64,000 nucleotides of DNA from Sulfitobacter sp. 20_GPM-1509m. GTDB taxonomy: Bacteria; Pseudomonadota; Alphaproteobacteria; Rhodobacterales; Rhodobacteraceae. Below the pieces are notes generated by a model that was given only the letters and a program-made list of their open reading frames with translations, searched no databases and had not been told where the DNA came from. Of the stretch, positions 1 to 64,000 are shown piece after piece; position 1 is the first letter of the stretch; every line of letters starts with the position of its first letter. The position numbers and the translations under genes were made by a program. The stretch is from the NCBI RefSeq assembly GCF_000620505.1, contig NZ_JIBC01000004.1:496001-560000 (forward strand), written 5' to 3'.

Positions 1-305
1 CCGCCCAGCCGGGCCAGTTCCAGCCCGTGCAGCGTCACCGCAGGCAATTGCGAGCACAGCGCTGTCAGATCTGCCAGCAGCGCGTCGGGCGTGCTGCCCT
101 CGGCCAGCCGGAAGGGCGGTTTGATCGTGCCGTGAAAGCCGTAAGGATGCGGCGCTGCTGTGATCGCGGGCATGTCCAGCCCCGGCACCTGCGGCTGCGG
201 GACGGCTGTGCCGGTGGCGCTGTCCCAGCCCAGCCATGCGGCCCCGAAACGCGCGAGCGCCGTGTCGGGGGCGGCGGTGACGTAGATCGCATAGCGGTGG
301 TACAT
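1..305 (-). CDS. DUF1045 protein associated with phosphonate metabolism (partial, N-terminal part)
   Basis: The minus strand is open from an ATG at 303-305 to the window edge, giving about 101 residues that begin MYHRYAIYVTAAPD. The stretches ARFGAAWLGWD, PHPYGFHGTIKPPFRLA and LHGLELARLGG match the DUF1045 family (2H phosphoesterase-like), which usually sits near phosphonate-utilisation genes. The GFHGTIKPPF segment carries the first His-x-Thr motif expected for a 2H phosphoesterase. The second motif would lie beyond the edge. The role in phosphonate metabolism rests on family context only, because no phn gene is visible inside the window. Confidence 0.75.
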   Translation of the reverse strand, partial: MYHRYAIYVTAAPDTALARFGAAWLGWDSATGTAVPQPQVPGLDMPAITAAPHPYGFHGTIKPPFRLAEGSTPDALLADLTALCSQLPAVTLHGLELARLG

Positions 306-434
306 GGGGCAGCCTTTCATGCGCGGTGCCCGACTGATGGCAAAAGACACAGGGTTTGCCAAGAGCGCAGGGGCTGTGTCACACCGCTGTCACAGACGCG
401 ATGGCCCGGTCATCGCAGCCAGAAAGGACAGCCC

Positions 435-2030
435 ATGCAGATCGCCGCCCACTCTCCCTATCCCTCACGCCGCTCGGCGGTGCTGGCGGACAATATGGTG
501 GTGACCTCGCAGCCGCTGGCGGCGCAGGCCGGGCTGGCGATGCTGGCGCAGGGCGGCAATGCGGTCGATGCGGCGCTGGCCACCGCGATTGCGCTGACGG
601 TGCTGGAACCCACGGGCAACGGGCTGGGGTCCGATGCCTTTGCGATTCTGTGGGACGGGCAGGAATTGCACGGGCTGAACGCCTCGGGGGCGGCACCTGC
701 GGCGTGGAACGCCCAGCGCTTTGCCGGGCGGGTCGAGATGCCCTTTCGCGGCTGGGAAAGCGTGACGGTGCCCGGTGCCGTGTCGGCCTGGGTTGCGCTG
801 TCCGAGCGGTTCGGCGCCCTGCCCTTTGCCGATCTGTTTGCCCCTGCCATCCGCTATGCCGAGGACGGCTTTGCCGTGTCGCCGGTGATCGCCGCGCTTT
901 GGGCGCGGGCGGCGGAGCAATTGGGCGACCAGCCCGGATTTGCCGAGACCTTCCTGCCCGATGGCCGCGCCCCGCACGCCGGAGAGCGGTTTCGCACGCC
1001 GGGTCATGCGCGCACCCTGCGGGCGATTGCGCAGACGAATGGCCGCGCCTTTTACGAAGGCGAGATTGCCGAGGCCATTGTCGCCTATGCCAAAGAGCAT
1101 GACGCGGCGCTGAGCCTTGCGGATATGGCCAGCCACCGGCCCGAGTGGTGCGGCACGATCAGCACCGCATTCGACGATGCGACGCTGCACGAGATTCCGC
1201 CCAACGGTCAGGGGATCGCGGCGCTGATGGGGTTGGGCATTCTGTCCCACACGCCGATCCGCGAGATGGCCGCCGATGATCCGCAGGCGCTGCACTTGCA
1301 GATCGAGGCGATGAAGCTGGCGCTGCGCGACGCCGAGGCCTATGTGGCCGATCCTGCGCATATGGTCGATGTCACGGCGCAGGACATGCTGGACGACGGC
1401 TATCTTGCGGCGCGGGCGGCGCTGATTGACCCCACACGGGCGCAGGATTTTGGCGCGGGCGCGCCCAAGCGGGGCGGCACGGTCTATCTGGCGGCGGCGG
1501 ATGCGTCGGGGATGATGGTGTCGTTCATCCAGTCGAACTATGCGGGCTTTGGCTCGGGCGTGGTGGTGCCGGGGACCGGCGTGGCCTTGCAGAACCGTGG
1601 TGCGGGCTTTGTTCTGGACCCGGGTCACCCGAACGTGGTGGCCGGTGGCAAGCGGCCCTTTCACACGATTATTCCGGCGTTCCTGATGGGGCCGGAAGGG
1701 CCGCGCATGAGCTTTGGCGTGATGGGTGGGCCGATGCAGGCGCAGGGGCATGTTCAGATGGTGCTGCGCACGCAGGTGTGGGGCAACGATCCGCAGATGG
1801 CCGCCGATGCGCCGCGTTGGCGGGTGACGGAAGGTCTAGGCGTCGCTTGCGAAACCACCCTGCCCGCCGCGACCTTGCAGGCGCTGCGCGATCTGGGGCA
1901 CCAGATCACGCTGGAGGCGCCCGACAACGCGTTCGGCTTTGGCGGCGCGCAGTTGATCCACCGGCTGTCGGGAGGCGGTTATGCGGGCGGATCGGACCCG
2001 CGCAAAGACGGGGCTGCGGTGGGGTTTTAA
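435..2030 (+). CDS. gamma-glutamyltransferase family protein
   Basis: This 531-residue protein belongs to the Ntn-hydrolase gamma-glutamyltranspeptidases, which hydrolyse or transfer the gamma-glutamyl group of glutathione and related compounds after self-cleavage into two subunits. The N-terminal part has the family pattern ASQPLAAQAGLAMLAQGGNAVDAALA-like (here VTSQPLAAQAG and GGNAVDAALA). The likely autocatalytic nucleophile is Thr349 in KRGGTVYLAAAD, followed by an SNYAGFGSGVVVPGTG segment. The ATG at 435 is chosen because AAAGGACAG precedes it and the family homology starts there; a much longer open frame upstream has no family similarity. No clear signal peptide is visible, so a cytoplasmic form is likely. 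It stands alone, divergent from the DUF1045 gene. Confidence 0.88.
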   Translation: MQIAAHSPYPSRRSAVLADNMVVTSQPLAAQAGLAMLAQGGNAVDAALATAIALTVLEPTGNGLGSDAFAILWDGQELHGLNASGAAPAAWNAQRFAGRVEMPFRGWESVTVPGAVSAWVALSERFGALPFADLFAPAIRYAEDGFAVSPVIAALWARAAEQLGDQPGFAETFLPDGRAPHAGERFRTPGHARTLRAIAQTNGRAFYEGEIAEAIVAYAKEHDAALSLADMASHRPEWCGTISTAFDDATLHEIPPNGQGIAALMGLGILSHTPIREMAADDPQALHLQIEAMKLALRDAEAYVADPAHMVDVTAQDMLDDGYLAARAALIDPTRAQDFGAGAPKRGGTVYLAAADASGMMVSFIQSNYAGFGSGVVVPGTGVALQNRGAGFVLDPGHPNVVAGGKRPFHTIIPAFLMGPEGPRMSFGVMGGPMQAQGHVQMVLRTQVWGNDPQMAADAPRWRVTEGLGVACETTLPAATLQALRDLGHQITLEAPDNAFGFGGAQLIHRLSGGGYAGGSDPRKDGAAVGF

Positions 2031-2054
2031 CCGCGCAGGTTGAACGGAAAGATC

Positions 2055-2531
2055 ATGGCAATACACCTCCGCCCCCTGACCGCCGAAGACGGCGAAGCCG
2101 CCGCCGCGATTTTCTTTGACGCGGTGCACAGGGGCGCGGCTGATGTCTATTCGGCAGCCCAGCGCCGGGCATGGGCCGGAGCGGCCCCTAGCCCTGCGCG
2201 TTGGCGCAGGAGGTTTGCGGATGTTTCAGGTGTCGCGGCAGAGGTTGACGGGGTGATGGCGGGGTTCATGACCCTGGATGCAGCGGGCCATATCGACCTT
2301 GCCTTTGTCAGATCGGACCTGTCGGGGCGCGGTGTTGGCCGCGCGATCTACGACCGGATCGAAGCACGCGCACGGGCCGAGGGGATTGCGCGGCTGACCA
2401 CCGAGGCCAGCAAGAAGGCCAAGCCATTCTTCGCGCGCTTGGGGTGGCAGGTGGATGCCGAACAGACCGTGGTCAAGGAAGGCATCCGGCTGACCAACTT
2501 CCGGATGTCGAAACCGCTGGTCTCGGAATAG
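2055..2531 (+). CDS. GNAT family N-acetyltransferase
   Basis: The 158-residue protein has the GNAT fold: an N-terminal IHLRPLTAEDGEAAAAIF segment, a beta-strand pair around GVMAGFMTLDAAGHIDLAFV, and the acetyl-CoA pyrophosphate loop SGRGVGRAIYDRIEARA. A C-terminal FFARLGWQV segment is also typical. The substrate cannot be told. The ATG at 2055 is preferred to one 15 bases upstream because GGAAAG lies at the right distance. It follows the gamma-glutamyltransferase by 24 bases and may be cotranscribed. It converges on the DUF202 gene with a 20-base gap. Confidence 0.85.
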   Translation: MAIHLRPLTAEDGEAAAAIFFDAVHRGAADVYSAAQRRAWAGAAPSPARWRRRFADVSGVAAEVDGVMAGFMTLDAAGHIDLAFVRSDLSGRGVGRAIYDRIEARARAEGIARLTTEASKKAKPFFARLGWQVDAEQTVVKEGIRLTNFRMSKPLVSE

Positions 2532-2551
2532 CGGTTCAGGCCACGCAGCCC

Positions 2552-2878
2552 CTATTGCGGGCTCACGTGGATGCCAAAGGCCGCGATCAGCCCGAACAGG
2601 GCCGCGACCAGCACCAGCAGGAAGGCATCGGCGGTCAGGGCGGTGTCGTCGATCGGTTCGGCCGAGGCGATGTTGCGGCGCACGTGGCGCATACGCAGGA
2701 AAGCCAGCAGGATCACCAGCGCGCCCGCGGCCAGCATCGCCACTTCGGACCAGATGTCGGCGCGGGTCTGGCTGAGGCGTGCCACCCCCAGACCGAAGCC
2801 CACGATGGCGATCACCGTGCGGACCCACGACAGGAAGGTGCGTTCGTTCGAGGCGTGTTCCGAATAGCGTTCGATCAT
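2552..2878 (-). CDS. DUF202 (YidH-type) small inner-membrane protein
   Basis: The 108-residue product starts MIERYSEHASNERTFLSWVRTVIAI, the signature of the DUF202/YidH family. About three hydrophobic segments follow (residues 22-38, 48-64, 85-105). Function in the family is unknown. The start at 2878 is supported by an AGGGGGACACC-like ribosome site just upstream on this strand. It is followed at a distance of about 90 bases upstream by another small membrane protein on the same strand, so the two may share a transcript. Confidence 0.85.
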   Translation of the reverse strand: MIERYSEHASNERTFLSWVRTVIAIVGFGLGVARLSQTRADIWSEVAMLAAGALVILLAFLRMRHVRRNIASAEPIDDTALTADAFLLVLVAALFGLIAAFGIHVSPQ

Positions 2879-2971
2879 GGTGTCCCCCTGCGTTGCTTTC
2901 GAGCCGGTGGCGCTAGTATCACCGCTTTTGCGGCCCGCAGCCAAGTGATTTGGCGCGAGCGCAATGCGGCA

Positions 2972-3508
2972 TCAACTGCGGGCCGCCCGCGACACCAGCA
3001 GCATCGCGATGCCGGTGCTGAGGAAGTTCAGGCCCACCAGAAAGCCCACGACCCAATTGGTGGTCTGTGGCCATTGCGACAGGATCACAGCACCCAGGAT
3101 GAACGAACAGGCGCCGCTGGCCACGATCCACTGCCAGTGCGCGACCTGACCGCTCATCCGCAGGCCCAGCAGGATCGACAGGATGCCCTCCATCAGGAAC
3201 ACGGCGATCAGGATAGCGGTCATGAACGCCGCCCCTGTGCCCGGATAGATCACGAAGAACAGCCCGATCAGCGCCACAACGGCAAAGCCAGCGGCGACGA
3301 TTTTCCATTCCGAAAAGGCGCGGAACGACCGCGCGAACAAAAGCCCCGCGATGCCCCAGAACAGCATCAGCCAAGCCACCAGCTGTTCGACGATCACCGT
3401 GGCGGCGGCAGGGACCAGAATGGCAAAGGCGCCCAGACCGGCAAAAACAATGCCGACCGTGCGAAAGGATCTGGCGGGGGAGGTCGGGGTGTGGGGTCGG
3501 CTGAGCAT
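2972..3508 (-). CDS. HdeD/DUF308 family acid-resistance-type membrane protein
   Basis: The 178-residue protein has six predicted membrane segments in three pairs, with the repeats GIVFAGLGAFAILVPAAA, LMLFWGIAGLLFARSF and GFLVGLNFLSTGIAML that mark the DUF308 (HdeD) family. Members are small membrane proteins linked to acid or envelope stress in enterobacteria, but no mechanism is established. The internal ATG at 3508 is chosen over an upstream one because the preceding residues are polar and family similarity begins at the later start. It lies head-to-head with the response regulator gene, separated by about 190 bases. Confidence 0.8.
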   Translation of the reverse strand: MLSRPHTPTSPARSFRTVGIVFAGLGAFAILVPAAATVIVEQLVAWLMLFWGIAGLLFARSFRAFSEWKIVAAGFAVVALIGLFFVIYPGTGAAFMTAILIAVFLMEGILSILLGLRMSGQVAHWQWIVASGACSFILGAVILSQWPQTTNWVVGFLVGLNFLSTGIAMLLVSRAARS

Positions 3509-3700
3509 GAAACTGTCCTTTGACGGGGTTGTGGTTCTTGCAGTGTTTTTAGGCGCGCTGTCCCGCCCCACCCTTGTGCGAACCTTACATATTTTTCAGA
3601 AAAGTCATGCGGGGTTGCCACATGGCTCTGTGCCGCGGATGATCGGGGCACTGGGCGACAGGCGACACCAAGGGCCGGGCTGAATTAGGAGCGACATCAC

Positions 3701-4378
3701 ATGAAAATCCTGTTGGCCGAGGACGATGCCGAGGTCGCGAAATTCATCATCGCCGGGTTCGAGGAAAGCGGTCACAGCGTCGATCATGTCACCGACGGGC
3801 GCGATGCGCTGAGCTATTGCATGTACAACGAATGCGAGGTTGCGGTTCTGGACCGGATGATGCCGGGCATGGACGGGTTGAATGTGCTCAAGGCCTTGCG
3901 GGCGGCGGGCCAGAACATGCCCGTGCTGATGCTGACGGCCCTTGGCGATGTGGACAACCGGGTCGAGGGGTTGCAGGCGGGTGCGGACGACTATCTGGCC
4001 AAGCCGTTCCATTTCTCCGAGCTGCTGGCGCGGGTTCTGGCCCTGACGCGGCGGCGGACGGATCATGTCACCCAGACCGAGCTTGAGGTGCATGACCTGA
4101 CGCTGGACCTGCTGGCACGCACCGCCCGCAGGCAACACCAGCTGATCGAGCTGCAGACCAAGGAATTCGCGCTGCTGGAGATCCTGATGCGCAATGCGGG
4201 GCGGATCGTGACCCGCACGATGCTGTTGGAAAAGGTGTGGAATTTCAACTTTGATCCCAACACCAGCGTGGTCGAAACCCACATCAGCCGCCTGCGGTCC
4301 AAGGTGGACAAGCCGTTTGACGTGCCCCTGATCCACACCATTCGCAACACCGGGTATTCGATGCATGGACCGCGGTAA
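3701..4378 (+). CDS. OmpR/PhoB-family response regulator
   Basis: The 225-residue DNA-binding response regulator has a receiver domain (residues 1-115) and an OmpR winged-helix domain (about 125-222). In the receiver, the acidic pair D8-D9, the phospho-acceptor D51 (VLDRMMPGMDG), T79 and K101 (LAKPF) are all present. The output domain shows the LLEILMRNAGRIVTRTMLLE and VVETHISRLRSKVD segments. The nearest known types are the QseB/PhoP-like regulators. A ribosome site AGGAGCGACATCAC precedes the start. The gene overlaps the following kinase gene by 14 bases, so it is a coupled two-component pair. The target genes are not evident; the downstream GlsB-like gene is a candidate. Confidence 0.92.
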   Translation: MKILLAEDDAEVAKFIIAGFEESGHSVDHVTDGRDALSYCMYNECEVAVLDRMMPGMDGLNVLKALRAAGQNMPVLMLTALGDVDNRVEGLQAGADDYLAKPFHFSELLARVLALTRRRTDHVTQTELEVHDLTLDLLARTARRQHQLIELQTKEFALLEILMRNAGRIVTRTMLLEKVWNFNFDPNTSVVETHISRLRSKVDKPFDVPLIHTIRNTGYSMHGPR

Positions 4379-5726
4379 CGTCTTTTCCGGCGGGGCGTTC
4401 CGGGTCACGGTCTATGCAACGCTGGTGCTGGCCATCGTCTTTGTCGCCACGGCGATTGCCGGATACACCTATCTGCAGGACGAACAATACGAACAGGTTC
4501 GCGCCCGCGCCGCACCGGTGATCGAGATGTACCGTGACATTGAGGCGCGCGGGGGGGACGCCGCAGTGACCGCACATCTGAACGAGACGGCGGGGCTGGC
4601 TGGAACGATCGACCGGCTGCTGAGCGTGCGCGATGCAAGCGGCGCGCAGATTGCCGGGCAGTTTGATCTGTCTCTGCCCCCCGGCGGCTGGCAGGTGCAG
4701 GAGATCCCCACCGATGGGGGCCACGCGTCCTATTACCTGAGCGTTGAGCAGATCGGCGGAATGCGCCTGGTCATCGGAGAGGCGCTGGCGCCGCTGGAGC
4801 GGGTCGAGATCATTTTCATCCGCACGCTGATGATCATCGGGGGCGTGCTGTCGCTGGCCTTTATCGCGCTGGGATATCTGACCAGCCGCAGCGTTCAACG
4901 CAAGCTGGAGCGGATGGGGCAGGCCTTGCGCGCCTTTGCGGGGGGCGACACCGATGCACGGCTGCCGGTGGCCACCAGCAACGACCAGGTGGACCGGATC
5001 GCGCAGACGATGAACGCGCAACTGGACCGGCTGTCGGTGCTGATGACCGAGACGCGCACCAGCGCCGTTGCCATTTCCCATGACCTGAAGCGGCCGCTGG
5101 CGCGGGCGCTGCTGGGGATGGAACATGCGCTGACGCTGGCCGAGCAGGGCCATGTGCCGCAGGAGGCGCTGGAGGACAGCCTGCAGGAGCTGACCAACCT
5201 GAACGGCATTTTCGACGCCATCCTGCGGATCGCGCGCATTGATGCGGATCAGGGGATGGCACAGCCAAGAGATGTGGATCTGGTCGAGGTCGTGCGCGAC
5301 ATTGCCGAAACCTATCAGGTGGTGGCCGAGGAAAGCGGACAGGCGATGACGCTGTCGCTGCCGCATGTTCCCACGCTGGTGATACAGGGCGACGCGCGTA
5401 TGGTGGCGCAGATGCTGGCCAACCTGCTGCAGAACGCCGTGACCCACGGGCAGGACGGCAACCAGATCACGCTGAGCCTGTGCGACACGGATCAGGGCCC
5501 CGCCCTCGAGGTGGCCGACACCGGACCCGGCATCGCAAAGGCCAATCAGGCACGAGTGTTCGACGCCTTTTTCCGCGCCGAAGAGGCCCGCAGCACGGAT
5601 GGCAACGGGCTGGGCCTGACCTTGGTCAAAAGCGTGGCCGACCGGCACGGGGCGACGGTCACACTGGCCGACAATGACCCGGGGCTGCGGGTGCGGGTGG
5701 TGTTTCCGCGCACGGGTGCGGAATAA
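4365..5726 (+). CDS. HAMP-domain sensor histidine kinase paired with the upstream regulator
   Basis: The 453-residue membrane kinase has a first transmembrane segment at about residues 12-37, a periplasmic sensor of about 110 residues, a second segment at about 150-173, and then HAMP. The dimerisation domain carries H239 in VAISHDLKRPLARA. The ATPase domain shows an N box (NLLQNAVTH), G1 (DTGPGI) and G2 (GNGLGLTLV). The dimerisation motif is SHDLKRPL rather than the usual SHELRTPL, which is a QseC/PhoQ-like variant. Overlap with the response regulator indicates translational coupling. The periplasmic domain matches no sensor family recognised by eye, so the stimulus is unknown. Confidence 0.92.
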   Translation: MDRGNVFSGGAFRVTVYATLVLAIVFVATAIAGYTYLQDEQYEQVRARAAPVIEMYRDIEARGGDAAVTAHLNETAGLAGTIDRLLSVRDASGAQIAGQFDLSLPPGGWQVQEIPTDGGHASYYLSVEQIGGMRLVIGEALAPLERVEIIFIRTLMIIGGVLSLAFIALGYLTSRSVQRKLERMGQALRAFAGGDTDARLPVATSNDQVDRIAQTMNAQLDRLSVLMTETRTSAVAISHDLKRPLARALLGMEHALTLAEQGHVPQEALEDSLQELTNLNGIFDAILRIARIDADQGMAQPRDVDLVEVVRDIAETYQVVAEESGQAMTLSLPHVPTLVIQGDARMVAQMLANLLQNAVTHGQDGNQITLSLCDTDQGPALEVADTGPGIAKANQARVFDAFFRAEEARSTDGNGLGLTLVKSVADRHGATVTLADNDPGLRVRVVFPRTGAE

Positions 5727-5817
5727 TTGTCCGATTTGTAAGATTTAAGACAGCTGCAGGCACGCGGGCGGGTGTAGGATTGAAGCCATTGCAACACATC
5801 CTTGAAAGGGGTTCGTC

Positions 5818-6072
5818 ATGGCACTGCAATCACTTCTTGTCATCGCGCTGATCGGCGCAATCGCGGGCTGGCTGGCCGGTTTGCTGGTGGACGGCTACGG
5901 CTTTGGCCTGATCGGTAATATCGCGGTCGGTATCCTTGGGGCCTTTATCGCGGGGCTGCTGTTTCCGATGTTTGGCCTGGCTCTGGGCGGCGGCATTCTG
6001 GCGTCGATCATTCATGCCACCATCGGTGCCGTGATCCTGTTGTTGCTGCTGCGGCTGATCCGCCGGGCATGA
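5818..6072 (+). CDS. GlsB/YeaQ/YmgE family stress-response membrane protein
   Basis: The 84-residue protein consists of three hydrophobic segments rich in glycine (IALIGAIAGWLAGLLVDG, GNIAVGILGAFIAGLLF and HATIGAVILLLLLRLIRRA). This is the pattern of the transglycosylase-associated/GlsB family of small membrane proteins. Family members are induced by envelope or osmotic stress and their molecular role is unknown. AAAGGGGTTCGTC provides a ribosome site. The gene follows the two-component system by about 90 bases and ends just before a strong intrinsic terminator. Confidence 0.88.
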   Translation: MALQSLLVIALIGAIAGWLAGLLVDGYGFGLIGNIAVGILGAFIAGLLFPMFGLALGGGILASIIHATIGAVILLLLLRLIRRA

Positions 6073-6089
6073 TATCCCATCCACCCAAG

Positions 6090-6116
6090 AAAAAGCCCGG
6101 CTCGCCCGGGCTTTTT
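6090..6116 (+). terminator. Rho-independent terminator after the GlsB-like gene
   Basis: AAAAAGCCCGG pairs with CCGGGCTTTTT around a short loop, giving a GC-rich stem flanked by A and T runs on both sides. It can serve the plus-strand GlsB-like gene and, in the opposite direction, the minus-strand DUF1269 gene. Confidence 0.9.
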
Positions 6117-6156
6117 GTTGTCTGGCGGGACGCTTGGTGCGCCCCGCCTGATTGGA

Positions 6157-6672
6157 TCAGACCGCGGTCTCTGCGCTGATCCCAGCGTGCGTTTCGTTAA
6201 AGGCGCGGCGCAGGTGCTCTTCCTTGCTGCGGTCGAGGTTGGTGCGCAGGATATGCCCGCCCTTGATCCCCAGACGTTTGATCACGCGGTCGCTGGCTTC
6301 GGAGCGCATCATCATGAACAAGGCCGCCTGCCCCGGTTGCAGCACCTTGGACACGTCCTTCATGAAGTCGTCGTTGATGCCATAGTCGGTCAGCGCGCCC
6401 GACAGCGCGCCGGCCCCTGCCCCCACGGCGACGCCCAGCAGCGGGTTGAAAAACAGCAGGCCCACCAGAAGCCCCCAGAAGGCACCGCCGGTGGCGCCGA
6501 CGGTCCAGGTGTTGACCATCTGGTTCAGCTTGATCTTGCCATCCGCATCGGCGGTGGCCACGACGGCGTCGGCCACTTCGACAAGATATTCCTTGGACAT
6601 GCCAAACAGTTCGGCGCGGGCCGCTTCGGCGGCTTCGGGGGTGTCGTACCCGATGACGATCAGTTCATTCAT
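6157..6672 (-). CDS. DUF1269 domain protein
   Basis: The 171-residue protein starts MNELIVIGYDTPEAAEAARAE and continues with a glycine-rich hydrophobic hairpin (ATGGAFWGLLVGLLFFNPLLG) and GAGAGALSGALTDYGINDDFM. This arrangement is characteristic of DUF1269, whose members are annotated as small membrane-associated proteins of unknown function. The C-terminal part (QAALFMMMRSEASDRVIKRL) is soluble and mixed alpha/beta. It lies directly downstream of the hydroxybutyrate dehydrogenase gene on the same strand and may be the last gene of that transcript, ending at the shared terminator. Confidence 0.85.
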   Translation of the reverse strand: MNELIVIGYDTPEAAEAARAELFGMSKEYLVEVADAVVATADADGKIKLNQMVNTWTVGATGGAFWGLLVGLLFFNPLLGVAVGAGAGALSGALTDYGINDDFMKDVSKVLQPGQAALFMMMRSEASDRVIKRLGIKGGHILRTNLDRSKEEHLRRAFNETHAGISAETAV

Positions 6673-6730
6673 TTTCTCTCTCCATTCGTGTTCAGATTGC
6701 GGTTTCAGTTGCAGTGTCAGGCCAGTGCGG

Positions 6731-7513
6731 TCAGGTCATCGACCAACCGTGGCTGACGTTCAGCGACTGACCGGTCAGCGCATTGGTCGGGAAGGCGGCA
6801 AAGACCCAGGCGACATCTGCCACGTCCTCGACGGTGGTGAATTCCTTGTCCACGGTTTCGCCCAGCATGACCTTGTTCACGACATCCTCTTCGGAAATGC
6901 CAAGGTCGCGGGCCTGTTCGGGGATCTGTTTTTCGACCAGCGGGGTTTTCACGAAGCCGGGGCAGATCACGTTGGCGCGCACGCCTTTTTCGCCGCCTTC
7001 TTTCGAGATGACGCGGGCCAGCCCCAGCAGGCCGTGTTTGGCGGTGACATAGGCCGATTTCAGCGCCGATGCCTCTTTCGAGTGGACCGAGCCCATGAAG
7101 ATGATCGAACCGCTGCCCGCCTTGTACATATGCGGCAGGCACGCCTTGGAGGTCAGGAACGCACCGTCGAGGTGGATCGACAGCAGCTTTTTCCATTCGT
7201 CATAGGGGAAGTCCTGCAAGGGGTGCACGATCTGGATGCCGGCGTTGGAGACCAGCACATCGACGCCGCCCCAGGCTTTGACGACCTGCGCCACGCCGTC
7301 GTTCACCTGCTTTTCATCCGTGACGTTCATTTCCACGGCCATCGCCTTGCCGGGGCCTTGGGCGGTCAGGTCTTTGGCCACTTTTTCGGCCACGTCCAGC
7401 TTGAGGTCGGCAATGACGACGCGCGCGCCGTCGGCCACGTAGCGTTTGGCGATGCCAAGGCCGATGCCGCTGGCGGCGCCGGTGATGATGCAGACTTTGT
7501 CTTTGAGGTTCAT
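6731..7513 (-). CDS. 3-hydroxybutyrate dehydrogenase (short-chain dehydrogenase)
   Basis: The 260-residue classical SDR probably interconverts 3-hydroxybutyrate and acetoacetate with NAD. The cofactor motif TGAASGIG occupies residues 11-18. The catalytic Ser142, Tyr155 and Lys159 lie in GSVHS and SAYVTAKHG. The stretches VSNAGIQIVHPLQDFPYDEWKKLL and VCPGFVKTPLVEKQIPEQA are close to bacterial BdhA enzymes. The C-terminus ends in GWSMT; BdhA proteins usually end in GWTAQ, so this is a divergent member. Upstream on the same strand are a SpoIIAA-like protein, acetoacetate decarboxylase and a patatin. This context supports a ketone-body or polyhydroxybutyrate role over other SDR functions. Confidence 0.85.
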   Translation of the reverse strand: MNLKDKVCIITGAASGIGLGIAKRYVADGARVVIADLKLDVAEKVAKDLTAQGPGKAMAVEMNVTDEKQVNDGVAQVVKAWGGVDVLVSNAGIQIVHPLQDFPYDEWKKLLSIHLDGAFLTSKACLPHMYKAGSGSIIFMGSVHSKEASALKSAYVTAKHGLLGLARVISKEGGEKGVRANVICPGFVKTPLVEKQIPEQARDLGISEEDVVNKVMLGETVDKEFTTVEDVADVAWVFAAFPTNALTGQSLNVSHGWSMT

Positions 7514-7541
7514 GATTTGGTTCCTTTCGGTTGCATGTTGA

Positions 7542-7904
7542 TCAGTTGGCAGCCCACGCCAGCGCGTCATCGCGTTGGGGCAAGCCGAAGAGTTTTACCT
7601 GGGCAGGCATGTAGGGAGCGAACATTCGCACCGCGCCTGCGATCCATGAGTGGTCCGTCACAAGCGCGATCTTTTCGAAATCGCGCCAATGCTCGATGCC
7701 CAGCGCCGCGTCGTCCAAAACGGCATGGGCGGTGAAGCCGTCGAATTCGTCTCCGATTTCAAAGACCAGTCGCGCCTTGCCTTGCTCGGCCACCATCTTG
7801 TCCACGGCCAGGGCCAGAACGGTTTTGTAATCCGTGTCCTCGATCTTGCCGACGGCTTTGACGGCGATGAGGTTTGGCGGTGTGGGTTGAATGAGTTCGA
7901 ACAT
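7542..7904 (-). CDS. SpoIIAA-like (STAS-fold) protein
   Basis: The 120-residue protein matches the SpoIIAA-like family. It has MFELIQPTPPNLIAVKAVGKIEDTDYK at the start, a KARLVFEIGDEFDGFT segment, and the WRDFEKIALVTDHSWI segment followed by a basic/aromatic C-terminus (AQVKLFGLPQRDDALAWA). Family members have a STAS-related fold and are thought to bind lipids or lipid-like ligands. Here the gene sits between hydroxybutyrate dehydrogenase and acetoacetate decarboxylase with gaps of about 30 bases, which suggests a role in the same process. The exact function is unknown. Confidence 0.85.
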   Translation of the reverse strand: MFELIQPTPPNLIAVKAVGKIEDTDYKTVLALAVDKMVAEQGKARLVFEIGDEFDGFTAHAVLDDAALGIEHWRDFEKIALVTDHSWIAGAVRMFAPYMPAQVKLFGLPQRDDALAWAAN

Positions 7905-7937
7905 GGGTATGTGCCTTTGTCTTGTTGGTTTCAGGTC

Positions 7938-8681
7938 TTAGGGTTTGGCCAGATAGTCGTGGACAACTTCGCCCAGACCCAGCGTCAGGTCGGCCACCAG
8001 ATGCACGGCGTTGACGACTTCGAGCACCGGCAGGTCGGCGACGGGGGCAAGTGCGTGGGCATGCAGGTCCAATGCGGCCGGACCTTCCCATGCGCCTTTC
8101 AGCGTGATGTCGGTCATGTAGTAGCGGACCAGTTCGCAGATGCGCGGCGTGCAATCGACATGGGGGATGATCTTGAGCAGGAAGCTGGGGGCGGTCAGGC
8201 TGTTCAGCACCGCGTCATGGTCCAGCGAACTGTGCTTGTAGCCCATGGTGCCCGTCGCCACCCGCACCGATCCCATGTCCAATGTGCCGACCAGCGTTTC
8301 GCTTTCGACACGCAGCGCGGGTTCGGCCAGCTTTTTGGGAAAGCCCCAGATTTCACGGCCCCCCGCGATGGGCGCGTCGTCGTTCAGGTACATGCCATGC
8401 ACGTAGCCACCCTTTTGGCCCTTGTAGGTGACCGGGATCACCTGCCCCGCTTCGGTATAGTCGCCAAAGCCGGTTGAATCGGGCATTCGGATGAACTCGA
8501 ACTTGACCAGCGGGTCCGTCACCTCGAGCGGTTCGGGCACCACGGCGCGCAGCGCGTCCATGTCGGTGCGATAGGTGATGGTCAGGAACTCGCGGTTCAC
8601 AAAGCGGTAGGGGCCGCGCGGATAGGACGGGCTGGTGAGCGGCATCGAGAAGGCCCGGGCGGTGACATCTGTAACTTTCAT
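7938..8681 (-). CDS. adc: acetoacetate decarboxylase
   Basis: The 247-residue protein decarboxylates acetoacetate to acetone and CO2 through a Schiff-base lysine. The active-site motif is [13 protein letters not shown] with Lys116 and Lys117, the pair known from clostridial enzymes: the first forms the Schiff base and the second lowers its pKa. [26 protein letters not shown] at the N-terminus and [13 protein letters not shown] in the C-terminal half are also typical. It is flanked by a SpoIIAA-like gene and, 5 bases away, the patatin gene. The family also contains enzymes acting on other beta-keto acids, but the adjacent hydroxybutyrate dehydrogenase makes acetoacetate likely. Confidence 0.9.
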
Positions 8682-8686
8682 TTCGA

Positions 8687-9805
8687 TTATCCTTTGGTGG
8701 GGGTTTCGGGTGCGCCGAGGTCGAACAGTTGCAAACCGTCCTGTCCTGCAACGCGCGATTTCCAGTCTTTGTGGTTCAGGGTGCGGTCCACGTCCTGCTG
8801 GCCTTCGTTCCAGTGCTGGGTCATGGACAGGCGCGAGAATTCATAGTCCTTGGCACCGCCCTCGAAGCTCTGCTTGCGGTGGATCAGCTCGACCAATGTG
8901 ATCGGGCAGTCGGGGCCCGTGGCCTGCAGGGCGCGCAGGTCGGGGTTGTCGCGCAGATCCTGCGGCAGCGCGGCGGCCAGACGGTTCGCGGTCATGCGGA
9001 TGTCGTGCAATTGGCGGTAGCGGTCGGTGGTCAGGCGGGTGCGGCTGGAATACTGGATGTCCTTTTGACGCTGTGCCACATCGGTCATCGCGGTGGGCAC
9101 CGTGTCACGGGCGCTGAACAGGTCGATCTGGAAGATCAGCGCCGGGTCCACACCGAGGTTGTCCATGACGAACTGCAGCGGCGTGTTCGAGACCAGCCCG
9201 CCATCCCAGTAGAACCGCCCGTCGATCTCGACCGGGGCGAACCCCGGCGGCAAGGCGCCGCTGGCCATGATGTGTTCGGGGGTGATGCGCGTTTTCGCGC
9301 TGTCGAAGTAGACGAAGTTTGCGGTTTCGACATCCACGGCCCCGACGCTGAGACGCGGGCCCGAGGTGTTCAGATAGTCGAAGTCCACAAACTCCAGCAG
9401 TGTTTCGTGCAGCGGCGTGGTGTCGTAGACGCTGATTGCGGTGTGGTGGGAAAGCGGCATGAACGCAGCAGGCGGGCGTGGTTTGAAAAAGCCCGGAACA
9501 CCCGTTGCCATGACGGTGGCTGCGGCCGCCTCGCCGTAGATCATCCGGCCGAATGGGCCTGCGAGCCACGGGGCAATGGCCAGCCGCGAGGTGACGCGAT
9601 CCCAGAACCCTTCGAGCGCCGCGAGCCGCTTTTCCGGTTCGTTGCCGCAGATCAGTGCGGCGTTGATTGCACCAATGGAAATGCCGGCAACCCAATCCGG
9701 CCTGAGACCGGAGTCCGCCAGTGCCTGATAGGCTCCGGCCTGATAGGCGCCCAGCGCCCCGCCACCCTGCAAGACCAGGACGATATGTTCCTTGATTTCT
9801 GCCAT
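8687..9805 (-). CDS. patatin-like phospholipase with C-terminal DUF3734
   Basis: The 372-residue serine hydrolase has the oxyanion loop [12 protein letters not shown] (residues 13-24), the nucleophile Ser43 in GISIG, and the Asp201 of YWDGGLVSN completing a Ser-Asp dyad. The C-terminal 100 residues ([18 protein letters not shown] to [13 protein letters not shown]) fit the DUF3734 extension found in bacterial patatins. The ATG at 9805 is chosen because a GGAG lies 9-10 bases upstream; in-frame starts at 9820 and 9847 are possible. As first gene of the operon with acetoacetate decarboxylase and hydroxybutyrate dehydrogenase, it could attack intracellular polyhydroxybutyrate or granule lipids. 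That is inference; lipid acyl hydrolase is the safe call. Confidence 0.88.
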
Positions 9806-9938
9806 CGCATCAAACTCCATCTGGCATCGCGTGAAACGGCGATACATCTTGAGTTTGGTATGACGGAGAGGTCCGGCCCCCAGTTTGTCCGAAGCTTACT
9901 TAAATGTATGAAACTGCAAAGGGGTGCGACGGACAGGT

Positions 9939-11321
9939 TTACGGCGCGGTTTCAGCCGCATCAAAGACCACGACGAATGTGGTTCCGACGCCAAGTTCGC
10001 TGTCATAGGTGATCTGGCCGCCATGCGCCTCGACGATGCGCTTGGAGATGCTGAGCCCCAGACCCGAGCCTTCGAACTGGCGGTCGTCCTGGCTGTCGAT
10101 CTGGAAGAATTCCTCGAAGATATGGGTTTCGGTCCCTTTGGGAATGCCGATGCCCTCATCCCTGACCCGCAGGTACACTTCATCGTCCAATGTCTCGACA
10201 GTGACGCGCACGTCGCCGCCGGCATTGGAGAATTTGGCGGCATTGGACAAAAGGTTCAGCAGCACCTGTTCAATCCGCTTCTTGTCGCCCTCGATCCAAT
10301 GTTCATCCAGCGTGGCATCGACGCGGATGGTGACGTTGACCCGCTGGGCATAAGGCAAGGTCTGCTCGACTGCATCATGCGCCAGTCGGCCAAGGTCCAA
10401 TCTTTCCTTGTTCAAGGTCATATGACCTGCATCCGAAGATTGCAGGAACAGCAGGTCGCCCACCAGATCTCCCAACCGATCACTGTTGCGCCCTGCCATT
10501 TCCAGAAGGCGCCCCATCTTGTCAGGCGGTTTGCCCAGAACGCCCGAATTGATCATGTCCAGTGCCCCCTTGATCGAGGTCAGGGGCGTGCGCAGTTCGT
10601 GGCTGACTGTCGCCAGAAAGCGGGTTTTCGCGTCGATGGCAGACAGCGCCCGTTTGTGTTCGTTCTCAAGCTCGATCCGGCTGGCCAGTTGAACCGAATA
10701 GCCCACCAGAAAATTCCGGGCCAGTTCCACGATGAACCCCAGGACAAAGAGCACCGTGAACAGGCTCATCCAGATTTCCGAGGTCAGGGGGGGCTGAACT
10801 ATGACCACATCGCGAATCGGTATGTACAAGATTGCCGCCACGTAAATGAACAATCGCAAGGCGAGTACCAGGAGAAAGTGGTGATTGTTCATGGCCGCGA
10901 AAATCGAGGCCGACACCAGCATGAACAGCGGGAAGAAATGCCCGCCGCCAAGGCCCTGAAGCCGGGCGATTGAAACGCAGAACATGGAGATTGTCAGAGC
11001 GCTGAAGAAAGTGCCGATATAGACCTGTGCCATGTCCTTGCGGAACACGCGCGGCGTCAGGGACTTGCGCTTCAGAACGCTGTGAAACACTTTGAAATCA
11101 AAGAGTTCGCACAGAATTACCGCAGCGAAATAGAACGCGGCAGTGCCCCAGTCATAGTAAAAACCCGTGAGCAGAATGGCCGCCGAATAGATGACGAAAC
11201 GCTGAATAAACAGCTTTTGGCCGATCTGAGCGTAGTCCCGCAGCCGGTGCCTGTCGGCCCAGGTTACATGTGCTCTCAGCCCGAGCGGCGTGTCAGGAAC
11301 AACAATTTTTGTCATTTCCAT
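9939..11321 (-). CDS. membrane sensor histidine kinase divergent from the autoinducer synthase gene
   Basis: The 460-residue protein has an N-terminal region of roughly six hydrophobic segments (about residues 42-205) with very short loops, then a short coiled linker and a HisKA domain with H241 in TVSHELRTPLTSIKG. The ATPase domain follows, with NLLSNAAKFSNAGG, RDEGIGIPKG and GSGLGLSISKRIVEAHGG. No receiver domain and no neighbouring response regulator are present, so its partner is elsewhere. The multi-pass membrane input resembles integral-membrane ligand sensors rather than periplasmic PAS or Cache sensors. It starts 155 bases from a divergently transcribed LuxI-family gene, so it may sense or be controlled with quorum signalling. 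Confidence 0.9.
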   Translation of the reverse strand: MEMTKIVVPDTPLGLRAHVTWADRHRLRDYAQIGQKLFIQRFVIYSAAILLTGFYYDWGTAAFYFAAVILCELFDFKVFHSVLKRKSLTPRVFRKDMAQVYIGTFFSALTISMFCVSIARLQGLGGGHFFPLFMLVSASIFAAMNNHHFLLVLALRLFIYVAAILYIPIRDVVIVQPPLTSEIWMSLFTVLFVLGFIVELARNFLVGYSVQLASRIELENEHKRALSAIDAKTRFLATVSHELRTPLTSIKGALDMINSGVLGKPPDKMGRLLEMAGRNSDRLGDLVGDLLFLQSSDAGHMTLNKERLDLGRLAHDAVEQTLPYAQRVNVTIRVDATLDEHWIEGDKKRIEQVLLNLLSNAAKFSNAGGDVRVTVETLDDEVYLRVRDEGIGIPKGTETHIFEEFFQIDSQDDRQFEGSGLGLSISKRIVEAHGGQITYDSELGVGTTFVVVFDAAETAP

Positions 11322-11430
11322 ATTCGATTAATGCGCCGGAGCGCGCCCACTATTGTTGCAAAAAGGTCAACAAAACCACCCTAACGGGAAATATTGTCAG
11401 CAACGTGGCAAAATATGGGTCTAATCGTAC

Positions 11431-11451
11431 TAGTTGTATTTGATAAAACTA
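11431..11451. promoter_or_regulatory. imperfect palindrome upstream of the autoinducer synthase gene
   Basis: TAGTT at 11431-11435 and AACTA at 11447-11451 are inverted around TGTATTTGATAA; 8 of 10 positions pair. It lies 25 bases before the synthase ATG in the divergent promoter region. It could be an operator. It does not match the classical lux-box consensus. Confidence 0.3.
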
Positions 11452-11476
11452 CTCAATCTAAAAGGCAAACGAGACG

Positions 11477-12235
11477 ATGGAATCCTCTGCACACAACGGA
11501 ACCGCGGCCGCTCATTTCCCCGGTCTACGTCCGCAGGCTCCAGAGAAACCTGCCGGAAATGACCGGTCTTTCAAGCCTCGATCCGAATATCTGAACGTCG
11601 AAGCCGTGAACCTGCCGGCCAACCGGATCATGGCGACGACACTATCCGTCGCCAACCAGCACCGGTTCGGCGAGCTCTATGTCGATTTCCTGCGGGCCAG
11701 GAAACGTGTCTTTATCGACCACAAGAAATGGGACCTGCCGAACACCGACGGCATGGAATTCGACCAATACGATACGCCACAAAGCTCGGCCGTGGTGGTG
11801 CATGAGTTCGGGCGGGTGCTGGCCGGTGTCCGTTTGCTGCCGACCACGGCGTATTGCGGGTGCTATACCTACATGCTGAAGGACGCGCAGCGCGGGCTGT
11901 TGCAGGACATCCCGGAGACGGTTCTGTACCAGGAAGCGCCCGTTGCGCCCCATGTGATCGAGGCGACCCGGCTTTTCATCACGCCCGATGTTTCAGCCGA
12001 GCGACGGATGCTGGTGCAGACCAAGCTGATGCAGGCGATGGCCAGTTCGGCCAATGCCCAGGGTGCAAAGTTCGTGATCGGCATTGTCCCCGCCATTTTC
12101 CAGCGGTGGATGACGCGTCTGGGGTTCAGCGCGGTCCCGATGGGCCCCAAGCTGAACATCAGCGGCGACAACACGCAGGCCGCGATCATGAACGTCAGTT
12201 CCGCCGTGTCATGGGATCAGGCAACCGCGTTTTAG
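11477..12235 (+). CDS. acyl-homoserine-lactone synthase (LuxI family), no adjacent luxR
   Basis: The 252-residue protein makes N-acyl-homoserine lactones from S-adenosylmethionine and acylated carrier protein or acyl-CoA. All invariant LuxI positions are visible with correct spacing: R75-x3-F79-x5-W85, D96-x2-D99 in EFDQYDT, R119 in RLLPTT, and E162-x2-R165 in VIEATRLFI. The protein is longer than usual (about 200 residues) because of about 50 extra N-terminal residues of low complexity. The ATG at 11477 follows GGCAAACGAGACG, a weak ribosome site; in-frame Met52 (11630) is an alternative that would give a typical length. No luxR-type gene is within reach, and the divergent neighbour is a histidine kinase. 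Confidence 0.88.
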   Translation: MESSAHNGTAAAHFPGLRPQAPEKPAGNDRSFKPRSEYLNVEAVNLPANRIMATTLSVANQHRFGELYVDFLRARKRVFIDHKKWDLPNTDGMEFDQYDTPQSSAVVVHEFGRVLAGVRLLPTTAYCGCYTYMLKDAQRGLLQDIPETVLYQEAPVAPHVIEATRLFITPDVSAERRMLVQTKLMQAMASSANAQGAKFVIGIVPAIFQRWMTRLGFSAVPMGPKLNISGDNTQAAIMNVSSAVSWDQATAF

Positions 12236-12401
12236 ACGGCCGACCCCGGGTGCCAAGGTTTGCGGGCTGCCCGGACAGGGTGGGCTGAACTGCCTGTACG
12301 AACGCGTCCCGCCCTTTCATTTAGGCGCAAAAGCGTTAACAGATGGTAAATGCAGGCAACAAATACGCCCCTGCAAGCGTGACCATCAAAGGACAACAGC
12401 C

Positions 12402-12704
12402 GTGCCCGCCAAAGCATATGCCGCAATCGCATGTCTGGTGATGCTGTTGCCTGTCTGTTGTTTTGCACAACAGCTTTCGACCCCCCTTCCTGACACATAT
12501 CAGGTGGCACAGTCCTATTCCTGCGGGCGGACCTGCGGTCAGGTCGGCAGTTGCCGCGAGGCTGTCTATCAATGGTGCGTCTGCGGCTATGCCCGTGCGG
12601 ATGGCGATCACGACGGGGTGCCTTGCGAAAAGCTTTGCGGCCAAAGCACGCCTGCGTCGCTGGCGCGGGTGCGGGACCTGAAGGCGGAGTTCGGCTGTCG
12701 GTAG
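12402..12704 (+). CDS. small secreted excalibur-domain protein
   Basis: The 100-residue protein has a signal peptide (MPAKAYAAIACLVMLLPVCCFAQQ, cleavage likely after FA). The mature part is cysteine-rich (SCGRTCGQVGSCREAVYQWC). DGDHDGVPCEKLC matches the excalibur calcium-binding signature DxDxDGxxCE. The family is extracellular, often found with nucleases or cell-wall enzymes, and the domain alone gives no catalytic function. It follows the autoinducer synthase gene by about 165 bases on the same strand and could be under the same control. The six to seven cysteines of the mature chain suggest disulfides in the periplasm. Confidence 0.8.
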   Translation: MPAKAYAAIACLVMLLPVCCFAQQLSTPLPDTYQVAQSYSCGRTCGQVGSCREAVYQWCVCGYARADGDHDGVPCEKLCGQSTPASLARVRDLKAEFGCR

Positions 12705-12747
12705 GGTCTGCCGTAATCAGATCCAGACCGGAGACCTGAAAAGCGGT

Positions 12748-12774
12748 GCCCCCCGCGCTGCGGCTACGGGGGGC
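12748..12774. terminator. GC-rich hairpin between convergent genes
   Basis: GCCCCCCG and CGGGGGGC form a perfect 8-base stem around an 11-base loop, 44 bases after the excalibur gene and 10 bases beyond the end of the minus-strand isomerase gene. There is no T run, so intrinsic termination is only probable. Confidence 0.5.
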
Positions 12775-12783
12775 GATCCTTGC

Positions 12784-13608
12784 TCAGCGGGCAAGGCCCA
12801 GCGATTGCAGATAGTCCGCCGAAGGCAGAATGCCGTCCTTGTCGCGCAGCTCCAGGATCAGGCGCGGGTTGCTGCCCAACTCGCCCAGTGCGCGAAAGAC
12901 GGCCTCCCAGCGGATGGTGCCCTGCCCGATGGACCAGTGACGGTCGGCATAGCCGTCCGCGTCCTGCAGGTGGATGTGCTGCAACCTGTCACCCGCGCGG
13001 CGCACATAGTAATCCACCGGAGCCGCACCATTCGTGCCATGCGCGTAATGCGCGTGACCGGTGTCGATCGACACGGCCATGGCGGGCGAGTTGAAGCTGT
13101 CGGCCAGCGCGCAGCGGATGTCGGGGTCGATGTCCTCGATGTTCTCGATCACCATGGTCACACCGCAATCCTCGGCGCGTTTCACGACCTCAGCCATCGT
13201 GTCGTGGCAGTTGTCCACCAGCCGGTCGTATTCCTTGCGCGCGGGCGCGTTGTCCAGGTTGTTGAAGCTCCACGTGGTGTAGGGGCTATGAATGACCATT
13301 TGCGTGGCCCCCAGGTATTCGCAGACCTCGATGCCCTGCAAATGCTTGCGCTTGTTCAGCGCACGCATCTCGGTGTCCGGGCTGGCGATGTTCAGGCCCC
13401 AGAACGGCCCGTGAATGCCCAGACGTCCGGTGTATCCGGTTAGCAGGCTGCGGGTGTGGTCGGCCACTGTTTTCCAGTCGCCATTCAGCAGGTCGCCGTC
13501 GCAGAAATCCTGAATTTCCAGGTCGCGGTTTTCGGACAGGATGAAATCCTGAAGCGTCTCAAGCGTGGCGGTCGGCATGGCGGCGCCCAGCAGCGGAAGA
13601 TCGGTCAT
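12784..13608 (-). CDS. TIM-barrel sugar phosphate isomerase/epimerase family protein
   Basis: The 274-residue protein belongs to the xylose-isomerase-like/AP endonuclease 2 superfamily. Typical barrel segments with metal ligands are visible: HGPFWGLNIAS, MVIHSPYTTWSF, MVIENIEDID, VSIDTGHAHYAHG, HIHLQDADG and LILELRD. The Glu-Asp-His-Glu set for a divalent metal is therefore present. Members isomerise or epimerise sugars, sugar phosphates or hydroxy-acids. It is the last gene of the minus-strand operon that contains an ABC importer, a glycerophosphodiesterase and a HAD phosphatase, so its substrate is probably the sugar or polyol released by those enzymes. The exact reaction cannot be assigned. 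Confidence 0.8.
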   Translation of the reverse strand: MTDLPLLGAAMPTATLETLQDFILSENRDLEIQDFCDGDLLNGDWKTVADHTRSLLTGYTGRLGIHGPFWGLNIASPDTEMRALNKRKHLQGIEVCEYLGATQMVIHSPYTTWSFNNLDNAPARKEYDRLVDNCHDTMAEVVKRAEDCGVTMVIENIEDIDPDIRCALADSFNSPAMAVSIDTGHAHYAHGTNGAAPVDYYVRRAGDRLQHIHLQDADGYADRHWSIGQGTIRWEAVFRALGELGSNPRLILELRDKDGILPSADYLQSLGLAR

Positions 13609-13636
13609 GGTGTGGTCCTTGGCTTTTGCATGAAGG

Positions 13637-14326
13637 TTATGGTGTGGGGACGGCTTCGGCGCTGAGCTGTGTCAGGCGGGCCAGAAGTGTCCCAAGCTCT
13701 GCCGCGCCGTGAACGACGTAATCGGCCCCTGCCGCGCGCAATGTGTCGGCATGGCCCGGACGGTGATCCGAAGGTCCGACAAAGCCGATGGCCAGGACAC
13801 CCGCCGTGCGGGCACAGCGGATGCCGTGAATGTTGTCATCCACAAACACCGCATGGTCGGCGGCGGTGTTCATCTGCGCCAGACAGTGCAGTGCCAGATC
13901 CGGCGCCGGCTTGCTGTGCGCGACATGTTCGGCGCTGTAGATGTGCGGGCCGAAAAAGGCGGCCAGCGGGGTACGGCCAAGGCTTGCGCGCAAACGATCA
14001 ACGCTGCTGTTAGACGCGACACAGACCGGCACATCCAGCGCGGCCAGAAGGCGGAGCATTCCGGGCACCGGCGGGACGCCTTGGGCGAACAAGGTCCCAA
14101 GCCGTGCGCCGGCGTCGGTCAGGACGTGCGTTGCATCCAGCCCCAGCCCGTCGATCAATGCGTGGGTTTCATCCCGTCCTGCGCCGGAAAACGCACCCTC
14201 GGCGGTTTGCGTCGTCATCGGCACGCCCGCATCGGAAATGGCGCCGGCCAAGGCAGTGGCCCCCATCGCTTCGCTGTCGATCAGCACGCCATCGCAATCG
14301 AAGATGACCAGTTTAATCGCGGTCAC
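13637..14326 (-). CDS. HAD-superfamily phosphatase (beta-phosphoglucomutase-like)
   Basis: The 229-residue protein has HAD motif I FDCDGVLIDSE with Asp10 and Asp12, motif II in CVASNSS, motif III in SKPAPDL and motif IV in FVDDNIHGIRCA. Substrates of this subfamily are small phosphorylated sugars or polyols; it may dephosphorylate glycerol 3-phosphate-like or sugar phosphate products. Its start codon overlaps the stop of the glycerophosphodiesterase gene by 4 bases, showing translational coupling in the ABC transporter operon. A phosphoglucomutase activity is possible but less likely in this setting. Confidence 0.85.
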   Translation of the reverse strand: MTAIKLVIFDCDGVLIDSEAMGATALAGAISDAGVPMTTQTAEGAFSGAGRDETHALIDGLGLDATHVLTDAGARLGTLFAQGVPPVPGMLRLLAALDVPVCVASNSSVDRLRASLGRTPLAAFFGPHIYSAEHVAHSKPAPDLALHCLAQMNTAADHAVFVDDNIHGIRCARTAGVLAIGFVGPSDHRPGHADTLRAAGADYVVHGAAELGTLLARLTQLSAEAVPTP

Positions 14327-15081
14327 AGCGCCATCTCCTGCGCCATGATGTCCTTGGCCATTCGCGGATCATCGGTGGTGATAAAGCCGACCCCACGGCG
14401 CAGCCACCGGGCGATCAGGTCCGGGTCGTTCAGGGTCCAGACGCCAATTTTCTGCAATGGAAACAGGCTGGAGACAGCCTCGAGTTCCACCTCGAGCAGT
14501 TCGTGGTGCACAGCCACCATGCCGACCAGATCTCCCAGCCCGCCACAGAAAGCCCGAATGCCGCCCTGCCGTTCGGCCCAATCTCTGTTGACGGAGACCT
14601 TGCGTGCAAATTCCGGCGCGGCGGCGCGGATCATGCGCAGGACGACAGTGTCAAAGCTGTGCAGAACCGTGCGCGGCGCCAGCCCGTAGGCGCGCAGCAT
14701 TTCGATGGTGCCAATGACCAGGGCAGGATCATAGACCCCGTTTTCATCTGCCTTGATCTCGGGGAACAGCCGCAGGCCCGGCACGGGGGCGAGGATGTCC
14801 AGCACTTCGGACAGGGTCGGCACGCCTTCGTCAATCTCGCCGTCGGGACCGATCAGGCGCAGGGCATGGCGGCTGTCCTCGGTCAGCGCACGCACTGGTC
14901 CTGTGCCGGTGGTCGTGCGGTCCAGCGTGGCGTCGTGGATCACGAGGATCTCGCCCCCTGCCCCAAGATGCAGATCAAACTCGACCGCACCGACGCCAAG
15001 GGCGACCACGTTGCGGAACCCCTGAAGTGAATTTTCGGCCCACAGATTGCGCGCGCCGCGATGCGCTATGATTTGGGTCAC
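14323..15081 (-). CDS. glycerophosphodiester phosphodiesterase
   Basis: The 252-residue cytoplasmic enzyme cleaves glycerophosphodiesters to glycerol 3-phosphate and an alcohol. The GDPD signature is clear: IAHRGARNLWAENSLQGF, VEFDLHLGAGGEILVIHDATLDRTTTG, LRLFPEIKAD and a C-terminal GVWTLNDPDLIARWLRRGVGFITTDDP. The catalytic His pair and the metal-binding Glu and Asp residues are in these segments. There is no signal peptide. It follows the DppC-like permease gene by 15 bases and overlaps the HAD gene by 4. The context suggests that the importer brings in the phosphodiester or a related compound for this enzyme. Confidence 0.92.
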   Translation of the reverse strand: MTQIIAHRGARNLWAENSLQGFRNVVALGVGAVEFDLHLGAGGEILVIHDATLDRTTTGTGPVRALTEDSRHALRLIGPDGEIDEGVPTLSEVLDILAPVPGLRLFPEIKADENGVYDPALVIGTIEMLRAYGLAPRTVLHSFDTVVLRMIRAAAPEFARKVSVNRDWAERQGGIRAFCGGLGDLVGMVAVHHELLEVELEAVSSLFPLQKIGVWTLNDPDLIARWLRRGVGFITTDDPRMAKDIMAQEMAL

Positions 15082-15096
15082 GTCACGCGTCCTTAT

Positions 15097-15963
15097 TCAA
15101 CGAATGGTGGGGTCAAGCTTGTCGCGCAGCCAGTCACCGACCAGAGAGATCGACAGCGTCGTCATCATGATCACAAAGGCAGGCCCCAGCATGATCCACG
15201 GCGCGCGGGTCAGGTATTCGCGGCCAAATCCGACCATGTTCCCCAGCGAGCTTTCGGGGGGTTGGACGCCCAGTCCCAGGAACGACAGGCCGCTTTCCAT
15301 CAGGATGATTTCGGGGAAGGTCAGGGTCATCGACACGATCAGGGTGGATGCGACGTTGGGCAGGATATGCCGCAGGTAGACCCGCGATGGCTTGGCGCCC
15401 AGTTGCACCACAGCCGAGGCATAGCCCTGCGCCCCCGCCGAAATCGCCAGACCGCGCGAGATCCGCGCGTAGCGTTCCCAGCCGTAAAAGCCCATCAGCC
15501 CGACCAGAAGCACCATGGAAGAGCCGAAGAAGGCCAGAACCGCCAGCGACAGGATCAGGAAAGGCAGTGCCGCCTGAAAATCCGCCAGCACGAGGATCAG
15601 GTGTTCGACCACGCCGCGAAACTGCGCGGCCATAAAGCCCAGCGTTGTGCCAAAGAAGGCAGACAACAGCGTCGCGCCAAAGGCGATGACCAGCGACACG
15701 CGGATCGACTGGATCAGGCGGGACAGCACATCGCGGCCCAGCTCGTCCGTGCCCAGCAGGTGACCGGGGCTGAGCGGGCCGACCAGCCGGGCGGACAGGT
15801 CCATTTGCGTCACGTCATAGGGTCGGATGAGGTCGGCAAAAACGGCGGTGAACACCATCAGCCCCAGCCACGCCAGCCCGAAGGCCACCAGCAACGGCAG
15901 CTTGAACCGCAAGCGCCGGATCAACCTGGGGGCCGCGGTGATGTTTGTTGCCTGAGCGGTCAT
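15097..15963 (-). CDS. Dpp-type ABC transporter permease (DppC-like)
   Basis: The 288-residue inner-membrane permease has the second-permease pattern of peptide/nickel importers: a first membrane segment (LPLLVAFGLAWLGLMVFTAVFADLI), then PYD and HLLGTDELGRDVLSRLIQSIRVSL, and five further membrane segments. The coupling motif GWERYARISRGLAISAGAQGY is the EAA loop contacting the ATPases. The ATG at 15963 has GAGAGTGAC directly upstream; a longer reading frame lacks similarity. It lies 10 bases after the DppB-like gene. Confidence 0.9.
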   Translation of the reverse strand: MTAQATNITAAPRLIRRLRFKLPLLVAFGLAWLGLMVFTAVFADLIRPYDVTQMDLSARLVGPLSPGHLLGTDELGRDVLSRLIQSIRVSLVIAFGATLLSAFFGTTLGFMAAQFRGVVEHLILVLADFQAALPFLILSLAVLAFFGSSMVLLVGLMGFYGWERYARISRGLAISAGAQGYASAVVQLGAKPSRVYLRHILPNVASTLIVSMTLTFPEIILMESGLSFLGLGVQPPESSLGNMVGFGREYLTRAPWIMLGPAFVIMMTTLSISLVGDWLRDKLDPTIR

Positions 15964-15973
15964 GTCACTCTCC

Positions 15974-16903
15974 TTAGTGCGCGGCGGCGTTGGCCCGCAG
16001 GCGCGGGTCCAGCAGGCCATAGGCGAAATCGACACAGAGGTTGGCGATCACCATGGTCGAGGCGATCACCAGCAGCAGGCATTGCACCACTGCGAGATCC
16101 CTGTTCGACACCGACACGATCAGCAGCCGACCGATGCCGGGCCATGAGAAAATGCTTTCGACCACCACGGCCCCCGCGATCAGCGAACCGACCATGAAGC
16201 CGACGATGGTCACGATCGGCACAGAGGCATTGGGCAACGCGTGTTTCCAGACGACATCGCGCCAGCTCAGCCCCTTGGCCATGGCGGTGCGGATATAGGG
16301 CTGGCCCATGACCTCGATCATCGCCGAGCGTGAGAACCTTGCGAGGATGCCGATGCCGCCGACCGACATGGTGGCAATCGGCAGGATCGCGTGCTGCCAG
16401 CTGTCCTGCCCGCCGGACGGCAGCCATCCCAATGTGACGGCAAAGACCAGAACCAGCACCAGCCCCATGACAAAGGACGGAATGGTAAAGCCGAAGATCG
16501 ACAGCATGATCACACCCCGATCCGCCACGGATTCACGGTGCAGGGCGGCGTAGACGCCTGCAGGGATACCGACGCCAAGCTGGATCAACAGCGTCGGCAC
16601 CGTCAGGGCCAGCGTGGCGGGCACCCGTTCCAGCACCAGATCAATCGCCGGAGAGCGGTCGCGCATGGACACGCCGAAATCCAGTTGGGCGATGGATTTG
16701 AGATAGGCAAGATACTGTTTCCACAGCGGATCGTCCAAACCCCAACGGGCGCGGAACGCCGCTATGCTGTCGGTGGGCGCGTCCGGTCCCAGCAGGATCG
16801 ACGCGGGATCACCCGAGAGGCGCAACACCACAAAGGCAAAGGTCATCACCAACAGGATCGTCAGCACCGCGCGGAAAAGGCGGGTCACAAAATAGTTCAG
16901 CAT
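15974..16903 (-). CDS. Dpp-type ABC transporter permease (DppB-like)
   Basis: The 309-residue protein has six membrane segments, beginning with the typical MLNYFVTRLFRAVLTILLVMTFAFVVLRLSGDPA. It shows the periplasmic GLDDPLWKQYLAYLKSIAQLDFG segment of DppB-type permeases. The EAA loop is in YIRTAMAKGLSWRDVVWKHALPNA. The C-terminal VVVESIFSWPGIGRLL is also diagnostic. It pairs with the DppC-like protein to form the channel. It follows the second ATPase gene by 31 bases. Confidence 0.9.
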   Translation of the reverse strand: MLNYFVTRLFRAVLTILLVMTFAFVVLRLSGDPASILLGPDAPTDSIAAFRARWGLDDPLWKQYLAYLKSIAQLDFGVSMRDRSPAIDLVLERVPATLALTVPTLLIQLGVGIPAGVYAALHRESVADRGVIMLSIFGFTIPSFVMGLVLVLVFAVTLGWLPSGGQDSWQHAILPIATMSVGGIGILARFSRSAMIEVMGQPYIRTAMAKGLSWRDVVWKHALPNASVPIVTIVGFMVGSLIAGAVVVESIFSWPGIGRLLIVSVSNRDLAVVQCLLLVIASTMVIANLCVDFAYGLLDPRLRANAAAH

Positions 16904-16934
16904 CGCGTGGCTTTCGGGGTCATGGCGCGCGCCA

Positions 16935-17918
16935 TCAGGCCGCCTGCCCGGCGCGGGTTGCGTCCAGCAGGTGACAGGCGGCGCGGCGTGCGGGGGCGGT
17001 GGTTTGCAAGGGCGGGACGGATTGCGCGCAGATCGGCAGCGCTACCGCACATCTGGGATGGAAGGCACAGCCCGAGGGGCGTTGCGCAGGGTTGGGCGGC
17101 TCGCCCTTCAGCAGAATACGCCCTTCCAGCCGTTTGCCCGGCACCGGCACCGACGACACCAGCGCCTGTGTGTACGGGTGTTCGGGCCGGGCGAAAATCT
17201 CGTCCGAGCTGGCCTCTTCCACGATCCGGCCAAGGTACATCACCGCGACGCGGTCACAGATATTGCGCACCACTTTCAGGTCGTGGCTGATGAACACCAT
17301 GGCGATGCCGTGGCTTTCCTGAAGGTCGCGCAGCAGGTTGACCACCTGCGCCTGAATGGACACGTCCAGCGCCGAGACAGGCTCGTCGCAGACCAGCAGC
17401 CGGGGCGACGTGGCCAGCGCGCGGGCGATGATGACCCGCTGGCGTTGCCCGCCCGACAACTCGTGCGGAAAGCGCGCGCCCTGATCCTGCCGCAGGCCCA
17501 CCTGCGCCATCAACTCGGCCACGCGCTCGGTCAACTCGGCGCCTTTGGCAAGCCCGTGAATCTCCAGCGGCTCGCCGATCTGGCTGGCAATGGTCAGGCG
17601 GCGGTCGAGGGCGGCCAGCGGGTCCTGATAGACAAATTGCATCTGCGCCCGCAGCGCCCGCCACGGCGCGCTGTGCAGTGCGGGCATGGGCTGGCCGTCA
17701 AAGCGCACCTGCCCCTCGGTCGGCGCATCAATCCCCAGCAGCATCCGGCCCAGCGTCGATTTGCCCGAGCCGCTTTCGCCGACGATGCCCAATGTCTCGC
17801 CCGGATTCAGGGTCAGATCGACACCATCGACCGCCCGCACCGAGGTCGGTTTGGTGAACAGGGATTTCTGGCCCTCGTAACAGCGGACCAGCCCTTGTGC
17901 CTGCAACAGCGGGGTCAT
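16935..17918 (-). CDS. peptide-type ABC transporter ATPase (DppF-like)
   Basis: The 327-residue ATPase has Walker A GESGSGKST (residues 47-55), the signature LSGGQRQRVIIARALA, Walker B LLVCDEPVSALD and a His switch (VFISHDLKV). The C-terminal extension PSGCAFHPRCAVALPIC is the oligopeptide/dipeptide-specific tail (cysteines that in some members bind an Fe-S cluster). It forms a heterodimer with the neighbouring DppD-like ATPase and its start overlaps the DppD-like stop by 4 bases. Substrate specificity does not reside here. Confidence 0.92.
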   Translation of the reverse strand: MTPLLQAQGLVRCYEGQKSLFTKPTSVRAVDGVDLTLNPGETLGIVGESGSGKSTLGRMLLGIDAPTEGQVRFDGQPMPALHSAPWRALRAQMQFVYQDPLAALDRRLTIASQIGEPLEIHGLAKGAELTERVAELMAQVGLRQDQGARFPHELSGGQRQRVIIARALATSPRLLVCDEPVSALDVSIQAQVVNLLRDLQESHGIAMVFISHDLKVVRNICDRVAVMYLGRIVEEASSDEIFARPEHPYTQALVSSVPVPGKRLEGRILLKGEPPNPAQRPSGCAFHPRCAVALPICAQSVPPLQTTAPARRAACHLLDATRAGQAA

Positions 17919-18904
17919 GCGGGCAACCTTTCGTCAGCGGCAACACCGGTGGCGTTGGAGGAAACCGGATAGAAACAGGCCAGTTGCCGGTCGTCCGGTT
18001 GCGGCATCAACGCGGGCGCGTCGCTGTGGCAGAAGGCCTGCGCCTTGGCACAGCGCGGGGCAAAGGCGCAGCCGGGGGGCATATGGCTGGGATCGGGCAC
18101 CGTGCCGTGGATCGGGATCAGACGGTTGCGGGCACCATCCAGACGCGGGATCGCGTCGAACAGGCCACGGGTATAGGGGTGGCGGGGCGCATCGAACATC
18201 GGGCCGATGGCACCGCTTTCGACGATCCGGCCTGCGTACATCACGTGCACACGGTCACAGATAGCACCAACCGCGCCCAGATCGTGGCTGATGAACACCA
18301 TCGCCATCCCGGTCTCGCGGCGCAGCATTGCCAGAAGGTCAAGGATTTGCGCCTGAATGGTGGCGTCCAGCGCCGTCGTGGGCTCATCTGCGATCAGCAG
18401 GTCCGGCGCACCGGCCAGCGCCATTGCGATCATCACCCGCTGACATTGGCCGCCGGAAAATTCATGTGGGTACAGATCGACCCGTTTGCGGGCATCGGGA
18501 ATGCCGACCATGTCCAGCAGGCGCACAGCCTCGATCCGGCCCGCACGCTGGTCCATGCCGCGATGCAATCGCAGACTTTCGCAAATCTGGCGGCCCACGG
18601 TGCGCACCGGGTTCAAGGAGGAGGACGGGTCCTGAAAGATCATCGCGACCTTGCCGCCGCGCACGCCTTCGACGGCGGTACGTGCGGTCCCGATCAGCTG
18701 CTGGCCCTCGACGGTCACCGAACCGCTGACCGTGGCCTTGCCCGGCAACAGGCCCAGAGCGGCCAGCCAGGTCACCGATTTGCCACAGCCGGATTCACCC
18801 ACCAGCCCCAGCGCCTCGCCTTTGGCGACATCAAGATTGATGCCGTGCAGAACCTGAACCCCATCAAAGGAAACTTTCAGGTCACGTATGGAAACATAAG
18901 ACAT
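17915..18904 (-). CDS. peptide-type ABC transporter ATPase (DppD-like)
   Basis: The 329-residue ATPase carries Walker A GESGCGKSV, Q-loop MIFQDPSSSLNPVRTVG, a signature FSGGQCQRVMIAMALA, Walker B LLIADEPTTALD and a VFISHDLGAV switch. The C-terminal PGCAFAPRCAKAQAFC tail is typical for DppD/OppD. The signature has Cys instead of the usual Arg in GGQRQR, a tolerated variant. It is the first gene after the binding-protein gene and is separated from it by a strong hairpin at 18922-18953. Confidence 0.92.
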   Translation of the reverse strand: MSYVSIRDLKVSFDGVQVLHGINLDVAKGEALGLVGESGCGKSVTWLAALGLLPGKATVSGSVTVEGQQLIGTARTAVEGVRGGKVAMIFQDPSSSLNPVRTVGRQICESLRLHRGMDQRAGRIEAVRLLDMVGIPDARKRVDLYPHEFSGGQCQRVMIAMALAGAPDLLIADEPTTALDATIQAQILDLLAMLRRETGMAMVFISHDLGAVGAICDRVHVMYAGRIVESGAIGPMFDAPRHPYTRGLFDAIPRLDGARNRLIPIHGTVPDPSHMPPGCAFAPRCAKAQAFCHSDAPALMPQPDDRQLACFYPVSSNATGVAADERLPA

Positions 18905-18921
18905 TTCAGGCTTTCAAATAG

Positions 18922-18953
18922 CCTGTGGCGCAGCAGGATTGCTGCGCCACAGG
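18922..18953 (-). terminator. 14-base-pair hairpin between binding-protein and ATPase genes
   Basis: CCTGTGGCGCAGCA pairs perfectly with TGCTGCGCCACAGG around GGAT. It starts 13 bases after the binding-protein stop codon and has no T run, so it is likely an mRNA 3'-end stabiliser or partial attenuator within the operon. Confidence 0.75.
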
Positions 18954-18966
18954 TATCGGGTTCGGA

Positions 18967-20595
18967 TCAGGACGCGTTCCAGTTGTCGGCGCGGAAATCC
19001 ATCGCAAAGGCCGGTGCGGCCTTCCAGTTCAGGTCCGATTTCATGCCGGTGAACACGCAGTTCTGGTGCAGGACCTGGAACGCTGGATCTTCACGCTCGG
19101 TGATCTCCAGCATCCGGGCAAAGGCCTTTTTGCGGGCCGCGCGATCCGTCGACTTCTGCATGAAGTTCGACAGTTCGTTCATTTCGACGTTGGTCCATTC
19201 GTTGCGCTGCTGCTGCAAACCGTTCGGCCCGTGCTGCGCCACAATCGACGACACCGGATCGTTGAACGTGGCCGAGTTCGACCAGTCGCGGATGCCGCGT
19301 GTGTCGTTGTCTTCCAGCACCTGGCCCCAGTTTTCGACCATCTGGATTTCGACGTTCAGGCCCGCCTGTTTCCACATCTCGACCATGATCTGTGCGTTCG
19401 AAACCTGGTTGATGTAATAGTTGTTCAGCACGCGGAAGGGAATCGCATCGCCCTGATAGCCGGACTGTTTCACCAGATCGCGGGCCATTTCCAGGTTGAA
19501 CTCAGGCGCGGTCCAGCCCTTGATGAACATGTCATCGTAGAATTCGAATTGCAGACCTGCGGGCACCTTGGTCTGGCCATCCCACAGCGCATTGACGATC
19601 AGCTGGCGGTCGATGGAATGGGTCATGGCGCGGCGGATCAGCGGGTCGGACAGGACCGGGTGCACCTTGTCAAAGACCTGGATGCGGTGGTTCAGAATGG
19701 TCGAACCCTGCACCTCAAGCCCGGCGGTGTTGCGCACGGCGTCCAGTTGGTCGGGCGGCAGGTCGCAGGCAAAATCGTATTCGCCGGACAGCAGACCGTT
19801 CACGCGGCTGGCCACTTCGGGCACTTCCAGGAACCGGATTTCCGCCAGCGGCGGGCGGCCACCCCAATAGTCATCGTGTGCGACCAGTGTCAGCGACACG
19901 TCGGGGCGGTATTCCTGCACCTTATAGGCGCCGGTGGTCACGGGCGCGTTGGCCCAGTCCGCATAGGTCGCAGCTTCGTCCCAAGCGCGGCGGCTGGCGA
20001 TTTGCGAGCCAAAGGCGATCATCCGCCCTTCGAGCGTCACATCGGGCGATGCGTTGTGGAACCGCACGGTGTACTTGTCCACCGCTTCGACGCCGCGCAG
20101 CGCCGGCCACAGACGGCGGCCGACACCGGGCACACCGGCGGGCAGCTCCTTGTCCGTCTTGGGCTTGAAGTTGTCCGCATAGAGCGTTTCGCCGCCATCG
20201 GGCTGGGTGCCTGCAAACACGCGTTCGTCCGAGAAAGAGAACACCACATCGTCGGCGGTCATTTCGTCGCCGTTGTGGAATTTCACGCCTTCACGCAGCT
20301 TCAGCTCGATGGTCTTGTCATCCAGCCGCTTCCAGCTTGTCGCCAGACCGGGCACACCACCCTGATCGCCCATCCAGTTGCGGTTGATCAGACCTTCCCA
20401 CAGGTTGGGGAAGAACACGCGTTCACCGACGTTGGACTGTTCGTTCCAGACATCCAGCGTGTTGTTGTTGGTGATCTTTTGCACGGCGATGGTGACGGTG
20501 CGGCGCTGGCTTTGCGCGAACGAAAGTACCGGCAAAGCCAGAGAGCCGGCAGCGGCCCCCAAAAGTCCAAGAGCGTGGCGGCGATGAATAAGCAT
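18967..20595 (-). CDS. periplasmic substrate-binding protein of a Dpp-type ABC transporter (SBP_bac_5)
   Basis: The 542-residue extracytoplasmic protein begins MLIHRRHALGLLGAAAGSLALPVLSFAQ, a signal peptide with a twin-arginine and a hydrophobic core, so export by Tat is likely. Family segments include VFFPNLWEGLINRNWMGDQGGVPGLATSWKRLDDKTIELKLREGVKFHNGDEMTADDVVFSF and a C-terminal QVLHQNCVFTGMK. This group binds peptides, glycosides, opines or other polar compounds, and the downstream glycerophosphodiesterase points away from peptides. The start at 20595 is chosen because the signal sequence begins there. It is the first gene of an eight-gene minus-strand operon reaching 12784. Confidence 0.9.
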   Translation of the reverse strand: MLIHRRHALGLLGAAAGSLALPVLSFAQSQRRTVTIAVQKITNNNTLDVWNEQSNVGERVFFPNLWEGLINRNWMGDQGGVPGLATSWKRLDDKTIELKLREGVKFHNGDEMTADDVVFSFSDERVFAGTQPDGGETLYADNFKPKTDKELPAGVPGVGRRLWPALRGVEAVDKYTVRFHNASPDVTLEGRMIAFGSQIASRRAWDEAATYADWANAPVTTGAYKVQEYRPDVSLTLVAHDDYWGGRPPLAEIRFLEVPEVASRVNGLLSGEYDFACDLPPDQLDAVRNTAGLEVQGSTILNHRIQVFDKVHPVLSDPLIRRAMTHSIDRQLIVNALWDGQTKVPAGLQFEFYDDMFIKGWTAPEFNLEMARDLVKQSGYQGDAIPFRVLNNYYINQVSNAQIMVEMWKQAGLNVEIQMVENWGQVLEDNDTRGIRDWSNSATFNDPVSSIVAQHGPNGLQQQRNEWTNVEMNELSNFMQKSTDRAARKKAFARMLEITEREDPAFQVLHQNCVFTGMKSDLNWKAAPAFAMDFRADNWNAS

Positions 20596-20616
20596 GAAGC
20601 AGACCTTTGCAGATAT

Positions 20617-20637
20617 CAGCCCCACAGGTCGGGGCTG
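20617..20637 (-). promoter_or_regulatory. leader hairpin before the binding-protein gene
   Basis: CAGCCCC and GGGGCTG form a perfect 7-base stem with a 7-base loop, 22 bases upstream of the binding-protein start on the minus strand. It lies in the probable 5' leader and may affect initiation or mRNA stability. Confidence 0.4.
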
Positions 20638-20639
20638 GT

Positions 20640-21285
20640 TTCGGCGCTTTATCGGTGTGCTGTGCGACAGTTCCGTGATGGTTTCTTGAACTATTTGTCT
20701 CAACTCTGCGGACAACCAAACCCACGGTTGTATTGGGCATGAGAGGGGCAAACTCTGCTGGAACAGCAGCTACTTGCGTCCGGTGGCAGGTATGGAGATG
20801 CCAATGTACCATAAGTTTGCACACTGCACGCATAAGCATGCACAGATCGGGTGTTTCGGGACATTGATCGTGGTCGTCGTGAATGGCGGCTCAGCGGACT
20901 TTTCTGCCGCTCTCAAAGCCGCGCATCGACGGGCCGAGGTGCGGCGATCCGACCGTCGTGCATGCCACTTTATGGCAGCCAAGCACATCCCACCTATCCG
21001 TCACTCGCAACAGCAACCAAATCGCCGTGCCGTGGGGCGGCCCGGCGATGCGCGGCGGCCTGCGGACTTGATTCCGCGCGAGCTTACTGCGGAAAGGGCT
21101 CATTTGAGACTTTCGCTGCACACAGCACGAACGTCAGCTTCGTGCTTCATTCCCAATCTGCGTCGTTGCGAACAAAAATCCGAGCCCCACCCTGCGTCGG
21201 CGCATAAAGCGCTTGATACAGGGTGTGCATGAAAGCCGCCAAATCGTGCAAGCTTATGCTTCATTGGCACAAATGGAGGGGAAAA
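20640..21285. other. long non-coding stretch between the ABC operon and tRNA-Arg
   Basis: About 650 bases hold no gene that can be supported. Short open frames exist on both strands, but none has a ribosome site, codon bias or family similarity. The stretch 20880-21200 is G+C-rich with an even mix of stops in all frames and reads like a degenerate element. The first 120 bases probably contain the operon promoter, and the last 60 the region downstream of the tRNA. Confidence 0.5.
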
Positions 21286-21363
21286 TGGCGAGCCGTGGAG
21301 GACTCGAACCCCCGACCTGAGAATTAGAAGTTCCCTGCTCTAATCCAGCTGAGCTAACGGCCC
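21286..21363 (-). tRNA. tRNA-Arg (anticodon TCT)
   Basis: The minus strand folds into a complete 78-base cloverleaf. The acceptor GGGCCGT pairs with ACGGCTC, the D arm is GCTC...GAGC, and the anticodon stem GGGAA/TTCTC bears loop CTTCTAA with anticodon TCT. The T arm is GGGGG TTCGAGT CCTCC, with discriminator G and an encoded CCA. It reads AGA codons, which are rare in this G+C-rich genome. Confidence 0.95.
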
Positions 21364-21527
21364 GCGCTTATTGCGGCTGTGTTAGCCAATTCCCCCGCTT
21401 TGTCAACTTGGTCGCCAAGCGGAAGACCGGAAAGACGGACCACGGTATCACACAGGGTTTCGACAGCCGCAAAAGGAACCATCCGAACAAGGGCGGGTTG
21501 AGACCATGTGATAGAAGGAGACCCATC

Positions 21528-22052
21528 ATGAAACTGAGTAAAACCCTACTCGCCTCCGCGCTTTGCCTGCCGCTGGCGCTGCCTGCATTTGCCGACGGGC
21601 ACATGACCCCGGCCGCCAGGGCGGATGTCAAAGGCGCCGAGGACGGCCTGTCCGGGACGGTAACGCTGAACCGGACCGCGTCGGGCATGACGCTGGTTCA
21701 GATCGACCTGACCGGTGTGCCCGAAGGGGAGCATGGCGTGCACCTGCATGAGACAGGCGATTGTTCTGCAGCCGATTTCAAATCGGCGGGCGGGCACATT
21801 CCGGGCGACCAGACCCACGGTATCCTGAGCGAGGGCGGGCCGCATCCCGGTGACATGCCGAACATGACCGTCGGCGCCGACGGCATCCTGAAGGCGGATG
21901 TGTTCCTGAGCACGCTGGATCTGGACAGCATGATCATGGATGACGACGGCGCTGCGTTTATCGTCCACTCGGGTGCGGATGATTACACCTCGCAACCTGC
22001 GGGTGACGCGGGATCGCGCATTGCCTGCGGTGTGTTCGAACCCGCGAGCTGA
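21528..22052 (+). CDS. sodC: Cu/Zn superoxide dismutase, periplasmic
   Basis: The 174-residue precursor has a signal peptide (MKLSKTLLASALCLPLALPAFA). The mature domain carries the Cu/Zn ligands: two His in GVHLHETGDC, His in GGHIPG, His in THGIL, His and Asp around GPHPGDMPN, and His in FIVHSGADDY. The disulfide cysteines are in HETGDCS and RIACGV. The enzyme dismutates superoxide in the periplasm. AGAAGGAG at 21513-21520 gives a strong ribosome site for the ATG at 21528. The gene converges on a GNAT gene with only two bases between stop codons. Confidence 0.93.
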   Translation: MKLSKTLLASALCLPLALPAFADGHMTPAARADVKGAEDGLSGTVTLNRTASGMTLVQIDLTGVPEGEHGVHLHETGDCSAADFKSAGGHIPGDQTHGILSEGGPHPGDMPNMTVGADGILKADVFLSTLDLDSMIMDDDGAAFIVHSGADDYTSQPAGDAGSRIACGVFEPAS

Positions 22053-22054
22053 CG

Positions 22055-22516
22055 CTAGAGCGTTCGTGTCATGAAGACACTCAGGGGATCGAGGTGGTAG
22101 CTGCCGAAGGGCGGGCATACCTCGAACCCTTGGGCGCGGTACATTGCGCGCGCCGGAGCGAAAAGATCGCTCGTGCCGGTTTCCAGGCTGAGCCGCTGCA
22201 TGTCCTTGGCGCGGGCCAGATCTATCAGCCCGCGCAAGACCGCTTTTCCGACACCCCGCCCGCGGGCCTCTGCGGCGGTGTGCATGGATTTCAACTCGCC
22301 ATGCTGCGCATCAAGCGGTTTCAGCGCGCCGACACCCAGCACGGCGTCCCCGTCCCTTGCCGCCAATAGGACCGCCCCCGCGCCAAAAAGCGTTTCGGGG
22401 TCCATCACGTGGCAGCTTTCGGGCGGCGATTCCGCCTGCATCGTCTGCATGTGACGCAGCAAGAGCGCGCCGACCTGGACATCATCTGCGGTGGCGGTCG
22501 TGATGGTAAGAGGCAT
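22055..22516 (-). CDS. GNAT family N-acetyltransferase (YjaB/PhnO-type)
   Basis: The 153-residue protein has the acetyl-CoA loop EARGRGVGKAVLRGLIDLARAK and a C-terminal FAPARAMYRAQGFEVCPPFGSY. Together with the central HGELKSMHTAAEA this is the pattern of small-molecule or peptide acetyltransferases close to the YafP/AttT-like group. The substrate is unknown. The start at 22516 is preferred because the upstream in-frame extension encodes a Trp/Pro-rich sequence from the intergenic region. Confidence 0.83.
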   Translation of the reverse strand: MPLTITTATADDVQVGALLLRHMQTMQAESPPESCHVMDPETLFGAGAVLLAARDGDAVLGVGALKPLDAQHGELKSMHTAAEARGRGVGKAVLRGLIDLARAKDMQRLSLETGTSDLFAPARAMYRAQGFEVCPPFGSYHLDPLSVFMTRTL

Positions 22517-22547
22517 AAGACAGCTCTGACGTTGTGGGTGTTGCGCC

Positions 22548-23465
22548 CTACTCTGCCTCGGCCACGGCCAGACGCGCCAGTTCCAAAATCGCATCACGGC
22601 TGTCGGCCACGGCAATAAAGCGTCCGTTGTGACAAAATTTGGCACCTTTGACGCCGGATGCCGCTTCCAGCGCCGCGTCGGTCAAGCCCGCCCATGCTGC
22701 AGGAAGGTCGGCGCGCGCCTCGAATGTGTCTTCGCCGGTGCGGATGGTGGTCAGCGTCCAGTCCTCGCCGCGCGGGTGCACCACGAACAGCAAGTGATCG
22801 GCGCCCGCTTTTTCGACGCCTGCGCGGAACGGCATGCCCATCGGCAGTTCCAGAATACGTCCCTCTGCGGCCTGCTCGATGGCGGCCAGCACCATCGCCT
22901 CGGCGCGGAGTTTCGCGGCGCGGCGGTGCACCTGCGCCTCGACCAGCGCGCGCGCAATCGACAGGGCATCCAAAAATGCACGGTCGTCGGCACCCTCGGT
23001 GTGATCGTCGAACTGTGGTTTGAGACTTTCCAGAAGCACCGGCAGCGTCAGTCCCACGAATGGCCCCGCCTCCGAGGCGTTCACCGTGCCGTTGTCCAAC
23101 AGATCGATCGGCAGCACGAAACTGCGGTCAAAGCTTGCATGGACCGTCTCGACGTCCTGATGCGGCACATCCATCGCCGTCAGGTAATCGCGGCCATAAT
23201 GGGCCCAGATCAAACCGAACGAGCTGTATGGCTGGCCATCCTCGCGCAGCGGGTTGGGACGCTGGTGATGGTCAAAAATCTGCGCTGCCGCATCAAACTG
23301 CCCACCCACGTCATAGATGATACGGTCCGTGTCCGGCGTGATCCACGCCTTGTCCCGGCTGCGCACAAGCTGCGCGTTCGGAAACAGTCGTGTCAGGATG
23401 ACAGAGGACAGAAGTTCGTCGGCATGGAAGCCGCCGGAATGGGTAACAAGGTGGTTGATCGTCAT
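22548..23465 (-). CDS. MYG1 family metal-dependent hydrolase/exonuclease
   Basis: The 305-residue protein matches the MYG1 (UPF0160) family: MTINHLVTHSGGFHADELLSSVIL at the N-terminus, QIFDHHQRPNPLREDGQPYSSFGLIWAHYG, and a middle segment LPIDLLDNGTVNAS. The DHH-like motif HSGGFHADE and the DHH in IFDHHQR supply the metal site. The eukaryotic homologue is a 3'-5' RNA exonuclease; bacterial members are uncharacterised. It stands 31 bases upstream of the GNAT gene on the same strand and may be cotranscribed. Confidence 0.88.
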   Translation of the reverse strand: MTINHLVTHSGGFHADELLSSVILTRLFPNAQLVRSRDKAWITPDTDRIIYDVGGQFDAAAQIFDHHQRPNPLREDGQPYSSFGLIWAHYGRDYLTAMDVPHQDVETVHASFDRSFVLPIDLLDNGTVNASEAGPFVGLTLPVLLESLKPQFDDHTEGADDRAFLDALSIARALVEAQVHRRAAKLRAEAMVLAAIEQAAEGRILELPMGMPFRAGVEKAGADHLLFVVHPRGEDWTLTTIRTGEDTFEARADLPAAWAGLTDAALEAASGVKGAKFCHNGRFIAVADSRDAILELARLAVAEAE

Positions 23466-23846
23466 GGCTACGCCTTACTGGAGATTCGTGACCTTGTGGC
23501 CGCGCTTTGGGTATCGGATTGGACGTGCGGTCCGCTCCCTGCTGCGGGCGTTGCGTGGCCAGCTTGCCAGCCCTATCACGACCGCGTGAGGCGGGCCAAG
23601 ACGTGGAGGCGCGGCAAATCTTAAGATGAGAAATTTAATTTCAATAAATCGTTTAAGTTGCATTTTTGACGCGCGGGATCAGGCTGTATTCCCGTCAGTC
23701 TGACCCGACAGATCCCTTGTTCAGATGCAGATTACGCACGTCTTTTCCTGCAAGAAAAGCCGCTAAATCCGCTTGTGGAAAGCCCTGTGTTCTGCGGGTC
23801 AGATGGGCAGAGATCTCACCGGATCAAAAACCACGACATCAACATC
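23466..23846. other. intergenic leader between MYG1 and the nrd operon
   Basis: This roughly 380-base stretch holds no supported gene. An A+T-rich part around 23625-23665 probably contains the MYG1 promoter on the minus strand. No convincing NrdR box was seen in the portion nearest the nrd operon. Confidence 0.5.
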
Positions 23847-23876
23847 TTGACAGAAATTCCGCATTCAACCACTAAC
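23847..23876 (+). promoter_or_regulatory. probable sigma-70 promoter of the nrd operon
   Basis: TTGACA at 23847-23852 and a weak -10-like ACTAAC at 23871-23876 are 18 bases apart. The implied transcription start is near 23883, just where the cobalamin riboswitch begins, which supports the call. Confidence 0.5.
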
Positions 23877-23884
23877 TGTTGTGT

Positions 23885-24056
23885 CATGGTTCTTCCGATG
23901 CGAGTCGGAAGTGAAAAGGGAAGCCGGTGCGGTGCATGTACCAAATCCGGCGCTGCCCCCGCAACTGTAAGCGGCGAGCGACGCTGAGATGCCACTGGGA
24001 AAACCCCGGGAAGGCCAGCCAAGTTTCGACCCGCAAGCCAGGAGACCTGCCTGACA
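23885..24056 (+). ncRNA. cobalamin (B12) riboswitch controlling nrdHIEF
   Basis: The aptamer is recognised from conserved blocks in order: GTGAAAAGGGAAGCCGGTGC near 23911-23930, AATCCGGCGCTGCCCCCGCAACTGTAAGC around 23944-23972, GCCACTG with GGGAAGGC near 23991-24015, and the diagnostic B12 box AGCCAGGAGACCTGCC at 24036-24051. It lies upstream of four genes for class Ib ribonucleotide reductase. By analogy with known cases, bound adenosylcobalamin should switch expression off. A 9-base inverted repeat follows at 24081-24130. Confidence 0.95.
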
Positions 24057-24080
24057 ACGACAAGACGAAACCGTGCGGCG

Positions 24081-24130
24081 GGCACGGGGGCGTGGTGTGG
24101 ACAGGAATGCCCTGCCCCATACCCCGTGCC
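24081..24130 (+). promoter_or_regulatory. possible expression platform of the B12 riboswitch
   Basis: GGCACGGGG at 24081-24089 pairs with CCCCGTGCC at 24122-24130, with a small CAGG/CCTG hairpin nested inside. No T run follows, so control by Rho or by ribosome access to nrdH is more likely than intrinsic termination. Confidence 0.5.
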
Positions 24131-24161
24131 TGTTCCCGCACAAACCAAAGGAACAACAGGC

Positions 24162-24383
24162 ATGACCATCACCGTTTATTCAAAACCCGCTTGCGTGCAA
24201 TGCACCGCCACGACCCGCGCTTTGGACGCAAAGGGGCTGTCCTATGCCGTGATTGACCTGACGCAGGATTCCGCGGCGATGGCGCATGTCACCGCGCTTG
24301 GCTATCGGCAGGCCCCCGTGGTGATTGCGGACGACACGCATTGGGCCGGGTTCCGGCCCGACATGATCGGTCAACTGGCCTGA
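24162..24383 (+). CDS. nrdH: glutaredoxin-like NrdH
   Basis: The 73-residue redoxin begins MTITVYSKPACVQCTATTRAL. The CxxC motif CVQC (residues 11-14) is the NrdH form, and the end has APVVIADDTHWAGFRPDMI, close to the conserved WSGFRP of NrdH proteins (here WAGFRP). It donates electrons to class Ib ribonucleotide reductase, taking them from thioredoxin reductase. The ATG at 24162 is preferred over one at 24126 because homology starts there. It is the first gene downstream of the B12 riboswitch, 105 bases after it. Confidence 0.93.
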   Translation: MTITVYSKPACVQCTATTRALDAKGLSYAVIDLTQDSAAMAHVTALGYRQAPVVIADDTHWAGFRPDMIGQLA

Positions 24384-24387
24384 TCCG

Positions 24388-24785
24388 GTGGGCGGGCTGA
24401 TCTATTATTCCTCGGCCTCGGGCAATACTGCACGGTTTGTCGCGGGGCTGGGGCTGGAGGCGGACCGCATTCCGATCAACGACGCGGTCCCCTTCCCCGA
24501 TTGCGATGGCCCCTATGTGCTGATCTGTCCGACCTATGCCGATGGTGCGGGACGTGGTGCGGTGCCCAAACAGGTGATCCGTTTCCTCAACGCCCCCGCC
24601 CGACGCGCAAGGCTGCGCGGCGTGATCGGTGCGGGCAACCGCAACTTTGGCCAGACCTATGCCCGCGCCGCCGATGTGATCGCCGCGAAATGCGGTGTAC
24701 CCGTGCTGTATAAATTCGAGCTGGCGGGAACGCCGACCGATATCGCCCGCGTCCGTGCGGGTCTTGACACCCTTTGGAGTTCCGA

Positions 24786-24801
<16 letters not shown>
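24388..24801 (+). CDS. nrdI: flavodoxin-like NrdI
   Basis: The 137-residue flavoprotein activates the dimanganese-tyrosyl radical site of NrdF. It shows [15 protein letters not shown] (phosphate loop for FMN), [12 protein letters not shown], and [38 protein letters not shown], all diagnostic of NrdI. Translation probably starts at GTG 24388, 4 bases after the nrdH stop; no strong ribosome site is visible, so coupling to nrdH is likely. Its 3' end overlaps nrdE by 16 bases. Confidence 0.92.
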
Positions 24802-27892
<3,091 letters not shown>

Positions 27893-27975
27893 AACACCTG
27901 GAGCGACACAAGGTAGACAGCCAAAGCACTCGGCACAGAACTGTCGCCTCCGGTGTTGCTCCCGTCGGAAAACAG

Positions 27976-28098
27976 ATGAACCATCCTCAGGCAAATGCAT
28001 TCGTCACAGCGTCGCCCTTCGCATCGAACAGCATGGAATCGCGCGGTGAGAACCGGATTTCAAACCTTGAACCGAAGCCCAAGAGCAGGGCGTTTTGA
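27976..28098 (+). CDS. possible small ORF, unknown function
   Basis: A 40-codon frame begins at ATG 27976 and encodes a polar, Ser/Asn-rich peptide (MNHPQANAFVTASPFASNSM). No family is recognised and no strong ribosome site is seen. It is listed because its stop (28096-28098) overlaps a TTG that opens a second small frame. It may equally be chance in the roughly 440-base gap after nrdF. Confidence 0.2.
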   Translation: MNHPQANAFVTASPFASNSMESRGENRISNLEPKPKSRAF

Positions 28099-28244
28099 AA
28101 TCCTTTGCACCTAGGTCAATGGCCGGTTTTGTTGGCGGCGGCATTCGCAACGCATTGAAATGGCACCGCGCAATCCAAAACCAGCTGACCGATGCGCAAA
28201 GGGACAACATCGCCCAGATGAGCTGGGCGGCCATTTCAGCCTGA
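28095..28244 (+). CDS. possible small ORF overlapping the previous one
   Basis: The frame opens at TTG 28095 (or ATG 28119) and encodes 49 or 41 residues, including SMAGFVGGGIRNALKWHRAI and LTDAQRDNIAQMSWAAISA. The composition looks protein-like, with an amphipathic helix, and GAGCAGGG lies before the TTG. No family is recognised. It could be a small membrane-associated protein or the remnant of a larger gene. Confidence 0.25.
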   Translation: MKSFAPRSMAGFVGGGIRNALKWHRAIQNQLTDAQRDNIAQMSWAAISA

Positions 28245-28332
28245 GCAGGCGCGTACCTGTGACATTGCGGAACCAACGCCCCGCTCGCAGGTCCGCAGGC
28301 GCCCATTCCAACGGGTCAGAAACACCTGTTGA

Positions 28333-28842
28333 TCAAAGATATTTGGTTGGAATCGATGTGGTAAACTTCAGCTCTTCCATCGAGATCATCGAATTGATCT
28401 GGCTGAACTCCAGCCGCTCGATCATCTTCTTGTAGACAAGGTCATAGGCACTCATGTCCGGCACAACGACCTTCAGGATGTAATCTACCGTACCCGTCAA
28501 CCGATAGGCTTCGACCACTTCGGGGATTTCATCGATAAGATCACAAAAGCGCTGCAACCAGCCTATCTCGTGGCGCGGGGTCGTGACGCCGATAAAGATC
28601 GTCATCGGCACATTGGCGCGCACCTGATCGACAAGCGCCACGCGCTTTTTAATCAGCCCCGCTTCCTCCATCCGCTTGATCCGCCGCCAGCAGGGGGTCG
28701 GCGACAGCCCGACCGCGTCAGAGATCGCACTGATCACCGTGTCGCTGTCGCGCTGCAGAATATCCAGAATCTGCTGGTCGATGTCGTCAAAGGTAATCGT
28801 GTCGATCGACTTGACGCCCGTCTTGCGCAGCTTTTCCGTCAT
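28333..28842 (-). CDS. Lrp/AsnC family transcriptional regulator
   Basis: The 169-residue protein has an N-terminal winged helix (DIDQQILDILQRDSDTVISAISDAVGLSPTPCWRRIKRMEEAGLI) and the C-terminal RAM domain (ANVPMTIFIGVTTPRHEIGWL to VKVVVPDMSAYDLVYKKMIERLEF-like). These regulators respond to amino acids and form dimers or octamers. The start at 28842 is chosen because ATG overlaps the stop of the VOC gene by 4 bases. It is last of a three-gene minus-strand group divergent from the ABC importer at 30635, which it probably controls together with its own operon. Confidence 0.92.
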   Translation of the reverse strand: MTEKLRKTGVKSIDTITFDDIDQQILDILQRDSDTVISAISDAVGLSPTPCWRRIKRMEEAGLIKKRVALVDQVRANVPMTIFIGVTTPRHEIGWLQRFCDLIDEIPEVVEAYRLTGTVDYILKVVVPDMSAYDLVYKKMIERLEFSQINSMISMEELKFTTSIPTKYL

Positions 28843-29699
28843 GCGGGCACGAACTCGACGATGACACCCGACGCGTGCTGGGGGGCAACAGCCAGCCCCG
28901 TCAGCGTCGTGATTGGCGTGATATCGGCATCTTTCAGACATTGGCGCGCGGCGTTCATGTCAGACACTTTGATCCGCAAAGCCGTAAAGGCGCCCTTGGG
29001 GGTCAGGGACAGATCAACATCGGGATAAAGCGCCTGCATTTCCTCCCGTTGCAACAGAACCAGCGGCGCAGAATTCGCACCTGTGCTCACCGCCACGCCA
29101 CCGCCGGACGCACGGGTCGCGCCGTCGGCCCAGAGCCGCGCAAACCGCTTGCCATCTGCATCGGGATCTTCGGACAGCGCAAGGATCGCATCAAGGCCGC
29201 AGGCCGTGTTGGAGTGGGTCAGCAACTCGGGCAACCAGACGGTTTCGGGGGTTTTGTGCTGGCACATAAAGACCGAACCGAAGGGCACTTCAGCGGGGTC
29301 AAAGACCACTGTTGAAAAGGCTGCAACGGCAGAGCCGCCGTCGGGCAGCGGTACGGGGCGTTCGAAACTGCCCAGGCCGTGTGTCCCGATGCCAAGCTCC
29401 GCCAGTTGGGATGCCGCGGCTTCGGCAGTGCCGATACGACAGGCAATCGCATGCAAGCCCTGCCCCTGATCCTCCAGCGCCTTGCCCCGCGCCGCATTCA
29501 GCGGTGTCGCACGCAACAGGCCCAACAGTTCGAAATAATCGTCAGGAAACATGATGGTATAATTGGCAGAGCCCTTGGCCTCGGAGTGCAGGCCGCGCGG
29601 TGACAGGGTAAAGCCAAGCGCCGCGTATTGTTCGGCGGCCTTGTCCAGATCCTGAACCAGAGCAAAACAGTGATCTATACCTTTGACCGGGTGAGACAT
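28839..29699 (-). CDS. VOC/glyoxalase-fold family protein
   Basis: The 286-residue protein has the glyoxalase-like pattern HPVKGIDHCFALVQDLDKAAEQYAALGFTLSPRGLH, where His10 is a probable first metal ligand, then NYTIMFPDDYFELLG and a second half that repeats the fold (DAILALSEDPDADGK to IKVSDMNAARQCLKDADI). Such proteins open rings, isomerise or cleave small metabolites with a metal. No precise substrate is apparent. It is cotranscribed with an SDR (35 bases upstream) and the Lrp regulator. Confidence 0.82.
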   Translation of the reverse strand: MSHPVKGIDHCFALVQDLDKAAEQYAALGFTLSPRGLHSEAKGSANYTIMFPDDYFELLGLLRATPLNAARGKALEDQGQGLHAIACRIGTAEAAASQLAELGIGTHGLGSFERPVPLPDGGSAVAAFSTVVFDPAEVPFGSVFMCQHKTPETVWLPELLTHSNTACGLDAILALSEDPDADGKRFARLWADGATRASGGGVAVSTGANSAPLVLLQREEMQALYPDVDLSLTPKGAFTALRIKVSDMNAARQCLKDADITPITTLTGLAVAPQHASGVIVEFVPA

Positions 29700-29734
29700 T
29701 TCAGTTTCCTTTCAGATATTGAGCTGGGGCAAGC

Positions 29735-30445
29735 TTACTTGCGCACCGGAGCCAGAAGAATTTCGTGCACGGCGACCGAAGGGTTCATGTTCGCCACGTA
29801 AAGCGCGGTCTGCGCCATATCCTCGGGCTGGATCATGTCCGCCAGGGTCGAGACATCAAATCCGGGCCTTTTGGCCAGCAATGGCGTCGCAACCTCGGCA
29901 GGGCACAGCGCCGTCGACCGGATGCCGTTCGCCCCCTCTTCCGCATTCAGGCTCGCGGAAATGTCGGACAGCGCATGTTTCGAAGCGCCGTAGGCCACGC
30001 CACCGTTGGGAGAATGGAACCGGCCCGCCCAACTTGAAGTGTGGATCATGATGCCATCACGTTGCGCGCGCATGACAGGAAGACAGGCGGCTATCACATT
30101 CAGCGCACCGGTCACGTTGATATTCAGAAGGTTGTCCCAGCTTTCCCAATCCAGATCCGCCCAGCGACGGCGTGGAATGTTAAGACCTGCGTTGTTGCAC
30201 AAGATATGCAGACCATCTCCCCAAGCGGCAATTTGCTGTGCAGCATCTGCCATGCCTTGACGGTCGGTCACATCACCCGCGACCACCAAGGCCATTTTCC
30301 TATCGGGGAACGCAGCGGCAATATCTTCGAGCGCTTGCGCTCCACGCCCCGTCAGAGCAACACGAAAGCCTGCCCCGGCAAAGCCGAGCGCAACAGCAGC
30401 GCCTATGCCGGATCCTGCGCCGGTAACCCAAACTGTCTTCTGCAT
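29735..30445 (-). CDS. SDR family oxidoreductase
   Basis: The 236-residue short-chain dehydrogenase has TGAGSGIGAAVALGFAGAGF for NAD(P), CNNAGLN, a Ser in HTSSWAG and the catalytic Tyr-x3-Lys in VAYGASKHAL. The C-terminal VANMNPSVAVHEILLAPVRK is variable. The substrate is unknown. It is the first gene of the minus-strand group with the VOC protein and the Lrp regulator. It probably oxidises or reduces an intermediate of the compound imported by the divergent ABC system. Confidence 0.87.
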   Translation of the reverse strand: MQKTVWVTGAGSGIGAAVALGFAGAGFRVALTGRGAQALEDIAAAFPDRKMALVVAGDVTDRQGMADAAQQIAAWGDGLHILCNNAGLNIPRRRWADLDWESWDNLLNINVTGALNVIAACLPVMRAQRDGIMIHTSSWAGRFHSPNGGVAYGASKHALSDISASLNAEEGANGIRSTALCPAEVATPLLAKRPGFDVSTLADMIQPEDMAQTALYVANMNPSVAVHEILLAPVRK

Positions 30446-30480
30446 ATTGAAGCCTCAGAGTTTCTCTATGGTAAAAATTT

Positions 30481-30490
30481 AACCTAGGTT
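30481..30490. promoter_or_regulatory. AACCTAGGTT palindrome in the divergent promoter region
   Basis: A perfect 10-base palindrome sits in an A+T-rich divergent intergenic region (30446-30634), 36 bases from the SDR start. CCTAGG is usually rare in such genomes. A second ACCTAGGT lies at 28109-28116, beyond the Lrp gene. It could be an operator for the neighbouring Lrp-type regulator. Confidence 0.3.
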
Positions 30491-30634
30491 GGGTCAATAA
30501 ACTAGTAATTTTTTCTCTTTTATGAAAACAATATAGGAAACATATTGACTACATCAACGTCTTGCGCAGTGATGAACCAGCGAAAGCAATATCGCGATTC
30601 CACGAAGGGGTCCGACAGAAAGGGAGCTTTAAAC

Positions 30635-32224
30635 ATGAAGAAACAACTGATCGGTCTTGGCATCGCGTGCTTGACCGCAAGTACCGCACTGACGGCCGGT
30701 GTCGCTTCGGCACAAGAGGTCAAGAAGGGTGGCACGGCCATCATTCACATGATCTCCGAACAACGGATCCTGAACCCCGCATTGCGTGCGTCTACGGGCG
30801 TCTACAACATCAGCGGCAAAATCGTCGAACCCCTGATCGACAAAAGTTATGACGGCTACGTGCCCGTTCTGGCGACCGAATGGTCCGGTTCGGATGACGG
30901 TCTGACCATCACTGTCAAATTGCGCGAAAACGTGCGCTGGCATGACGGCGAGGATTTCACCTGTGATGACGTGTCCTTTACCGCCATCGAGATGTGGAAA
31001 AAGCTGCTGAACTATTCCTCGGCCCTGCAGGCAAACCTGGAATCCGTCGATTGCCCCGATCCGCACACCGCCGTGTTCAACTATTCCAAGCCGATGCCAC
31101 TTGATCTGTTCGTGGCCGCCATGCCCGACCTTGGACACCCGATGCCCAAACACCTGTACGAGGGCACCGACATTCCCAACAACCCCTACAACACCGCGCC
31201 CGTGGGCACTGGTCCGTTCAAGTTTGTCGAATACGAACGCGGTCAGTATGTGATGGCGGAAAAGAATGAAGACTACTGGCGCGAGGGCTATCCCTACCTC
31301 GACCGGATCGTCTGGCGCTTTATCAAGGATAAATCGGCTGCCGCTGCCGCTCTGGAAGCAGGCGAAGTACACGAATCCGGCTTTATCGGAGTGTCGATGG
31401 CCGATGTGGTCCGTCTTTCGGAAGACGACCGGTTTGATGTCGGCACCCAAGGCTACGAAAACAACGTCGCCCACTCGACAGTCGAATTCAACCACCGCAA
31501 TCCGATCCTTGCGGACCTGAAGGTGCGTCAGGCCATCTATCACGGGCTGGACATTGATTACGCCATCGACACGATCATGCGCGGCTTTGCCGCCCCCGGA
31601 CGCGGACCCGTCCCGCAAGCCGGTGGCGCCAACTATACCGACGACGTGAAAACCTATGCTTATGATGTCGAGCTGGCGAAAAAGATGCTGGACGAGGCAG
31701 GCTATCCCGTCAAAGACGACGGCTTCCGCTTCAAGCTGCGTCACCGTCCCGCACCTTGGGGGGAATACACCCAGCTTTGGGGCGAATACTTTGCCCAGGC
31801 GATGAAAGAGATCAACATCGACGTTGAAATCCTGACCAACGACGCGCCCGGCTTCCTGAACGGCGTGTACCGCGACCACGATTTCGACACGGCGAACGGC
31901 TGGCACCAGTTCCGGTCCGACCCTGCGGTGTCGACAACTGTCTGGCTGCGCTCGGGCCAGCCCGAAGGGACGCCTTGGACCAACCAGTTCGGCTGGAAAA
32001 GCGAAGAGATGGACCAGATGATCGACGACGCGGCCTCCGAGCTTGATCCGGAGAAACGTGCTGAAATGTATCACGCGATCCAGCGCAAAGAGATGGAAGA
32101 AATCCCCGTGATCTTCGCGATCGAGCATCCCTTCATCTCGGTCACCTCGAAGAAGCTGAAGAACCACCACAACACACCACGCTGGAACTCCTCCAGCTGG
32201 TACGACCTTTGGCTCGACGAGTAA
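30635..32224 (+). CDS. ABC transporter substrate-binding protein (SBP_bac_5)
   Basis: The 529-residue exported protein has a signal peptide (MKKQLIGLGIACLTASTALTAGVASAQ), then VKKGGTAIIHMISEQRILNPALRASTGVYNISGKIVEPLIDKSYDG and NVRWHDGEDFTCDDVSFT, typical of the peptide/opine-binding family. AAAGGGA precedes the start codon. It heads an operon with two permeases and a tandem ATPase and with amino-acid-like catabolic enzymes, so it probably binds a modified amino acid or amide rather than a peptide. A 10-base-pair hairpin follows it at once. Confidence 0.9.
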   Translation: MKKQLIGLGIACLTASTALTAGVASAQEVKKGGTAIIHMISEQRILNPALRASTGVYNISGKIVEPLIDKSYDGYVPVLATEWSGSDDGLTITVKLRENVRWHDGEDFTCDDVSFTAIEMWKKLLNYSSALQANLESVDCPDPHTAVFNYSKPMPLDLFVAAMPDLGHPMPKHLYEGTDIPNNPYNTAPVGTGPFKFVEYERGQYVMAEKNEDYWREGYPYLDRIVWRFIKDKSAAAAALEAGEVHESGFIGVSMADVVRLSEDDRFDVGTQGYENNVAHSTVEFNHRNPILADLKVRQAIYHGLDIDYAIDTIMRGFAAPGRGPVPQAGGANYTDDVKTYAYDVELAKKMLDEAGYPVKDDGFRFKLRHRPAPWGEYTQLWGEYFAQAMKEINIDVEILTNDAPGFLNGVYRDHDFDTANGWHQFRSDPAVSTTVWLRSGQPEGTPWTNQFGWKSEEMDQMIDDAASELDPEKRAEMYHAIQRKEMEEIPVIFAIEHPFISVTSKKLKNHHNTPRWNSSSWYDLWLDE

Positions 32225-32233
32225 TCTGACCTT

Positions 32234-32259
32234 CGGGCAGGCCCCTTTCGGCCTGCCCG
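32234..32259 (+). terminator. hairpin between binding-protein and permease genes
   Basis: CGGGCAGGCC pairs perfectly with GGCCTGCCCG around CCTTTC, starting 10 bases after the binding-protein stop. No T run follows, and the next operon gene begins at 32314. It most likely protects the binding-protein mRNA or partially attenuates the transcript. Confidence 0.75.
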
Positions 32260-32313
32260 CCCAAAGACCGCAGTCCTCCCACTCACCTGCGCGCACCAGA
32301 AAAGAAATCTCCG

Positions 32314-33303
32314 ATGAAACCCACCATACCCCCGATGCTGATTTACGCCCTGAGGCGTCTTCTGCAGGCCATTCCGGTCATTATCCTGATTATGATCGGC
32401 ACTTTCCTGCTGCTCAAACTGACTCCTGGCGACACTGTTGATGCGCTGGTCGGTGACATGGGCGGTGCGGATGCGGATTTTATCGCACGAATGCGAGCTG
32501 AATATGGGCTGGACCAACCGGTCTGGGTGCAGCTGTGGCGCTATATGGTCAAGCTGGCAACATTTGATATGGGACAGTCGTTCGTCTACGAACAACCCGT
32601 GGCGACCGTCCTGATGGACCGGCTTGGCACCACGTTGCTGCTGATGGCGACATCGCTCAGCCTTGCCTTTTCGATCGGGATCACGCTGGGCGCCTTTGCC
32701 GCGCGGCGGGCCTATTCGCTGACCGACAACCTGATTTCCACTCTGGGTCTGGTTTTCTATGCCACCCCCAGCTTCTTTCTGTCGCTGATGATGATGCTGC
32801 TGTTCTCGGTCAAGCTGGGCTGGCTGCCGGTCGGCGGGATCAAAACCATTGCCGGGTTTTACACCGGCTGGGATCACGTCGTGGATGTGGCCCGGCATCT
32901 GATCATGCCGACAGCGGCCCTGTCATTGATCTATTTGTCGTTCTATCTGCGGCTGATGCGGTCGTCGGTGATACAGGTCGCGGACCAGGATTTCGTGCGC
33001 ACCGCACGCGCCAAAGGCGCTGGGGAAACGCGGCTGATGGTTCATCACATCATGCGCAACGCGCTGCTGCCTGCCGTCACCCTGTTCGGCCTGCAATTCT
33101 CGACCCTGCTGGGCGGATCGGTGGTGGTGGAAACCATCTTTACCCTGCCGGGGCTGGGGCAACTGGCCTATCAGTCGGTGATCCAACGCGACATGAACAC
33201 GCTGATGGGCATCATCTTTTTGTGTTCGATCATCGTGATCCTCGTCAATTTTCTAACCGACCTGCTTTACGCACGTCTCGACAGCCGGATTGAACTCTCA
33301 TGA
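32314..33303 (+). CDS. ABC transporter permease (DppB-like)
   Basis: The 329-residue membrane protein shows IYALRRLLQAIPVIILIMIGTFLLLKLTPGDTVDAL, RAEYGLDQPVWVQLWRYMVKLATFDMG and the EAA loop DFVRTARAKGAGETRLMVHHIMRNA, ending with GGSVVVETIFTLPGLGQL. About six membrane segments are seen. The start at 32314 is used; Met8 is possible. It overlaps the next permease gene by 4 bases. Confidence 0.9.
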   Translation: MKPTIPPMLIYALRRLLQAIPVIILIMIGTFLLLKLTPGDTVDALVGDMGGADADFIARMRAEYGLDQPVWVQLWRYMVKLATFDMGQSFVYEQPVATVLMDRLGTTLLLMATSLSLAFSIGITLGAFAARRAYSLTDNLISTLGLVFYATPSFFLSLMMMLLFSVKLGWLPVGGIKTIAGFYTGWDHVVDVARHLIMPTAALSLIYLSFYLRLMRSSVIQVADQDFVRTARAKGAGETRLMVHHIMRNALLPAVTLFGLQFSTLLGGSVVVETIFTLPGLGQLAYQSVIQRDMNTLMGIIFLCSIIVILVNFLTDLLYARLDSRIELS

Positions 33304-34175
33304 CTGTACTTGATACCGATCTGCGACCGGCAGAACCGCCCCGCTATGTCGTCTTCTGGCAGCGTTACCGCCGCAACCGCGCGGCACTTCTCGGGCTGGG
33401 CCTGTTCGCCATCGTTGTGCTGATGGCGCTGACCGCAGGGTTGGTTGATCCCGGCGACCCGCTGCGCCGTGCTGGTCTGCCGCTGCTCGCGCCCTTCGTG
33501 GACGCTGCAAATCCTCTGGGCACCGACCAGTTGGGCCGCAGTATCCTGTCGCAGCTGTTTTATGGTGCTCGGATTTCGCTGCTGGTCGGCGTTGTCGCCA
33601 CGCTGGTGTCGATCATCATCGGCATCGTGATCGGCGCACTGGCCGGCTATTTCGGCGGCTGGGTCGATGACCTGCTGATGCGCATTACCGAAGCCTTCCA
33701 GACCATCCCGAACTTTGTGCTGTTGCTGACCCTTGTGGCCATCCTCGGCTCCAAGATCGAATGGATCACACTGGCCATCGGCATCGTCAGCTGGACCGCC
33801 CCTGCGCGCATGGTGCGGGCCGAGTTCATGTCCCTGCGCAACCGCGAATTCGTCGATGCCGCGCGCAATCTGGGAGTGTCGAACACCTCGCTGATCTTCC
33901 GTGAAATCCTGCCCAACGCCCTGCCGCCGATCATCGTCTACGCATCGGTCATCATGGCGCTGTCGATCCTGCTGGAAAGCGCATTAGCATTCCTTGGTCT
34001 GGGCGATCCGAACTATGCCAGCTGGGGCAACATGATCGGCCAGGGCCGCGCCGTACTGCGCACAGCTTGGTACTGCTCGGCCATTCCGGGTATCGCGATC
34101 GTCTTGACGGTCCTGTCCTTCTCACTCTTGGGCGAAGGCCTGAACGACGCAATGAACCCGAGGCAGAAACAATGA
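33300..34175 (+). CDS. ABC transporter permease (DppC-like)
   Basis: The 291-residue partner permease has ALLGLGLFAIVVLMALTAGLVDPGDPL, the family segment GTDQLGRSILSQLFYGARISL, and the coupling loop RAEFMSLRNREFVDAARNLGVSNTSLIF. The C-terminal ALAFLGLGDPNYASWGNMIGQGRAVL is diagnostic of this family. It overlaps both neighbours by 4 bases (ATGA), so translation is tightly coupled. Confidence 0.9.
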   Translation: MTVLDTDLRPAEPPRYVVFWQRYRRNRAALLGLGLFAIVVLMALTAGLVDPGDPLRRAGLPLLAPFVDAANPLGTDQLGRSILSQLFYGARISLLVGVVATLVSIIIGIVIGALAGYFGGWVDDLLMRITEAFQTIPNFVLLLTLVAILGSKIEWITLAIGIVSWTAPARMVRAEFMSLRNREFVDAARNLGVSNTSLIFREILPNALPPIIVYASVIMALSILLESALAFLGLGDPNYASWGNMIGQGRAVLRTAWYCSAIPGIAIVLTVLSFSLLGEGLNDAMNPRQKQ

Positions 34176-35818
34176 CCGCTGATACAGCTCCAATCCTCAC
34201 GGTCCGTGACCTGCGCATCGCCCTGCCCGAGGGCGCCGACCGGCCCTTTGCCCTTCAAGGTCTGGATCTGACCGTCCACCCCGGCGAAATCGTCTGTATG
34301 GTCGGGGAATCCGGCTCGGGCAAATCGCTGTCGGCGGGTGCCATCATGCGCCTTCTGCCCGAGCCCCACGTGCATGTCGCGGGCGGCAAGATCATCTTCG
34401 AAGGCGAAGACCTGCTGGCCAAGACCGAAGCCGAAATGCGCAAGGTGCGTGGCAACCGGATCTCGATGATCTTTCAGGAACCGATGACTGCGCTCAACCC
34501 GCAGAAAACCGTGGGCTGGCAGATTGACGAAGTTCTGAAGCTGCACATGGGCGCCAAGCGCAAGGAACGGCAGGCCCACGCGCTGGAGATGCTCAAACGT
34601 GTGCATATCCCGGACCCGGAATCCGCTTATAACGCCTATCCCCACCAAATCTCCGGCGGCCAGCGGCAACGCGTGATGATCGCGATGGCCCTGTCGCTGT
34701 CGCCCAAGCTGGTGATCGCGGACGAGCCCACAACCGCATTGGACGTGACCACACAGCTGCAGATCCTCAAGTTGATCCGCGACCTGCAAAAAGAAGACGG
34801 CGCAGGCGTGTTGTTCATCACCCACGATTTTGGTGTCGTGGCAGAAATCGCCGATCATGTGATTGTGCTGCGTCAGGGGGAAGTGGTCGAACAAGGCCCC
34901 GCCGATCAGGTGCTGAACGATCCGAAACACCCCTACACACAGGCGCTGATTGCATCGGTCCCCGATCTGTTGCCACCCCCGCCCAAACCGGTCACCACGC
35001 TTCCCGTTGTCCTGAAAGGCACCGGGTTGCGCAAAACCTTTGCCGCGCGCGGCGGGTTGCTGACGGGCAAGCGCAAGGCGGTTGTCGCGGTCAAGGACCT
35101 CAGCTTCGAGCTGCATCAGGGGGAAACGCTGGGCGTTGTGGGTGAATCCGGTTCGGGCAAGACCACCGTATCGCGTCTGGTCACCCGTCTGCTGGACGCG
35201 GATGCCGGTGCGGTCGAGGTTGACGGCACCGATTTGCTGGCCTGCACCCCGCGCGAATTGCGCGGCATGCGCAAGCATATCCAGATGGTGTTTCAAGATC
35301 CGATGGCCTCGCTCAACCCGCGCAAACGGGTGGTGGACATCATCGCCCAGGGCCCCATCGTGCATGGCGAAGACCCTGACAAGGCGCGCGCACGTGCCCG
35401 CGATCTGCTGGAACTGGTCGAATTGTCACCCGCCGCCGCCAACCGTTTTCCGCACGAGTTTTCGGGCGGCCAGCGGCAACGCATCGGCATTGCCCGTGCG
35501 CTTGCGATGGAACCCAAGGTCATCGTCGCGGATGAGCCGGTGTCGGCACTGGATGTCAGCGTACAGGCGCAAGTGCTGAAACTGTTGGCCGACCTGCGGG
35601 ACCGCATGAACCTGTCGCTGTTGTTCGTCACCCACGACCTGCGCGTCGCGGCGCAGCTGTGCGACCGCATCATCGTGATGCAAAAGGGCGAAGTGGTCGA
35701 GGCCGGCTTTACCGCCGAGGTCTTTGCCAACCCGCAACATCCCTACACCCAGAACCTGCTTGCATCGATCCCGGGGCGGACATGGACGCCCCCGTATCGC
35801 AAGACAGACGCCGCTTGA
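34172..35818 (+). CDS. tandem ABC transporter ATPase (DppD-DppF fusion)
   Basis: The 548-residue protein contains two complete ATPase domains (about residues 1-265 and 275-530), replacing separate DppD and DppF. Each has its own Walker A GESGSGKS, signature (SGGQRQRVMIAMALS; SGGQRQRIGIARALA) and Walker B (VIADEPTTALD; IVADEPVSALD) with a His switch (FITHDFGV; FVTHDLRV). The fused form is common in Rhodobacteraceae for importers of this class. The start at 34172 overlaps the permease stop. It powers uptake by the upstream permeases. Confidence 0.93.
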   Translation: MTADTAPILTVRDLRIALPEGADRPFALQGLDLTVHPGEIVCMVGESGSGKSLSAGAIMRLLPEPHVHVAGGKIIFEGEDLLAKTEAEMRKVRGNRISMIFQEPMTALNPQKTVGWQIDEVLKLHMGAKRKERQAHALEMLKRVHIPDPESAYNAYPHQISGGQRQRVMIAMALSLSPKLVIADEPTTALDVTTQLQILKLIRDLQKEDGAGVLFITHDFGVVAEIADHVIVLRQGEVVEQGPADQVLNDPKHPYTQALIASVPDLLPPPPKPVTTLPVVLKGTGLRKTFAARGGLLTGKRKAVVAVKDLSFELHQGETLGVVGESGSGKTTVSRLVTRLLDADAGAVEVDGTDLLACTPRELRGMRKHIQMVFQDPMASLNPRKRVVDIIAQGPIVHGEDPDKARARARDLLELVELSPAAANRFPHEFSGGQRQRIGIARALAMEPKVIVADEPVSALDVSVQAQVLKLLADLRDRMNLSLLFVTHDLRVAAQLCDRIIVMQKGEVVEAGFTAEVFANPQHPYTQNLLASIPGRTWTPPYRKTDAA

Positions 35819-35827
35819 GGAAACCCA

Positions 35828-37465
35828 ATGGCTATTCAGTTCGACACCATCCGCACGGCCATTATTGGTGAGGGCACGACGATCCCCGGCCCCTTCGGAC
35901 CGCGCGCGTTGATCTATGCCGATTACGTCGCCTCGGGGCGCTCTATCGGATTTATCGAGGATGCGATCCGCAAACATGTGCTGCCGTTCTATGGCAACAC
36001 GCACACCGAAACGTCCTTTACCGGTCGGCGGTCGACGCAACTGCGTGAACTGGCGCGAGAGACAGTGCGCAAATCCGTGGGCGCGGATGCGAACCACGCT
36101 GTGATCTTTGCAGGCTCGGGCGCCACGGGGGCGGCGGACAAGCTGGTCAGGGCGCTGACCCTGCAGGGGCTGGACAACAGATCGGTGGTCTTTGTCGGCC
36201 CTTACGAACATCATTCGAACGACCTGATCTGGCGCGAAAGCGGGGCGCAGATCGTGCGCATTCCGCTGAGCGACGCGGGCAGCATCTGCCTGAGCACACT
36301 GGAAAGCGCGTTGAAACAACACGCTGATGCACCTTTGAAGATCGCAGCCTTTTCGGCAGCCTCGAACGTCACCGGTGTGCGCACCGATCTGCGGGCGATT
36401 GCCCGTCTGGTGCATGCGCAGGGTGGCTGGTGCGTGGCCGATTTCGCCGCCGCAGCGCCCTATATCCCGGTGCGTTTGAGTGCATCAGAGAACGGTGCAG
36501 ATGATCGCATTGATGCGGCATTCCTGTCACCGCACAAATTTCCGGGCGGTCCTGGTGCCTCGGGCATCCTGATTGCCGACCGCCGTATGCTGGACAGCCT
36601 GCGCCCCACCATCACCGGCGGCGGCACCGTGTCCTATGTCACCGCACTGCGCCATAACTACGTCTCGGACCCCGAGCGTCGCGAAGAAGCGGGCACGCCC
36701 TCTATCGTCGAGAACATACGGGCAGGTATGGTTCTGCAGCTGAAGGCGGACATGGACGAAGACGAGGTCGAACGCCGCGAGCAGGCCATGACCAACCGAC
36801 TGGAAGCCGCCCTGCGCGCCATTCCGGGGGTCGAAATCCTCGGGCCGCAGAACGTGCCGCGCATCGGGGTGTTTTCCTTCAACATCCGCGTCGCGGGCAA
36901 ACTGCTGCACCACAACTATGTGGTGGCCCTGCTGAACGACCTGTTCGGCATTCAGGCGCGCGGTGGTTGTTCCTGTGCCGGCCCTTACGGCCACGCGCTG
37001 CTGGGCATTGATGACGCAACCGCCGAGTGCCACGAGCGCGCCGTGGAACTGGGCCACTCGGCCTTCCGGCCCGGCTGGGCGCGGCTCGGGGTCAACTGGT
37101 TCTTCGACGACACCGACACCGACCGCATCGCGGCCGCGCTGGCTCTGATCGCGGAACGTGGGCTGGACCTGCTGCCCTACTACAGACTGGATTTGACCGC
37201 AGGCGTCTGGCGCGCACAGCGCAAGATTGAGGACAAAGCCGTAGGCTCCCTGTCGGACCTGTGGAATGCACAAGACCGCCCGCAGGACACCGCCCCCACC
37301 TTTGAGGGGTGTCTGAACTATGCCCGCGATCTTGCGGATGCGGCTGCCGACCTTCCCGGTGCGCCACCTCTGGAAATGTTGCCCGAAGAAGAAACCCTGC
37401 GCTGGTTCTGGATGCCTCACGACATTGCACCGTCCACGCAACCCAATCAGGAGTCAGCCCTGTGA
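35828..37465 (+). CDS. PLP-dependent class V aminotransferase/cysteine desulfurase-like enzyme
   Basis: The 545-residue protein begins with a class V fold resembling cysteine desulfurases and isopenicillin-epimerase-like enzymes: YADYVASGRSIGFIEDAIR, YGNTHTETSFTGRR, AGSGATGAADKLVRAL, the PLP-pairing Asp205 in WCVADFAAAAPY and the Schiff-base Lys237 in LSPHKFPGGPGASG. A Cys-Ser-Cys motif (381-383 in ARGGCSCAGPYGH) lies where desulfurases place an active Cys loop. About 130 extra C-terminal residues are unusual for the family. It is cotranscribed with an ABC importer, a FAD oxidoreductase and a thiazoline-carboxylate hydrolase-family protein, which suggests a sulfur-containing amino-acid substrate. 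The reaction may be desulfuration, elimination or transamination. Confidence 0.8.
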   Translation: MAIQFDTIRTAIIGEGTTIPGPFGPRALIYADYVASGRSIGFIEDAIRKHVLPFYGNTHTETSFTGRRSTQLRELARETVRKSVGADANHAVIFAGSGATGAADKLVRALTLQGLDNRSVVFVGPYEHHSNDLIWRESGAQIVRIPLSDAGSICLSTLESALKQHADAPLKIAAFSAASNVTGVRTDLRAIARLVHAQGGWCVADFAAAAPYIPVRLSASENGADDRIDAAFLSPHKFPGGPGASGILIADRRMLDSLRPTITGGGTVSYVTALRHNYVSDPERREEAGTPSIVENIRAGMVLQLKADMDEDEVERREQAMTNRLEAALRAIPGVEILGPQNVPRIGVFSFNIRVAGKLLHHNYVVALLNDLFGIQARGGCSCAGPYGHALLGIDDATAECHERAVELGHSAFRPGWARLGVNWFFDDTDTDRIAAALALIAERGLDLLPYYRLDLTAGVWRAQRKIEDKAVGSLSDLWNAQDRPQDTAPTFEGCLNYARDLADAAADLPGAPPLEMLPEEETLRWFWMPHDIAPSTQPNQESAL

Positions 37466-38763
37466 CCGACGTGGTTTTCCCGCCTTCGCTGTGGGCTGAC
37501 ACAGCGCCGCCGCGCGCTGTTGCCCCATCGCTGGAAGGCACGGTCGAGACAGACGTGGCCGTAATCGGCGGCGGCTTCACCGGCCTTTCAGCAGCCATTG
37601 AAGTGGCCCGAAACGGCGGATCGGTCACCGTGTTGGAAGGCAAGGCCGTCGGTTGGGGCGCTTCGGGGCGCAACAACGGGCAAGTCATCCCGATCCTCAC
37701 CTCTGCCGAGCCTGCTGTCTGGATCAAACGATATGGCGCCGCAGGCGAACGGATGGTTCAGCTGATCGGCAACTCGGCCAGCATCCTGTTCGATCTGGTC
37801 CGCGAATTCGACATGAAGGCCGAAGCCGAACAGACAGGCTGGTTCCAGCCCGCCCACAGCCCGGGCCGCGTGAAACTGTGCCAGACACGGGTCGACACAT
37901 GGCAACGCCACGGCTTTCCGGCCGAGTTCAAAACCGCCGAAGAGACACGCGAAATCCTGGGCAGCGATTTCTGGTACGGCGGGATGCTGAACCCGACCGG
38001 CGGGCACATCAACCCGCTCGCGCTGGCCCGTGCCATGGCCAAAACGGCGGAAGAGCTGAACGCCAAAGTCTATGAAAACTCGGCTGTCACCAGCTATGAA
38101 CGCGTCGGTGCGCAGTGGATCATTCGCACCGCCACAGGCATTGTAAAGGCGCGCGCTTTGATCCTGGCAACCAATGCCTATACCGGAGAACTGGTGCCAT
38201 CGCTGGCGCCGCGACTGGCGAAATCCATCATCCCGGTGCTCAGTTGGCAGATGGCCACGCAGCCCTTGGGCGACAACCTGCGCCGAACCATCCTGCCCGG
38301 TCGGCAGGCTGTGTCCGACACCCGTGGCGATCTGCGGTTTTTCCGTTACGACGCCCGCAACCGCTTGATCACAGGCGGCGCGGTCATGGGCAGCCATGAC
38401 GTGGTCAATCGCGTCCGCGCCAAGGCTGCACGCAGTCTGGGCGAAGCCTTCCCCGAACTGGGCACGCCTGAAATGACCCACGTTTGGTCCGGCTACATCG
38501 GCATGAACTGGGATCGTTTCCCGCGCATTCACCGGCTTGGTACAGATGGCTGGGCCTGGATCGGCTGCAACGGCCGCGGCGTGGCCTTTGGCACGGCAAT
38601 GGGCCGCGAGCTGGCCCGAGCGGCCACCGGTACGAGTGAAAACGAACTCGCCCTGCCTGTGACCGAACCGCGCCCCTTCCCCATTCACAGCATCGCCCGC
38701 CGCGTTGCACCCACCTATCTCGCATGGTTGAAACGCAAAGACCTGAGCGAGCCCAAACAATAA
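37462..38763 (+). CDS. FAD-dependent oxidoreductase (DAO/glycine oxidase-like)
   Basis: The 433-residue flavoprotein has the dinucleotide motif VAVIGGGFTGLSAAIEVARNGGSVTVLEG, then GWGASGRNNGQVIP and a C-terminal GWAWIGCNGRGVAFGTAMGRELA. These fit the DAO family, closest to gamma-glutamylputrescine oxidoreductase and related amine or imino-acid oxidases. A GTG start at 37462 overlaps the stop of the PLP-enzyme gene, and CAGGAG precedes it. It should oxidise an amino or imino acid derived from the imported compound. Confidence 0.87.
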   Translation: MTDVVFPPSLWADTAPPRAVAPSLEGTVETDVAVIGGGFTGLSAAIEVARNGGSVTVLEGKAVGWGASGRNNGQVIPILTSAEPAVWIKRYGAAGERMVQLIGNSASILFDLVREFDMKAEAEQTGWFQPAHSPGRVKLCQTRVDTWQRHGFPAEFKTAEETREILGSDFWYGGMLNPTGGHINPLALARAMAKTAEELNAKVYENSAVTSYERVGAQWIIRTATGIVKARALILATNAYTGELVPSLAPRLAKSIIPVLSWQMATQPLGDNLRRTILPGRQAVSDTRGDLRFFRYDARNRLITGGAVMGSHDVVNRVRAKAARSLGEAFPELGTPEMTHVWSGYIGMNWDRFPRIHRLGTDGWAWIGCNGRGVAFGTAMGRELARAATGTSENELALPVTEPRPFPIHSIARRVAPTYLAWLKRKDLSEPKQ

Positions 38764-38777
38764 GGAGTCACCCGACG

Positions 38778-39284
38778 ATGACCGATACCAACACCTCTGA
38801 CGGTCTGGACGTGAACAGCGTTCCGATCCTGCTGCGCCGCAAGATCGAGGCAATGATCCTCAAGCATGTGCTGGAGGTGATCACCGACCGCACCGACCGC
38901 GCCGAGGCCGAAGCCGTCATCGGCGAGACCTGCTCGCGCTCGGCCATCGAGCAGGGCAAGCAATTGGCGGATGCCCTGGGCCACACACCCGACCTGACCG
39001 ATTTCGCCGCGATCCAGCCGAACTGGACCCGCGAAGATGCGCTGCGGATTGATACGCTGAACGCCACCGAAGAGGCGCTGGACTTTAACGTCACCCGCTG
39101 CCGCTACTCTGAAATGTACAAGGAAATGGGGCTGGGCGACATTGGCCACCTGCTGTCGTGCAACCGCGACGGCGATTTCTGCATCGGCTACAATCCCGAC
39201 ATGGAACTGACCCGCACCCAGACCATCATGAAAGGCGCAAGCCATTGTGATTTCCGTTACCGCATGAAGAACAAGGACGCCTGA
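38778..39284 (+). CDS. L-2-amino-thiazoline-4-carboxylic acid hydrolase family protein
   Basis: The 168-residue protein matches the ATC-hydrolase family, whose characterised member opens the thiazoline ring of 2-amino-thiazoline-4-carboxylate in the route to L-cysteine. Conserved landmarks here are NVTRCRYSEMYKEMG, LLSCNRDGDFCIGYNP, and the C-terminal GASHCDFRYRMK with the family Cys-Asp-Phe-Arg. TAAGGAGT gives a strong ribosome site. An M20 amidohydrolase follows 3 bases later, which parallels the hydrolase and carbamoyl-cysteine amidase pair of Pseudomonas. The true substrate here is unknown; related amide or ring-opening reactions are possible. Confidence 0.8.
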   Translation: MTDTNTSDGLDVNSVPILLRRKIEAMILKHVLEVITDRTDRAEAEAVIGETCSRSAIEQGKQLADALGHTPDLTDFAAIQPNWTREDALRIDTLNATEEALDFNVTRCRYSEMYKEMGLGDIGHLLSCNRDGDFCIGYNPDMELTRTQTIMKGASHCDFRYRMKNKDA

Positions 39285-39287
39285 GCC

Positions 39288-40472
39288 ATGGCCGTTGAAA
39301 ACTGGGTCGCCAAACATGTCGAATCCCTGACCGCATTCCGCCGCGATCTGCATCAGAACCCGGAACTGCTGTATGATGTGACCCGCACGGCGGCCACCGT
39401 CGCCGATGCGCTCCGCGCCGCTGGCGTCGACGAAGTGGTCGAGGGGATCGGACGCACTGGCGTCGTTGGCGTTATCCATGGTCAGACAAACACATCTGGC
39501 CGGACAATCGGCCTGCGGGCGGATATGGACGCTTTGCCGATCGTCGAGGCCACAGGCAAACCCTGGGCGTCGAAGGTAGACGGCAAAATGCACGCCTGCG
39601 GCCACGACGGCCACACCACCATGCTGCTGGGTGCAGCCCGCCAGTTGGCGGAAAGCCGTGCCTTCGACGGCACCGTCATCGTCATTTTCCAACCTGCCGA
39701 GGAAGGCGGTGCGGGCGCCAAGGCAATGATCGACGATGGCCTGTTCACACGCTGGCCCTGCAACGAAGTCTATGGGATGCACAATCGCCCCAACATGCCT
39801 GTTGGTGAATTCACCATTGCGTCCGGGCCGATCATGGGCTCGGTCGACGAGGTGCGCATCACCATCGAAGGCCGCGGGGGCCATGCCGCCCGCCCTGACG
39901 AAACCATCGACACCTTCCCGATTGCAGCAGCCTTGATCCAGGCAATCCAGACCATCACCTCGCGGACCATCGACCCGATGGACAATGCGGTGGTGTCGCT
40001 GTGCACGATCCACGCAGGCAATGCGTTCAACGTGATCCCGCAAAAGATCGAGATCACCGGCACCGTGCGCACTTTGCGCGAAGAGGTCCGTTCCCACATC
40101 GAAGCCCAGCTGACAGCACTGGTGCCCCAGATCGCAGCAGGCTATGGCGCGACGGGCACGCTGGACTACATCCGCATGTACCCCGTCACCGTGAACCACG
40201 AACGCGAAACCGAACTGGCCGCCAATGCCGCGCAAGAGGTTGCAGGCATGGCGAATGTCTCGCTCGACATGCCGCCGGTTCTGGGCGGCGAGGATTTCTC
40301 GTTCTTGCTGAACGAAGTGCCGGGCGCTATGATCAACATCGGCAACGGCCCATCCGCAGGGCTGCACCACCCTGAATATGACTTTAACGATGATGTCATT
40401 GCGTGGGGCTGCTCTTACTGGACCACGCTCGTGCGTCAGCGTCTGCCCATCAACTCTGGGGCGTCGGCATAA
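39288..40472 (+). CDS. M20 family amidohydrolase (hippurate/N-acyl amino acid hydrolase-like)
   Basis: The 394-residue zinc hydrolase shows FRRDLHQNPELLYDVTRTAATVADALRAAG at the N-terminus. The metal-binding motifs HACGHDGHTTMLLGAARQLAE and FQPAEEGGAGAKAMIDDG follow, then the dimerisation part and GGEDFSFLLNEVPGAMINIGNG. It is closest to amidohydrolases acting on N-acyl, N-carbamoyl or IAA-type amides. In this operon it probably releases a free amino acid from an amide left by the ATC hydrolase-like protein. The start at 39288 is immediately downstream of the previous stop. It is the last gene of the importer operon. Confidence 0.88.
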   Translation: MAVENWVAKHVESLTAFRRDLHQNPELLYDVTRTAATVADALRAAGVDEVVEGIGRTGVVGVIHGQTNTSGRTIGLRADMDALPIVEATGKPWASKVDGKMHACGHDGHTTMLLGAARQLAESRAFDGTVIVIFQPAEEGGAGAKAMIDDGLFTRWPCNEVYGMHNRPNMPVGEFTIASGPIMGSVDEVRITIEGRGGHAARPDETIDTFPIAAALIQAIQTITSRTIDPMDNAVVSLCTIHAGNAFNVIPQKIEITGTVRTLREEVRSHIEAQLTALVPQIAAGYGATGTLDYIRMYPVTVNHERETELAANAAQEVAGMANVSLDMPPVLGGEDFSFLLNEVPGAMINIGNGPSAGLHHPEYDFNDDVIAWGCSYWTTLVRQRLPINSGASA

Positions 40473-40476
40473 CGAC

Positions 40477-40528
40477 GTGCCCGACCGGTACGGGTTCGCA
40501 AGGCAGAGAACCCGTGCCGGTCGGGCAT
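40477..40528. terminator. long hairpin between convergent operons
   Basis: GCCCGACCGGTACGGGTTC (40479-40497) pairs with its complement at 40508-40526 through 19 pairs with one G-T wobble, around a 10-base loop. It lies directly after the M20 gene and before the convergent CobW-like gene. It has no T run but can stop or stabilise transcripts in both directions. Confidence 0.75.
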
Positions 40529-40548
40529 ATGCGAACAAGAGCATATGC
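40525..40548. repeat. two GCATATGC palindromes 8 bases apart
   Basis: GCATATGC occurs at 40525-40532 and 40541-40548. Each copy is itself palindromic, and together they form a second stem-loop directly after the large hairpin. It may be an operator pair or part of the termination structure. Confidence 0.45.
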
Positions 40549-40622
40549 GCAGCCCTGGTGGCTGGAATACCCCTGTCTGCAAACTATCCCCCAACGGCAG
40601 ATCGCGGCCATAACTTGACCCT

Positions 40623-41525
40623 TCAGCGATGCGTCAACGCGTCAAGCGCCGCTGCCGCGTGGGTGGCGTCAAAGACTTTGCGGTCTCCGATCAACACAAG
40701 CTGGCAACCGTCGTCGTCCGTCTTGGGCGCACGTGCCAACGTCGCGCGGGTCCCGGTGAGTTGAAAAAGCATCCGGCTTTGATGCTGCTCGAAGCTCAGA
40801 AAACCTTTGGCCCGCAACAGGCTCGGTGCCAGTTGCGACATCACTGCCTGAAACCCTTGAAGCTCTATCGCCCCACCATGACGCCATTCCAGATAGGCAA
40901 ACCGGTCGTCTTGCAACGGCGCACGGGTGCTGTCGCGCGCGACTGGCGTGTCACGACCGACAAACGCAGAAATCGGCACGGGCAGCGCAAGGTCAAACAC
41001 GTGATATTTGCTCTGGACTGCGAATCCGGCGTGAATTGCGGCCAGGGCATCTGCGGATAGCCCCTCGGTCTTGGCCAGACAGAGAAAATCCGACTCGCGG
41101 ACTTGGGCGCGCCACAGAGGGTCACCCGACCGATCCGGCACATCTGGTGCATCAATCACGCAGACAACCGTTTCCAGCCGCGCCTGATCCCACAAAACCG
41201 GATCAATCAGCGACTGGATGACACCAGCGGGGTCGGCCACGCCGCTGGCTTCGATCACGATCAGCTCCGGATGCGGGTTTTGGCCAAGAACGATCTTCAA
41301 TGTGCGCAAGAGATCGCCCTGAAGCGAACAGCAGATGCACCCGTTCTTGAGGCCTATGACGCCGTCGGCGGCAGCATCCAGCAAAGCCGCGTCGATATTG
41401 ATCGAGCCGAAATCGTTCACGATCGCGGCGATACGCAATCCGTGTTCAGCCTGCAAAAGCTGGTTGATAAAGGTTGTCTTTCCAGCCCCCAGGAACCCGG
41501 TGACCAGAAGAACCGGAACGCTCAT
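40623..41525 (-). CDS. CobW/COG0523 family GTPase, putative metal chaperone
   Basis: The 300-residue G3E GTPase has a P-loop TGFLGAGKTTFINQLL at the N-terminus, a switch region, the metal-binding CxCC motif in NGCICCSLQGD, and an ASGVADPAGVIQSL segment. The guanine specificity motif is AKTE rather than the usual NKxD. The C-terminal COG0523 domain (GGAIELQGFQAVMSQLAPSLLRAKGFLSFE) is complete. Family members deliver Zn or Co to target enzymes. Its start overlaps the stop of a zinc-dependent N-acyl-D-amino-acid deacylase by 4 bases, so this enzyme is a plausible client. Confidence 0.85.
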   Translation of the reverse strand: MSVPVLLVTGFLGAGKTTFINQLLQAEHGLRIAAIVNDFGSINIDAALLDAAADGVIGLKNGCICCSLQGDLLRTLKIVLGQNPHPELIVIEASGVADPAGVIQSLIDPVLWDQARLETVVCVIDAPDVPDRSGDPLWRAQVRESDFLCLAKTEGLSADALAAIHAGFAVQSKYHVFDLALPVPISAFVGRDTPVARDSTRAPLQDDRFAYLEWRHGGAIELQGFQAVMSQLAPSLLRAKGFLSFEQHQSRMLFQLTGTRATLARAPKTDDDGCQLVLIGDRKVFDATHAAAALDALTHR

Positions 41526-43024
41526 GCCACGCTGCGGCGGATCGGGCGGCCCGGCGCAGCCGAGGTCTCAAGCTGTCCGTCGGCGATAACGGCAACCCCA
41601 TTGACAAACAGATACCGCACACCCTCTGCCGGGCGGTTCATCTCAACAAAGTCGGCGCGATCTGTCAGCGTGTCCATGTCAAAGACAACCAGATCCGCAT
41701 CACAGCCTTCCTGCACGCGTACCTTTCTGGCAATCTGCGGCGCGCAACCTTCGATCACCCGCGCGGGCAGGATCGTGCATTTCTTCAACCCCTCCATCAA
41801 GGTCATCACGCCCCGTTCGCGCACATATTCCCGCAAGAACCGCGTAAACGTGCCGGATGACCTGGGATGCGCAGAAAGACCGTCGGGCAAGGGCCAGTCC
41901 AGTCCCTCATAGATGCTGCCATCCGCGTTGACCCAAGGCATGGCATCCGACGCGATGGACCCTGCAGGAAAGGTCACCGACATATCCAACAGGCGGCGGT
42001 GCTCTTCGTTCACTTCCACATCCAGATAATGCCACATCACCAGATCGGTCGGCGATGCTTCCCTTGCCCGTTCGATATCTTCGCGGCCTGTAAAACGGTG
42101 GTGGTTGTGGACCAGTTCGACGTTGGAATATTCGCTGCCTGTCCGTTTGGTGAAATCGGGATCGACAAAGAACCCCGCGCTGACCACCGTGGCACCTGTG
42201 CCATAGGGATAAGCCTCGGTCGTGACGGGCAGCCCCTGTTCCTGTGCTTTGGCCACCAGTTCGGTGACCCGTTCGATGTCCATCAACGACGTGGAGTTCA
42301 GGTGGCAAATATGCATATGCGCGCCGGTCGCACCCGCCAATCCGATCAGGCGCACATAGCTGTCGACCGAACTTTGCGGATCGATATTACTGAGATAGGC
42401 GATGTGGGTGAAGGTCGGCGTGCCGTATTCGAACGCCAGGTCGCAAATGTCGCTCATCTCTTTCACGCCTGCGCCCGGCGCGTAACCATTGGGCAGGCCG
42501 ATGCCGATAGCCCCCTCGTCCAACCCCTGGCGCACATGGGCCACGATCTCTTTGGTCTGCTGAGGGTCCGCAGCCTCGGTTGACCACCGCATGTCATCGG
42601 CCCCGGCCCCCATCTGGTCGATGGGATGGACCGACGGATCCAGCTCAATGGCCCCCATGACCGCCTTGCGCCCGAATATCCAGGCCGCCGCAGTCCCATA
42701 ATTCAACGCGCGCGGGATTTCGGCTTGCCGGTCGTACCAACCCGCAACCGGCAAGGCACCCACTTCAAGCTCGAGCGAGGTGGTGACACCGTCAAAGGCC
42801 TGCATCCTGTCGGCAGCCACCGACTGGCCATGGGCGTGAATGTCCAGAAAACCGGGCGCCACGATCAGACCGGTTGCGTCGATCTCATGGGTGCAGTTCG
42901 CGTCGATGGTGCCAATCCTGGCGATGGTCCCATCCTTGATGGCAACGTCACAGGTCTGGTCAAAGCCTGTTTCCGGGTCCATCACGCGGCCCCCACGAAT
43001 GATGATATCGAATGCGTCGGCCAT
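41522..43024 (-). CDS. N-acyl-D-amino-acid deacylase (amidohydrolase superfamily)
   Basis: The 500-residue enzyme starts FDIIIRGGRVMDPETG and has the amidohydrolase HAH-type motif in FLDIHAHGQSV, then GATGAHMHICHLNS, and a C-terminal ILPARVIEG and KVRVQEGCDADLVVFDMDTL. These are D-aminoacylase/NADAA-type features: Zn-dependent removal of acyl groups from N-acyl-D-amino acids, giving free D-amino acids. The start at 43024 follows AAGGAGCCTGTG on this strand. It lies between an MlrC-like M81 gene and a CobW-like GTPase gene, and upstream is a FAD amino-acid oxidoreductase that could use the released D-amino acid. Confidence 0.85.
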   Translation of the reverse strand: MADAFDIIIRGGRVMDPETGFDQTCDVAIKDGTIARIGTIDANCTHEIDATGLIVAPGFLDIHAHGQSVAADRMQAFDGVTTSLELEVGALPVAGWYDRQAEIPRALNYGTAAAWIFGRKAVMGAIELDPSVHPIDQMGAGADDMRWSTEAADPQQTKEIVAHVRQGLDEGAIGIGLPNGYAPGAGVKEMSDICDLAFEYGTPTFTHIAYLSNIDPQSSVDSYVRLIGLAGATGAHMHICHLNSTSLMDIERVTELVAKAQEQGLPVTTEAYPYGTGATVVSAGFFVDPDFTKRTGSEYSNVELVHNHHRFTGREDIERAREASPTDLVMWHYLDVEVNEEHRRLLDMSVTFPAGSIASDAMPWVNADGSIYEGLDWPLPDGLSAHPRSSGTFTRFLREYVRERGVMTLMEGLKKCTILPARVIEGCAPQIARKVRVQEGCDADLVVFDMDTLTDRADFVEMNRPAEGVRYLFVNGVAVIADGQLETSAAPGRPIRRSVA

Positions 43025-43037
43025 CACAGGCTCCTTG

Positions 43038-44486
43038 TCATGCAAAGGGGTTTTCGATCTTGGGCCAGTAATTCCCGTCCCGCTTTGTAAAGGGCACAAT
43101 CGTGAAATCGGGAGTGATCGCACCTGGCGTGCCCAGATGGATGACCTCAGCCGCAATCGGCGCAAAGCCGTCGTAGAAATGCTGCGACGACTTGACGACG
43201 ATGTATTTCATTCGCGTCAGATCCATGCCCGTATTTTCAAAGGCTTCCGGATGGAACGTCTGGGTGCGCTTGGTGTTTACAATGACGTGCAGGCCATCGC
43301 TTTCCAGCCAGACACAATCGCCCATGTTCATTGCTGCCGTGCCCAGATGCTGCACCGCATCGCGGGCGATACCGCGCACCGTTACGTTCATATCGACGGG
43401 ATCCCCCGACATCAGACCGATCTTGCCGCCAATGCGCACCTGCATTTCGGCGCCCACGCCTGCGTCCATACACATCCCGACAAGGACAGGGTCCCAGAAT
43501 GTGCCAAGCGCGATATCGGTCAGCCCCCTGTCCAATGCGGCCCTGAGAACGAAAGTTGAATCCGACGGTGCCCCCCCGCCCGCATTGTCCGCAAAATCGG
43601 CCAGCACAACCGGCCCTTGGCTCAGGGCCACAGCGCGGTCCAACCCTTCGTCCATACCGGGGAATGTCCGCAACTGGCCGCGCATCTGCCAAAGCTCGGC
43701 CCCCAGTTCTTGGGCGCGTTGCTGTGCCAAATCGGGATCACCATCCGTGATAACCAAGGTGCGCGTGCCACAGCGGGGATTGTCCCCCCACGGGAACCCG
43801 TGCACCAACGAGACAGACAGGACCCCGTTCTTGCCCTCCATCGCCGACATGCGGTCGACATAGCTGCGCACAGGCTCGAACGGCGTGTGATACATGGCCA
43901 TCATGCGGCAGTCATAATCCCGCATGACAGGCCGCGTTTCACCGGCGGCTGCATCCGCACAGACCGTAAACAACTCCTGGGCGCGTTCCACCACGTCCAC
44001 GTGGGGGTATTCCTTGTAGCAGATGATCGCGGTGGCGTTGTCCAGCATCTGCTCTGTCAGGTGACAATGCGGGTCCAGCTCCAGCCCGATTGTGGCATCC
44101 GGCCCGACGATCTCACGCATACGGGCCATCATGTCACCCTCGCAGTCATCATAACCTTGGGCGATCATCGCGCCATGCATCGACATCAAAACCACATCGA
44201 CAGGCATCGCGGCCCGCAGGTCATCCAGAATGTCATCGCGCATGGTCTCATAGACCTCGCGCACTGTTGGACCGGCCGGTTGGGCGTAGGTTGCCAACCC
44301 TTCGGCGACCTCCCACCCCAGCGCTTCGGCCCGCTGCCGCCAGACAGTGACGGCCGCCGCATAAAGCCCCGCCTCGCCCCGCGATGCAGTTTTGGTGTGC
44401 AGGTGTTCCCTGAACCCGCTCCACCCGGTTGGAATGGGCGAGAATGAATTGGTTTCGGTCGCAAGCGACGCCATGAACAGTTTCAT
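43038..44486 (-). CDS. M81 family metallopeptidase (MlrC-like)
   Basis: The 482-residue protein begins MKLFMASLATETNSFSPIPTGWSGFREH and has LMSMHGAMIAQGYDDCEGDMMARMR and DPHCHLTEQMLDNA, the M81/MlrC pattern. MlrC acts on the linear breakdown peptide of microcystin in sphingomonads; most relatives occur next to uptake systems and act on unknown amide substrates. Zn ligands are expected in DPHCHLT and MHG. The ATG at 44486 overlaps the DctQ-like gene by 4 bases. In this operon it may hydrolyse the imported compound before deacylation. Confidence 0.85.
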   Translation of the reverse strand: MKLFMASLATETNSFSPIPTGWSGFREHLHTKTASRGEAGLYAAAVTVWRQRAEALGWEVAEGLATYAQPAGPTVREVYETMRDDILDDLRAAMPVDVVLMSMHGAMIAQGYDDCEGDMMARMREIVGPDATIGLELDPHCHLTEQMLDNATAIICYKEYPHVDVVERAQELFTVCADAAAGETRPVMRDYDCRMMAMYHTPFEPVRSYVDRMSAMEGKNGVLSVSLVHGFPWGDNPRCGTRTLVITDGDPDLAQQRAQELGAELWQMRGQLRTFPGMDEGLDRAVALSQGPVVLADFADNAGGGAPSDSTFVLRAALDRGLTDIALGTFWDPVLVGMCMDAGVGAEMQVRIGGKIGLMSGDPVDMNVTVRGIARDAVQHLGTAAMNMGDCVWLESDGLHVIVNTKRTQTFHPEAFENTGMDLTRMKYIVVKSSQHFYDGFAPIAAEVIHLGTPGAITPDFTIVPFTKRDGNYWPKIENPFA

Positions 44487-45007
44487 TTCAGTTCCTTGGA
44501 CTCGGTTAACGCTCTGGCCACATCTGCGACGACGTGCAGGAGAATAAGTGTAAAGGCGAGCGGGATGGCGATGCCGAAAACCACCATCGGCAGGTCCATC
44601 GTTTCGGTCTGCCGTCCCGCAAGACGGGCAAGATAGCCACGCGCCGGGTTGGCACCCGGCCCGAAAAAGCTGAACCACAGGATCGGCAAGGCAAAGCAAC
44701 ACACCCCGAACGCCCGGAAAAGCGTAAACACCACGCCTTTGACCCCCACAGCCGAAAGGGCTTCGGGGAACAGTGTCGGATCAAGCCGTCGGCGAAAGGC
44801 ACAGGATGCGCCCAGCAACCCGCCCCAGACCATCGAGAACCGTGCCAGCTCCTCTGTCCAGATCGGCGGTTGGTTCAGAAGATAGCGGGCGATGACCTGC
44901 CAGCCGGCTGCCGCCAGCATGATGGCGACGGCCAGAGCCGCCCCCACCAGTGCCACACGGTTCAGACCGTCAGACAGCTTGTTCAGCATATCGGAAACCG
45001 CCCGCAT
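44483..45007 (-). CDS. TRAP transporter small permease (DctQ)
   Basis: The 174-residue protein has four membrane segments (VALVGAALAVAIMLAAAGW, PPIWTEELARFSMVWGGLLGASCAF, VVFTLFRAFGVCCFALPILWFSFF and LPMVVFGIAIPLAFTLILLHVV). It is the small membrane subunit that pairs with DctM. It is translated with DctP from a 3-base gap and overlaps the MlrC-like gene by 4 bases. Confidence 0.88.
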   Translation of the reverse strand: MRAVSDMLNKLSDGLNRVALVGAALAVAIMLAAAGWQVIARYLLNQPPIWTEELARFSMVWGGLLGASCAFRRRLDPTLFPEALSAVGVKGVVFTLFRAFGVCCFALPILWFSFFGPGANPARGYLARLAGRQTETMDLPMVVFGIAIPLAFTLILLHVVADVARALTESKELK

Positions 45008-45010
45008 CGC

Positions 45011-45982
45011 TCAGCGTCCTACCGCTGCGTTCCAAGCGTCAAGCGCCCCTTCGGGCATATCTGTCGCTTCGTAGATAGGCTGGCTGGCGGCGCGAAACTT
45101 TTCACGTTCTTCCGGCGACAGTTCGATCACCTCGATACCCGCTTCTTCCAGTTGTTTCAGCACGGCAGCATCATCCGAAACCAGCTTGCGGTTTGCATCA
45201 TGGGCTGCTTTCACCGCTTTGGTGACAATCTCGCGTTCTTCATCCGAGAGGCTCTGATACCAATCCTCCGACGCAATCGCGACGCGCACCGAGGGGCTCA
45301 TCTCAGCGTTGGTGAAATAGTTGATGAACGCAGTATGCCCGTATGTCAGCGGCACGAATGCAGGGTTGATGTACCCACCTGCAACACCGGTTTGCAGCGC
45401 GTTTGGCACTTCGGACCATGACACGATTGTGCCCTTGGACCCCCATTGCTCGAACGTGTTGATCTGCACTTCGTCCAATGCGCGCATCCGCACGTTCTGC
45501 ATGTCTTCAAACTTGCGGATCGGCACTTCGGTTGTGAAAATTCCCGTCGCGGTCCCGGTCATGACCAGATCGAGAACACGCACGCCCTTGGGCGTGGTGC
45601 CCGCGTTGATACGCTCAAGCATGCCGCCCTGCTCCAGCGCCATATCAAGCTGTGCGAGATCGTCGAAGAAATAAGGCATCGACGCGCCGGAAATCGTGCC
45701 GTCCAACGTGCCCGCGGATTTGGCATCAGACATCGAGACTTCGAGAAGTCCCTGGCTGACCTGGTCAAGCCGCTCGGCTTCTTCGCCCAGCGAATTGCGC
45801 TCGTACTCTTCGGCGTCCATACCGTTTTCGTTCAGGTAGTTGCCAAAGGTATGGGCCCAGACATAGGTGCCCGATTTCTCGAGGTCCGGCGGGCTGTCCA
45901 GCGCGATCTTGATCTGTGCGGCGGCGGGCATTGCCAATGCGACAACGAGCGCAGAGGCTGCAAATGCTGAAGTGAGTTTCAT
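45011..45982 (-). CDS. TRAP transporter solute-binding protein (DctP)
   Basis: The 323-residue periplasmic protein has a signal peptide (MKLTSAFAASALVVALAMPAAA), and then DctP features: GTYVWAHTFGNYLNENG, QVSQGLLEVSMSDAKSAG, and MQNVRMRALDEVQINTFEQWGSKGTIVSWSEVPNALQTG, which contains the Arg-carboxylate region common to TRAP ligands. It probably binds a carboxylate-bearing substrate such as an N-acyl amino acid. It lies between the DctQ and DctM genes. Confidence 0.9.
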   Translation of the reverse strand: MKLTSAFAASALVVALAMPAAAQIKIALDSPPDLEKSGTYVWAHTFGNYLNENGMDAEEYERNSLGEEAERLDQVSQGLLEVSMSDAKSAGTLDGTISGASMPYFFDDLAQLDMALEQGGMLERINAGTTPKGVRVLDLVMTGTATGIFTTEVPIRKFEDMQNVRMRALDEVQINTFEQWGSKGTIVSWSEVPNALQTGVAGGYINPAFVPLTYGHTAFINYFTNAEMSPSVRVAIASEDWYQSLSDEEREIVTKAVKAAHDANRKLVSDDAAVLKQLEEAGIEVIELSPEEREKFRAASQPIYEATDMPEGALDAWNAAVGR

Positions 45983-46014
45983 TTTCTTTCCTTCCCTGAT
46001 TGTTCAGTTTTTGG

Positions 46015-47298
46015 TTACTTCCACAGACCCAGCGTACGGGGCAGCCACAGGCTGATTTCCGGTGTAAACACCAGGATGCCCAGAACGATGAGTTCCGCAA
46101 AAACGAATGGCATTACAGCGCGTGCCAGCTTCCAGTAATTTACGCCGGTCACCGTCGACACGATCAGCAGGCACCCGCCAAGTGGCGGAGAGACCAGCCC
46201 GATACACAGGTTAAAGCAAATGACGATGCCAAGGTGCACGGGATCGGCACCGTTCGCCAACGCCACCGGAGCAAGCAGTGGCACCAGCAAGGCCAACGCC
46301 ACCGGCACGTCCATCACCATCCCCGCAAGGATGAAGATCAGGTTCATCACCAGCAGGAACCCGACCGGCCCAAGGCCAATCTGATCCACCAGCCCCGCAA
46401 TCGCCTGTGGGATACGTTCAAGTGCGGCAAGGTGGCCAAATGCGGCGACCGCGCACAGGATCATGAAAATCGAACCGGTCAGGATCGCTGTGCGTGAAAA
46501 GCTTTCCCAGATATCCGCAAGGGTCAGCGGCGAATAGAAGAACGCAGCAACCACAGCCGCCAGCACCGCAACAGCGGCCGCTTCTGTGGGCGTCATCCAC
46601 CCCAGGATGATCCCGCCCACGATAATGATCGGCAGGCACAGCGCAGGCAAAGCGGCAAAGATGGCGGCGAACAGGTTGGGCGCATCACCTTTCTCCACCC
46701 GGGGGTGGTCGTCCCGCCAGGCAAAGAACCCGTTCACTGCAAACAAGGCCGCCGCCAGCAAAAGACCCGGCATGATCCCGGCCACGAACAACGCCGCGAC
46801 CGAAGTCTGCATGAGTGCCCCATAGAAAATCAGTATGATCGAAGGCGGGACAATCGGCCCGATGATCGACGAAGCGGCGGTGATGGCCCCTGCATATTCA
46901 GCAGTGTAGCCTCGTTCGCGCATCGCGGGCACCAGGGTATTCGACAAGGCCGCCGCATCCGCAACGGCAGACCCCGAAATGCCCGCAAAAAATACTGATG
47001 TCATGATGTTCACATGGCCCAGACCACCACGCAGCCGCCCGATCAGGGCCATCGACAGATCAATCAACGACTTGGTCACGCCACCGCGGTTCATCAGCTC
47101 ACCGGCGAGAATGAACAGCGGCATCGCCAACAGCGAGAAAACGGAAATCTGCGAAAAAACCTTTTGCGGCAGCACGGCAAGGTATCGCGTGTTGTCCGAA
47201 AGCACAAAGGTCAGCACAGCCGCGCCGCCAATGACATAGGCCAGCGCCAGACCCGAGGCCAGCAAGACCCCAGCTACTATGGGAACGATCCAGATCAT
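46015..47298 (-). CDS. TRAP transporter large permease (DctM)
   Basis: The 427-residue protein has about 12 membrane segments, starting VPIVAGVLLASGLALAYVIGGAAVLTFVL, with the family segments MPLFILAGELMNRGGVTKSLIDL, IVPPSIILIFYGALMQTSV, and a C-terminal FNLCIGLVSPPLGGCLLI. It is the substrate-translocating subunit. Its start codon overlaps the end of the upstream FAD gene by 4 bases. Confidence 0.92.
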   Translation of the reverse strand: MIWIVPIVAGVLLASGLALAYVIGGAAVLTFVLSDNTRYLAVLPQKVFSQISVFSLLAMPLFILAGELMNRGGVTKSLIDLSMALIGRLRGGLGHVNIMTSVFFAGISGSAVADAAALSNTLVPAMRERGYTAEYAGAITAASSIIGPIVPPSIILIFYGALMQTSVAALFVAGIMPGLLLAAALFAVNGFFAWRDDHPRVEKGDAPNLFAAIFAALPALCLPIIIVGGIILGWMTPTEAAAVAVLAAVVAAFFYSPLTLADIWESFSRTAILTGSIFMILCAVAAFGHLAALERIPQAIAGLVDQIGLGPVGFLLVMNLIFILAGMVMDVPVALALLVPLLAPVALANGADPVHLGIVICFNLCIGLVSPPLGGCLLIVSTVTGVNYWKLARAVMPFVFAELIVLGILVFTPEISLWLPRTLGLWK

Positions 47299-48437
47299 CC
47301 GGCAAGCGCCTCTCTGTCGGGGGCAACGCGTGCCACATCAAAACCATGGTCGACTATGTGACCTGGAACCGGCAGGCCCTGAACAAGGGCTGCAGCCATT
47401 TCCGCCGCCGCCGGAGCGGACTGGATGCCATAGCCCCCTTGCCCCGCCATCCAGAAAAATCCGGGCGCAACCTTGGAGAAGCCAATGACAGGCTCCTTGT
47501 CGGCGACAAAGCTGCGCAAGCCGGCCCATTTATTCTCGATGCGCCTGATGTCCAGCGAGAAGGCCGTCATGATCCGGTCCGCGCAGATCGCGATATCCAG
47601 CTCGTCCGGCTGCACGTCGCAAGGATCGACAGGTGTTTCATCTGCAGGCGAAATCAAAAGACGCCCCGCATCCGGCTTGAGATAGAAATTCTCATCTATG
47701 TCGACGGTGATCGGTCCATCACGACCGGTAAAGCCATCAGGTTCTGCCACCACCATCGCCGTGCGCCGTTTCGGCACAAGGTTGATCGCCTCGACCTGCG
47801 CCAGCTGCCCGATCTGATCAGCCCAGGCTCCGGCAGCATTCACCACGACCGGCGCTGTAAAGCTGCCCTGCGTCGCCTCGACGACCCAGCCTTCGCCCTC
47901 AGGCAACAGCGCGCGGACTTCCGCGTCCGTGATCAGCGTGCCACCGCGTGCCTTGAACTGACGCAGGTATCCCTGATGCAAGGCCGCGACATCGATGTCC
48001 TGGCCGCCGACATCCAGCATACCCGCCGCGGCATAGCCCTCGCGCAGCAAGGGCTGGTGCTCGCGCAGTGCCTCGGCGTCCAGCATTTGGACCGACGTCA
48101 CGACACAGGCTTCCTTGAACAACTCCGCCAGCGGGTCGGTCTGGTCCTCGCGCGCAATCATCAGGATATCCCGCCGCGTCAGCAACGGTGCCCGAGCGAA
48201 ATTTGCAGGTGGCGCATCAAAGAACGCCCGCGATGCCCGGGTCAGGGAACGCACACCCGCAGGACCGTAGTTCGGCGCAAAAACAGCGGCTGACCGTCCA
48301 GTCGTATGATAGCCGGGATGGCGTTCCATCTCCAACATGATGACGCGCATCTTGCCGGCAAGTTCAGCCGCCAGAGAGGCACCGGCAATCCCGGCACCAA
48401 TCACGACAGCGTCGGCCATATCATCCAATTCCTGCAA
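47295..48437 (-). CDS. FAD-dependent oxidoreductase (D-amino-acid dehydrogenase/glycine oxidase-like)
   Basis: The 380-residue DAO-family protein has ADAVVIGAGIAGASLAAELAG at the N-terminus, HTTGRSAAVFAPNYGP, VVNAAGAWADQIGQL and a C-terminal WMAGQGGYGIQSAPAAAEMAAALVQG. It probably oxidises a D-amino acid or secondary amine to a keto acid. A strong GGAGGG lies 6-7 bases before a TTG at 48437; an ATG at 48419 is the alternative start. It is the first gene of the TRAP operon, divergent from an XRE-cupin regulator. Confidence 0.86.
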   Translation of the reverse strand: MQELDDMADAVVIGAGIAGASLAAELAGKMRVIMLEMERHPGYHTTGRSAAVFAPNYGPAGVRSLTRASRAFFDAPPANFARAPLLTRRDILMIAREDQTDPLAELFKEACVVTSVQMLDAEALREHQPLLREGYAAAGMLDVGGQDIDVAALHQGYLRQFKARGGTLITDAEVRALLPEGEGWVVEATQGSFTAPVVVNAAGAWADQIGQLAQVEAINLVPKRRTAMVVAEPDGFTGRDGPITVDIDENFYLKPDAGRLLISPADETPVDPCDVQPDELDIAICADRIMTAFSLDIRRIENKWAGLRSFVADKEPVIGFSKVAPGFFWMAGQGGYGIQSAPAAAEMAAALVQGLPVPGHIVDHGFDVARVAPDREALAG

Positions 48438-48505
48438 CGCGTCCCTCCGATGGAGTTGATTCCACGTCCGAAACGCTAACCAAATATTTTCGAATCACAA
48501 CTAAA

Positions 48506-48525
48506 AATTTTCTTTTACGAAAATT
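48506..48525. promoter_or_regulatory. inverted repeat AATTTTC-N6-GAAAATT in the divergent promoter
   Basis: AATTTTC at 48506-48512 and GAAAATT at 48519-48525 are a perfect inverted pair in the A+T-rich gap between the FAD and XRE genes. A half-site-like ATTTTCGAAT stands at 48486-48495. It is a likely operator for the XRE-cupin regulator. Confidence 0.45.
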
Positions 48526-48585
48526 ATTCCCTTTTCTGACGAATGTGCATAAATTGATCCAACAATAACTGGAGGCACCTGGCCA

Positions 48586-49197
48586 ATGACAGCGGCACAC
48601 GAATTGGGCGCGCGGCTCAGGCATCTGCGCAAGTCGCGACAGCTCACACTGAACGCTCTCGCCAAACTGTCAGGCGTCGCAGTTTCCACAATTTCCAAGA
48701 TCGAGAACGGCGCACTGTCCCCGACCCTGGACAAAGTATTGCGGCTCGCAAACGGGTTGGAACTGTCCATCGGCCAGCTGATCGGCGAGGAACAGATCGA
48801 AGGCGACAAACGTCCGCCAAACAGTCGATTTCTGCCAGCTCGCGAAGGCGAAGGCATTGTGATTGATACACAAAACTACGAGTACAGGTATCTCTGCGCC
48901 GAGCTTACAAACAAGCAGATGATACCGATCCATGCCCGCATCAAGGCGTCCGGCTTGCAGGAGTTCGGACCGCTGGAACGACATGGAGGCGAAGAGTTCC
49001 TGATCGTTCTGGACGGCGTCGTCGAAGTTCATACCGAGTTTTATGCGCCAGTCATCCTACGCCGCGGCGAGAGCATCTATCTCGACAGTACAATGGGCCA
49101 CGCATATGTCAGCGCCGGAGACCAGGACGCAGAAGTGTGCTGTGTCTGCACCGAACCGCTTCGGCTTAGCGACACGGTCAAACCTGTCGTGGGCTAG
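48586..49197 (+). CDS. XRE-family transcriptional regulator with C-terminal cupin
   Basis: The 203-residue protein has an N-terminal helix-turn-helix (residues 7-60; LTLNALAKLSGVAVSTISKIENG is the recognition region) and a cupin sensor domain at about 105-195 (GLQEFGPLERHGGEEFLIVLDG, LRRGESIYLDSTMGHAYVSAG). These regulators control uptake and catabolic operons in response to a small ligand. It is divergent from the FAD/TRAP operon and probably represses it in the absence of substrate. Confidence 0.9.
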   Translation: MTAAHELGARLRHLRKSRQLTLNALAKLSGVAVSTISKIENGALSPTLDKVLRLANGLELSIGQLIGEEQIEGDKRPPNSRFLPAREGEGIVIDTQNYEYRYLCAELTNKQMIPIHARIKASGLQEFGPLERHGGEEFLIVLDGVVEVHTEFYAPVILRRGESIYLDSTMGHAYVSAGDQDAEVCCVCTEPLRLSDTVKPVVG

Positions 49198-49293
49198 GCT
49201 CTGGACCGAGAAGCGCGGAAATCCAGTTTACGAAAACCCGCTTTTCAACCTTGATGGCGGATTGCCTTCAACTCACGCGAACAGCACCAGCCT

Positions 49294-49318
49294 GGTCAGG
49301 GCATTTGGCGCCCTGACC
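49294..49318. terminator. hairpin between convergent genes
   Basis: GGTCAGGGC pairs perfectly with GCCCTGACC around ATTTGGC, 97 bases after the XRE-cupin gene and 20 bases beyond the end of the minus-strand TRAP permease gene. No T run is present; it may act in both directions. Confidence 0.6.
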
Positions 49319-49337
49319 CTTCACTGGCTCAGATACC

Positions 49338-51254
49338 TCACTGACCTGCGAGAACGGATTTTCCGCGTTGCCATGCTATGGCGAGACCCAGCAAGAGAAC
49401 CGCGACCCCGGCCAGCTCAAAATACCGGTCCGGAACCATCAATCCAATCGCACCAATGCCCACGATAAGCCGCTCGAAACGATAGATCCGGCCCACCCCG
49501 TAGACATATCCTTCAAGCGCGCAGGACAAGGCAACCAGCGCGGCAATAGCGGTGCTGATCGCCATGACGATGGCAACCACATCCCCGCCCTGCAGCAGCA
49601 ATGCAGGCTCGTACACGAATACGAAGGGCAGGATGAACAGGGGCGTCCCCAGTCGCATCGACGTAAACCCCGTCGCCATGCCGTTCGCCCCCGAGATTTG
49701 CGCCGCAGTGATCGAGGCCAGCGCGACCGGTGGTGTGATATAGGACAGCATGCCCCAATACAGCACGAACAAATGCGATCCGATGGGCGACAGCCCCAGC
49801 TTGACCAGTGCAGGCGCAAGGATCGTGGCCAGAAAGATGTAACAGGCCGACACGGTCATCCCCATGCCCAGAACGAAACTGGTGATCGCCCCCAGCACCA
49901 GCAACAACAGCGTGCTCTGCCCGCCATATTGAACCAGCTCGCGCGAAAACGCACCGCCCACGCCGGTGATGGCAAGCGATCCAACAACCAGCCCGATCCC
50001 GCACAGCGTGGCGATCAGATAGGCGATGTCACGTGTGACCCCCTGTACCAGGCCAAGCGCCGCGGCAAGTTTGGGGATCTGCCGGTGGCGCAGCAGTGCA
50101 ACCAAAAGCATGGCTGCGGTGGCGTAATATGCCGCGCGTGACGGGCTGACCGCGAACAACAGCACAACCAGCGCCGCCAGCGAAAACAGGTGGTGCCAGC
50201 CTTGCATCACCACCTCGCGCAAGATCGGGAGTACCTGATCTGCAGGAGTGACGATGCCCTTGCGCGCGGCAAACAGGTCAACCTGCAGCAACAGCGCGAT
50301 GTAATACAGCAGCGATGGCACAATCGCGGCGACGATGATCGTCGTGTAGGGCATGTCCAGAAATGACGCCATGATAAAGGCAACAGCCCCCATGACCGGC
50401 GGCATCAACGTCCCCCCTGTCGAGGCACAGGCCTCGACTGCGCCCGCGTATTGCGCAGGGTATCCGGCACGCTTCATCGAACTGATAGTCATGCGGCCCG
50501 TGGACAGCACATTGGAAATCACCGAACCGGACAGCGAACCGAACAGCGCGCTTGAAATGATTGCGACCTTGGCCGACCCGCCACGCCGGCGGCCCATCAG
50601 CGCCATGGACAGGTCCATGAAGAACTGCGCGCCGCCAACGGCGTTCAGCACAGCACCAAAGATGATAAACCCGACAAGCGTATCCGCCACCACGCGCAAT
50701 GGAATTCCGATCAGGCTTTCCACCCCCATCACATGCGCCGCCGCAGTTTCGGTCAGCGACAAAGACGGCCCCCAGAGAAATCCGGGCATATGCTCTGCAA
50801 AAAGCGGATAGGTGGCGAAGAATGCGCAAATCACCAAAAGCAGCGTGCCACCGGACCGGCGCAGCGCCTCAAGCGACAGCAGCACCATCACAATCGACAC
50901 GGCCGCAGCCTTAGTCGGCGCCACCACGTCCCATCCTTGCGTCAAGATCAGCTCGGCATTGATCGCAAAATAGATCCCGGACGCCAAAGCAAGCGCAGCA
51001 AGCACCCAGTCCACCAGATTGACACGCATCTGCATGGCTCCGGTGCGCGGCGGCAGCAACAAAAACGCCGCCGCAAGGAAAATCCCGATCAACAGGTAAT
51101 AGTACCTGTTCGACAACAGCGGAAAGACCCCGAACAACGAAAGATTGAAGGTTTGCAGAACAATGCCGACAAGGCCTGCTGCCCCAAGGATGCCCACAGA
51201 TATGCGGGCGGGGGTGTTCAGTCGCTCGATCGGGCCTTCGTTGGACGCTTGCAT
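49338..51254 (-). CDS. TRAP transporter permease, fused DctQ-DctM (TAXI type)
   Basis: The 638-residue membrane protein has about 15-18 hydrophobic segments. The N-terminal third resembles a fused DctQ part (ISVGILGAAGLVGIVLQTFNLSL and YYYLLIGIFLAAAFLLLPP). The rest has DctM features such as GAVLNAVGGAQFFMDLSMALMGRRRGG, SGSVISNVLSTGRMTISSMKRAGYPAQYAGAVEACASTGG and GMLSYITPPVALASITAAQISG. It works with the TAXI binding protein encoded just upstream. Such systems import carboxylates such as dicarboxylates or aromatic acids. Confidence 0.9.
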   Translation of the reverse strand: MQASNEGPIERLNTPARISVGILGAAGLVGIVLQTFNLSLFGVFPLLSNRYYYLLIGIFLAAAFLLLPPRTGAMQMRVNLVDWVLAALALASGIYFAINAELILTQGWDVVAPTKAAAVSIVMVLLSLEALRRSGGTLLLVICAFFATYPLFAEHMPGFLWGPSLSLTETAAAHVMGVESLIGIPLRVVADTLVGFIIFGAVLNAVGGAQFFMDLSMALMGRRRGGSAKVAIISSALFGSLSGSVISNVLSTGRMTISSMKRAGYPAQYAGAVEACASTGGTLMPPVMGAVAFIMASFLDMPYTTIIVAAIVPSLLYYIALLLQVDLFAARKGIVTPADQVLPILREVVMQGWHHLFSLAALVVLLFAVSPSRAAYYATAAMLLVALLRHRQIPKLAAALGLVQGVTRDIAYLIATLCGIGLVVGSLAITGVGGAFSRELVQYGGQSTLLLLVLGAITSFVLGMGMTVSACYIFLATILAPALVKLGLSPIGSHLFVLYWGMLSYITPPVALASITAAQISGANGMATGFTSMRLGTPLFILPFVFVYEPALLLQGGDVVAIVMAISTAIAALVALSCALEGYVYGVGRIYRFERLIVGIGAIGLMVPDRYFELAGVAVLLLGLAIAWQRGKSVLAGQ

Positions 51255-51287
51255 TTGGATACCTCGGGGTCAGCGGTCAGGAAAATG

Positions 51288-51316
51288 GTCCCCGTCCATT
51301 GTTTCAGGACGGGGAC
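51288..51316 (-). terminator. hairpin after the TAXI binding-protein gene
   Basis: GTCCCCGTCC pairs perfectly with GGACGGGGAC around a 9-base loop, 5 bases beyond the binding-protein stop codon, before the fused permease gene. No T run follows; it probably stabilises the binding-protein mRNA. Confidence 0.75.
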
Positions 51317-51321
51317 AAACA

Positions 51322-52455
51322 TTATTTTTCGATTGCGGCCCGGTGCTCTTCCCAGAACGTCGGCCAGTCCTTGGAAGAGATGTTTTGGTCCATCGCCTCT
51401 TCGGTCGCGGTCTCCCATGCGGCCATCACGTTTTCAAGCCGGGCAAGCCGCGCATCGTTCCACGCCTGGTCCTTGTCCGTCCACACGCCGATCTCTTTCA
51501 GATACCGGATGGCACCGGGATGGAACGGCGCGTCCTGCGGTGTTGTGCCGGCCTCGCTGATGGCCCAGTTCGGCATCGCTGATGTTGCGTCCTTGTAGAT
51601 ATCAAAGCTTTCGTCCAGCGCCTTGATAAAGTTGTAGACCTCGTTTTCATCGGCATCGGCGTAAACCGTGATCATCGGGTAGCGCACGGCAAAAATCTGT
51701 GCCGGATTGTCTTCCGAGATGCCCGCGCCGGTGGTGACGGTCGCAGGGGCAAAGAAACTTGCGACATCTGTCACCGCAGCCCAGCCTTCTGCGTTGTCTT
51801 CCGGCAGGGGCGCCCAGCTCAATCCGCGCGACGATCCTTCCAGCTCGTACAGAGTGGCCGCGGTTGGTGTGGTGCCTGCAACATCTGCCTGACCATCGAC
51901 CAGCGCCTGAAGCGCCGCGCCATAGGATGGAACCTCGACGACCTGCACGTCATCCCATGTCAGACCCGCAAAGGCGAGCATTGCTTCGACCTTGATGTTG
52001 ATCGACGGGTTCGCCTTGATCCGAGGCACGCGCTTGCCGCGAATGTCCGCGATGGTCTTGATCCCGCTGTCGGTCGCAATCGCCATGCCAAAGGTCGACG
52101 GCCGCCCGGCGACGATGCGCAAATCCTGCGGTCCCCATTCCTGCACCGAGAAATCATAAAGCGCTTCGGTCGCAAAATAGACTTCGTTGGCAAGCCAGCC
52201 GTATTGCACGCGGCCTGTCTTGAGCGGCAGCAGGCGCCCGATGGAGGTGCCGGAGGGCATGATCCGCACCCGCGTGTCGAACTTCTTGCCGAAAGCATCC
52301 GCCACGGCAGAGGCTTCGGTATAGCCGCTGGATCCGACGTCATACGTCGACCAGAGCATTGAGCGTGCAAGCTCTGTTTCCTGCGCCGCGGCCGGCATGA
52401 CCGACGCGATGGCAATCGCCGTCGCACCAAGTGTTTTGAGCAAAATGTTAGACAT
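51322..52455 (-). CDS. TAXI family TRAP transporter solute-binding protein
   Basis: The 377-residue periplasmic protein begins MSNILLKTLGATAIAIASVMPAAAQ (signal peptide). Its body has TYDVGSSGYTEASAVADAFGKKF, IMPSGTSIGRLLPLKTGRVQYGWLANEVYFA and QALVDGQADVAGTTPTAATLYELEG. This is the TAXI arrangement, different from DctP. It supplies the fused permease encoded downstream. The substrate is not clear; the adjacent CoA-transferase suggests a carboxylic acid to be activated with CoA. Confidence 0.9.
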   Translation of the reverse strand: MSNILLKTLGATAIAIASVMPAAAQETELARSMLWSTYDVGSSGYTEASAVADAFGKKFDTRVRIMPSGTSIGRLLPLKTGRVQYGWLANEVYFATEALYDFSVQEWGPQDLRIVAGRPSTFGMAIATDSGIKTIADIRGKRVPRIKANPSINIKVEAMLAFAGLTWDDVQVVEVPSYGAALQALVDGQADVAGTTPTAATLYELEGSSRGLSWAPLPEDNAEGWAAVTDVASFFAPATVTTGAGISEDNPAQIFAVRYPMITVYADADENEVYNFIKALDESFDIYKDATSAMPNWAISEAGTTPQDAPFHPGAIRYLKEIGVWTDKDQAWNDARLARLENVMAAWETATEEAMDQNISSKDWPTFWEEHRAAIEK

Positions 52456-52507
52456 GTAGGTTCCTCCCTGTGAATGTCGTTCGATCCGTCTGCTGTCCTT
52501 CTGGACC

Positions 52508-53710
52508 TCAGATGTTGCGTTTGTCGGGTGTGATCCCTTTCTGGGTCAGTGCCGAAATGTCATCGGCAGAAAACCCTGCTTCTAACAGAATCTCCTCGCG
52601 GTGCTCTGCGAACTTCGGCGGCTTGCGCCGATAGCTGGCCGGCGTGGCAGCCGCTTTGACCGGCGCGCCCAACCCGGTGTAGTCCCCGATGCTGACCCGC
52701 ATCTGCCGGTGTGCAGTGTGCGGATGCGCCAAGGCCTCGCCCACGTCCAGAACCGGCCCCGCCGGCACACCGCCTTCGATCAGCTTTGTGGCCAGCGTAT
52801 TGGCGTCATGACTGGCCAGAACCGCCTCGAGAACCTCGCGCAAGGCCGCGCGGTTTTTCACACGGTTTCCATTGGAGGAAAACCGTGGATCGGTTGCAAT
52901 GTCTGGGGCGTCTATCAATTCACACAGCCGCGCGAACTGACGGTCATTTCCAACCGAAAGATAAATCGGCCGCCCGCCCGTTGCATAGGCCGAATAGGGC
53001 GAGATATTGGGATGATCATTGCCGGTGCGCTTTGGCAGTTTTCCCGACAGGGCATAATTCGCGGCATGCGGATGCAACAGCGACAACGCGCTGTCAAACA
53101 GTGCCGCCTCGATGAACTGACCCATTCCGGTCCTGGAGCGATGATGCAGCGCCAGCAAAATGCCCTGAACCGCATTCATGCCCGTGACCATATCAACCAG
53201 CGGCAGTCCCACCCGTGTCGGGCCGCTCTCCTCGGTGCCGTTCACGCTCATCAGACCGCCCATGGCCTGCAGGATCGCGTCATAGCCGGGCAAACCGCCC
53301 ATTGGTCCGTCGGCCCCAAATCCGCTGACCCTGCAATAGATCAGGGCCGGAAACCGTTCGCGTAGAACCTCGGGGCCTATGCCCCAGCGTTCCATCGTGC
53401 CGGTCTTGAAATTCTCAAGCACGACATCCGCATCCGCCAACAGGCGCATCAGCACATCGCGACCTTCCTCTTGCCGCAAATCCAGCGCCAGCGCGCGCTT
53501 GTTGCGGTTGATGCCGATGAAATAGGATGCGGTTTCCTCTTGGAACGGAGGGCCCCACTCGCGGGTTTCATCCCCCGAGGGCGGCTCGACCTTGATCACA
53601 TCCGCGCCATGGTCGCCCAATATCTGCCCGGCGATCGGCCCGCCCAGCACACGCGACAGATCGACGACCTTCAAGCCATCAAGCGCACTTGTGTTCGGAA
53701 CCGCCGTCAT
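52508..53710 (-). CDS. CaiB/BaiF family CoA-transferase (class III)
   Basis: The 400-residue protein transfers CoA between acyl-CoA and free acids. It begins LDGLKVVDLSRVLGGPIAGQILGDHGADVIKVEPPSGDETR, a class III signature, and has VVLENFKTGTMERWGIGPEVLRER, ISPYSAYATGGRPIYLSVGNDRQFARLCELI and a C-terminal MRVSIGDYTGLG. The catalytic Asp is expected around VGLPLVDMVTGMNA. It overlaps the acyl-CoA dehydrogenase gene by 4 bases, so the two catalyse consecutive steps: CoA activation of the imported acid, then alpha,beta-oxidation. Confidence 0.9.
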   Translation of the reverse strand: MTAVPNTSALDGLKVVDLSRVLGGPIAGQILGDHGADVIKVEPPSGDETREWGPPFQEETASYFIGINRNKRALALDLRQEEGRDVLMRLLADADVVLENFKTGTMERWGIGPEVLRERFPALIYCRVSGFGADGPMGGLPGYDAILQAMGGLMSVNGTEESGPTRVGLPLVDMVTGMNAVQGILLALHHRSRTGMGQFIEAALFDSALSLLHPHAANYALSGKLPKRTGNDHPNISPYSAYATGGRPIYLSVGNDRQFARLCELIDAPDIATDPRFSSNGNRVKNRAALREVLEAVLASHDANTLATKLIEGGVPAGPVLDVGEALAHPHTAHRQMRVSIGDYTGLGAPVKAAATPASYRRKPPKFAEHREEILLEAGFSADDISALTQKGITPDKRNI

Positions 53711-55449
53711 TGCGCAGCAATCTGCGTTTGCGGTGTGACATCGCTGACCAGCGCGCGGTTCAACAGCGCCGCAATGGCGGCATCGTTTTCGGATGATCCG
53801 GCGGCCGGTGCGGCCAAAGGATCATGCGCGGTCAGCTTGTGGGCAATCACCGCATCCGCCAAACGCTTGCGGTCGCCGGAATACCCGGCATCACCCGAAA
53901 GCTTTGCATCTTCCCAAACCATGATCGCCGCAGAGGTGGCATTGTAAACCGCGCTGGCAGCGGCGCGCACCTCGCCTTCGCGCGCACGGTCATTGGCAAC
54001 GCCATCCAGCAGGTCGGCGGCGCGGTCAAAGCAGGACACCACCTGGTCAACCTCGGTGCCCGCCTCACGGGCGTCCTCCAAAAGCGTTCCGACATAGGCC
54101 CGCAAGGCATCCAACGCCCCGGCGCGACGCACCGCGCGCGCCACGTCAAGAGCCACGATGTTACTCGTGCCCTCCCAGATCGAGCCGAGATGGGCATCGC
54201 GCAGAACCCGCGCGTCCGACCATTCCTCGATATAGCCACAGCCGCCGCGCACCTCCATGCCGTCGCCCGCGACCTTGCGCGCGTCACGGCAGGTGCGGAA
54301 CTTTATCAACGGCGTCAGGATGCGCAGGACCTTGGCCATCTCGGCGTCGCCCGCATCTGCGGCCTGCAACACGCGTGCCGTATGAAAGACCATCGAACGC
54401 CCTTGCTCGGCGGTGACCAGCATTTTCATCAGCTGCCGACGCATCAGCGGCAGGTCGATCAACTGCTTCCCAAAGGCGGTCCGGTTCTGCGAGATGAACA
54501 AGGCTTCGGACACCGCGCGCCGCATCAACCCCGCTGAGCGCACGCCATTGGCCAAACGCGACATGTTGATCATGTCGGTCATTTGCTTGAACCCCTGCCC
54601 GGCATCGCCCACCAGATAGGCCGTGGCCCCTTCCAGGGCGATCTCTCCACTGGCCATGGACTTGGTGCCCATTTTGTCTTTCAGCCGCAAAATGCGGTAG
54701 GCGTTCCTGGTCCCGTTCGGCAAAATCCGCGGCAGCAGGAACAACGACAATCCGCCCGTGCCGGGGGCTGCACCTTCGGGCCGGGCAAGCACCATGCCAA
54801 GCGCGGCATCGGGGTTGGAGCAGAACCACTTGTCGCCGGACAGCTTCCAGTCGCCATCAACCAGCTTCGCCGTGGTTTCGATGGCCCCCACATCCGATCC
54901 GGCAAGCTGTTCGGTCATGAACATCGAGCCTTGGAAAACCTCGTCCATGTCCTGGCTGGTCAACTGGTCAAAATAGGTGTCGATCAGCTCTTTGGAGCCG
55001 AATTTGACCAATGTACGGGTCAGAGAATCCGTCATCGACAACGGACAGCACAGACCAAACTCAGCCTGCACGAACAAATAGACCAGCGCGTATTTCATCA
55101 TCGGCGGCAGCGTGGTTTCGGACCCGAACACCCCTGCACGATGCGACATCGCGGCAAGGCCGAATTCCCCAAACGCATAGCGTTCCAGTTCGACATAGGC
55201 AGGGTGTTTGTGCACTGCCTCCAGATCGGCACCATTGCGGGCGCGAATTTGCAGGGTTGGCGGGTTCTTGTCCGCCGTCAGCGCCAGCTTTTCCAACGCG
55301 CTGCCGACCAGGGCGCCCATGCGGTCCAGTTCAGCAAGGTAACGTGCGTCCTGACCCAGATACAGCCGGGTCAGGTCCTGCAGCGCAGTATCGGCCGCAA
55401 AGGCGTTCAAACCGGCGCTGTCGGGGATGTTCTTGTGAATGGTCGGCAT
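53707..55449 (-). CDS. acyl-CoA dehydrogenase (long, AidB/ACAD-like)
   Basis: The 580-residue FAD enzyme is longer than typical acyl-CoA dehydrogenases (about 380). Family features are FGLCCPLSMTDSLTRTLVKFG, MTEQLAGSDVGAIETTAKLV, KWFCSNPDAALGMVLARPEG, TAFGKQLIDLPLMRRQLMKML and GCGYIEEWSDARVLRDAHLGSIWEGTSNIVALDVARA. The extra length lies mainly in a 90-residue N-terminal segment and a helical C-terminus. It should desaturate the acyl-CoA made by the neighbouring CoA-transferase. The start at 55449 follows CGAGGAGACGACCAG on this strand. Confidence 0.88.
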   Translation of the reverse strand: MPTIHKNIPDSAGLNAFAADTALQDLTRLYLGQDARYLAELDRMGALVGSALEKLALTADKNPPTLQIRARNGADLEAVHKHPAYVELERYAFGEFGLAAMSHRAGVFGSETTLPPMMKYALVYLFVQAEFGLCCPLSMTDSLTRTLVKFGSKELIDTYFDQLTSQDMDEVFQGSMFMTEQLAGSDVGAIETTAKLVDGDWKLSGDKWFCSNPDAALGMVLARPEGAAPGTGGLSLFLLPRILPNGTRNAYRILRLKDKMGTKSMASGEIALEGATAYLVGDAGQGFKQMTDMINMSRLANGVRSAGLMRRAVSEALFISQNRTAFGKQLIDLPLMRRQLMKMLVTAEQGRSMVFHTARVLQAADAGDAEMAKVLRILTPLIKFRTCRDARKVAGDGMEVRGGCGYIEEWSDARVLRDAHLGSIWEGTSNIVALDVARAVRRAGALDALRAYVGTLLEDAREAGTEVDQVVSCFDRAADLLDGVANDRAREGEVRAAASAVYNATSAAIMVWEDAKLSGDAGYSGDRKRLADAVIAHKLTAHDPLAAPAAGSSENDAAIAALLNRALVSDVTPQTQIAAQ

Positions 55450-55532
55450 CTGGTCGTCTCCTCGGGTCGTCATAAGCAGACACGTTCCGGCCTGCGCATT
55501 TACCGCCGGACCTTGACCTGTAGGCAATTCCA

Positions 55533-55553
55533 ATACCAATATTAGTTTCGTAT
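55533..55553. promoter_or_regulatory. possible LysR-type operator, ATAC-N13-GTAT
   Basis: ATAC at 55533-55536 and GTAT at 55550-55553 are inverted in the divergent promoter region between the acyl-CoA dehydrogenase and LysR genes. Spacing is close to LysR-type T-N11-A sites. Confidence 0.35.
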
Positions 55554-55586
55554 TTCGCGATAGCAAAAAGCAAATGGATCAGCGCC

Positions 55587-56477
55587 ATGGCCATCACGTT
55601 CCGACAGCTCGAACAATTTCTTGTTCTCAGCAAAGAGCTGCACTTCGGGCGTGCGGCGACGCTGCTGAACATCTCGCAACCACCGCTCAGCACCAGCATG
55701 AAACAGCTCGAAGCAAACTTGGGCTTTGCGCTTCTGGATCGCGGGAAACGCGGTGTGCGGCTGACCCCGGCAGGGGTGATATTCGCCGATCATTGCGCCC
55801 GAATTCTGGGGCAACTTGATTCAGCGCGGGCTCTGGCGGAACAAAAGGCCAAAGGCGCGGCGGGGCGTATTTCGGTGTCTTTCGTCCCTTCAATGCTGTT
55901 TCGCAACCTGCCCAGATCGCTCCGGAATTTCGAAGATCTCTATCCCGCAGCGGAACTGTCCCTGCACGAAATGAACACGCAGCGCCAGGTTGACAGCCTG
56001 TTGCAGCGCAAGATGGATATCGGCTTCATTCACGCCGTACCGCTGCCGCCAGAGATCAAATCCCACCGCATCGAAACCGAGCGTTTGATGTGCTGTGTGC
56101 CGCGCCAGCATCGCCTCGCCGGTCGCAGCCGCATCGCGATATCAGAGATGGCCGGTGAAAAAGTGCTGGTCTTCGCGCGCGAATTCGCCCCCCATTATCA
56201 CGACCGCATCGTCGGCCTGCTGCGTGGGGCCGACGTGGAACCTTCTGCTCTTTTTGACGTGCAGCACTGGTTTACGGTGATTGCCCTTATCGCGCAGGGC
56301 ATGGGAATTTCGCTGGTGCCACAATCGCTGTCGCGGTCTTCCATGGCCGATGTCATCTATATCGAAGTGGACGACGCCAATGCCGAGCACGTGGTCGAAA
56401 TGATCTGGCATGGCGACAACCAGAGCAATCTGGCATCGACATTCCTGCGCTACATCCACCTTCACGGATTGTCGTGA
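55587..56477 (+). CDS. LysR-family transcriptional regulator
   Basis: The 296-residue protein has an N-terminal winged helix (ITFRQLEQFLVLSKELHFGRAATLLNISQPPLSTSMKQLEANLGFALLDR) and a LysR substrate-binding domain beginning at about residue 90 (RISVSFVPSMLFRNLPRSLRNFEDLYP). The second domain shows IALIAQGMGISLVPQSLSR. It is divergent from the CoA-transferase/acyl-CoA dehydrogenase/TAXI operon and probably activates it in response to the imported acid or its CoA ester. Confidence 0.92.
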   Translation: MAITFRQLEQFLVLSKELHFGRAATLLNISQPPLSTSMKQLEANLGFALLDRGKRGVRLTPAGVIFADHCARILGQLDSARALAEQKAKGAAGRISVSFVPSMLFRNLPRSLRNFEDLYPAAELSLHEMNTQRQVDSLLQRKMDIGFIHAVPLPPEIKSHRIETERLMCCVPRQHRLAGRSRIAISEMAGEKVLVFAREFAPHYHDRIVGLLRGADVEPSALFDVQHWFTVIALIAQGMGISLVPQSLSRSSMADVIYIEVDDANAEHVVEMIWHGDNQSNLASTFLRYIHLHGLS

Positions 56478-56624
56478 CAGATTTCAAAAGACCGCACGCC
56501 GCCAAAGTTCATCGCCCGGCGATATCGAAGGGATGTCCTGGGCTTTGATTTTCAGAGATTGGCTAAGATGTTTGCCCCGCAGGACAAATCACCACCTCTG
56601 CCAGACCTCTGAAAAAGCACCCGT

Positions 56625-58340
56625 CTACATTTGCTTTAAGGTGCTTGATGCCTCAAATTGCGACAAGAACACTTCACCAGTTAACTCGGCCAAAAAATGT
56701 GCCCGTTTCAAGCGGTCCATCACAGGACCTTTGACTTCGGACAGATGCAACTTCACGCCCATTTCATGCAGCCTCGCATTGATGGTTTCAAGAGATTCCA
56801 GAGCGCTGAGGTCGATGTCATTGATTGCTGAACACTGCAGGATGACGTGGCGGATGTTTTTGTCACCTGCCACCCGGTTGTGAATATTGTCTTCCAGATA
56901 GCGGGCATTGGCGAAATACAGACTCTCATCAACGCGCAGGGAAACGATGCTTGGATCGGTGATCACGTCATGTCGCAGTATATTGCGGTAGTGTTCTGTG
57001 CCCGGCACCTGCCCAACTTCAGCAATGTGCGGTTTTGATGACTTGTAGAGATGCAACAGGACTGACAAGCCGACACCAGCCGAAACGCCAGCTTCGACGC
57101 CTATCGCAAGGGTGATGATCATTGTCGCGAAAACGGCTGAGAAATCAGCTTTGGAATAGTCCCAACTCCGCTTCAGGATTGAAAAATCCACCAAGCTCAA
57201 AACTGCGACGATGATGGTTGCGGCCAAGGTGGCTTTGGGCAGGAAATAGATCAACGGGGTCAGGGCCAGGGCGGCGATCGCCAAACCGACAGCAGTGAAG
57301 GCCCCTGCGGCGGGGGTTTCGGCCCCGGCATCGAAATTGACGACAGATCGTGAAAATCCGCCAGTCACGGGGAAGCCGCCCGTCAGCGCGGCCCCGATAT
57401 TGGCGGCCCCCAGCCCGATCAACTCCTGGTCAGGATCGATGCGCTGGCGTTTCTTGGCGGCGAGGGTCTGGGCGACAGAAATTGATTCCACAAAACCGAT
57501 GATCGAGATCAGAAACGCAGGAAGCAGAAGCTGTCCAAGCAGTTCCGGCGAGAACGAAGGGAGTGTCAGCGGCGGCAGGCTTTGGGGCACTTCGCCAACG
57601 ATCTTGACGCCTTTGGCAGAAAGACCAAAGGCCCACACCGCAAAAGTCGTAGCGACCACAACAGCCACGGGACCGGTTTTCACGAGAACACCCGTGAGCC
57701 CATCCGAGAGACCAAACCGCTTGAGCAAAGGTCTCAATCCCTTACGCACCCAAAACAGGAATCCGGTCGCAAGGATGCCGATGATGGCTGTGATCCAGTT
57801 CGTCTCGGCAATATGCTCCGTGATGGAAATGACCAGCTCCAGCAGATTGTTGCCTTCGGCATCAATCCCGAGGACGTGCTTGAGTTGGCTGGCCGCGATG
57901 ATGATGCCTGACGCGGTGATAAAGCCCGCAATGACGGGGTGAGACAGAAAATTCGCGACAAAGCCAAGGCGGAACAGCCCCATGGCCAGCAGGATAACGC
58001 CTGAGAGTGCCGCAAGCGACAGGGCGGCAACGGCATACCCCATCGTGCCCTGTTCAACGATATTGCTCAGCGCCGCGGCGGTCATCAGGGAGACCACCGC
58101 AACGGGGCCAACCGCCAAAGCGCGGCTGGTGCCAAATACCGCATAGAGCATGATCGGCGCGATTGAGGCGTAAAGCCCCGCCTCGGGCGGCAGCCCCGCC
58201 AACAAGGCATAGGCCAGCGATTGTGGGATCAGCATGATTGTCACGATCAACGCGGCAACAACGTCGCTGGATAGGGCAGAACGGTTATAGGCCCGTCCCC
58301 ACGTCAGAATGGGCAAATAGCGCGTCATATCGGTTTTCAT
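56625..58340 (-). CDS. SulP family anion transporter with STAS domain
   Basis: The 571-residue protein has 10-12 membrane segments, starting YLPILTWGRAYNRSALSSDVVAALIVTIMLIPQSLAYALLAGLPPEAGLYAS, the SulP signature. It shows GFVESISVAQTLAAKKRQRIDPDQELIGLGAANIGAALTGGFPVTGGFSRSVVN and a C-terminal STAS domain (HVILQCSAINDIDLSALESLETINARLHEMGV). It moves sulfate, bicarbonate or similar anions. As last gene of the persulfide operon it may export sulfite or sulfate. The start at 58340 is preferred over one at 58373 because upstream sequence is polar and lacks similarity. Confidence 0.9.
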   Translation of the reverse strand: MKTDMTRYLPILTWGRAYNRSALSSDVVAALIVTIMLIPQSLAYALLAGLPPEAGLYASIAPIMLYAVFGTSRALAVGPVAVVSLMTAAALSNIVEQGTMGYAVAALSLAALSGVILLAMGLFRLGFVANFLSHPVIAGFITASGIIIAASQLKHVLGIDAEGNNLLELVISITEHIAETNWITAIIGILATGFLFWVRKGLRPLLKRFGLSDGLTGVLVKTGPVAVVVATTFAVWAFGLSAKGVKIVGEVPQSLPPLTLPSFSPELLGQLLLPAFLISIIGFVESISVAQTLAAKKRQRIDPDQELIGLGAANIGAALTGGFPVTGGFSRSVVNFDAGAETPAAGAFTAVGLAIAALALTPLIYFLPKATLAATIIVAVLSLVDFSILKRSWDYSKADFSAVFATMIITLAIGVEAGVSAGVGLSVLLHLYKSSKPHIAEVGQVPGTEHYRNILRHDVITDPSIVSLRVDESLYFANARYLEDNIHNRVAGDKNIRHVILQCSAINDIDLSALESLETINARLHEMGVKLHLSEVKGPVMDRLKRAHFLAELTGEVFLSQFEASSTLKQM

Positions 58341-58364
58341 TGTGTTCTCTGGGAATTTGAGTGA

Positions 58365-58387
58365 CCCCCGCAAAAGGTGTGCGGGGG
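58365..58387 (-). terminator. hairpin between the SQR-like and SulP genes
   Basis: CCCCCGC and GCGGGGG form a 7-base stem around a 9-base loop, 13 bases beyond the stop of the SQR-like gene. There is no T run, so it may attenuate rather than stop transcription into the SulP gene. Confidence 0.45.
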
Positions 58388-58400
58388 CTGTTATCGCTGT

Positions 58401-60074
58401 CTATTTGACCGTTACTTTTTCGGGCTTCGCCATCCATTCACGCCCCTTGAGCATGCCTTGCCAATAAATCGGGGGCAGCAGTTTTTCTTTGAGAAACCAT
58501 GCCGCGCGGGAGGGTTTGGTGCCGTCGATGATGGCTTTCGGGAAGCTGGGCAACATCGTTCCGCCATAGCCGAACTCTGCCAGAACGATCTTGCCGCGCT
58601 CGACCGTCAGCGGGCAGGAGCCGTAGCCGTTGTATTGTGCCACAGGCGATCCGCCGCGCATGTCGGCCACTATGTTTTCGGCGACAATGGGCGCCTGAAT
58701 GCGGGCGGCGGCCATCGTCTTGGCATTGGGCGCGTTCATCACGTCACCCAGGGACCACACATTGTCGTAGGTTTTGTGGCGCAAGGTGGCTTGATCCACG
58801 TCGACCCAACCTGCTGCATCCGCAAGCGGAGACACGCGAATGAAATCGGGGGCGGTCTGCGGCGGGCAGACGTGCATCATGTCGAATTCCATCTCGATCC
58901 GCTCGACCGGTGTGTCGGGTTTGGCGACGTCGAACCACGCCTTTTTGGCGTGACCATCCACAGCGACGAGATTGTGGAAAAAGTTGAGATGGGCGTCGTA
59001 TTTCCTGACGTAGTCCATCAGGGCGGGGACGTATTCCTTTACGCCAAAGAGCACGCCGCCTGCATTGTTGAACTGAATGTCGATATTCTTGAGGACGCCA
59101 CGCCGAAACCACGCATCACCCGACAGATACATCGCCTTTTGCGGCGCGCCGGCGCATTTGATCGGCATGGGGGGCTGGGTAAATATTGCACGGCCTTGTT
59201 TCATGCCCTCGACAAGCTTCCACGTGTAGGGCGCAAGGTCATAGCGGTAGTTCGATGTCACCCCGTTCTGGCCAAGCGTGTCGACAAGACCTTCGATCTT
59301 GTTCCAGTCCAGCTTGATCCCGGGACATACGACGAGACGCTTGTATTTCACCACCCGGCAGCCATCCAGGATCACTGCATTGTTCTGGGGCTCGAATGCC
59401 GCAACGGCCGACTTGATCCAATGTACACCTTTGGGGATCAACGAGCCCATTGTGCGCGACGTCTGCTCGGCTTCAAAAATGCCACCACCGACCATCGTCC
59501 AGCCGGGCTGGTAATAGTGGATGTCCGCGGGATCAATGATTGCGATTTCAAGTTCCGGTTTGCGGGCTTTCAGGCTTGCAGCTGCGGCAATACCACCAGC
59601 GCCAGCCCCCACGATCACGATCTCATAGCTCGCGTCGCCGGTATCGGTGGGGGTTTTGCCCCCGTTGACGATCCGCCGGACGACGCCTCCCATGTCATAC
59701 CCTGCGGCTTTGGTTGCGGCGAGGATGTCAGCAAGGCTACGCTGGTCGGCTTGTGCAAGCGACCACAGGGTTGCGGACCGGGTGCCCGTTCGGCAATAGG
59801 CCAGCACCGGACCGGGCAACTGGGCCAGCGCTTTGTCGAAGGCAACGGCATCTTCATCGGTGACCTTGCCTGACACGATTGGCAGATAGGCCGCCTCGAG
59901 CCCGGCTGTTTGCGCCGCTTTCGAGATTTCCTCGAATGTCGGCTGGTCAGCCCCTTCGCCGTCAGGGCGGTTGCAGATGATGGCGCGAAATCCTGCGTTC
60001 TTGATGGCTTGCATATCTTCGGGCAAGATCTGTTTGCTCACGGATAGCTCGGCAGTCAGTGATTTGATGTCCAT
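58401..60074 (-). CDS. fusion of DUF442 phosphatase/sulfurtransferase-like domain and sulfide:quinone oxidoreductase-like flavoprotein
   Basis: The 557-residue protein has two parts. Residues 1-110 match DUF442/TIGR01244 (SKQILPEDMQAIKNAGFRAIICNRPDGEG) and carry a Cys-x5-Arg loop (VLAYCRTGTRSATLW). From about 145 a flavoprotein follows with GAGAGGIAAAASLKARKPELEIAIIDPADIHYYQPGWTMVGGG, the conserved Cys of SQR in MPIKCAGAPQKAMYL and a C-terminal GYGSCPLTVERGKIVLAEFGYGGTMLPS. It probably oxidises sulfide to persulfide or polysulfide and passes electrons to quinone, while the N-terminal domain may carry persulfide. The DUF442-SQR order is known in the clade. Confidence 0.85.
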   Translation of the reverse strand: MDIKSLTAELSVSKQILPEDMQAIKNAGFRAIICNRPDGEGADQPTFEEISKAAQTAGLEAAYLPIVSGKVTDEDAVAFDKALAQLPGPVLAYCRTGTRSATLWSLAQADQRSLADILAATKAAGYDMGGVVRRIVNGGKTPTDTGDASYEIVIVGAGAGGIAAAASLKARKPELEIAIIDPADIHYYQPGWTMVGGGIFEAEQTSRTMGSLIPKGVHWIKSAVAAFEPQNNAVILDGCRVVKYKRLVVCPGIKLDWNKIEGLVDTLGQNGVTSNYRYDLAPYTWKLVEGMKQGRAIFTQPPMPIKCAGAPQKAMYLSGDAWFRRGVLKNIDIQFNNAGGVLFGVKEYVPALMDYVRKYDAHLNFFHNLVAVDGHAKKAWFDVAKPDTPVERIEMEFDMMHVCPPQTAPDFIRVSPLADAAGWVDVDQATLRHKTYDNVWSLGDVMNAPNAKTMAAARIQAPIVAENIVADMRGGSPVAQYNGYGSCPLTVERGKIVLAEFGYGGTMLPSFPKAIIDGTKPSRAAWFLKEKLLPPIYWQGMLKGREWMAKPEKVTVK

Positions 60075-60088
60075 GGTTCTCTCCGTGA

Positions 60089-60970
60089 TCAGATGGCGTT
60101 GATCGGCACTTTAAGCATCGGGTTGCCGTCCTGGTCGGTTGGGACCTCTCCGGCACGCATGTTGACCTGCAAAGACGGGATGATCAGTTTTGGCATGGCA
60201 AGCTGGGCGTCGCGTTCCGTGCGGAATTTGATGAAGTCTTCGCGTGTTTTGCTGCCACCGACGTGGATGTTGTTGGCTTTTTGCTCTGCCACTGTTGTTT
60301 CCCATTCAATCGCGCGTCCGTTGGGGCCGTAGTCGTGACACATGAACAGACGCATAGTGTCGGGCAGCGACAGAACCTTCTGGATGCTGTCATAAAGGAC
60401 GCCCGCGTCCCCGCCGGGGAAATCCGCGCGCGCAGAGCCGCCGTCTGGCATGAACAGCGTATCGCCCGCGAAGGCGGCGTTTCCTATAACGTGGACCATA
60501 CATGCGGGTGTGTGACCGGGCGTATACATCGCAAAGGCGTGCATGGTCCCGATCATGTAGGTGTCACCGTCTTTGAACAGCGCATCAAACTGCGATCCGT
60601 CGCGCTGGAACTCTGTGCCTTCGTTGAACACTTTGCCGAACGTCTCCTGGACGACCATGATTTTGTCGCCGACACCAATCTTTCCGCCCAGCTTTTGCTG
60701 AAGGTAGGGTGCCGCGCTCAGATGATCGGCATGGACATGTGTTTCAATGATCCAGTCAAGCGTCAGCCCGCGGTCCTGGATTTCTGCAATCAGGACGTCC
60801 GCCGCGTCATATGTGATCCGACCTGCGGCATAGTCGATGTCCATGACGCTATCGATGATGGCGCAATGATCGCTGTTTGGGTCTTTGACGATATAGGTGA
60901 TGGTGTTGGTGGCCTCGTCAAAATGGGCGGACACCTCAGGTTTGACGGACATATCGACAGGGTAGGTCAT
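60089..60970 (-). CDS. MBL-fold metallo-hydrolase, persulfide dioxygenase-like
   Basis: The 293-residue protein has the zinc or iron motif ETHVHADHLSAAPYLQQKLG (HxHxDH), YTPGHTPACMVHVIGNAAFAGDTLFMPDGGSARADFPGGDA and LFMCHDYGPNGRAIEWET. The start MSVKPEVSAHFDEATNTITYIVKD fits ETHE1-like persulfide dioxygenases and the related BLH proteins. It would oxidise glutathione or protein persulfide to sulfite. It is 18 bases from a YeeE/YedE half-transporter gene and 14 bases from the SQR-like gene, consistent with a sulfide-oxidising operon. Confidence 0.9.
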   Translation of the reverse strand: MTYPVDMSVKPEVSAHFDEATNTITYIVKDPNSDHCAIIDSVMDIDYAAGRITYDAADVLIAEIQDRGLTLDWIIETHVHADHLSAAPYLQQKLGGKIGVGDKIMVVQETFGKVFNEGTEFQRDGSQFDALFKDGDTYMIGTMHAFAMYTPGHTPACMVHVIGNAAFAGDTLFMPDGGSARADFPGGDAGVLYDSIQKVLSLPDTMRLFMCHDYGPNGRAIEWETTVAEQKANNIHVGGSKTREDFIKFRTERDAQLAMPKLIIPSLQVNMRAGEVPTDQDGNPMLKVPINAI

Positions 60971-60988
60971 CTGTTTTCCTCCAGTTGA

Positions 60989-61426
60989 TCAGGCTTGGGC
61001 TTGCGCCCGGTTGGTGAGTTTCGCCTGCAGCAGTTTGGCTGCGATGATCCCGCCGAGCAGTGCAGCGACAAAGACAAGAACGTCGGTTCGACCTGTGCCC
61101 AAAGCGGGCAGCGCACCACCTGGACAAAAACCGGCGATCCCCCAGCCGACACCAAAGACCGCAGACCCACCGATCAAGGGCAGATCCAGATCGCGGCGGG
61201 TCGGCAATTGAAAACGTGCCGACAGGAACGGGGCAGACCGCTTCAAGATGAAGCGATAGCCAATAAAGGTCACGACAAGGGCTCCGCCCATGACGAAGGC
61301 AAGGCTTGGATCCCAGGTGCCTGCAACATCGAAGAAGTTCAGAACTTTGGCAGGGTTGGCCATCCCCGAAATCGAAATCCCGACACCGAAGATGAGACCG
61401 ATCAGGTAGGAGGTCAGAACGCGCAT
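60989..61426 (-). CDS. YeeE/YedE (DUF6691-type) half-transporter
   Basis: The 145-residue membrane protein has about four hydrophobic segments: [76 protein letters not shown] and [17 protein letters not shown]. The [12 protein letters not shown] motif with its Cys is characteristic of YeeE/YedE proteins that move thiosulfate or sulfane sulfur. It pairs with the next half-protein, whose gene ends 3 bases away. Confidence 0.88.
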
Positions 61427-61429
61427 GGC

Positions 61430-61864
61430 TTATGCTCCCAATATGTGGCGGACCACAAAAACTGTGATGCCGGTTGTCAGCATGAAGGTGAGTGTTGCCG
61501 CGATAGAGCGTGGTGACAGCCGCGCCATTCCGCAGACCCCGTGACCCGAGGTGCATCCCGACCCGAAAGTGACGCCCACTCCAACGATAAAGCCACCGAC
61601 GACGAGCATTGTCGTCGAGACCGGCACCTGCACTGCTGGAAGTTGTCCCGTCATGAGAAGCACTGCAATTGGGCCGCTGATCATGCCGCCCAACACGGCG
61701 GCGCGCCACGACCAGTCAGAAAGGTTTGCGGGTTGCATCAGCCCGGCCAGAATGCCCGTCGCCCCCATGACACGACCCAGTGTTGCCATGAGCAGAACTG
61801 AGGCAAGACCGATCAAAGCCCCGCCACCAAGCGATTGAAACGGCGTAAAGACGGTCTCGATCAT
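61430..61864 (-). CDS. YeeE/YedE half-transporter, first gene of the pair
   Basis: The 144-residue membrane protein has [59 protein letters not shown] and the family motif [28 protein letters not shown] with two cysteines. It should form one half of a TsuA-like sulfur-transport channel with the neighbouring protein. Its start overlaps the DUF2892 gene stop by 4 bases, showing tight coupling. Confidence 0.88.
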
Positions 61865-62073
61865 ACTTTACAGGTCCGGATGCCGAATATGCGGTAAAGC
61901 GGACAGAACTTCATGGCCGACGTCCCGACCAGCACGAGGCCCGCGATGACGGAAATGATCGTTGCTGTGCTGGACGTAAACATCGTCAGACCGCTTACAA
62001 ACGGAGCGGCCAGCAGGATGATGCCAAGCAAAAGGCGGAAAACCCTGTCTGTTGTTCCAAGATTCGTTGTCAT
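61861..62073 (-). CDS. DUF2892 (YgaP C-terminal-like) small membrane protein
   Basis: The 70-residue protein has MTTNLGTTDRVFRLLLGIILLAA and [33 protein letters not shown], the DUF2892 pattern seen in the membrane part of the rhodanese YgaP. The CPLYRIFGIRTC segment brings two Cys together. It is the first gene of the sulfur operon, with GGAGGCAATGAA before the ATG and a quasi-palindromic operator 19 bases upstream. Confidence 0.85.
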   Translation of the reverse strand: MTTNLGTTDRVFRLLLGIILLAAPFVSGLTMFTSSTATIISVIAGLVLVGTSAMKFCPLYRIFGIRTCKV

Positions 62074-62091
62074 TTCATTGCCTCCTATAAA

Positions 62092-62110
62092 AGCTACATT
62101 CAATATAGCT
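62092..62110. promoter_or_regulatory. operator copy 1 in front of the sulfur operon
   Basis: AGCTACATTCAATATAGCT is a 19-base quasi-palindrome with 8 of 9 paired positions. It lies between the ribosome site of the DUF2892 gene and its upstream region. It agrees in 14 of 19 positions with the sequence at 63318-63336, so it is a strong candidate for a common regulator. Confidence 0.6.
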
Positions 62111-62159
62111 CTTATCGGCGCAGTTCTTGGTGACATTGTCACCAACCTGGGTCAGCCTG

Positions 62160-62831
62160 CTATGAATTATGATCTGCCAGTTTTTCCAGCCGCGCACGAT
62201 CCAGCAAGCTCACGCTGCCACGGGCCTGCTCGATCCAGCCGCGACGCTGGAATTCCTGAAGCTGGCGCGAGATCACTTCACGCGCCGTCCCAAGTTCCAC
62301 CGAGAGCTTTTGATGCGTTGTGATGATGGTATCCTGCCCATCCGACAGACTGAGCAATTTGTCGGCAAGCCGGACGTCCAGTCTCTGGAAGGCAACCTCG
62401 TCGATCATCAGGAACAGATCGGTGATACGCTTGGAAAATGCGGCAAACACGAAGTCTCGAAACGATTTCGACTGGCTAACGAGTTGATCGAACACCTCAC
62501 GCGGGATGGCAGCGGCCTGGATGGCGGTTTCCGAGATGCCTTCCGCCGAATAGTTCTCAAAGGCCAGAAGGCAGGCCGTTGTCAGAACGCAGCTTTCTCC
62601 GGCCTGAATCCGGTAAAGTACAATTTCGTGCCCGGTGTCAGACACCTGCTGGACCCTGACCGTTCCATCCAGAAGAAACAGCATGTTCTCGGGCGAGTTC
62701 CCGGGGCCAAAGATTGTAACCCCTTTTGGAACCTCAATGATGGCGCTCCGAGAGAGCAGGACCTGTTTGATTGTTGGCTCCAGACGAGACAGACCGGGAA
62801 AACGCTCCACCCATTTCTGCGCATCGGTCAT
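62160..62831 (-). CDS. Crp/Fnr-family transcriptional regulator with two cysteines
   Basis: The 223-residue protein has an effector domain (about 20-120, with TIFGPGNSPENMLFLLDGTVRVQQV) and a C-terminal helix-turn-helix (ITTHQKLSVELGTAREVISRQLQEFQRRGWI). Its only cysteines are C81 and C87 in GESCVLTTACLL. There is no N-terminal FNR-type Fe-S cluster motif. The pair could form a disulfide or a tetrasulfide and sense sulfane sulfur. It overlaps the Rrf2 gene by 4 bases and converges in direction with the sulfur operon on the same strand, probably controlling it. Confidence 0.88.
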   Translation of the reverse strand: MTDAQKWVERFPGLSRLEPTIKQVLLSRSAIIEVPKGVTIFGPGNSPENMLFLLDGTVRVQQVSDTGHEIVLYRIQAGESCVLTTACLLAFENYSAEGISETAIQAAAIPREVFDQLVSQSKSFRDFVFAAFSKRITDLFLMIDEVAFQRLDVRLADKLLSLSDGQDTIITTHQKLSVELGTAREVISRQLQEFQRRGWIEQARGSVSLLDRARLEKLADHNS

Positions 62832-63292
62832 CGTGAAGTGGTCTCCGTTCGTGGTATTTCCAGCGGAGCAATCCGTTCCATCAGTTGGCCACGGTTTGAC
62901 GCAATTTGCGCTATCGTAAGATCGTCCAGGACAGCCATGAAAGCTGCTGTAGCTTCCTGCATTTTCCGCGACAGGATACAGATCCCCATCAGCGGACAGG
63001 TGTTTTTCTCGGGGTTAAAGCACTCGACGACGTCAAGGGGACCTTCCGTAATCCTTACCACATCGCCGACGATGATGTCTTCGGGTGGGCGGGCAAGACG
63101 AAAGCCACCCCCGCGCCCTCGAACGGTCTCAAGGTAGCCAGCCCGGCCCAGTTCATGCACGATTTTCATGATGTGGGGGCGCGATAGGTTATGGATCTTG
63201 GCCACATCGTCTACGCGAACAAGATCAGGCGATTTGAGTGCTGCAAGCTGCAGGGATCGCAGGGCGTAGTTGGTATAACTGGTCAATTTCAT
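62828..63292 (-). CDS. Rrf2-family regulator, NsrR-like Fe-S sensor
   Basis: The 154-residue protein has an Rrf2 winged helix (MKLTSYTNYALRSLQLAALKSPDLVRVDDVAKIHNLSRPHIMKIVHELGRAGYLETVRGRGGGFRLARPPEDI) and the three-cysteine loop C91-x7-C99-x5-C105 in ECFNPEKNTCPLMGIC. This spacing matches NsrR, which carries an Fe-S cluster and senses nitric oxide. Operator copy 2 at 63318-63336 lies 26 bases upstream, so it probably represses its own gene and the sulfur operon. Confidence 0.9.
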   Translation of the reverse strand: MKLTSYTNYALRSLQLAALKSPDLVRVDDVAKIHNLSRPHIMKIVHELGRAGYLETVRGRGGGFRLARPPEDIIVGDVVRITEGPLDVVECFNPEKNTCPLMGICILSRKMQEATAAFMAVLDDLTIAQIASNRGQLMERIAPLEIPRTETTSR

Positions 63293-63317
63293 GGTGCATC
63301 CTGTTGTCGCACCTTAA

Positions 63318-63336
63318 AGATATATTGAAAGTATTG
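63318..63336. promoter_or_regulatory. operator copy 2 in front of the Rrf2-Crp genes
   Basis: AGATATATTGAAAGTATTG agrees in 14 of 19 positions with operator copy 1 read on the other strand. It lies 26 bases upstream of the Rrf2 start, fitting autorepression by an Rrf2-type dimer. Confidence 0.55.
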
Positions 63337-63376
63337 CTTTTGTAAATGACCTGGGCTACCCACGCCATTAAAACCA

Positions 63377-63391
63377 CTATTTTGAATATAG
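63377..63391. promoter_or_regulatory. operator copy 3 in front of the peroxiredoxin remnant and cydA
   Basis: CTATTTTGAATATAG is a 15-base quasi-palindrome with 6 of 7 paired positions and the same TTGAAT core as the other two copies. It sits 11 bases before the ATG of the truncated peroxiredoxin and could control transcription toward cydA. Confidence 0.5.
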
Positions 63392-63401
63392 GATAATCAT
63401 C

Positions 63402-63512
63402 ATGAGCTTCAGAATCGGGGACACGGCCCCAGACGTCTCGGCAGAGACAACGACTGGTCCCATCCAATTTCACGACTGGATTGGAACCGATTACATCCCG
63501 TGGCTCAAGTAG
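63402..63512 (+). pseudogene. truncated peroxiredoxin (1-Cys Prx-like), N-terminal remnant
   Basis: The frame MSFRIGDTAPDVSAETTTG PIQFHDWIG matches the first 30 residues of 1-Cys/Prx6-like peroxiredoxins. It then departs into TDYIPWLK and stops at a TAG at 63510-63512. The catalytic peroxidatic Cys region (usually FTPVCTTE) and the rest of the roughly 220-residue family are missing. The following bases read VDRDGEIIAPDFAPQRN in another frame and then stop, consistent with a large internal deletion. It is therefore a broken gene, or at most a 36-residue peptide. Confidence 0.75.
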
Positions 63513-63623
63513 ATCGTGATGGCGAGATCATCGCCCCCGATTTCGCTCCGCAGAGAAACTAACAGTTTTTAGCGGCGCTATGGATCAGTTTAGAGTGCCC
63601 GACAATCTAACGAGGAAGACACC

Positions 63624-64000
63624 ATGTTTGACGGTATGACCGCAGAGACACTCGCCCGAATGCAATTTGCATTCACAGTGTCGTTTCACATCATCTTTCC
63701 CGCTTTCTCGATTGGAGTGGCCAGCTTTCTGGCCGTTCTGAACGGTCTATGGCTGAAGACGCGGGACGATACCTATCTGACCTTGTTCAACTACTGGAAG
63801 AAAATCTTTGCAGTTGCCTTCGGCATGGGCGTCGTGTCGGGCATTGTGATGTCCTACCAGTTCGGCACCAACTGGTCGGTGTTTTCGGACAAAACCGGAC
63901 CGGTTCTTGGACCGCTTATGGCGTATGAAGTGCTATCGGCGTTTTTTCTCGAGGCCGGGTTTCTCGGGATCATGTTGTTCGGGCGCGAACGGGTCGGTGA
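63624..64000 (+). CDS. cydA: cytochrome bd ubiquinol oxidase subunit I (partial, N-terminal part)
   Basis: The frame starts at ATG 63624 after GAGGAAGACACC and stays open to the edge (125 residues). FDGMTAETLARMQFAFTVSFHIIFPAFSIGVASFLAVLNGLWL carries the first helix and a likely heme-ligand His. FGMGVVSGIVMSYQFGTNWSVF, PLMAYEVLSAFFLEAGFLGIMLFGRERVG matches CydA exactly, including the conserved Tyr-Glu and GRERVG loop. Cytochrome bd reduces oxygen with ubiquinol and resists sulfide, NO and cyanide. Its place beside sulfide-oxidising genes suggests protection of respiration in sulfide. Confidence 0.95.
   Translation, partial: MFDGMTAETLARMQFAFTVSFHIIFPAFSIGVASFLAVLNGLWLKTRDDTYLTLFNYWKKIFAVAFGMGVVSGIVMSYQFGTNWSVFSDKTGPVLGPLMAYEVLSAFFLEAGFLGIMLFGRERVG

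What the first reader, a model, noticed from the sequence alone, without database searches (positions are those of the whole stretch)
56625..64000. Reactive-sulfur island under a shared Rrf2-type operator, joined to cytochrome bd
Six minus-strand genes (SulP, DUF442-SQR fusion, persulfide dioxygenase-like MBL protein, two YeeE/YedE halves, DUF2892) lie beside Crp/Fnr and NsrR-like regulators, a peroxiredoxin remnant and cydA. The sequence shows three copies of one quasi-palindrome: 62092-62110, 63318-63336 and 63377-63391. Each lies just before one of the transcription units. The reading as one regulon that couples sulfide detoxification to a sulfide/NO-resistant oxidase is inference, but the operators agree closely and the genes fit.
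Basis: partly seen in the sequence, partly recalled or inferred. Interest (0 to 1): 0.78.

Follow-up and report, generated by a model that had tools for sequence, protein, structure and literature searches.

The report
Two-switch promoter for sulfide-detoxification genes

Summary
The three quasi-palindromes are real. A de novo search upstream of rrf2 in 65 loci gives GNTATATTTNAAATATANC. A matrix trained only on distant relatives ranks the rrf2 site and the prx/cyd site 1st and 2nd of all positions in the 64-kb window. The motif is conserved next to rrf2 and divergent cydAB, even in Colwellia-type loci that lack the sulfur genes. It has the 19-bp layout of NsrR sites, and the Rrf2 protein keeps three invariant Cys.

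The third site (62092-62110) is weaker (rank 5) and kept in a minority of relatives. The dominant element at the sulfur-operon promoter is a different palindrome, TTGGTGACATTGTCACCAA, 62127-62145. GTGACANTGTCAC (up to 2 mismatches) lies within 330 bp upstream of the sulfur operon in 50 of 56 operon loci, 11 of the 50 without rrf2 in the stretch. It goes with the Crp/Fnr gene, whose only two cysteines are nearly invariant. It sits 29 nt before a -10-like TA step (class II activator geometry); the Rrf2-type site lies over that -10.

Best reading: an NsrR-like repressor controls cydAB and itself; a Crp/Fnr-type thiol-pair activator drives sulfide detoxification; in this lineage Rrf2 is superimposed on the second promoter. 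Binding, signals and direction of regulation are inferred.

The parts
56625..58340 (-). SulP-type anion permease with STAS domain, last gene of the sulfur operon
   Evidence: Pfam Sulfate_transp + STAS, TIGR00815 over cut-off
58401..60074 (-). DUF442 (sulfur-transferase-like) - sulfide:quinone oxidoreductase fusion
   Evidence: PF04273 residues 2-109 + Pyr_redox_2; TIGR01244 over cut-off and an SQR model below its cut-off; full-length fusion in 44 loci
60089..60970 (-). metallo-beta-lactamase-fold persulfide dioxygenase-like protein
   Evidence: Lactamase_B; covers the dioxygenase half of Blh, NF040641 positions 138-423, E 8e-109, below the full-length cut-off
60989..61426 (-). YeeE/YedE second half (DUF6691)
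   Evidence: PF20398 E 4e-45
61430..61864 (-). YeeE/YedE first half
   Evidence: PF04143
61861..62073 (-). DUF2892 / YgaP-like membrane protein, first gene of the sulfur operon; start taken as the ATG at 62073
   Evidence: PF11127
62092..62110 (.). third, weak Rrf2-type quasi-palindrome, over the predicted -10 of the sulfur operon
   Evidence: 13.1-13.8 bits, rank 5 in window; conserved in a minority of relatives
62102..62107 (-). predicted -10 element TATATT
   Evidence: first T is 29 nt after the centre of 62127-62145; T 0.84 / A 0.86 at +29/+30 in 50 aligned loci
62127..62145 (.).
62160..62831 (-). Crp/Fnr-type regulator with the two-cysteine motif CVLTTAC (C81, C87)
   Evidence: cNMP_binding + HTH_Crp_2; Cys conservation
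62828..63292 (-). Rrf2-family regulator, NsrR/RirA-like; overlaps crp by 4 bp
   Evidence: PF02082, TIGR00738 over cut-off; best solved relative NsrR 5n07
63318..63336 (.). Rrf2 operator in front of rrf2-crp
   Evidence: 21.3-22.9 bits, rank 1 in window; same place in many relatives
63374..63392 (.). Rrf2 operator in front of prx remnant-cydAB (reader: 63377-63391)
   Evidence: 17.3-18.2 bits, rank 2 in window
63402..63512 (+). remnant of a 1-Cys peroxiredoxin gene (first 31 of 208 residues recognisable)
   Evidence: tblastn with the intact L004 protein; L004 protein is AhpC-TSA + 1-cysPrx_C
63624..64000 (+). cydA (continues past the window; cydB follows in L002)
   Evidence: Cyt_bd_oxida_I; L002 ORFs

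Best explanation
Two regulatory modules meet here. Module 1: the Rrf2 protein, an NsrR-like repressor that probably carries an Fe-S cluster, binds GNTATAT-N5-ATATANC sites between rrf2 and the divergent prx/cydAB genes, repressing its own operon (rrf2-crp) and cytochrome bd until a signal (NO, or reactive sulfur acting on the cluster) removes it. Module 2: the Crp/Fnr-type protein binds a 13-bp core, GTGACNNNGTCAC, centred near -41 of the sulfur-operon promoter, and activates it as a class II activator. It probably does so when its C81/C87 thiol pair reacts with persulfide or polysulfide. In this lineage a weak Rrf2 site over the -10 of the sulfur promoter adds a second lock, and rrf2 and crp overlap as one operon. 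Shown here by sequence comparison: motif conservation, positions, linkage of each motif to its regulator gene, the -10 spacing, Cys conservation. Inferred: which protein binds which site, activation versus repression, the cluster, the signals.
For: Motif 1: de novo palindrome from 65 rrf2 upstream regions. Of 97 hits >=13 bits in 1.02 Mb of 65 loci, 80 lie within 270 bp before rrf2 (in 53 of 65 loci), 8 upstream of a sulfur gene, 1 upstream of cyd/prx outside that interval, and 8 elsewhere. Held-out test: 27 of 30 near loci have a >=12-bit site within 260 bp, against 13 hits in 489 kb elsewhere in those loci. It is present where there is no crp or sulfur gene in the locus (e.g. L038, L039, L042, L049, L054-L057), so it goes with Rrf2. 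Motif 2: in 38 of 40 loci where crp is detected and 3 of 28 where it is not; two of those three genomes carry crp elsewhere. 50 of 56 loci with the sulfur operon have it within 330 bp upstream; 11 of the 50 have no rrf2 in the stretch held. The core is exact only twice in the 4.74-Mb genome, the other copy inside an ORF. -10 distance. Crp: C81 in 55 of 55, C87 in 53 of 55. Its helix TAREVISR has R-E-x-x-x-R; Rodionov 2005 links R180 and E181 of CRP to G3 and A6 of the half-site (that these residues are the same is my reading by eye). Third site: higher scores with rrf2 present, Mann-Whitney p 0.0008, relatedness ignored.
Against: No binding or expression data. GTGA-N5-TCAC is one base shorter than the CRP spacing in print (N6), so binding by a Crp/Fnr protein is not a given. 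The Cys pair is not specific to the sulfur role: crp homologues without a sulfur operon beside them are among the 55 aligned, and the distant 3dv8 has C-x5-C too. L122 has crp (45%) and the operon but no motif. L053 has the motif but no crp found in its genome at E <= 1e-20. 12 of 65 loci have no >=13-bit motif-1 site before rrf2: L007, L011, L017, L020, L025, L028, L030, L032, L052, L063, L064, L066. An unrelated window position, 23632, scores 17.1 bits, and the loose IUPAC form is not enriched genome-wide.
Confidence: 0.65

Rival explanations
1. One regulon under the Rrf2 operator alone; the Crp/Fnr protein and the GTGAC palindrome are secondary.
For: Three Rrf2-type sites, one before each unit; Rrf2-type scores over the sulfur -10 are higher where rrf2 is present.
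Against: The Rrf2-type site at the sulfur promoter reaches 13 bits in only 7 of 39 rrf2-bearing loci and 0 of 11 others, while GTGACANTGTCAC (<=2 mismatches) is at 50 of 56 sulfur operons. The sulfur operon occurs with crp and the palindrome but no rrf2 in the fetched stretch in several genomes.
Confidence: 0.15
2. GTGACNNNGTCAC is read by some other factor, or is an RNA hairpin (attenuator or crp terminator), not by the Crp/Fnr protein.
For: The odd 13-bp core is one base shorter than the CRP-type spacing. By eye the palindrome could form an 8-bp stem with a 3-nt loop just after crp (not folded here). L053 has it without a crp found.
Against: It tracks crp presence across loci. In a Ruegeria-type group (11 loci) it also stands 58-60 bp before rrf2, away from the crp end. 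The distance to the -10-like TA is constant. No Rfam family at gathering threshold in 54000-64000.
Confidence: 0.17
3. The Rrf2 protein is a plain NO sensor (NsrR), cydAB is its NO-tolerant oxidase, and the sulfur genes are neighbours without a shared signal.
For: 19-bp NsrR layout, three invariant Cys, best solved relative NsrR; rrf2-cydAB occurs without sulfur genes in the locus; the modules are separable (7 of 16 rrf2-bearing genomes in the family sample lack a >=50% crp).
Against: NsrR equivalog cut-off not met (109 against 182 bits). No copper nitrite reductase found in this genome (NirS and other NO sources not tested). rrf2 and crp overlap by 4 bp, and a Rrf2-type site sits on the sulfur promoter.
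Confidence: 0.3

Closest known systems
BigR / SqrR (ArsR-type) sulfide regulons, e.g. bigR operon of Xylella and Agrobacterium and yeeE-yedE-pdo2 of Acinetobacter (PMC5823870 and PMC7315123, passages; SqrR from PMC9774590, passages)
   Same: Same kinds of genes: YeeE/YedE pair, MBL persulfide dioxygenase, DUF442 domain; a two-Cys thiol switch in the regulator; BigR recognises the -10 region of its operon.
   Different: Regulators here are Rrf2 and Crp/Fnr, not ArsR; the predicted main control is activation from about -41; DUF442 is fused to SQR instead of the dioxygenase; cydAB is joined. This genome has a separate yeeE-pdo set behind an ArsR-like ORF at C5 (ArsR named by eye).
NsrR (Rrf2 family, NO-responsive repressor)
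   Same: 19-bp palindrome with N5 centre (gATGyAT-N5-ATrCATc in PMC1274295, passages), three-Cys region, best solved relative 5n07.
   Different: Position 4 of the half-site is A instead of G; the targets are cydAB/prx, not hmp/hcp; equivalog score not reached.
FisR and CstR sulfide regulators; persulfidated Crp-like protein of Acinetobacter baumannii
   Same: FisR controls an SQR/PDO operon under sulfide; an A. baumannii Crp-like protein is a persulfidation target, with control of its activity only suggested (PMC7315123, abstract and passages). CstR: figure legend in PMC9774590.
   Different: FisR and CstR are other protein families (recalled). The A. baumannii Crp-like protein was not compared here and is not described in the passages seen as the regulator of the sulfur operon.
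HcpR / CRP (Crp/Fnr family)
   Same: Crp/Fnr fold and R-E-x-x-x-R recognition helix; GTGA-type half-site as in CRP-like HcpR.
   Different: Core spacing GTGA-N5-TCAC against N6 (wTGTGAnnnnnnTCACAw) and GTAAC-N4-GTTAC; a Cys pair lies in the effector domain; targets are sulfide detoxification genes.

Membership tests
NsrR (NO-sensing Rrf2 repressor) | NCBIfam equivalog NF008240 score | tested here: not met
   109 bits against cut-off 182; RirA NF008886 also not met, 126 against 193
NsrR (NO-sensing Rrf2 repressor) | Rrf2 superfamily domain | tested here: met
   TIGR00738 111 bits against 73.3; PF02082 121 against 30
NsrR (NO-sensing Rrf2 repressor) | three conserved cluster cysteines | tested here: met
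   C91, C99, C105 in 70 of 70 aligned homologues; that they bind a cluster is recalled for the family
NsrR (NO-sensing Rrf2 repressor) | gATGyAT-N5-ATrCATc operator | tested here: inconclusive
   same 19-bp N5 layout, but half-site GNTATAT with A at position 4
NsrR (NO-sensing Rrf2 repressor) | response to NO | not testable with these tools
   needs biochemistry
Crp/Fnr family | cNMP-binding-like domain plus Crp-type HTH | tested here: met
   PF00027 43.5 bits, PF13545 52 bits
Crp/Fnr family | even-spaced dyad (GTGA-N6-TCAC or TTGAT-N4-ATCAA) | tested here: not met
   GTGA-N5-TCAC occurs 50 times and N6 once in 50 regions; the regions were chosen with an N5-core pattern, so this shows the spacing of that palindrome, not that an N6 box is rare; lowers the claim that this site is an ordinary Crp/Fnr box
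Crp/Fnr family | class II site position near -41 | tested here: inconclusive
   -10-like TA at +29/+30 from the centre in 50 aligned loci; start site not mapped
HcpR | HcpR-type operator | tested here: not met
   operator spacing differs from the published consensus forms seen
HcpR | control of hcp | not tested
   hcp was not sought in this genome
BigR/SqrR-type sulfide regulon | ArsR-type regulator | tested here: not met
   the genes of 56625-64000 given to Pfam include no ArsR protein
BigR/SqrR-type sulfide regulon | YeeE/YedE + persulfide dioxygenase + DUF442 gene set | tested here: met
persulfide dioxygenase / Blh | bifunctional DUF442-dioxygenase fusion (NF040641) | tested here: not met
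   dioxygenase half alone 364 against cut-off 625; DUF442 sits on SQR

The most novel reading that the evidence does not exclude
The Crp/Fnr protein is a persulfide- or polysulfide-switched transcription activator: its only two cysteines, C81 and C87, lie in the cNMP-type effector domain and take the place of a small-molecule ligand. It reads a non-canonical odd-spaced box (GTGA-N5-TCAC). It is the main regulator of sulfide detoxification in many Rhodobacterales, while an NsrR-like Rrf2 protein couples the same promoter to cytochrome bd by covering the -10.
Probability: 0.37. Interest if true: 0.75.

Novelty: new variant of a known kind. Interest (0 to 1): 0.57.

Why it matters
In the passages read here, dedicated control of SQR/dioxygenase operons rests on BigR/SqrR (ArsR), CstR and FisR; listing titles also name OxyR, MarR, PerR and AdpA as sulfane-sulfur sensors. 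A Crp/Fnr activator with a thiol pair, plus an NsrR-like repressor on the same promoter, would be a different logic. It would give a testable link between sulfide detoxification and a sulfide- and NO-tolerant oxidase (tolerance known from reference titles in PMC9774590) in marine bacteria. The odd spacing of the box also asks a structural question about how Crp/Fnr dimers sit on DNA.

Tried and rejected
Genome-wide count of motif 1 with an IUPAC pattern: 65 matches at <=3 mismatches against 99 for the reversed control, so the loose pattern is uninformative. Of the sites listed at 2 mismatches besides the window's, C6:288158 (14.1 bits) overlaps the start of a LysR-like ORF (named by eye) with no sulfur link seen, and C1:137760 scores 7.8 bits. 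Only 15 of the 65 sites became loci and were scored.

HcpR2 box as a precedent for the odd spacing: I recalled it as GTAAC-N3-GTTAC; the paper gives N4, so that precedent was dropped.

GTGACAWTGTCAC as a genome-level marker of crp: found in 37 of 246 family genomes against 3 for the reversed control. I fetched 20 of the 42 matched places, mostly in genomes without a close crp at the place. 19 of these 20 lie inside ORFs of 227 aa or more; the other (L105) follows a crp paralogue. Ten further places lie within 70 bp of the crp or rrf2 matches; the remaining 12 were not looked at. The genome-level count was therefore not used as evidence.

NO-related genes in the own genome: nirK not found, with a control that rang; NnrS unanswerable because the control did not ring. 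Structure prediction was not run, since coordinates are not returned and the question is binding.

Literature: the listings show no paper on a Crp/Fnr regulator of this operon. Subscription journals are mostly missing from the library, so it may be in print elsewhere. Passages of PMC545781, PMC4344238 and PMC5398030 were also read; the Rrf2 protein MppG and CrpK of Rhodobacter sphaeroides named in PMC4344238 were not compared with the proteins here.
Full report
What is there. The window end holds a minus-strand island, DUF2892 - yeeE - DUF6691 - MBL dioxygenase - DUF442/SQR fusion - SulP, preceded by crp and rrf2 on the same strand. The divergent plus strand carries a peroxiredoxin remnant and cydAB. 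rrf2 and crp overlap by 4 bp, so they are probably co-transcribed. Between crp and DUF2892 there are 86 bp, which hold two palindromes. Between rrf2 and the prx remnant there are 109 bp, which hold two more.

I fetched 67 relatives of the Rrf2 gene with flanks and ran a palindromic zero-or-one-site search on 260 bp upstream of rrf2 in 65 loci (the window's locus and L003-L066; L067-L069 were left out as distant). The best motif is GNTATATTTNAAATATANC. Sites recur about 36 and 91 bp before rrf2 in many loci; the distal one lies before prx or cydA. At 13 bits there are 97 hits in 1.02 Mb, 85 of them outside the ORFs that I called. 80 of the 97 lie within 270 bp before rrf2, 8 upstream of a sulfur gene, 1 upstream of cyd/prx, 8 elsewhere; 53 of 65 loci have at least one before rrf2 and 12 have none. 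To avoid circularity I trained a second matrix on the 34 loci with Rrf2 below 80% identity. It ranks the window's rrf2 site first (21.3) and its prx/cyd site second (17.3). Of 30 held-out near loci, 27 have a site of at least 12 bits within 260 bp; elsewhere in those loci there are 13 hits in 489 kb, not all of which need be false. A loose pattern is not enriched in the whole genome.

Who reads it. rrf2 is divergent from cydA within 1.6 kb in 47 of 64 relatives; 15 have none and 2 are cut short. This holds in the Colwellia (L039, L042), Glaciecola (L049) and Leucothrix (L038) loci, where crp and the sulfur operon are absent and the motif is present. The motif thus goes with Rrf2 and cyd. The layout equals the NsrR site gATGyAT-N5-ATrCATc (PMC1274295, passages) except for the fourth base. 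The protein keeps C91, C99 and C105 in 70 of 70 homologues, and its best solved relative is NsrR 5n07. The NsrR and RirA equivalog cut-offs are not met. I therefore call it NsrR-like, not NsrR.

The missed palindrome. TTGGTGACATTGTCACCAA at 62127-62145 is the only match with up to 3 mismatches in the window, mean 0.04 in shuffles. Its core is exact at two places in the 4.74-Mb genome, and the other is inside an ORF. Among 68 loci (the window's and L003-L069), GTGACANTGTCAC is present (<=2 mismatches outside ORFs, <=1 anywhere) in 38 of 40 loci with crp and 3 of 28 without. The two crp loci without it are L005, which has no sulfur operon in the stretch, and L015, with a partial crp. Of the three crp-less loci with it, L012 and L045 have crp elsewhere in the genome, and L053, from a metagenome-assembled genome, has none found. 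In 11 loci of a Ruegeria-type group a copy stands 58-60 bp before rrf2.

Independence from Rrf2. In a sample of 246 family genomes, crp homologues at E <= 1e-30 are in 121, 70 of them at 50% identity or more by my count of the listing, while rrf2 at E <= 1e-45 is in 16; nine of those 16 have a crp of at least 50%. I looked at 21 crp neighbourhoods (L105, L107-L126). In 15 of 21 the palindrome (<=2 mismatches) follows crp within 260 bp; what follows in L108 was not identified. In five of the other six (L107, L109, L117, L118, L121) no sulfur operon follows directly. L122 has the operon without the motif and is a counter-example. Over all loci with a sulfur operon, 50 of 56 have the palindrome within 330 bp upstream (47 of 50 with crp in the locus, 3 of 6 without). 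The six misses are L030, L046, L048, L058, L060 and L122; in L030 and L048 one search found it outside that interval. The centre lies 62-67 bp before the first operon gene detected in 28 of the 50; in the others it is 69-294 bp, partly because a first gene was not detected by tblastn.

Promoter geometry. Aligning the 50 loci on the palindrome centre, T (0.84) and A (0.86) stand at +29 and +30, the distance expected between a class II site near -41 and the start of a -10 (the class II distance is recalled from E. coli CRP promoters; the last -10 base is not conserved in the alignment). In the window this is TATATT at 62107-62102. With the matrix from rrf2 upstream regions, scores at this place average 4.4 bits in 39 loci with rrf2 and -4.5 in 11 without (Mann-Whitney p 0.0008, relatedness ignored). 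At least 8 bits: 13 of 39 against 0 of 11. At least 13 bits: 7 of 39 against 0 of 11, Fisher p 0.15. So the third site is probably real but optional, not a fixed part.

The Crp/Fnr protein. It has two cysteines only, in CVLTTAC; C81 is conserved in 55 of 55 and C87 in 53 of 55 aligned homologues. The nearest solved relative, 3dv8, has C-x5-C at the same place. As crp homologues without a sulfur operon beside them keep the pair too, it is older than the sulfur link. The recognition helix has R-E-x-x-x-R; Rodionov and co-workers link R180 and E181 of CRP to G3 and A6 of the half-site, so GTGA is the expected half-site. The N5 spacing is not expected, CRP-like boxes having N6. This is the main weakness of assigning the palindrome to this protein.

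Mechanism. Most likely Crp is a class II activator of the sulfur operon that responds to persulfide or polysulfide through its thiol pair. Rrf2 represses rrf2-crp and prx/cydAB and, in part of the lineage, the sulfur operon by covering its -10, as BigR does at its own operon (PMC5823870, passages). Sulfide raises hmp-nsrR transcripts in Acinetobacter, and a Crp-like protein there is persulfidated (PMC7315123, passages), so both families can be touched by sulfide. The signals, the direction of regulation and the binding partners are inference.

Same genome, other sulfur sets. Two further DUF6691 genes lie at C5:1989 and C1:97536. The C5 set has an ArsR-like ORF upstream. In the 3.4-kb stretches held, neither shows the GTGAC palindrome at <=1 mismatch (one at 2 mismatches in L133, at 2982) nor an Rrf2 site above 4 bits. 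The two palindromes are thus not general marks of such gene sets.

Verdict. The gene set is known; the regulation was not met in the listings of the searches made, with the limits of that library.

Noticed in passing
58401-60074 and 60089-60970: Domain exchange against Blh: here the DUF442 domain is fused to SQR and the dioxygenase stands alone. In L111, L113, L115 and L125 only a DUF442-like stretch is found between MBL and SulP.
   Followed up: partly
63402-63512: Peroxiredoxin remnant: a peroxiredoxin gene (1-Cys type in L004) starts within 200 bp of rrf2 in 17 of 64 relatives, with an Rrf2 site between in many; an EF-hand protein gene stands next to it in some.
   Followed up: partly
G000:C5:1-3400 (L133) and G000:C1:97500 (L134): Two more YeeE/DUF6691 - MBL dioxygenase sets in the same genome, one behind an ArsR-like ORF, one with a separate DUF442-like ORF (named by eye).
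   Followed up: partly
L038, L039, L042, L045, L046, L049: Rrf2 genes about 70-77% identical in gammaproteobacterial records, 4 of these 6 with divergent cydAB, which suggests transfer between classes.
   Followed up: no
L004 and L015 (same record, Roseobacter sp. GAI101): Two rrf2-cydAB loci in one genome, one with and one without the sulfur operon.
   Followed up: no
L002:12047-12157: A small 36-residue ORF directly after cydB, perhaps a CydX-like subunit (guess, not searched).
   Followed up: no
L105 (G072:C58): A Crp paralogue of only 37% identity is followed by an exact copy of the palindrome core and a DUF2892-like reading frame (by eye), so the box may be older than this crp subfamily.
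   Followed up: partly
23632-23650: An intergenic position elsewhere in the window scores 17.1 bits with the Rrf2 matrix, nearly as high as the prx/cyd site; no link to cyd or sulfur genes was seen around it.
   Followed up: partly
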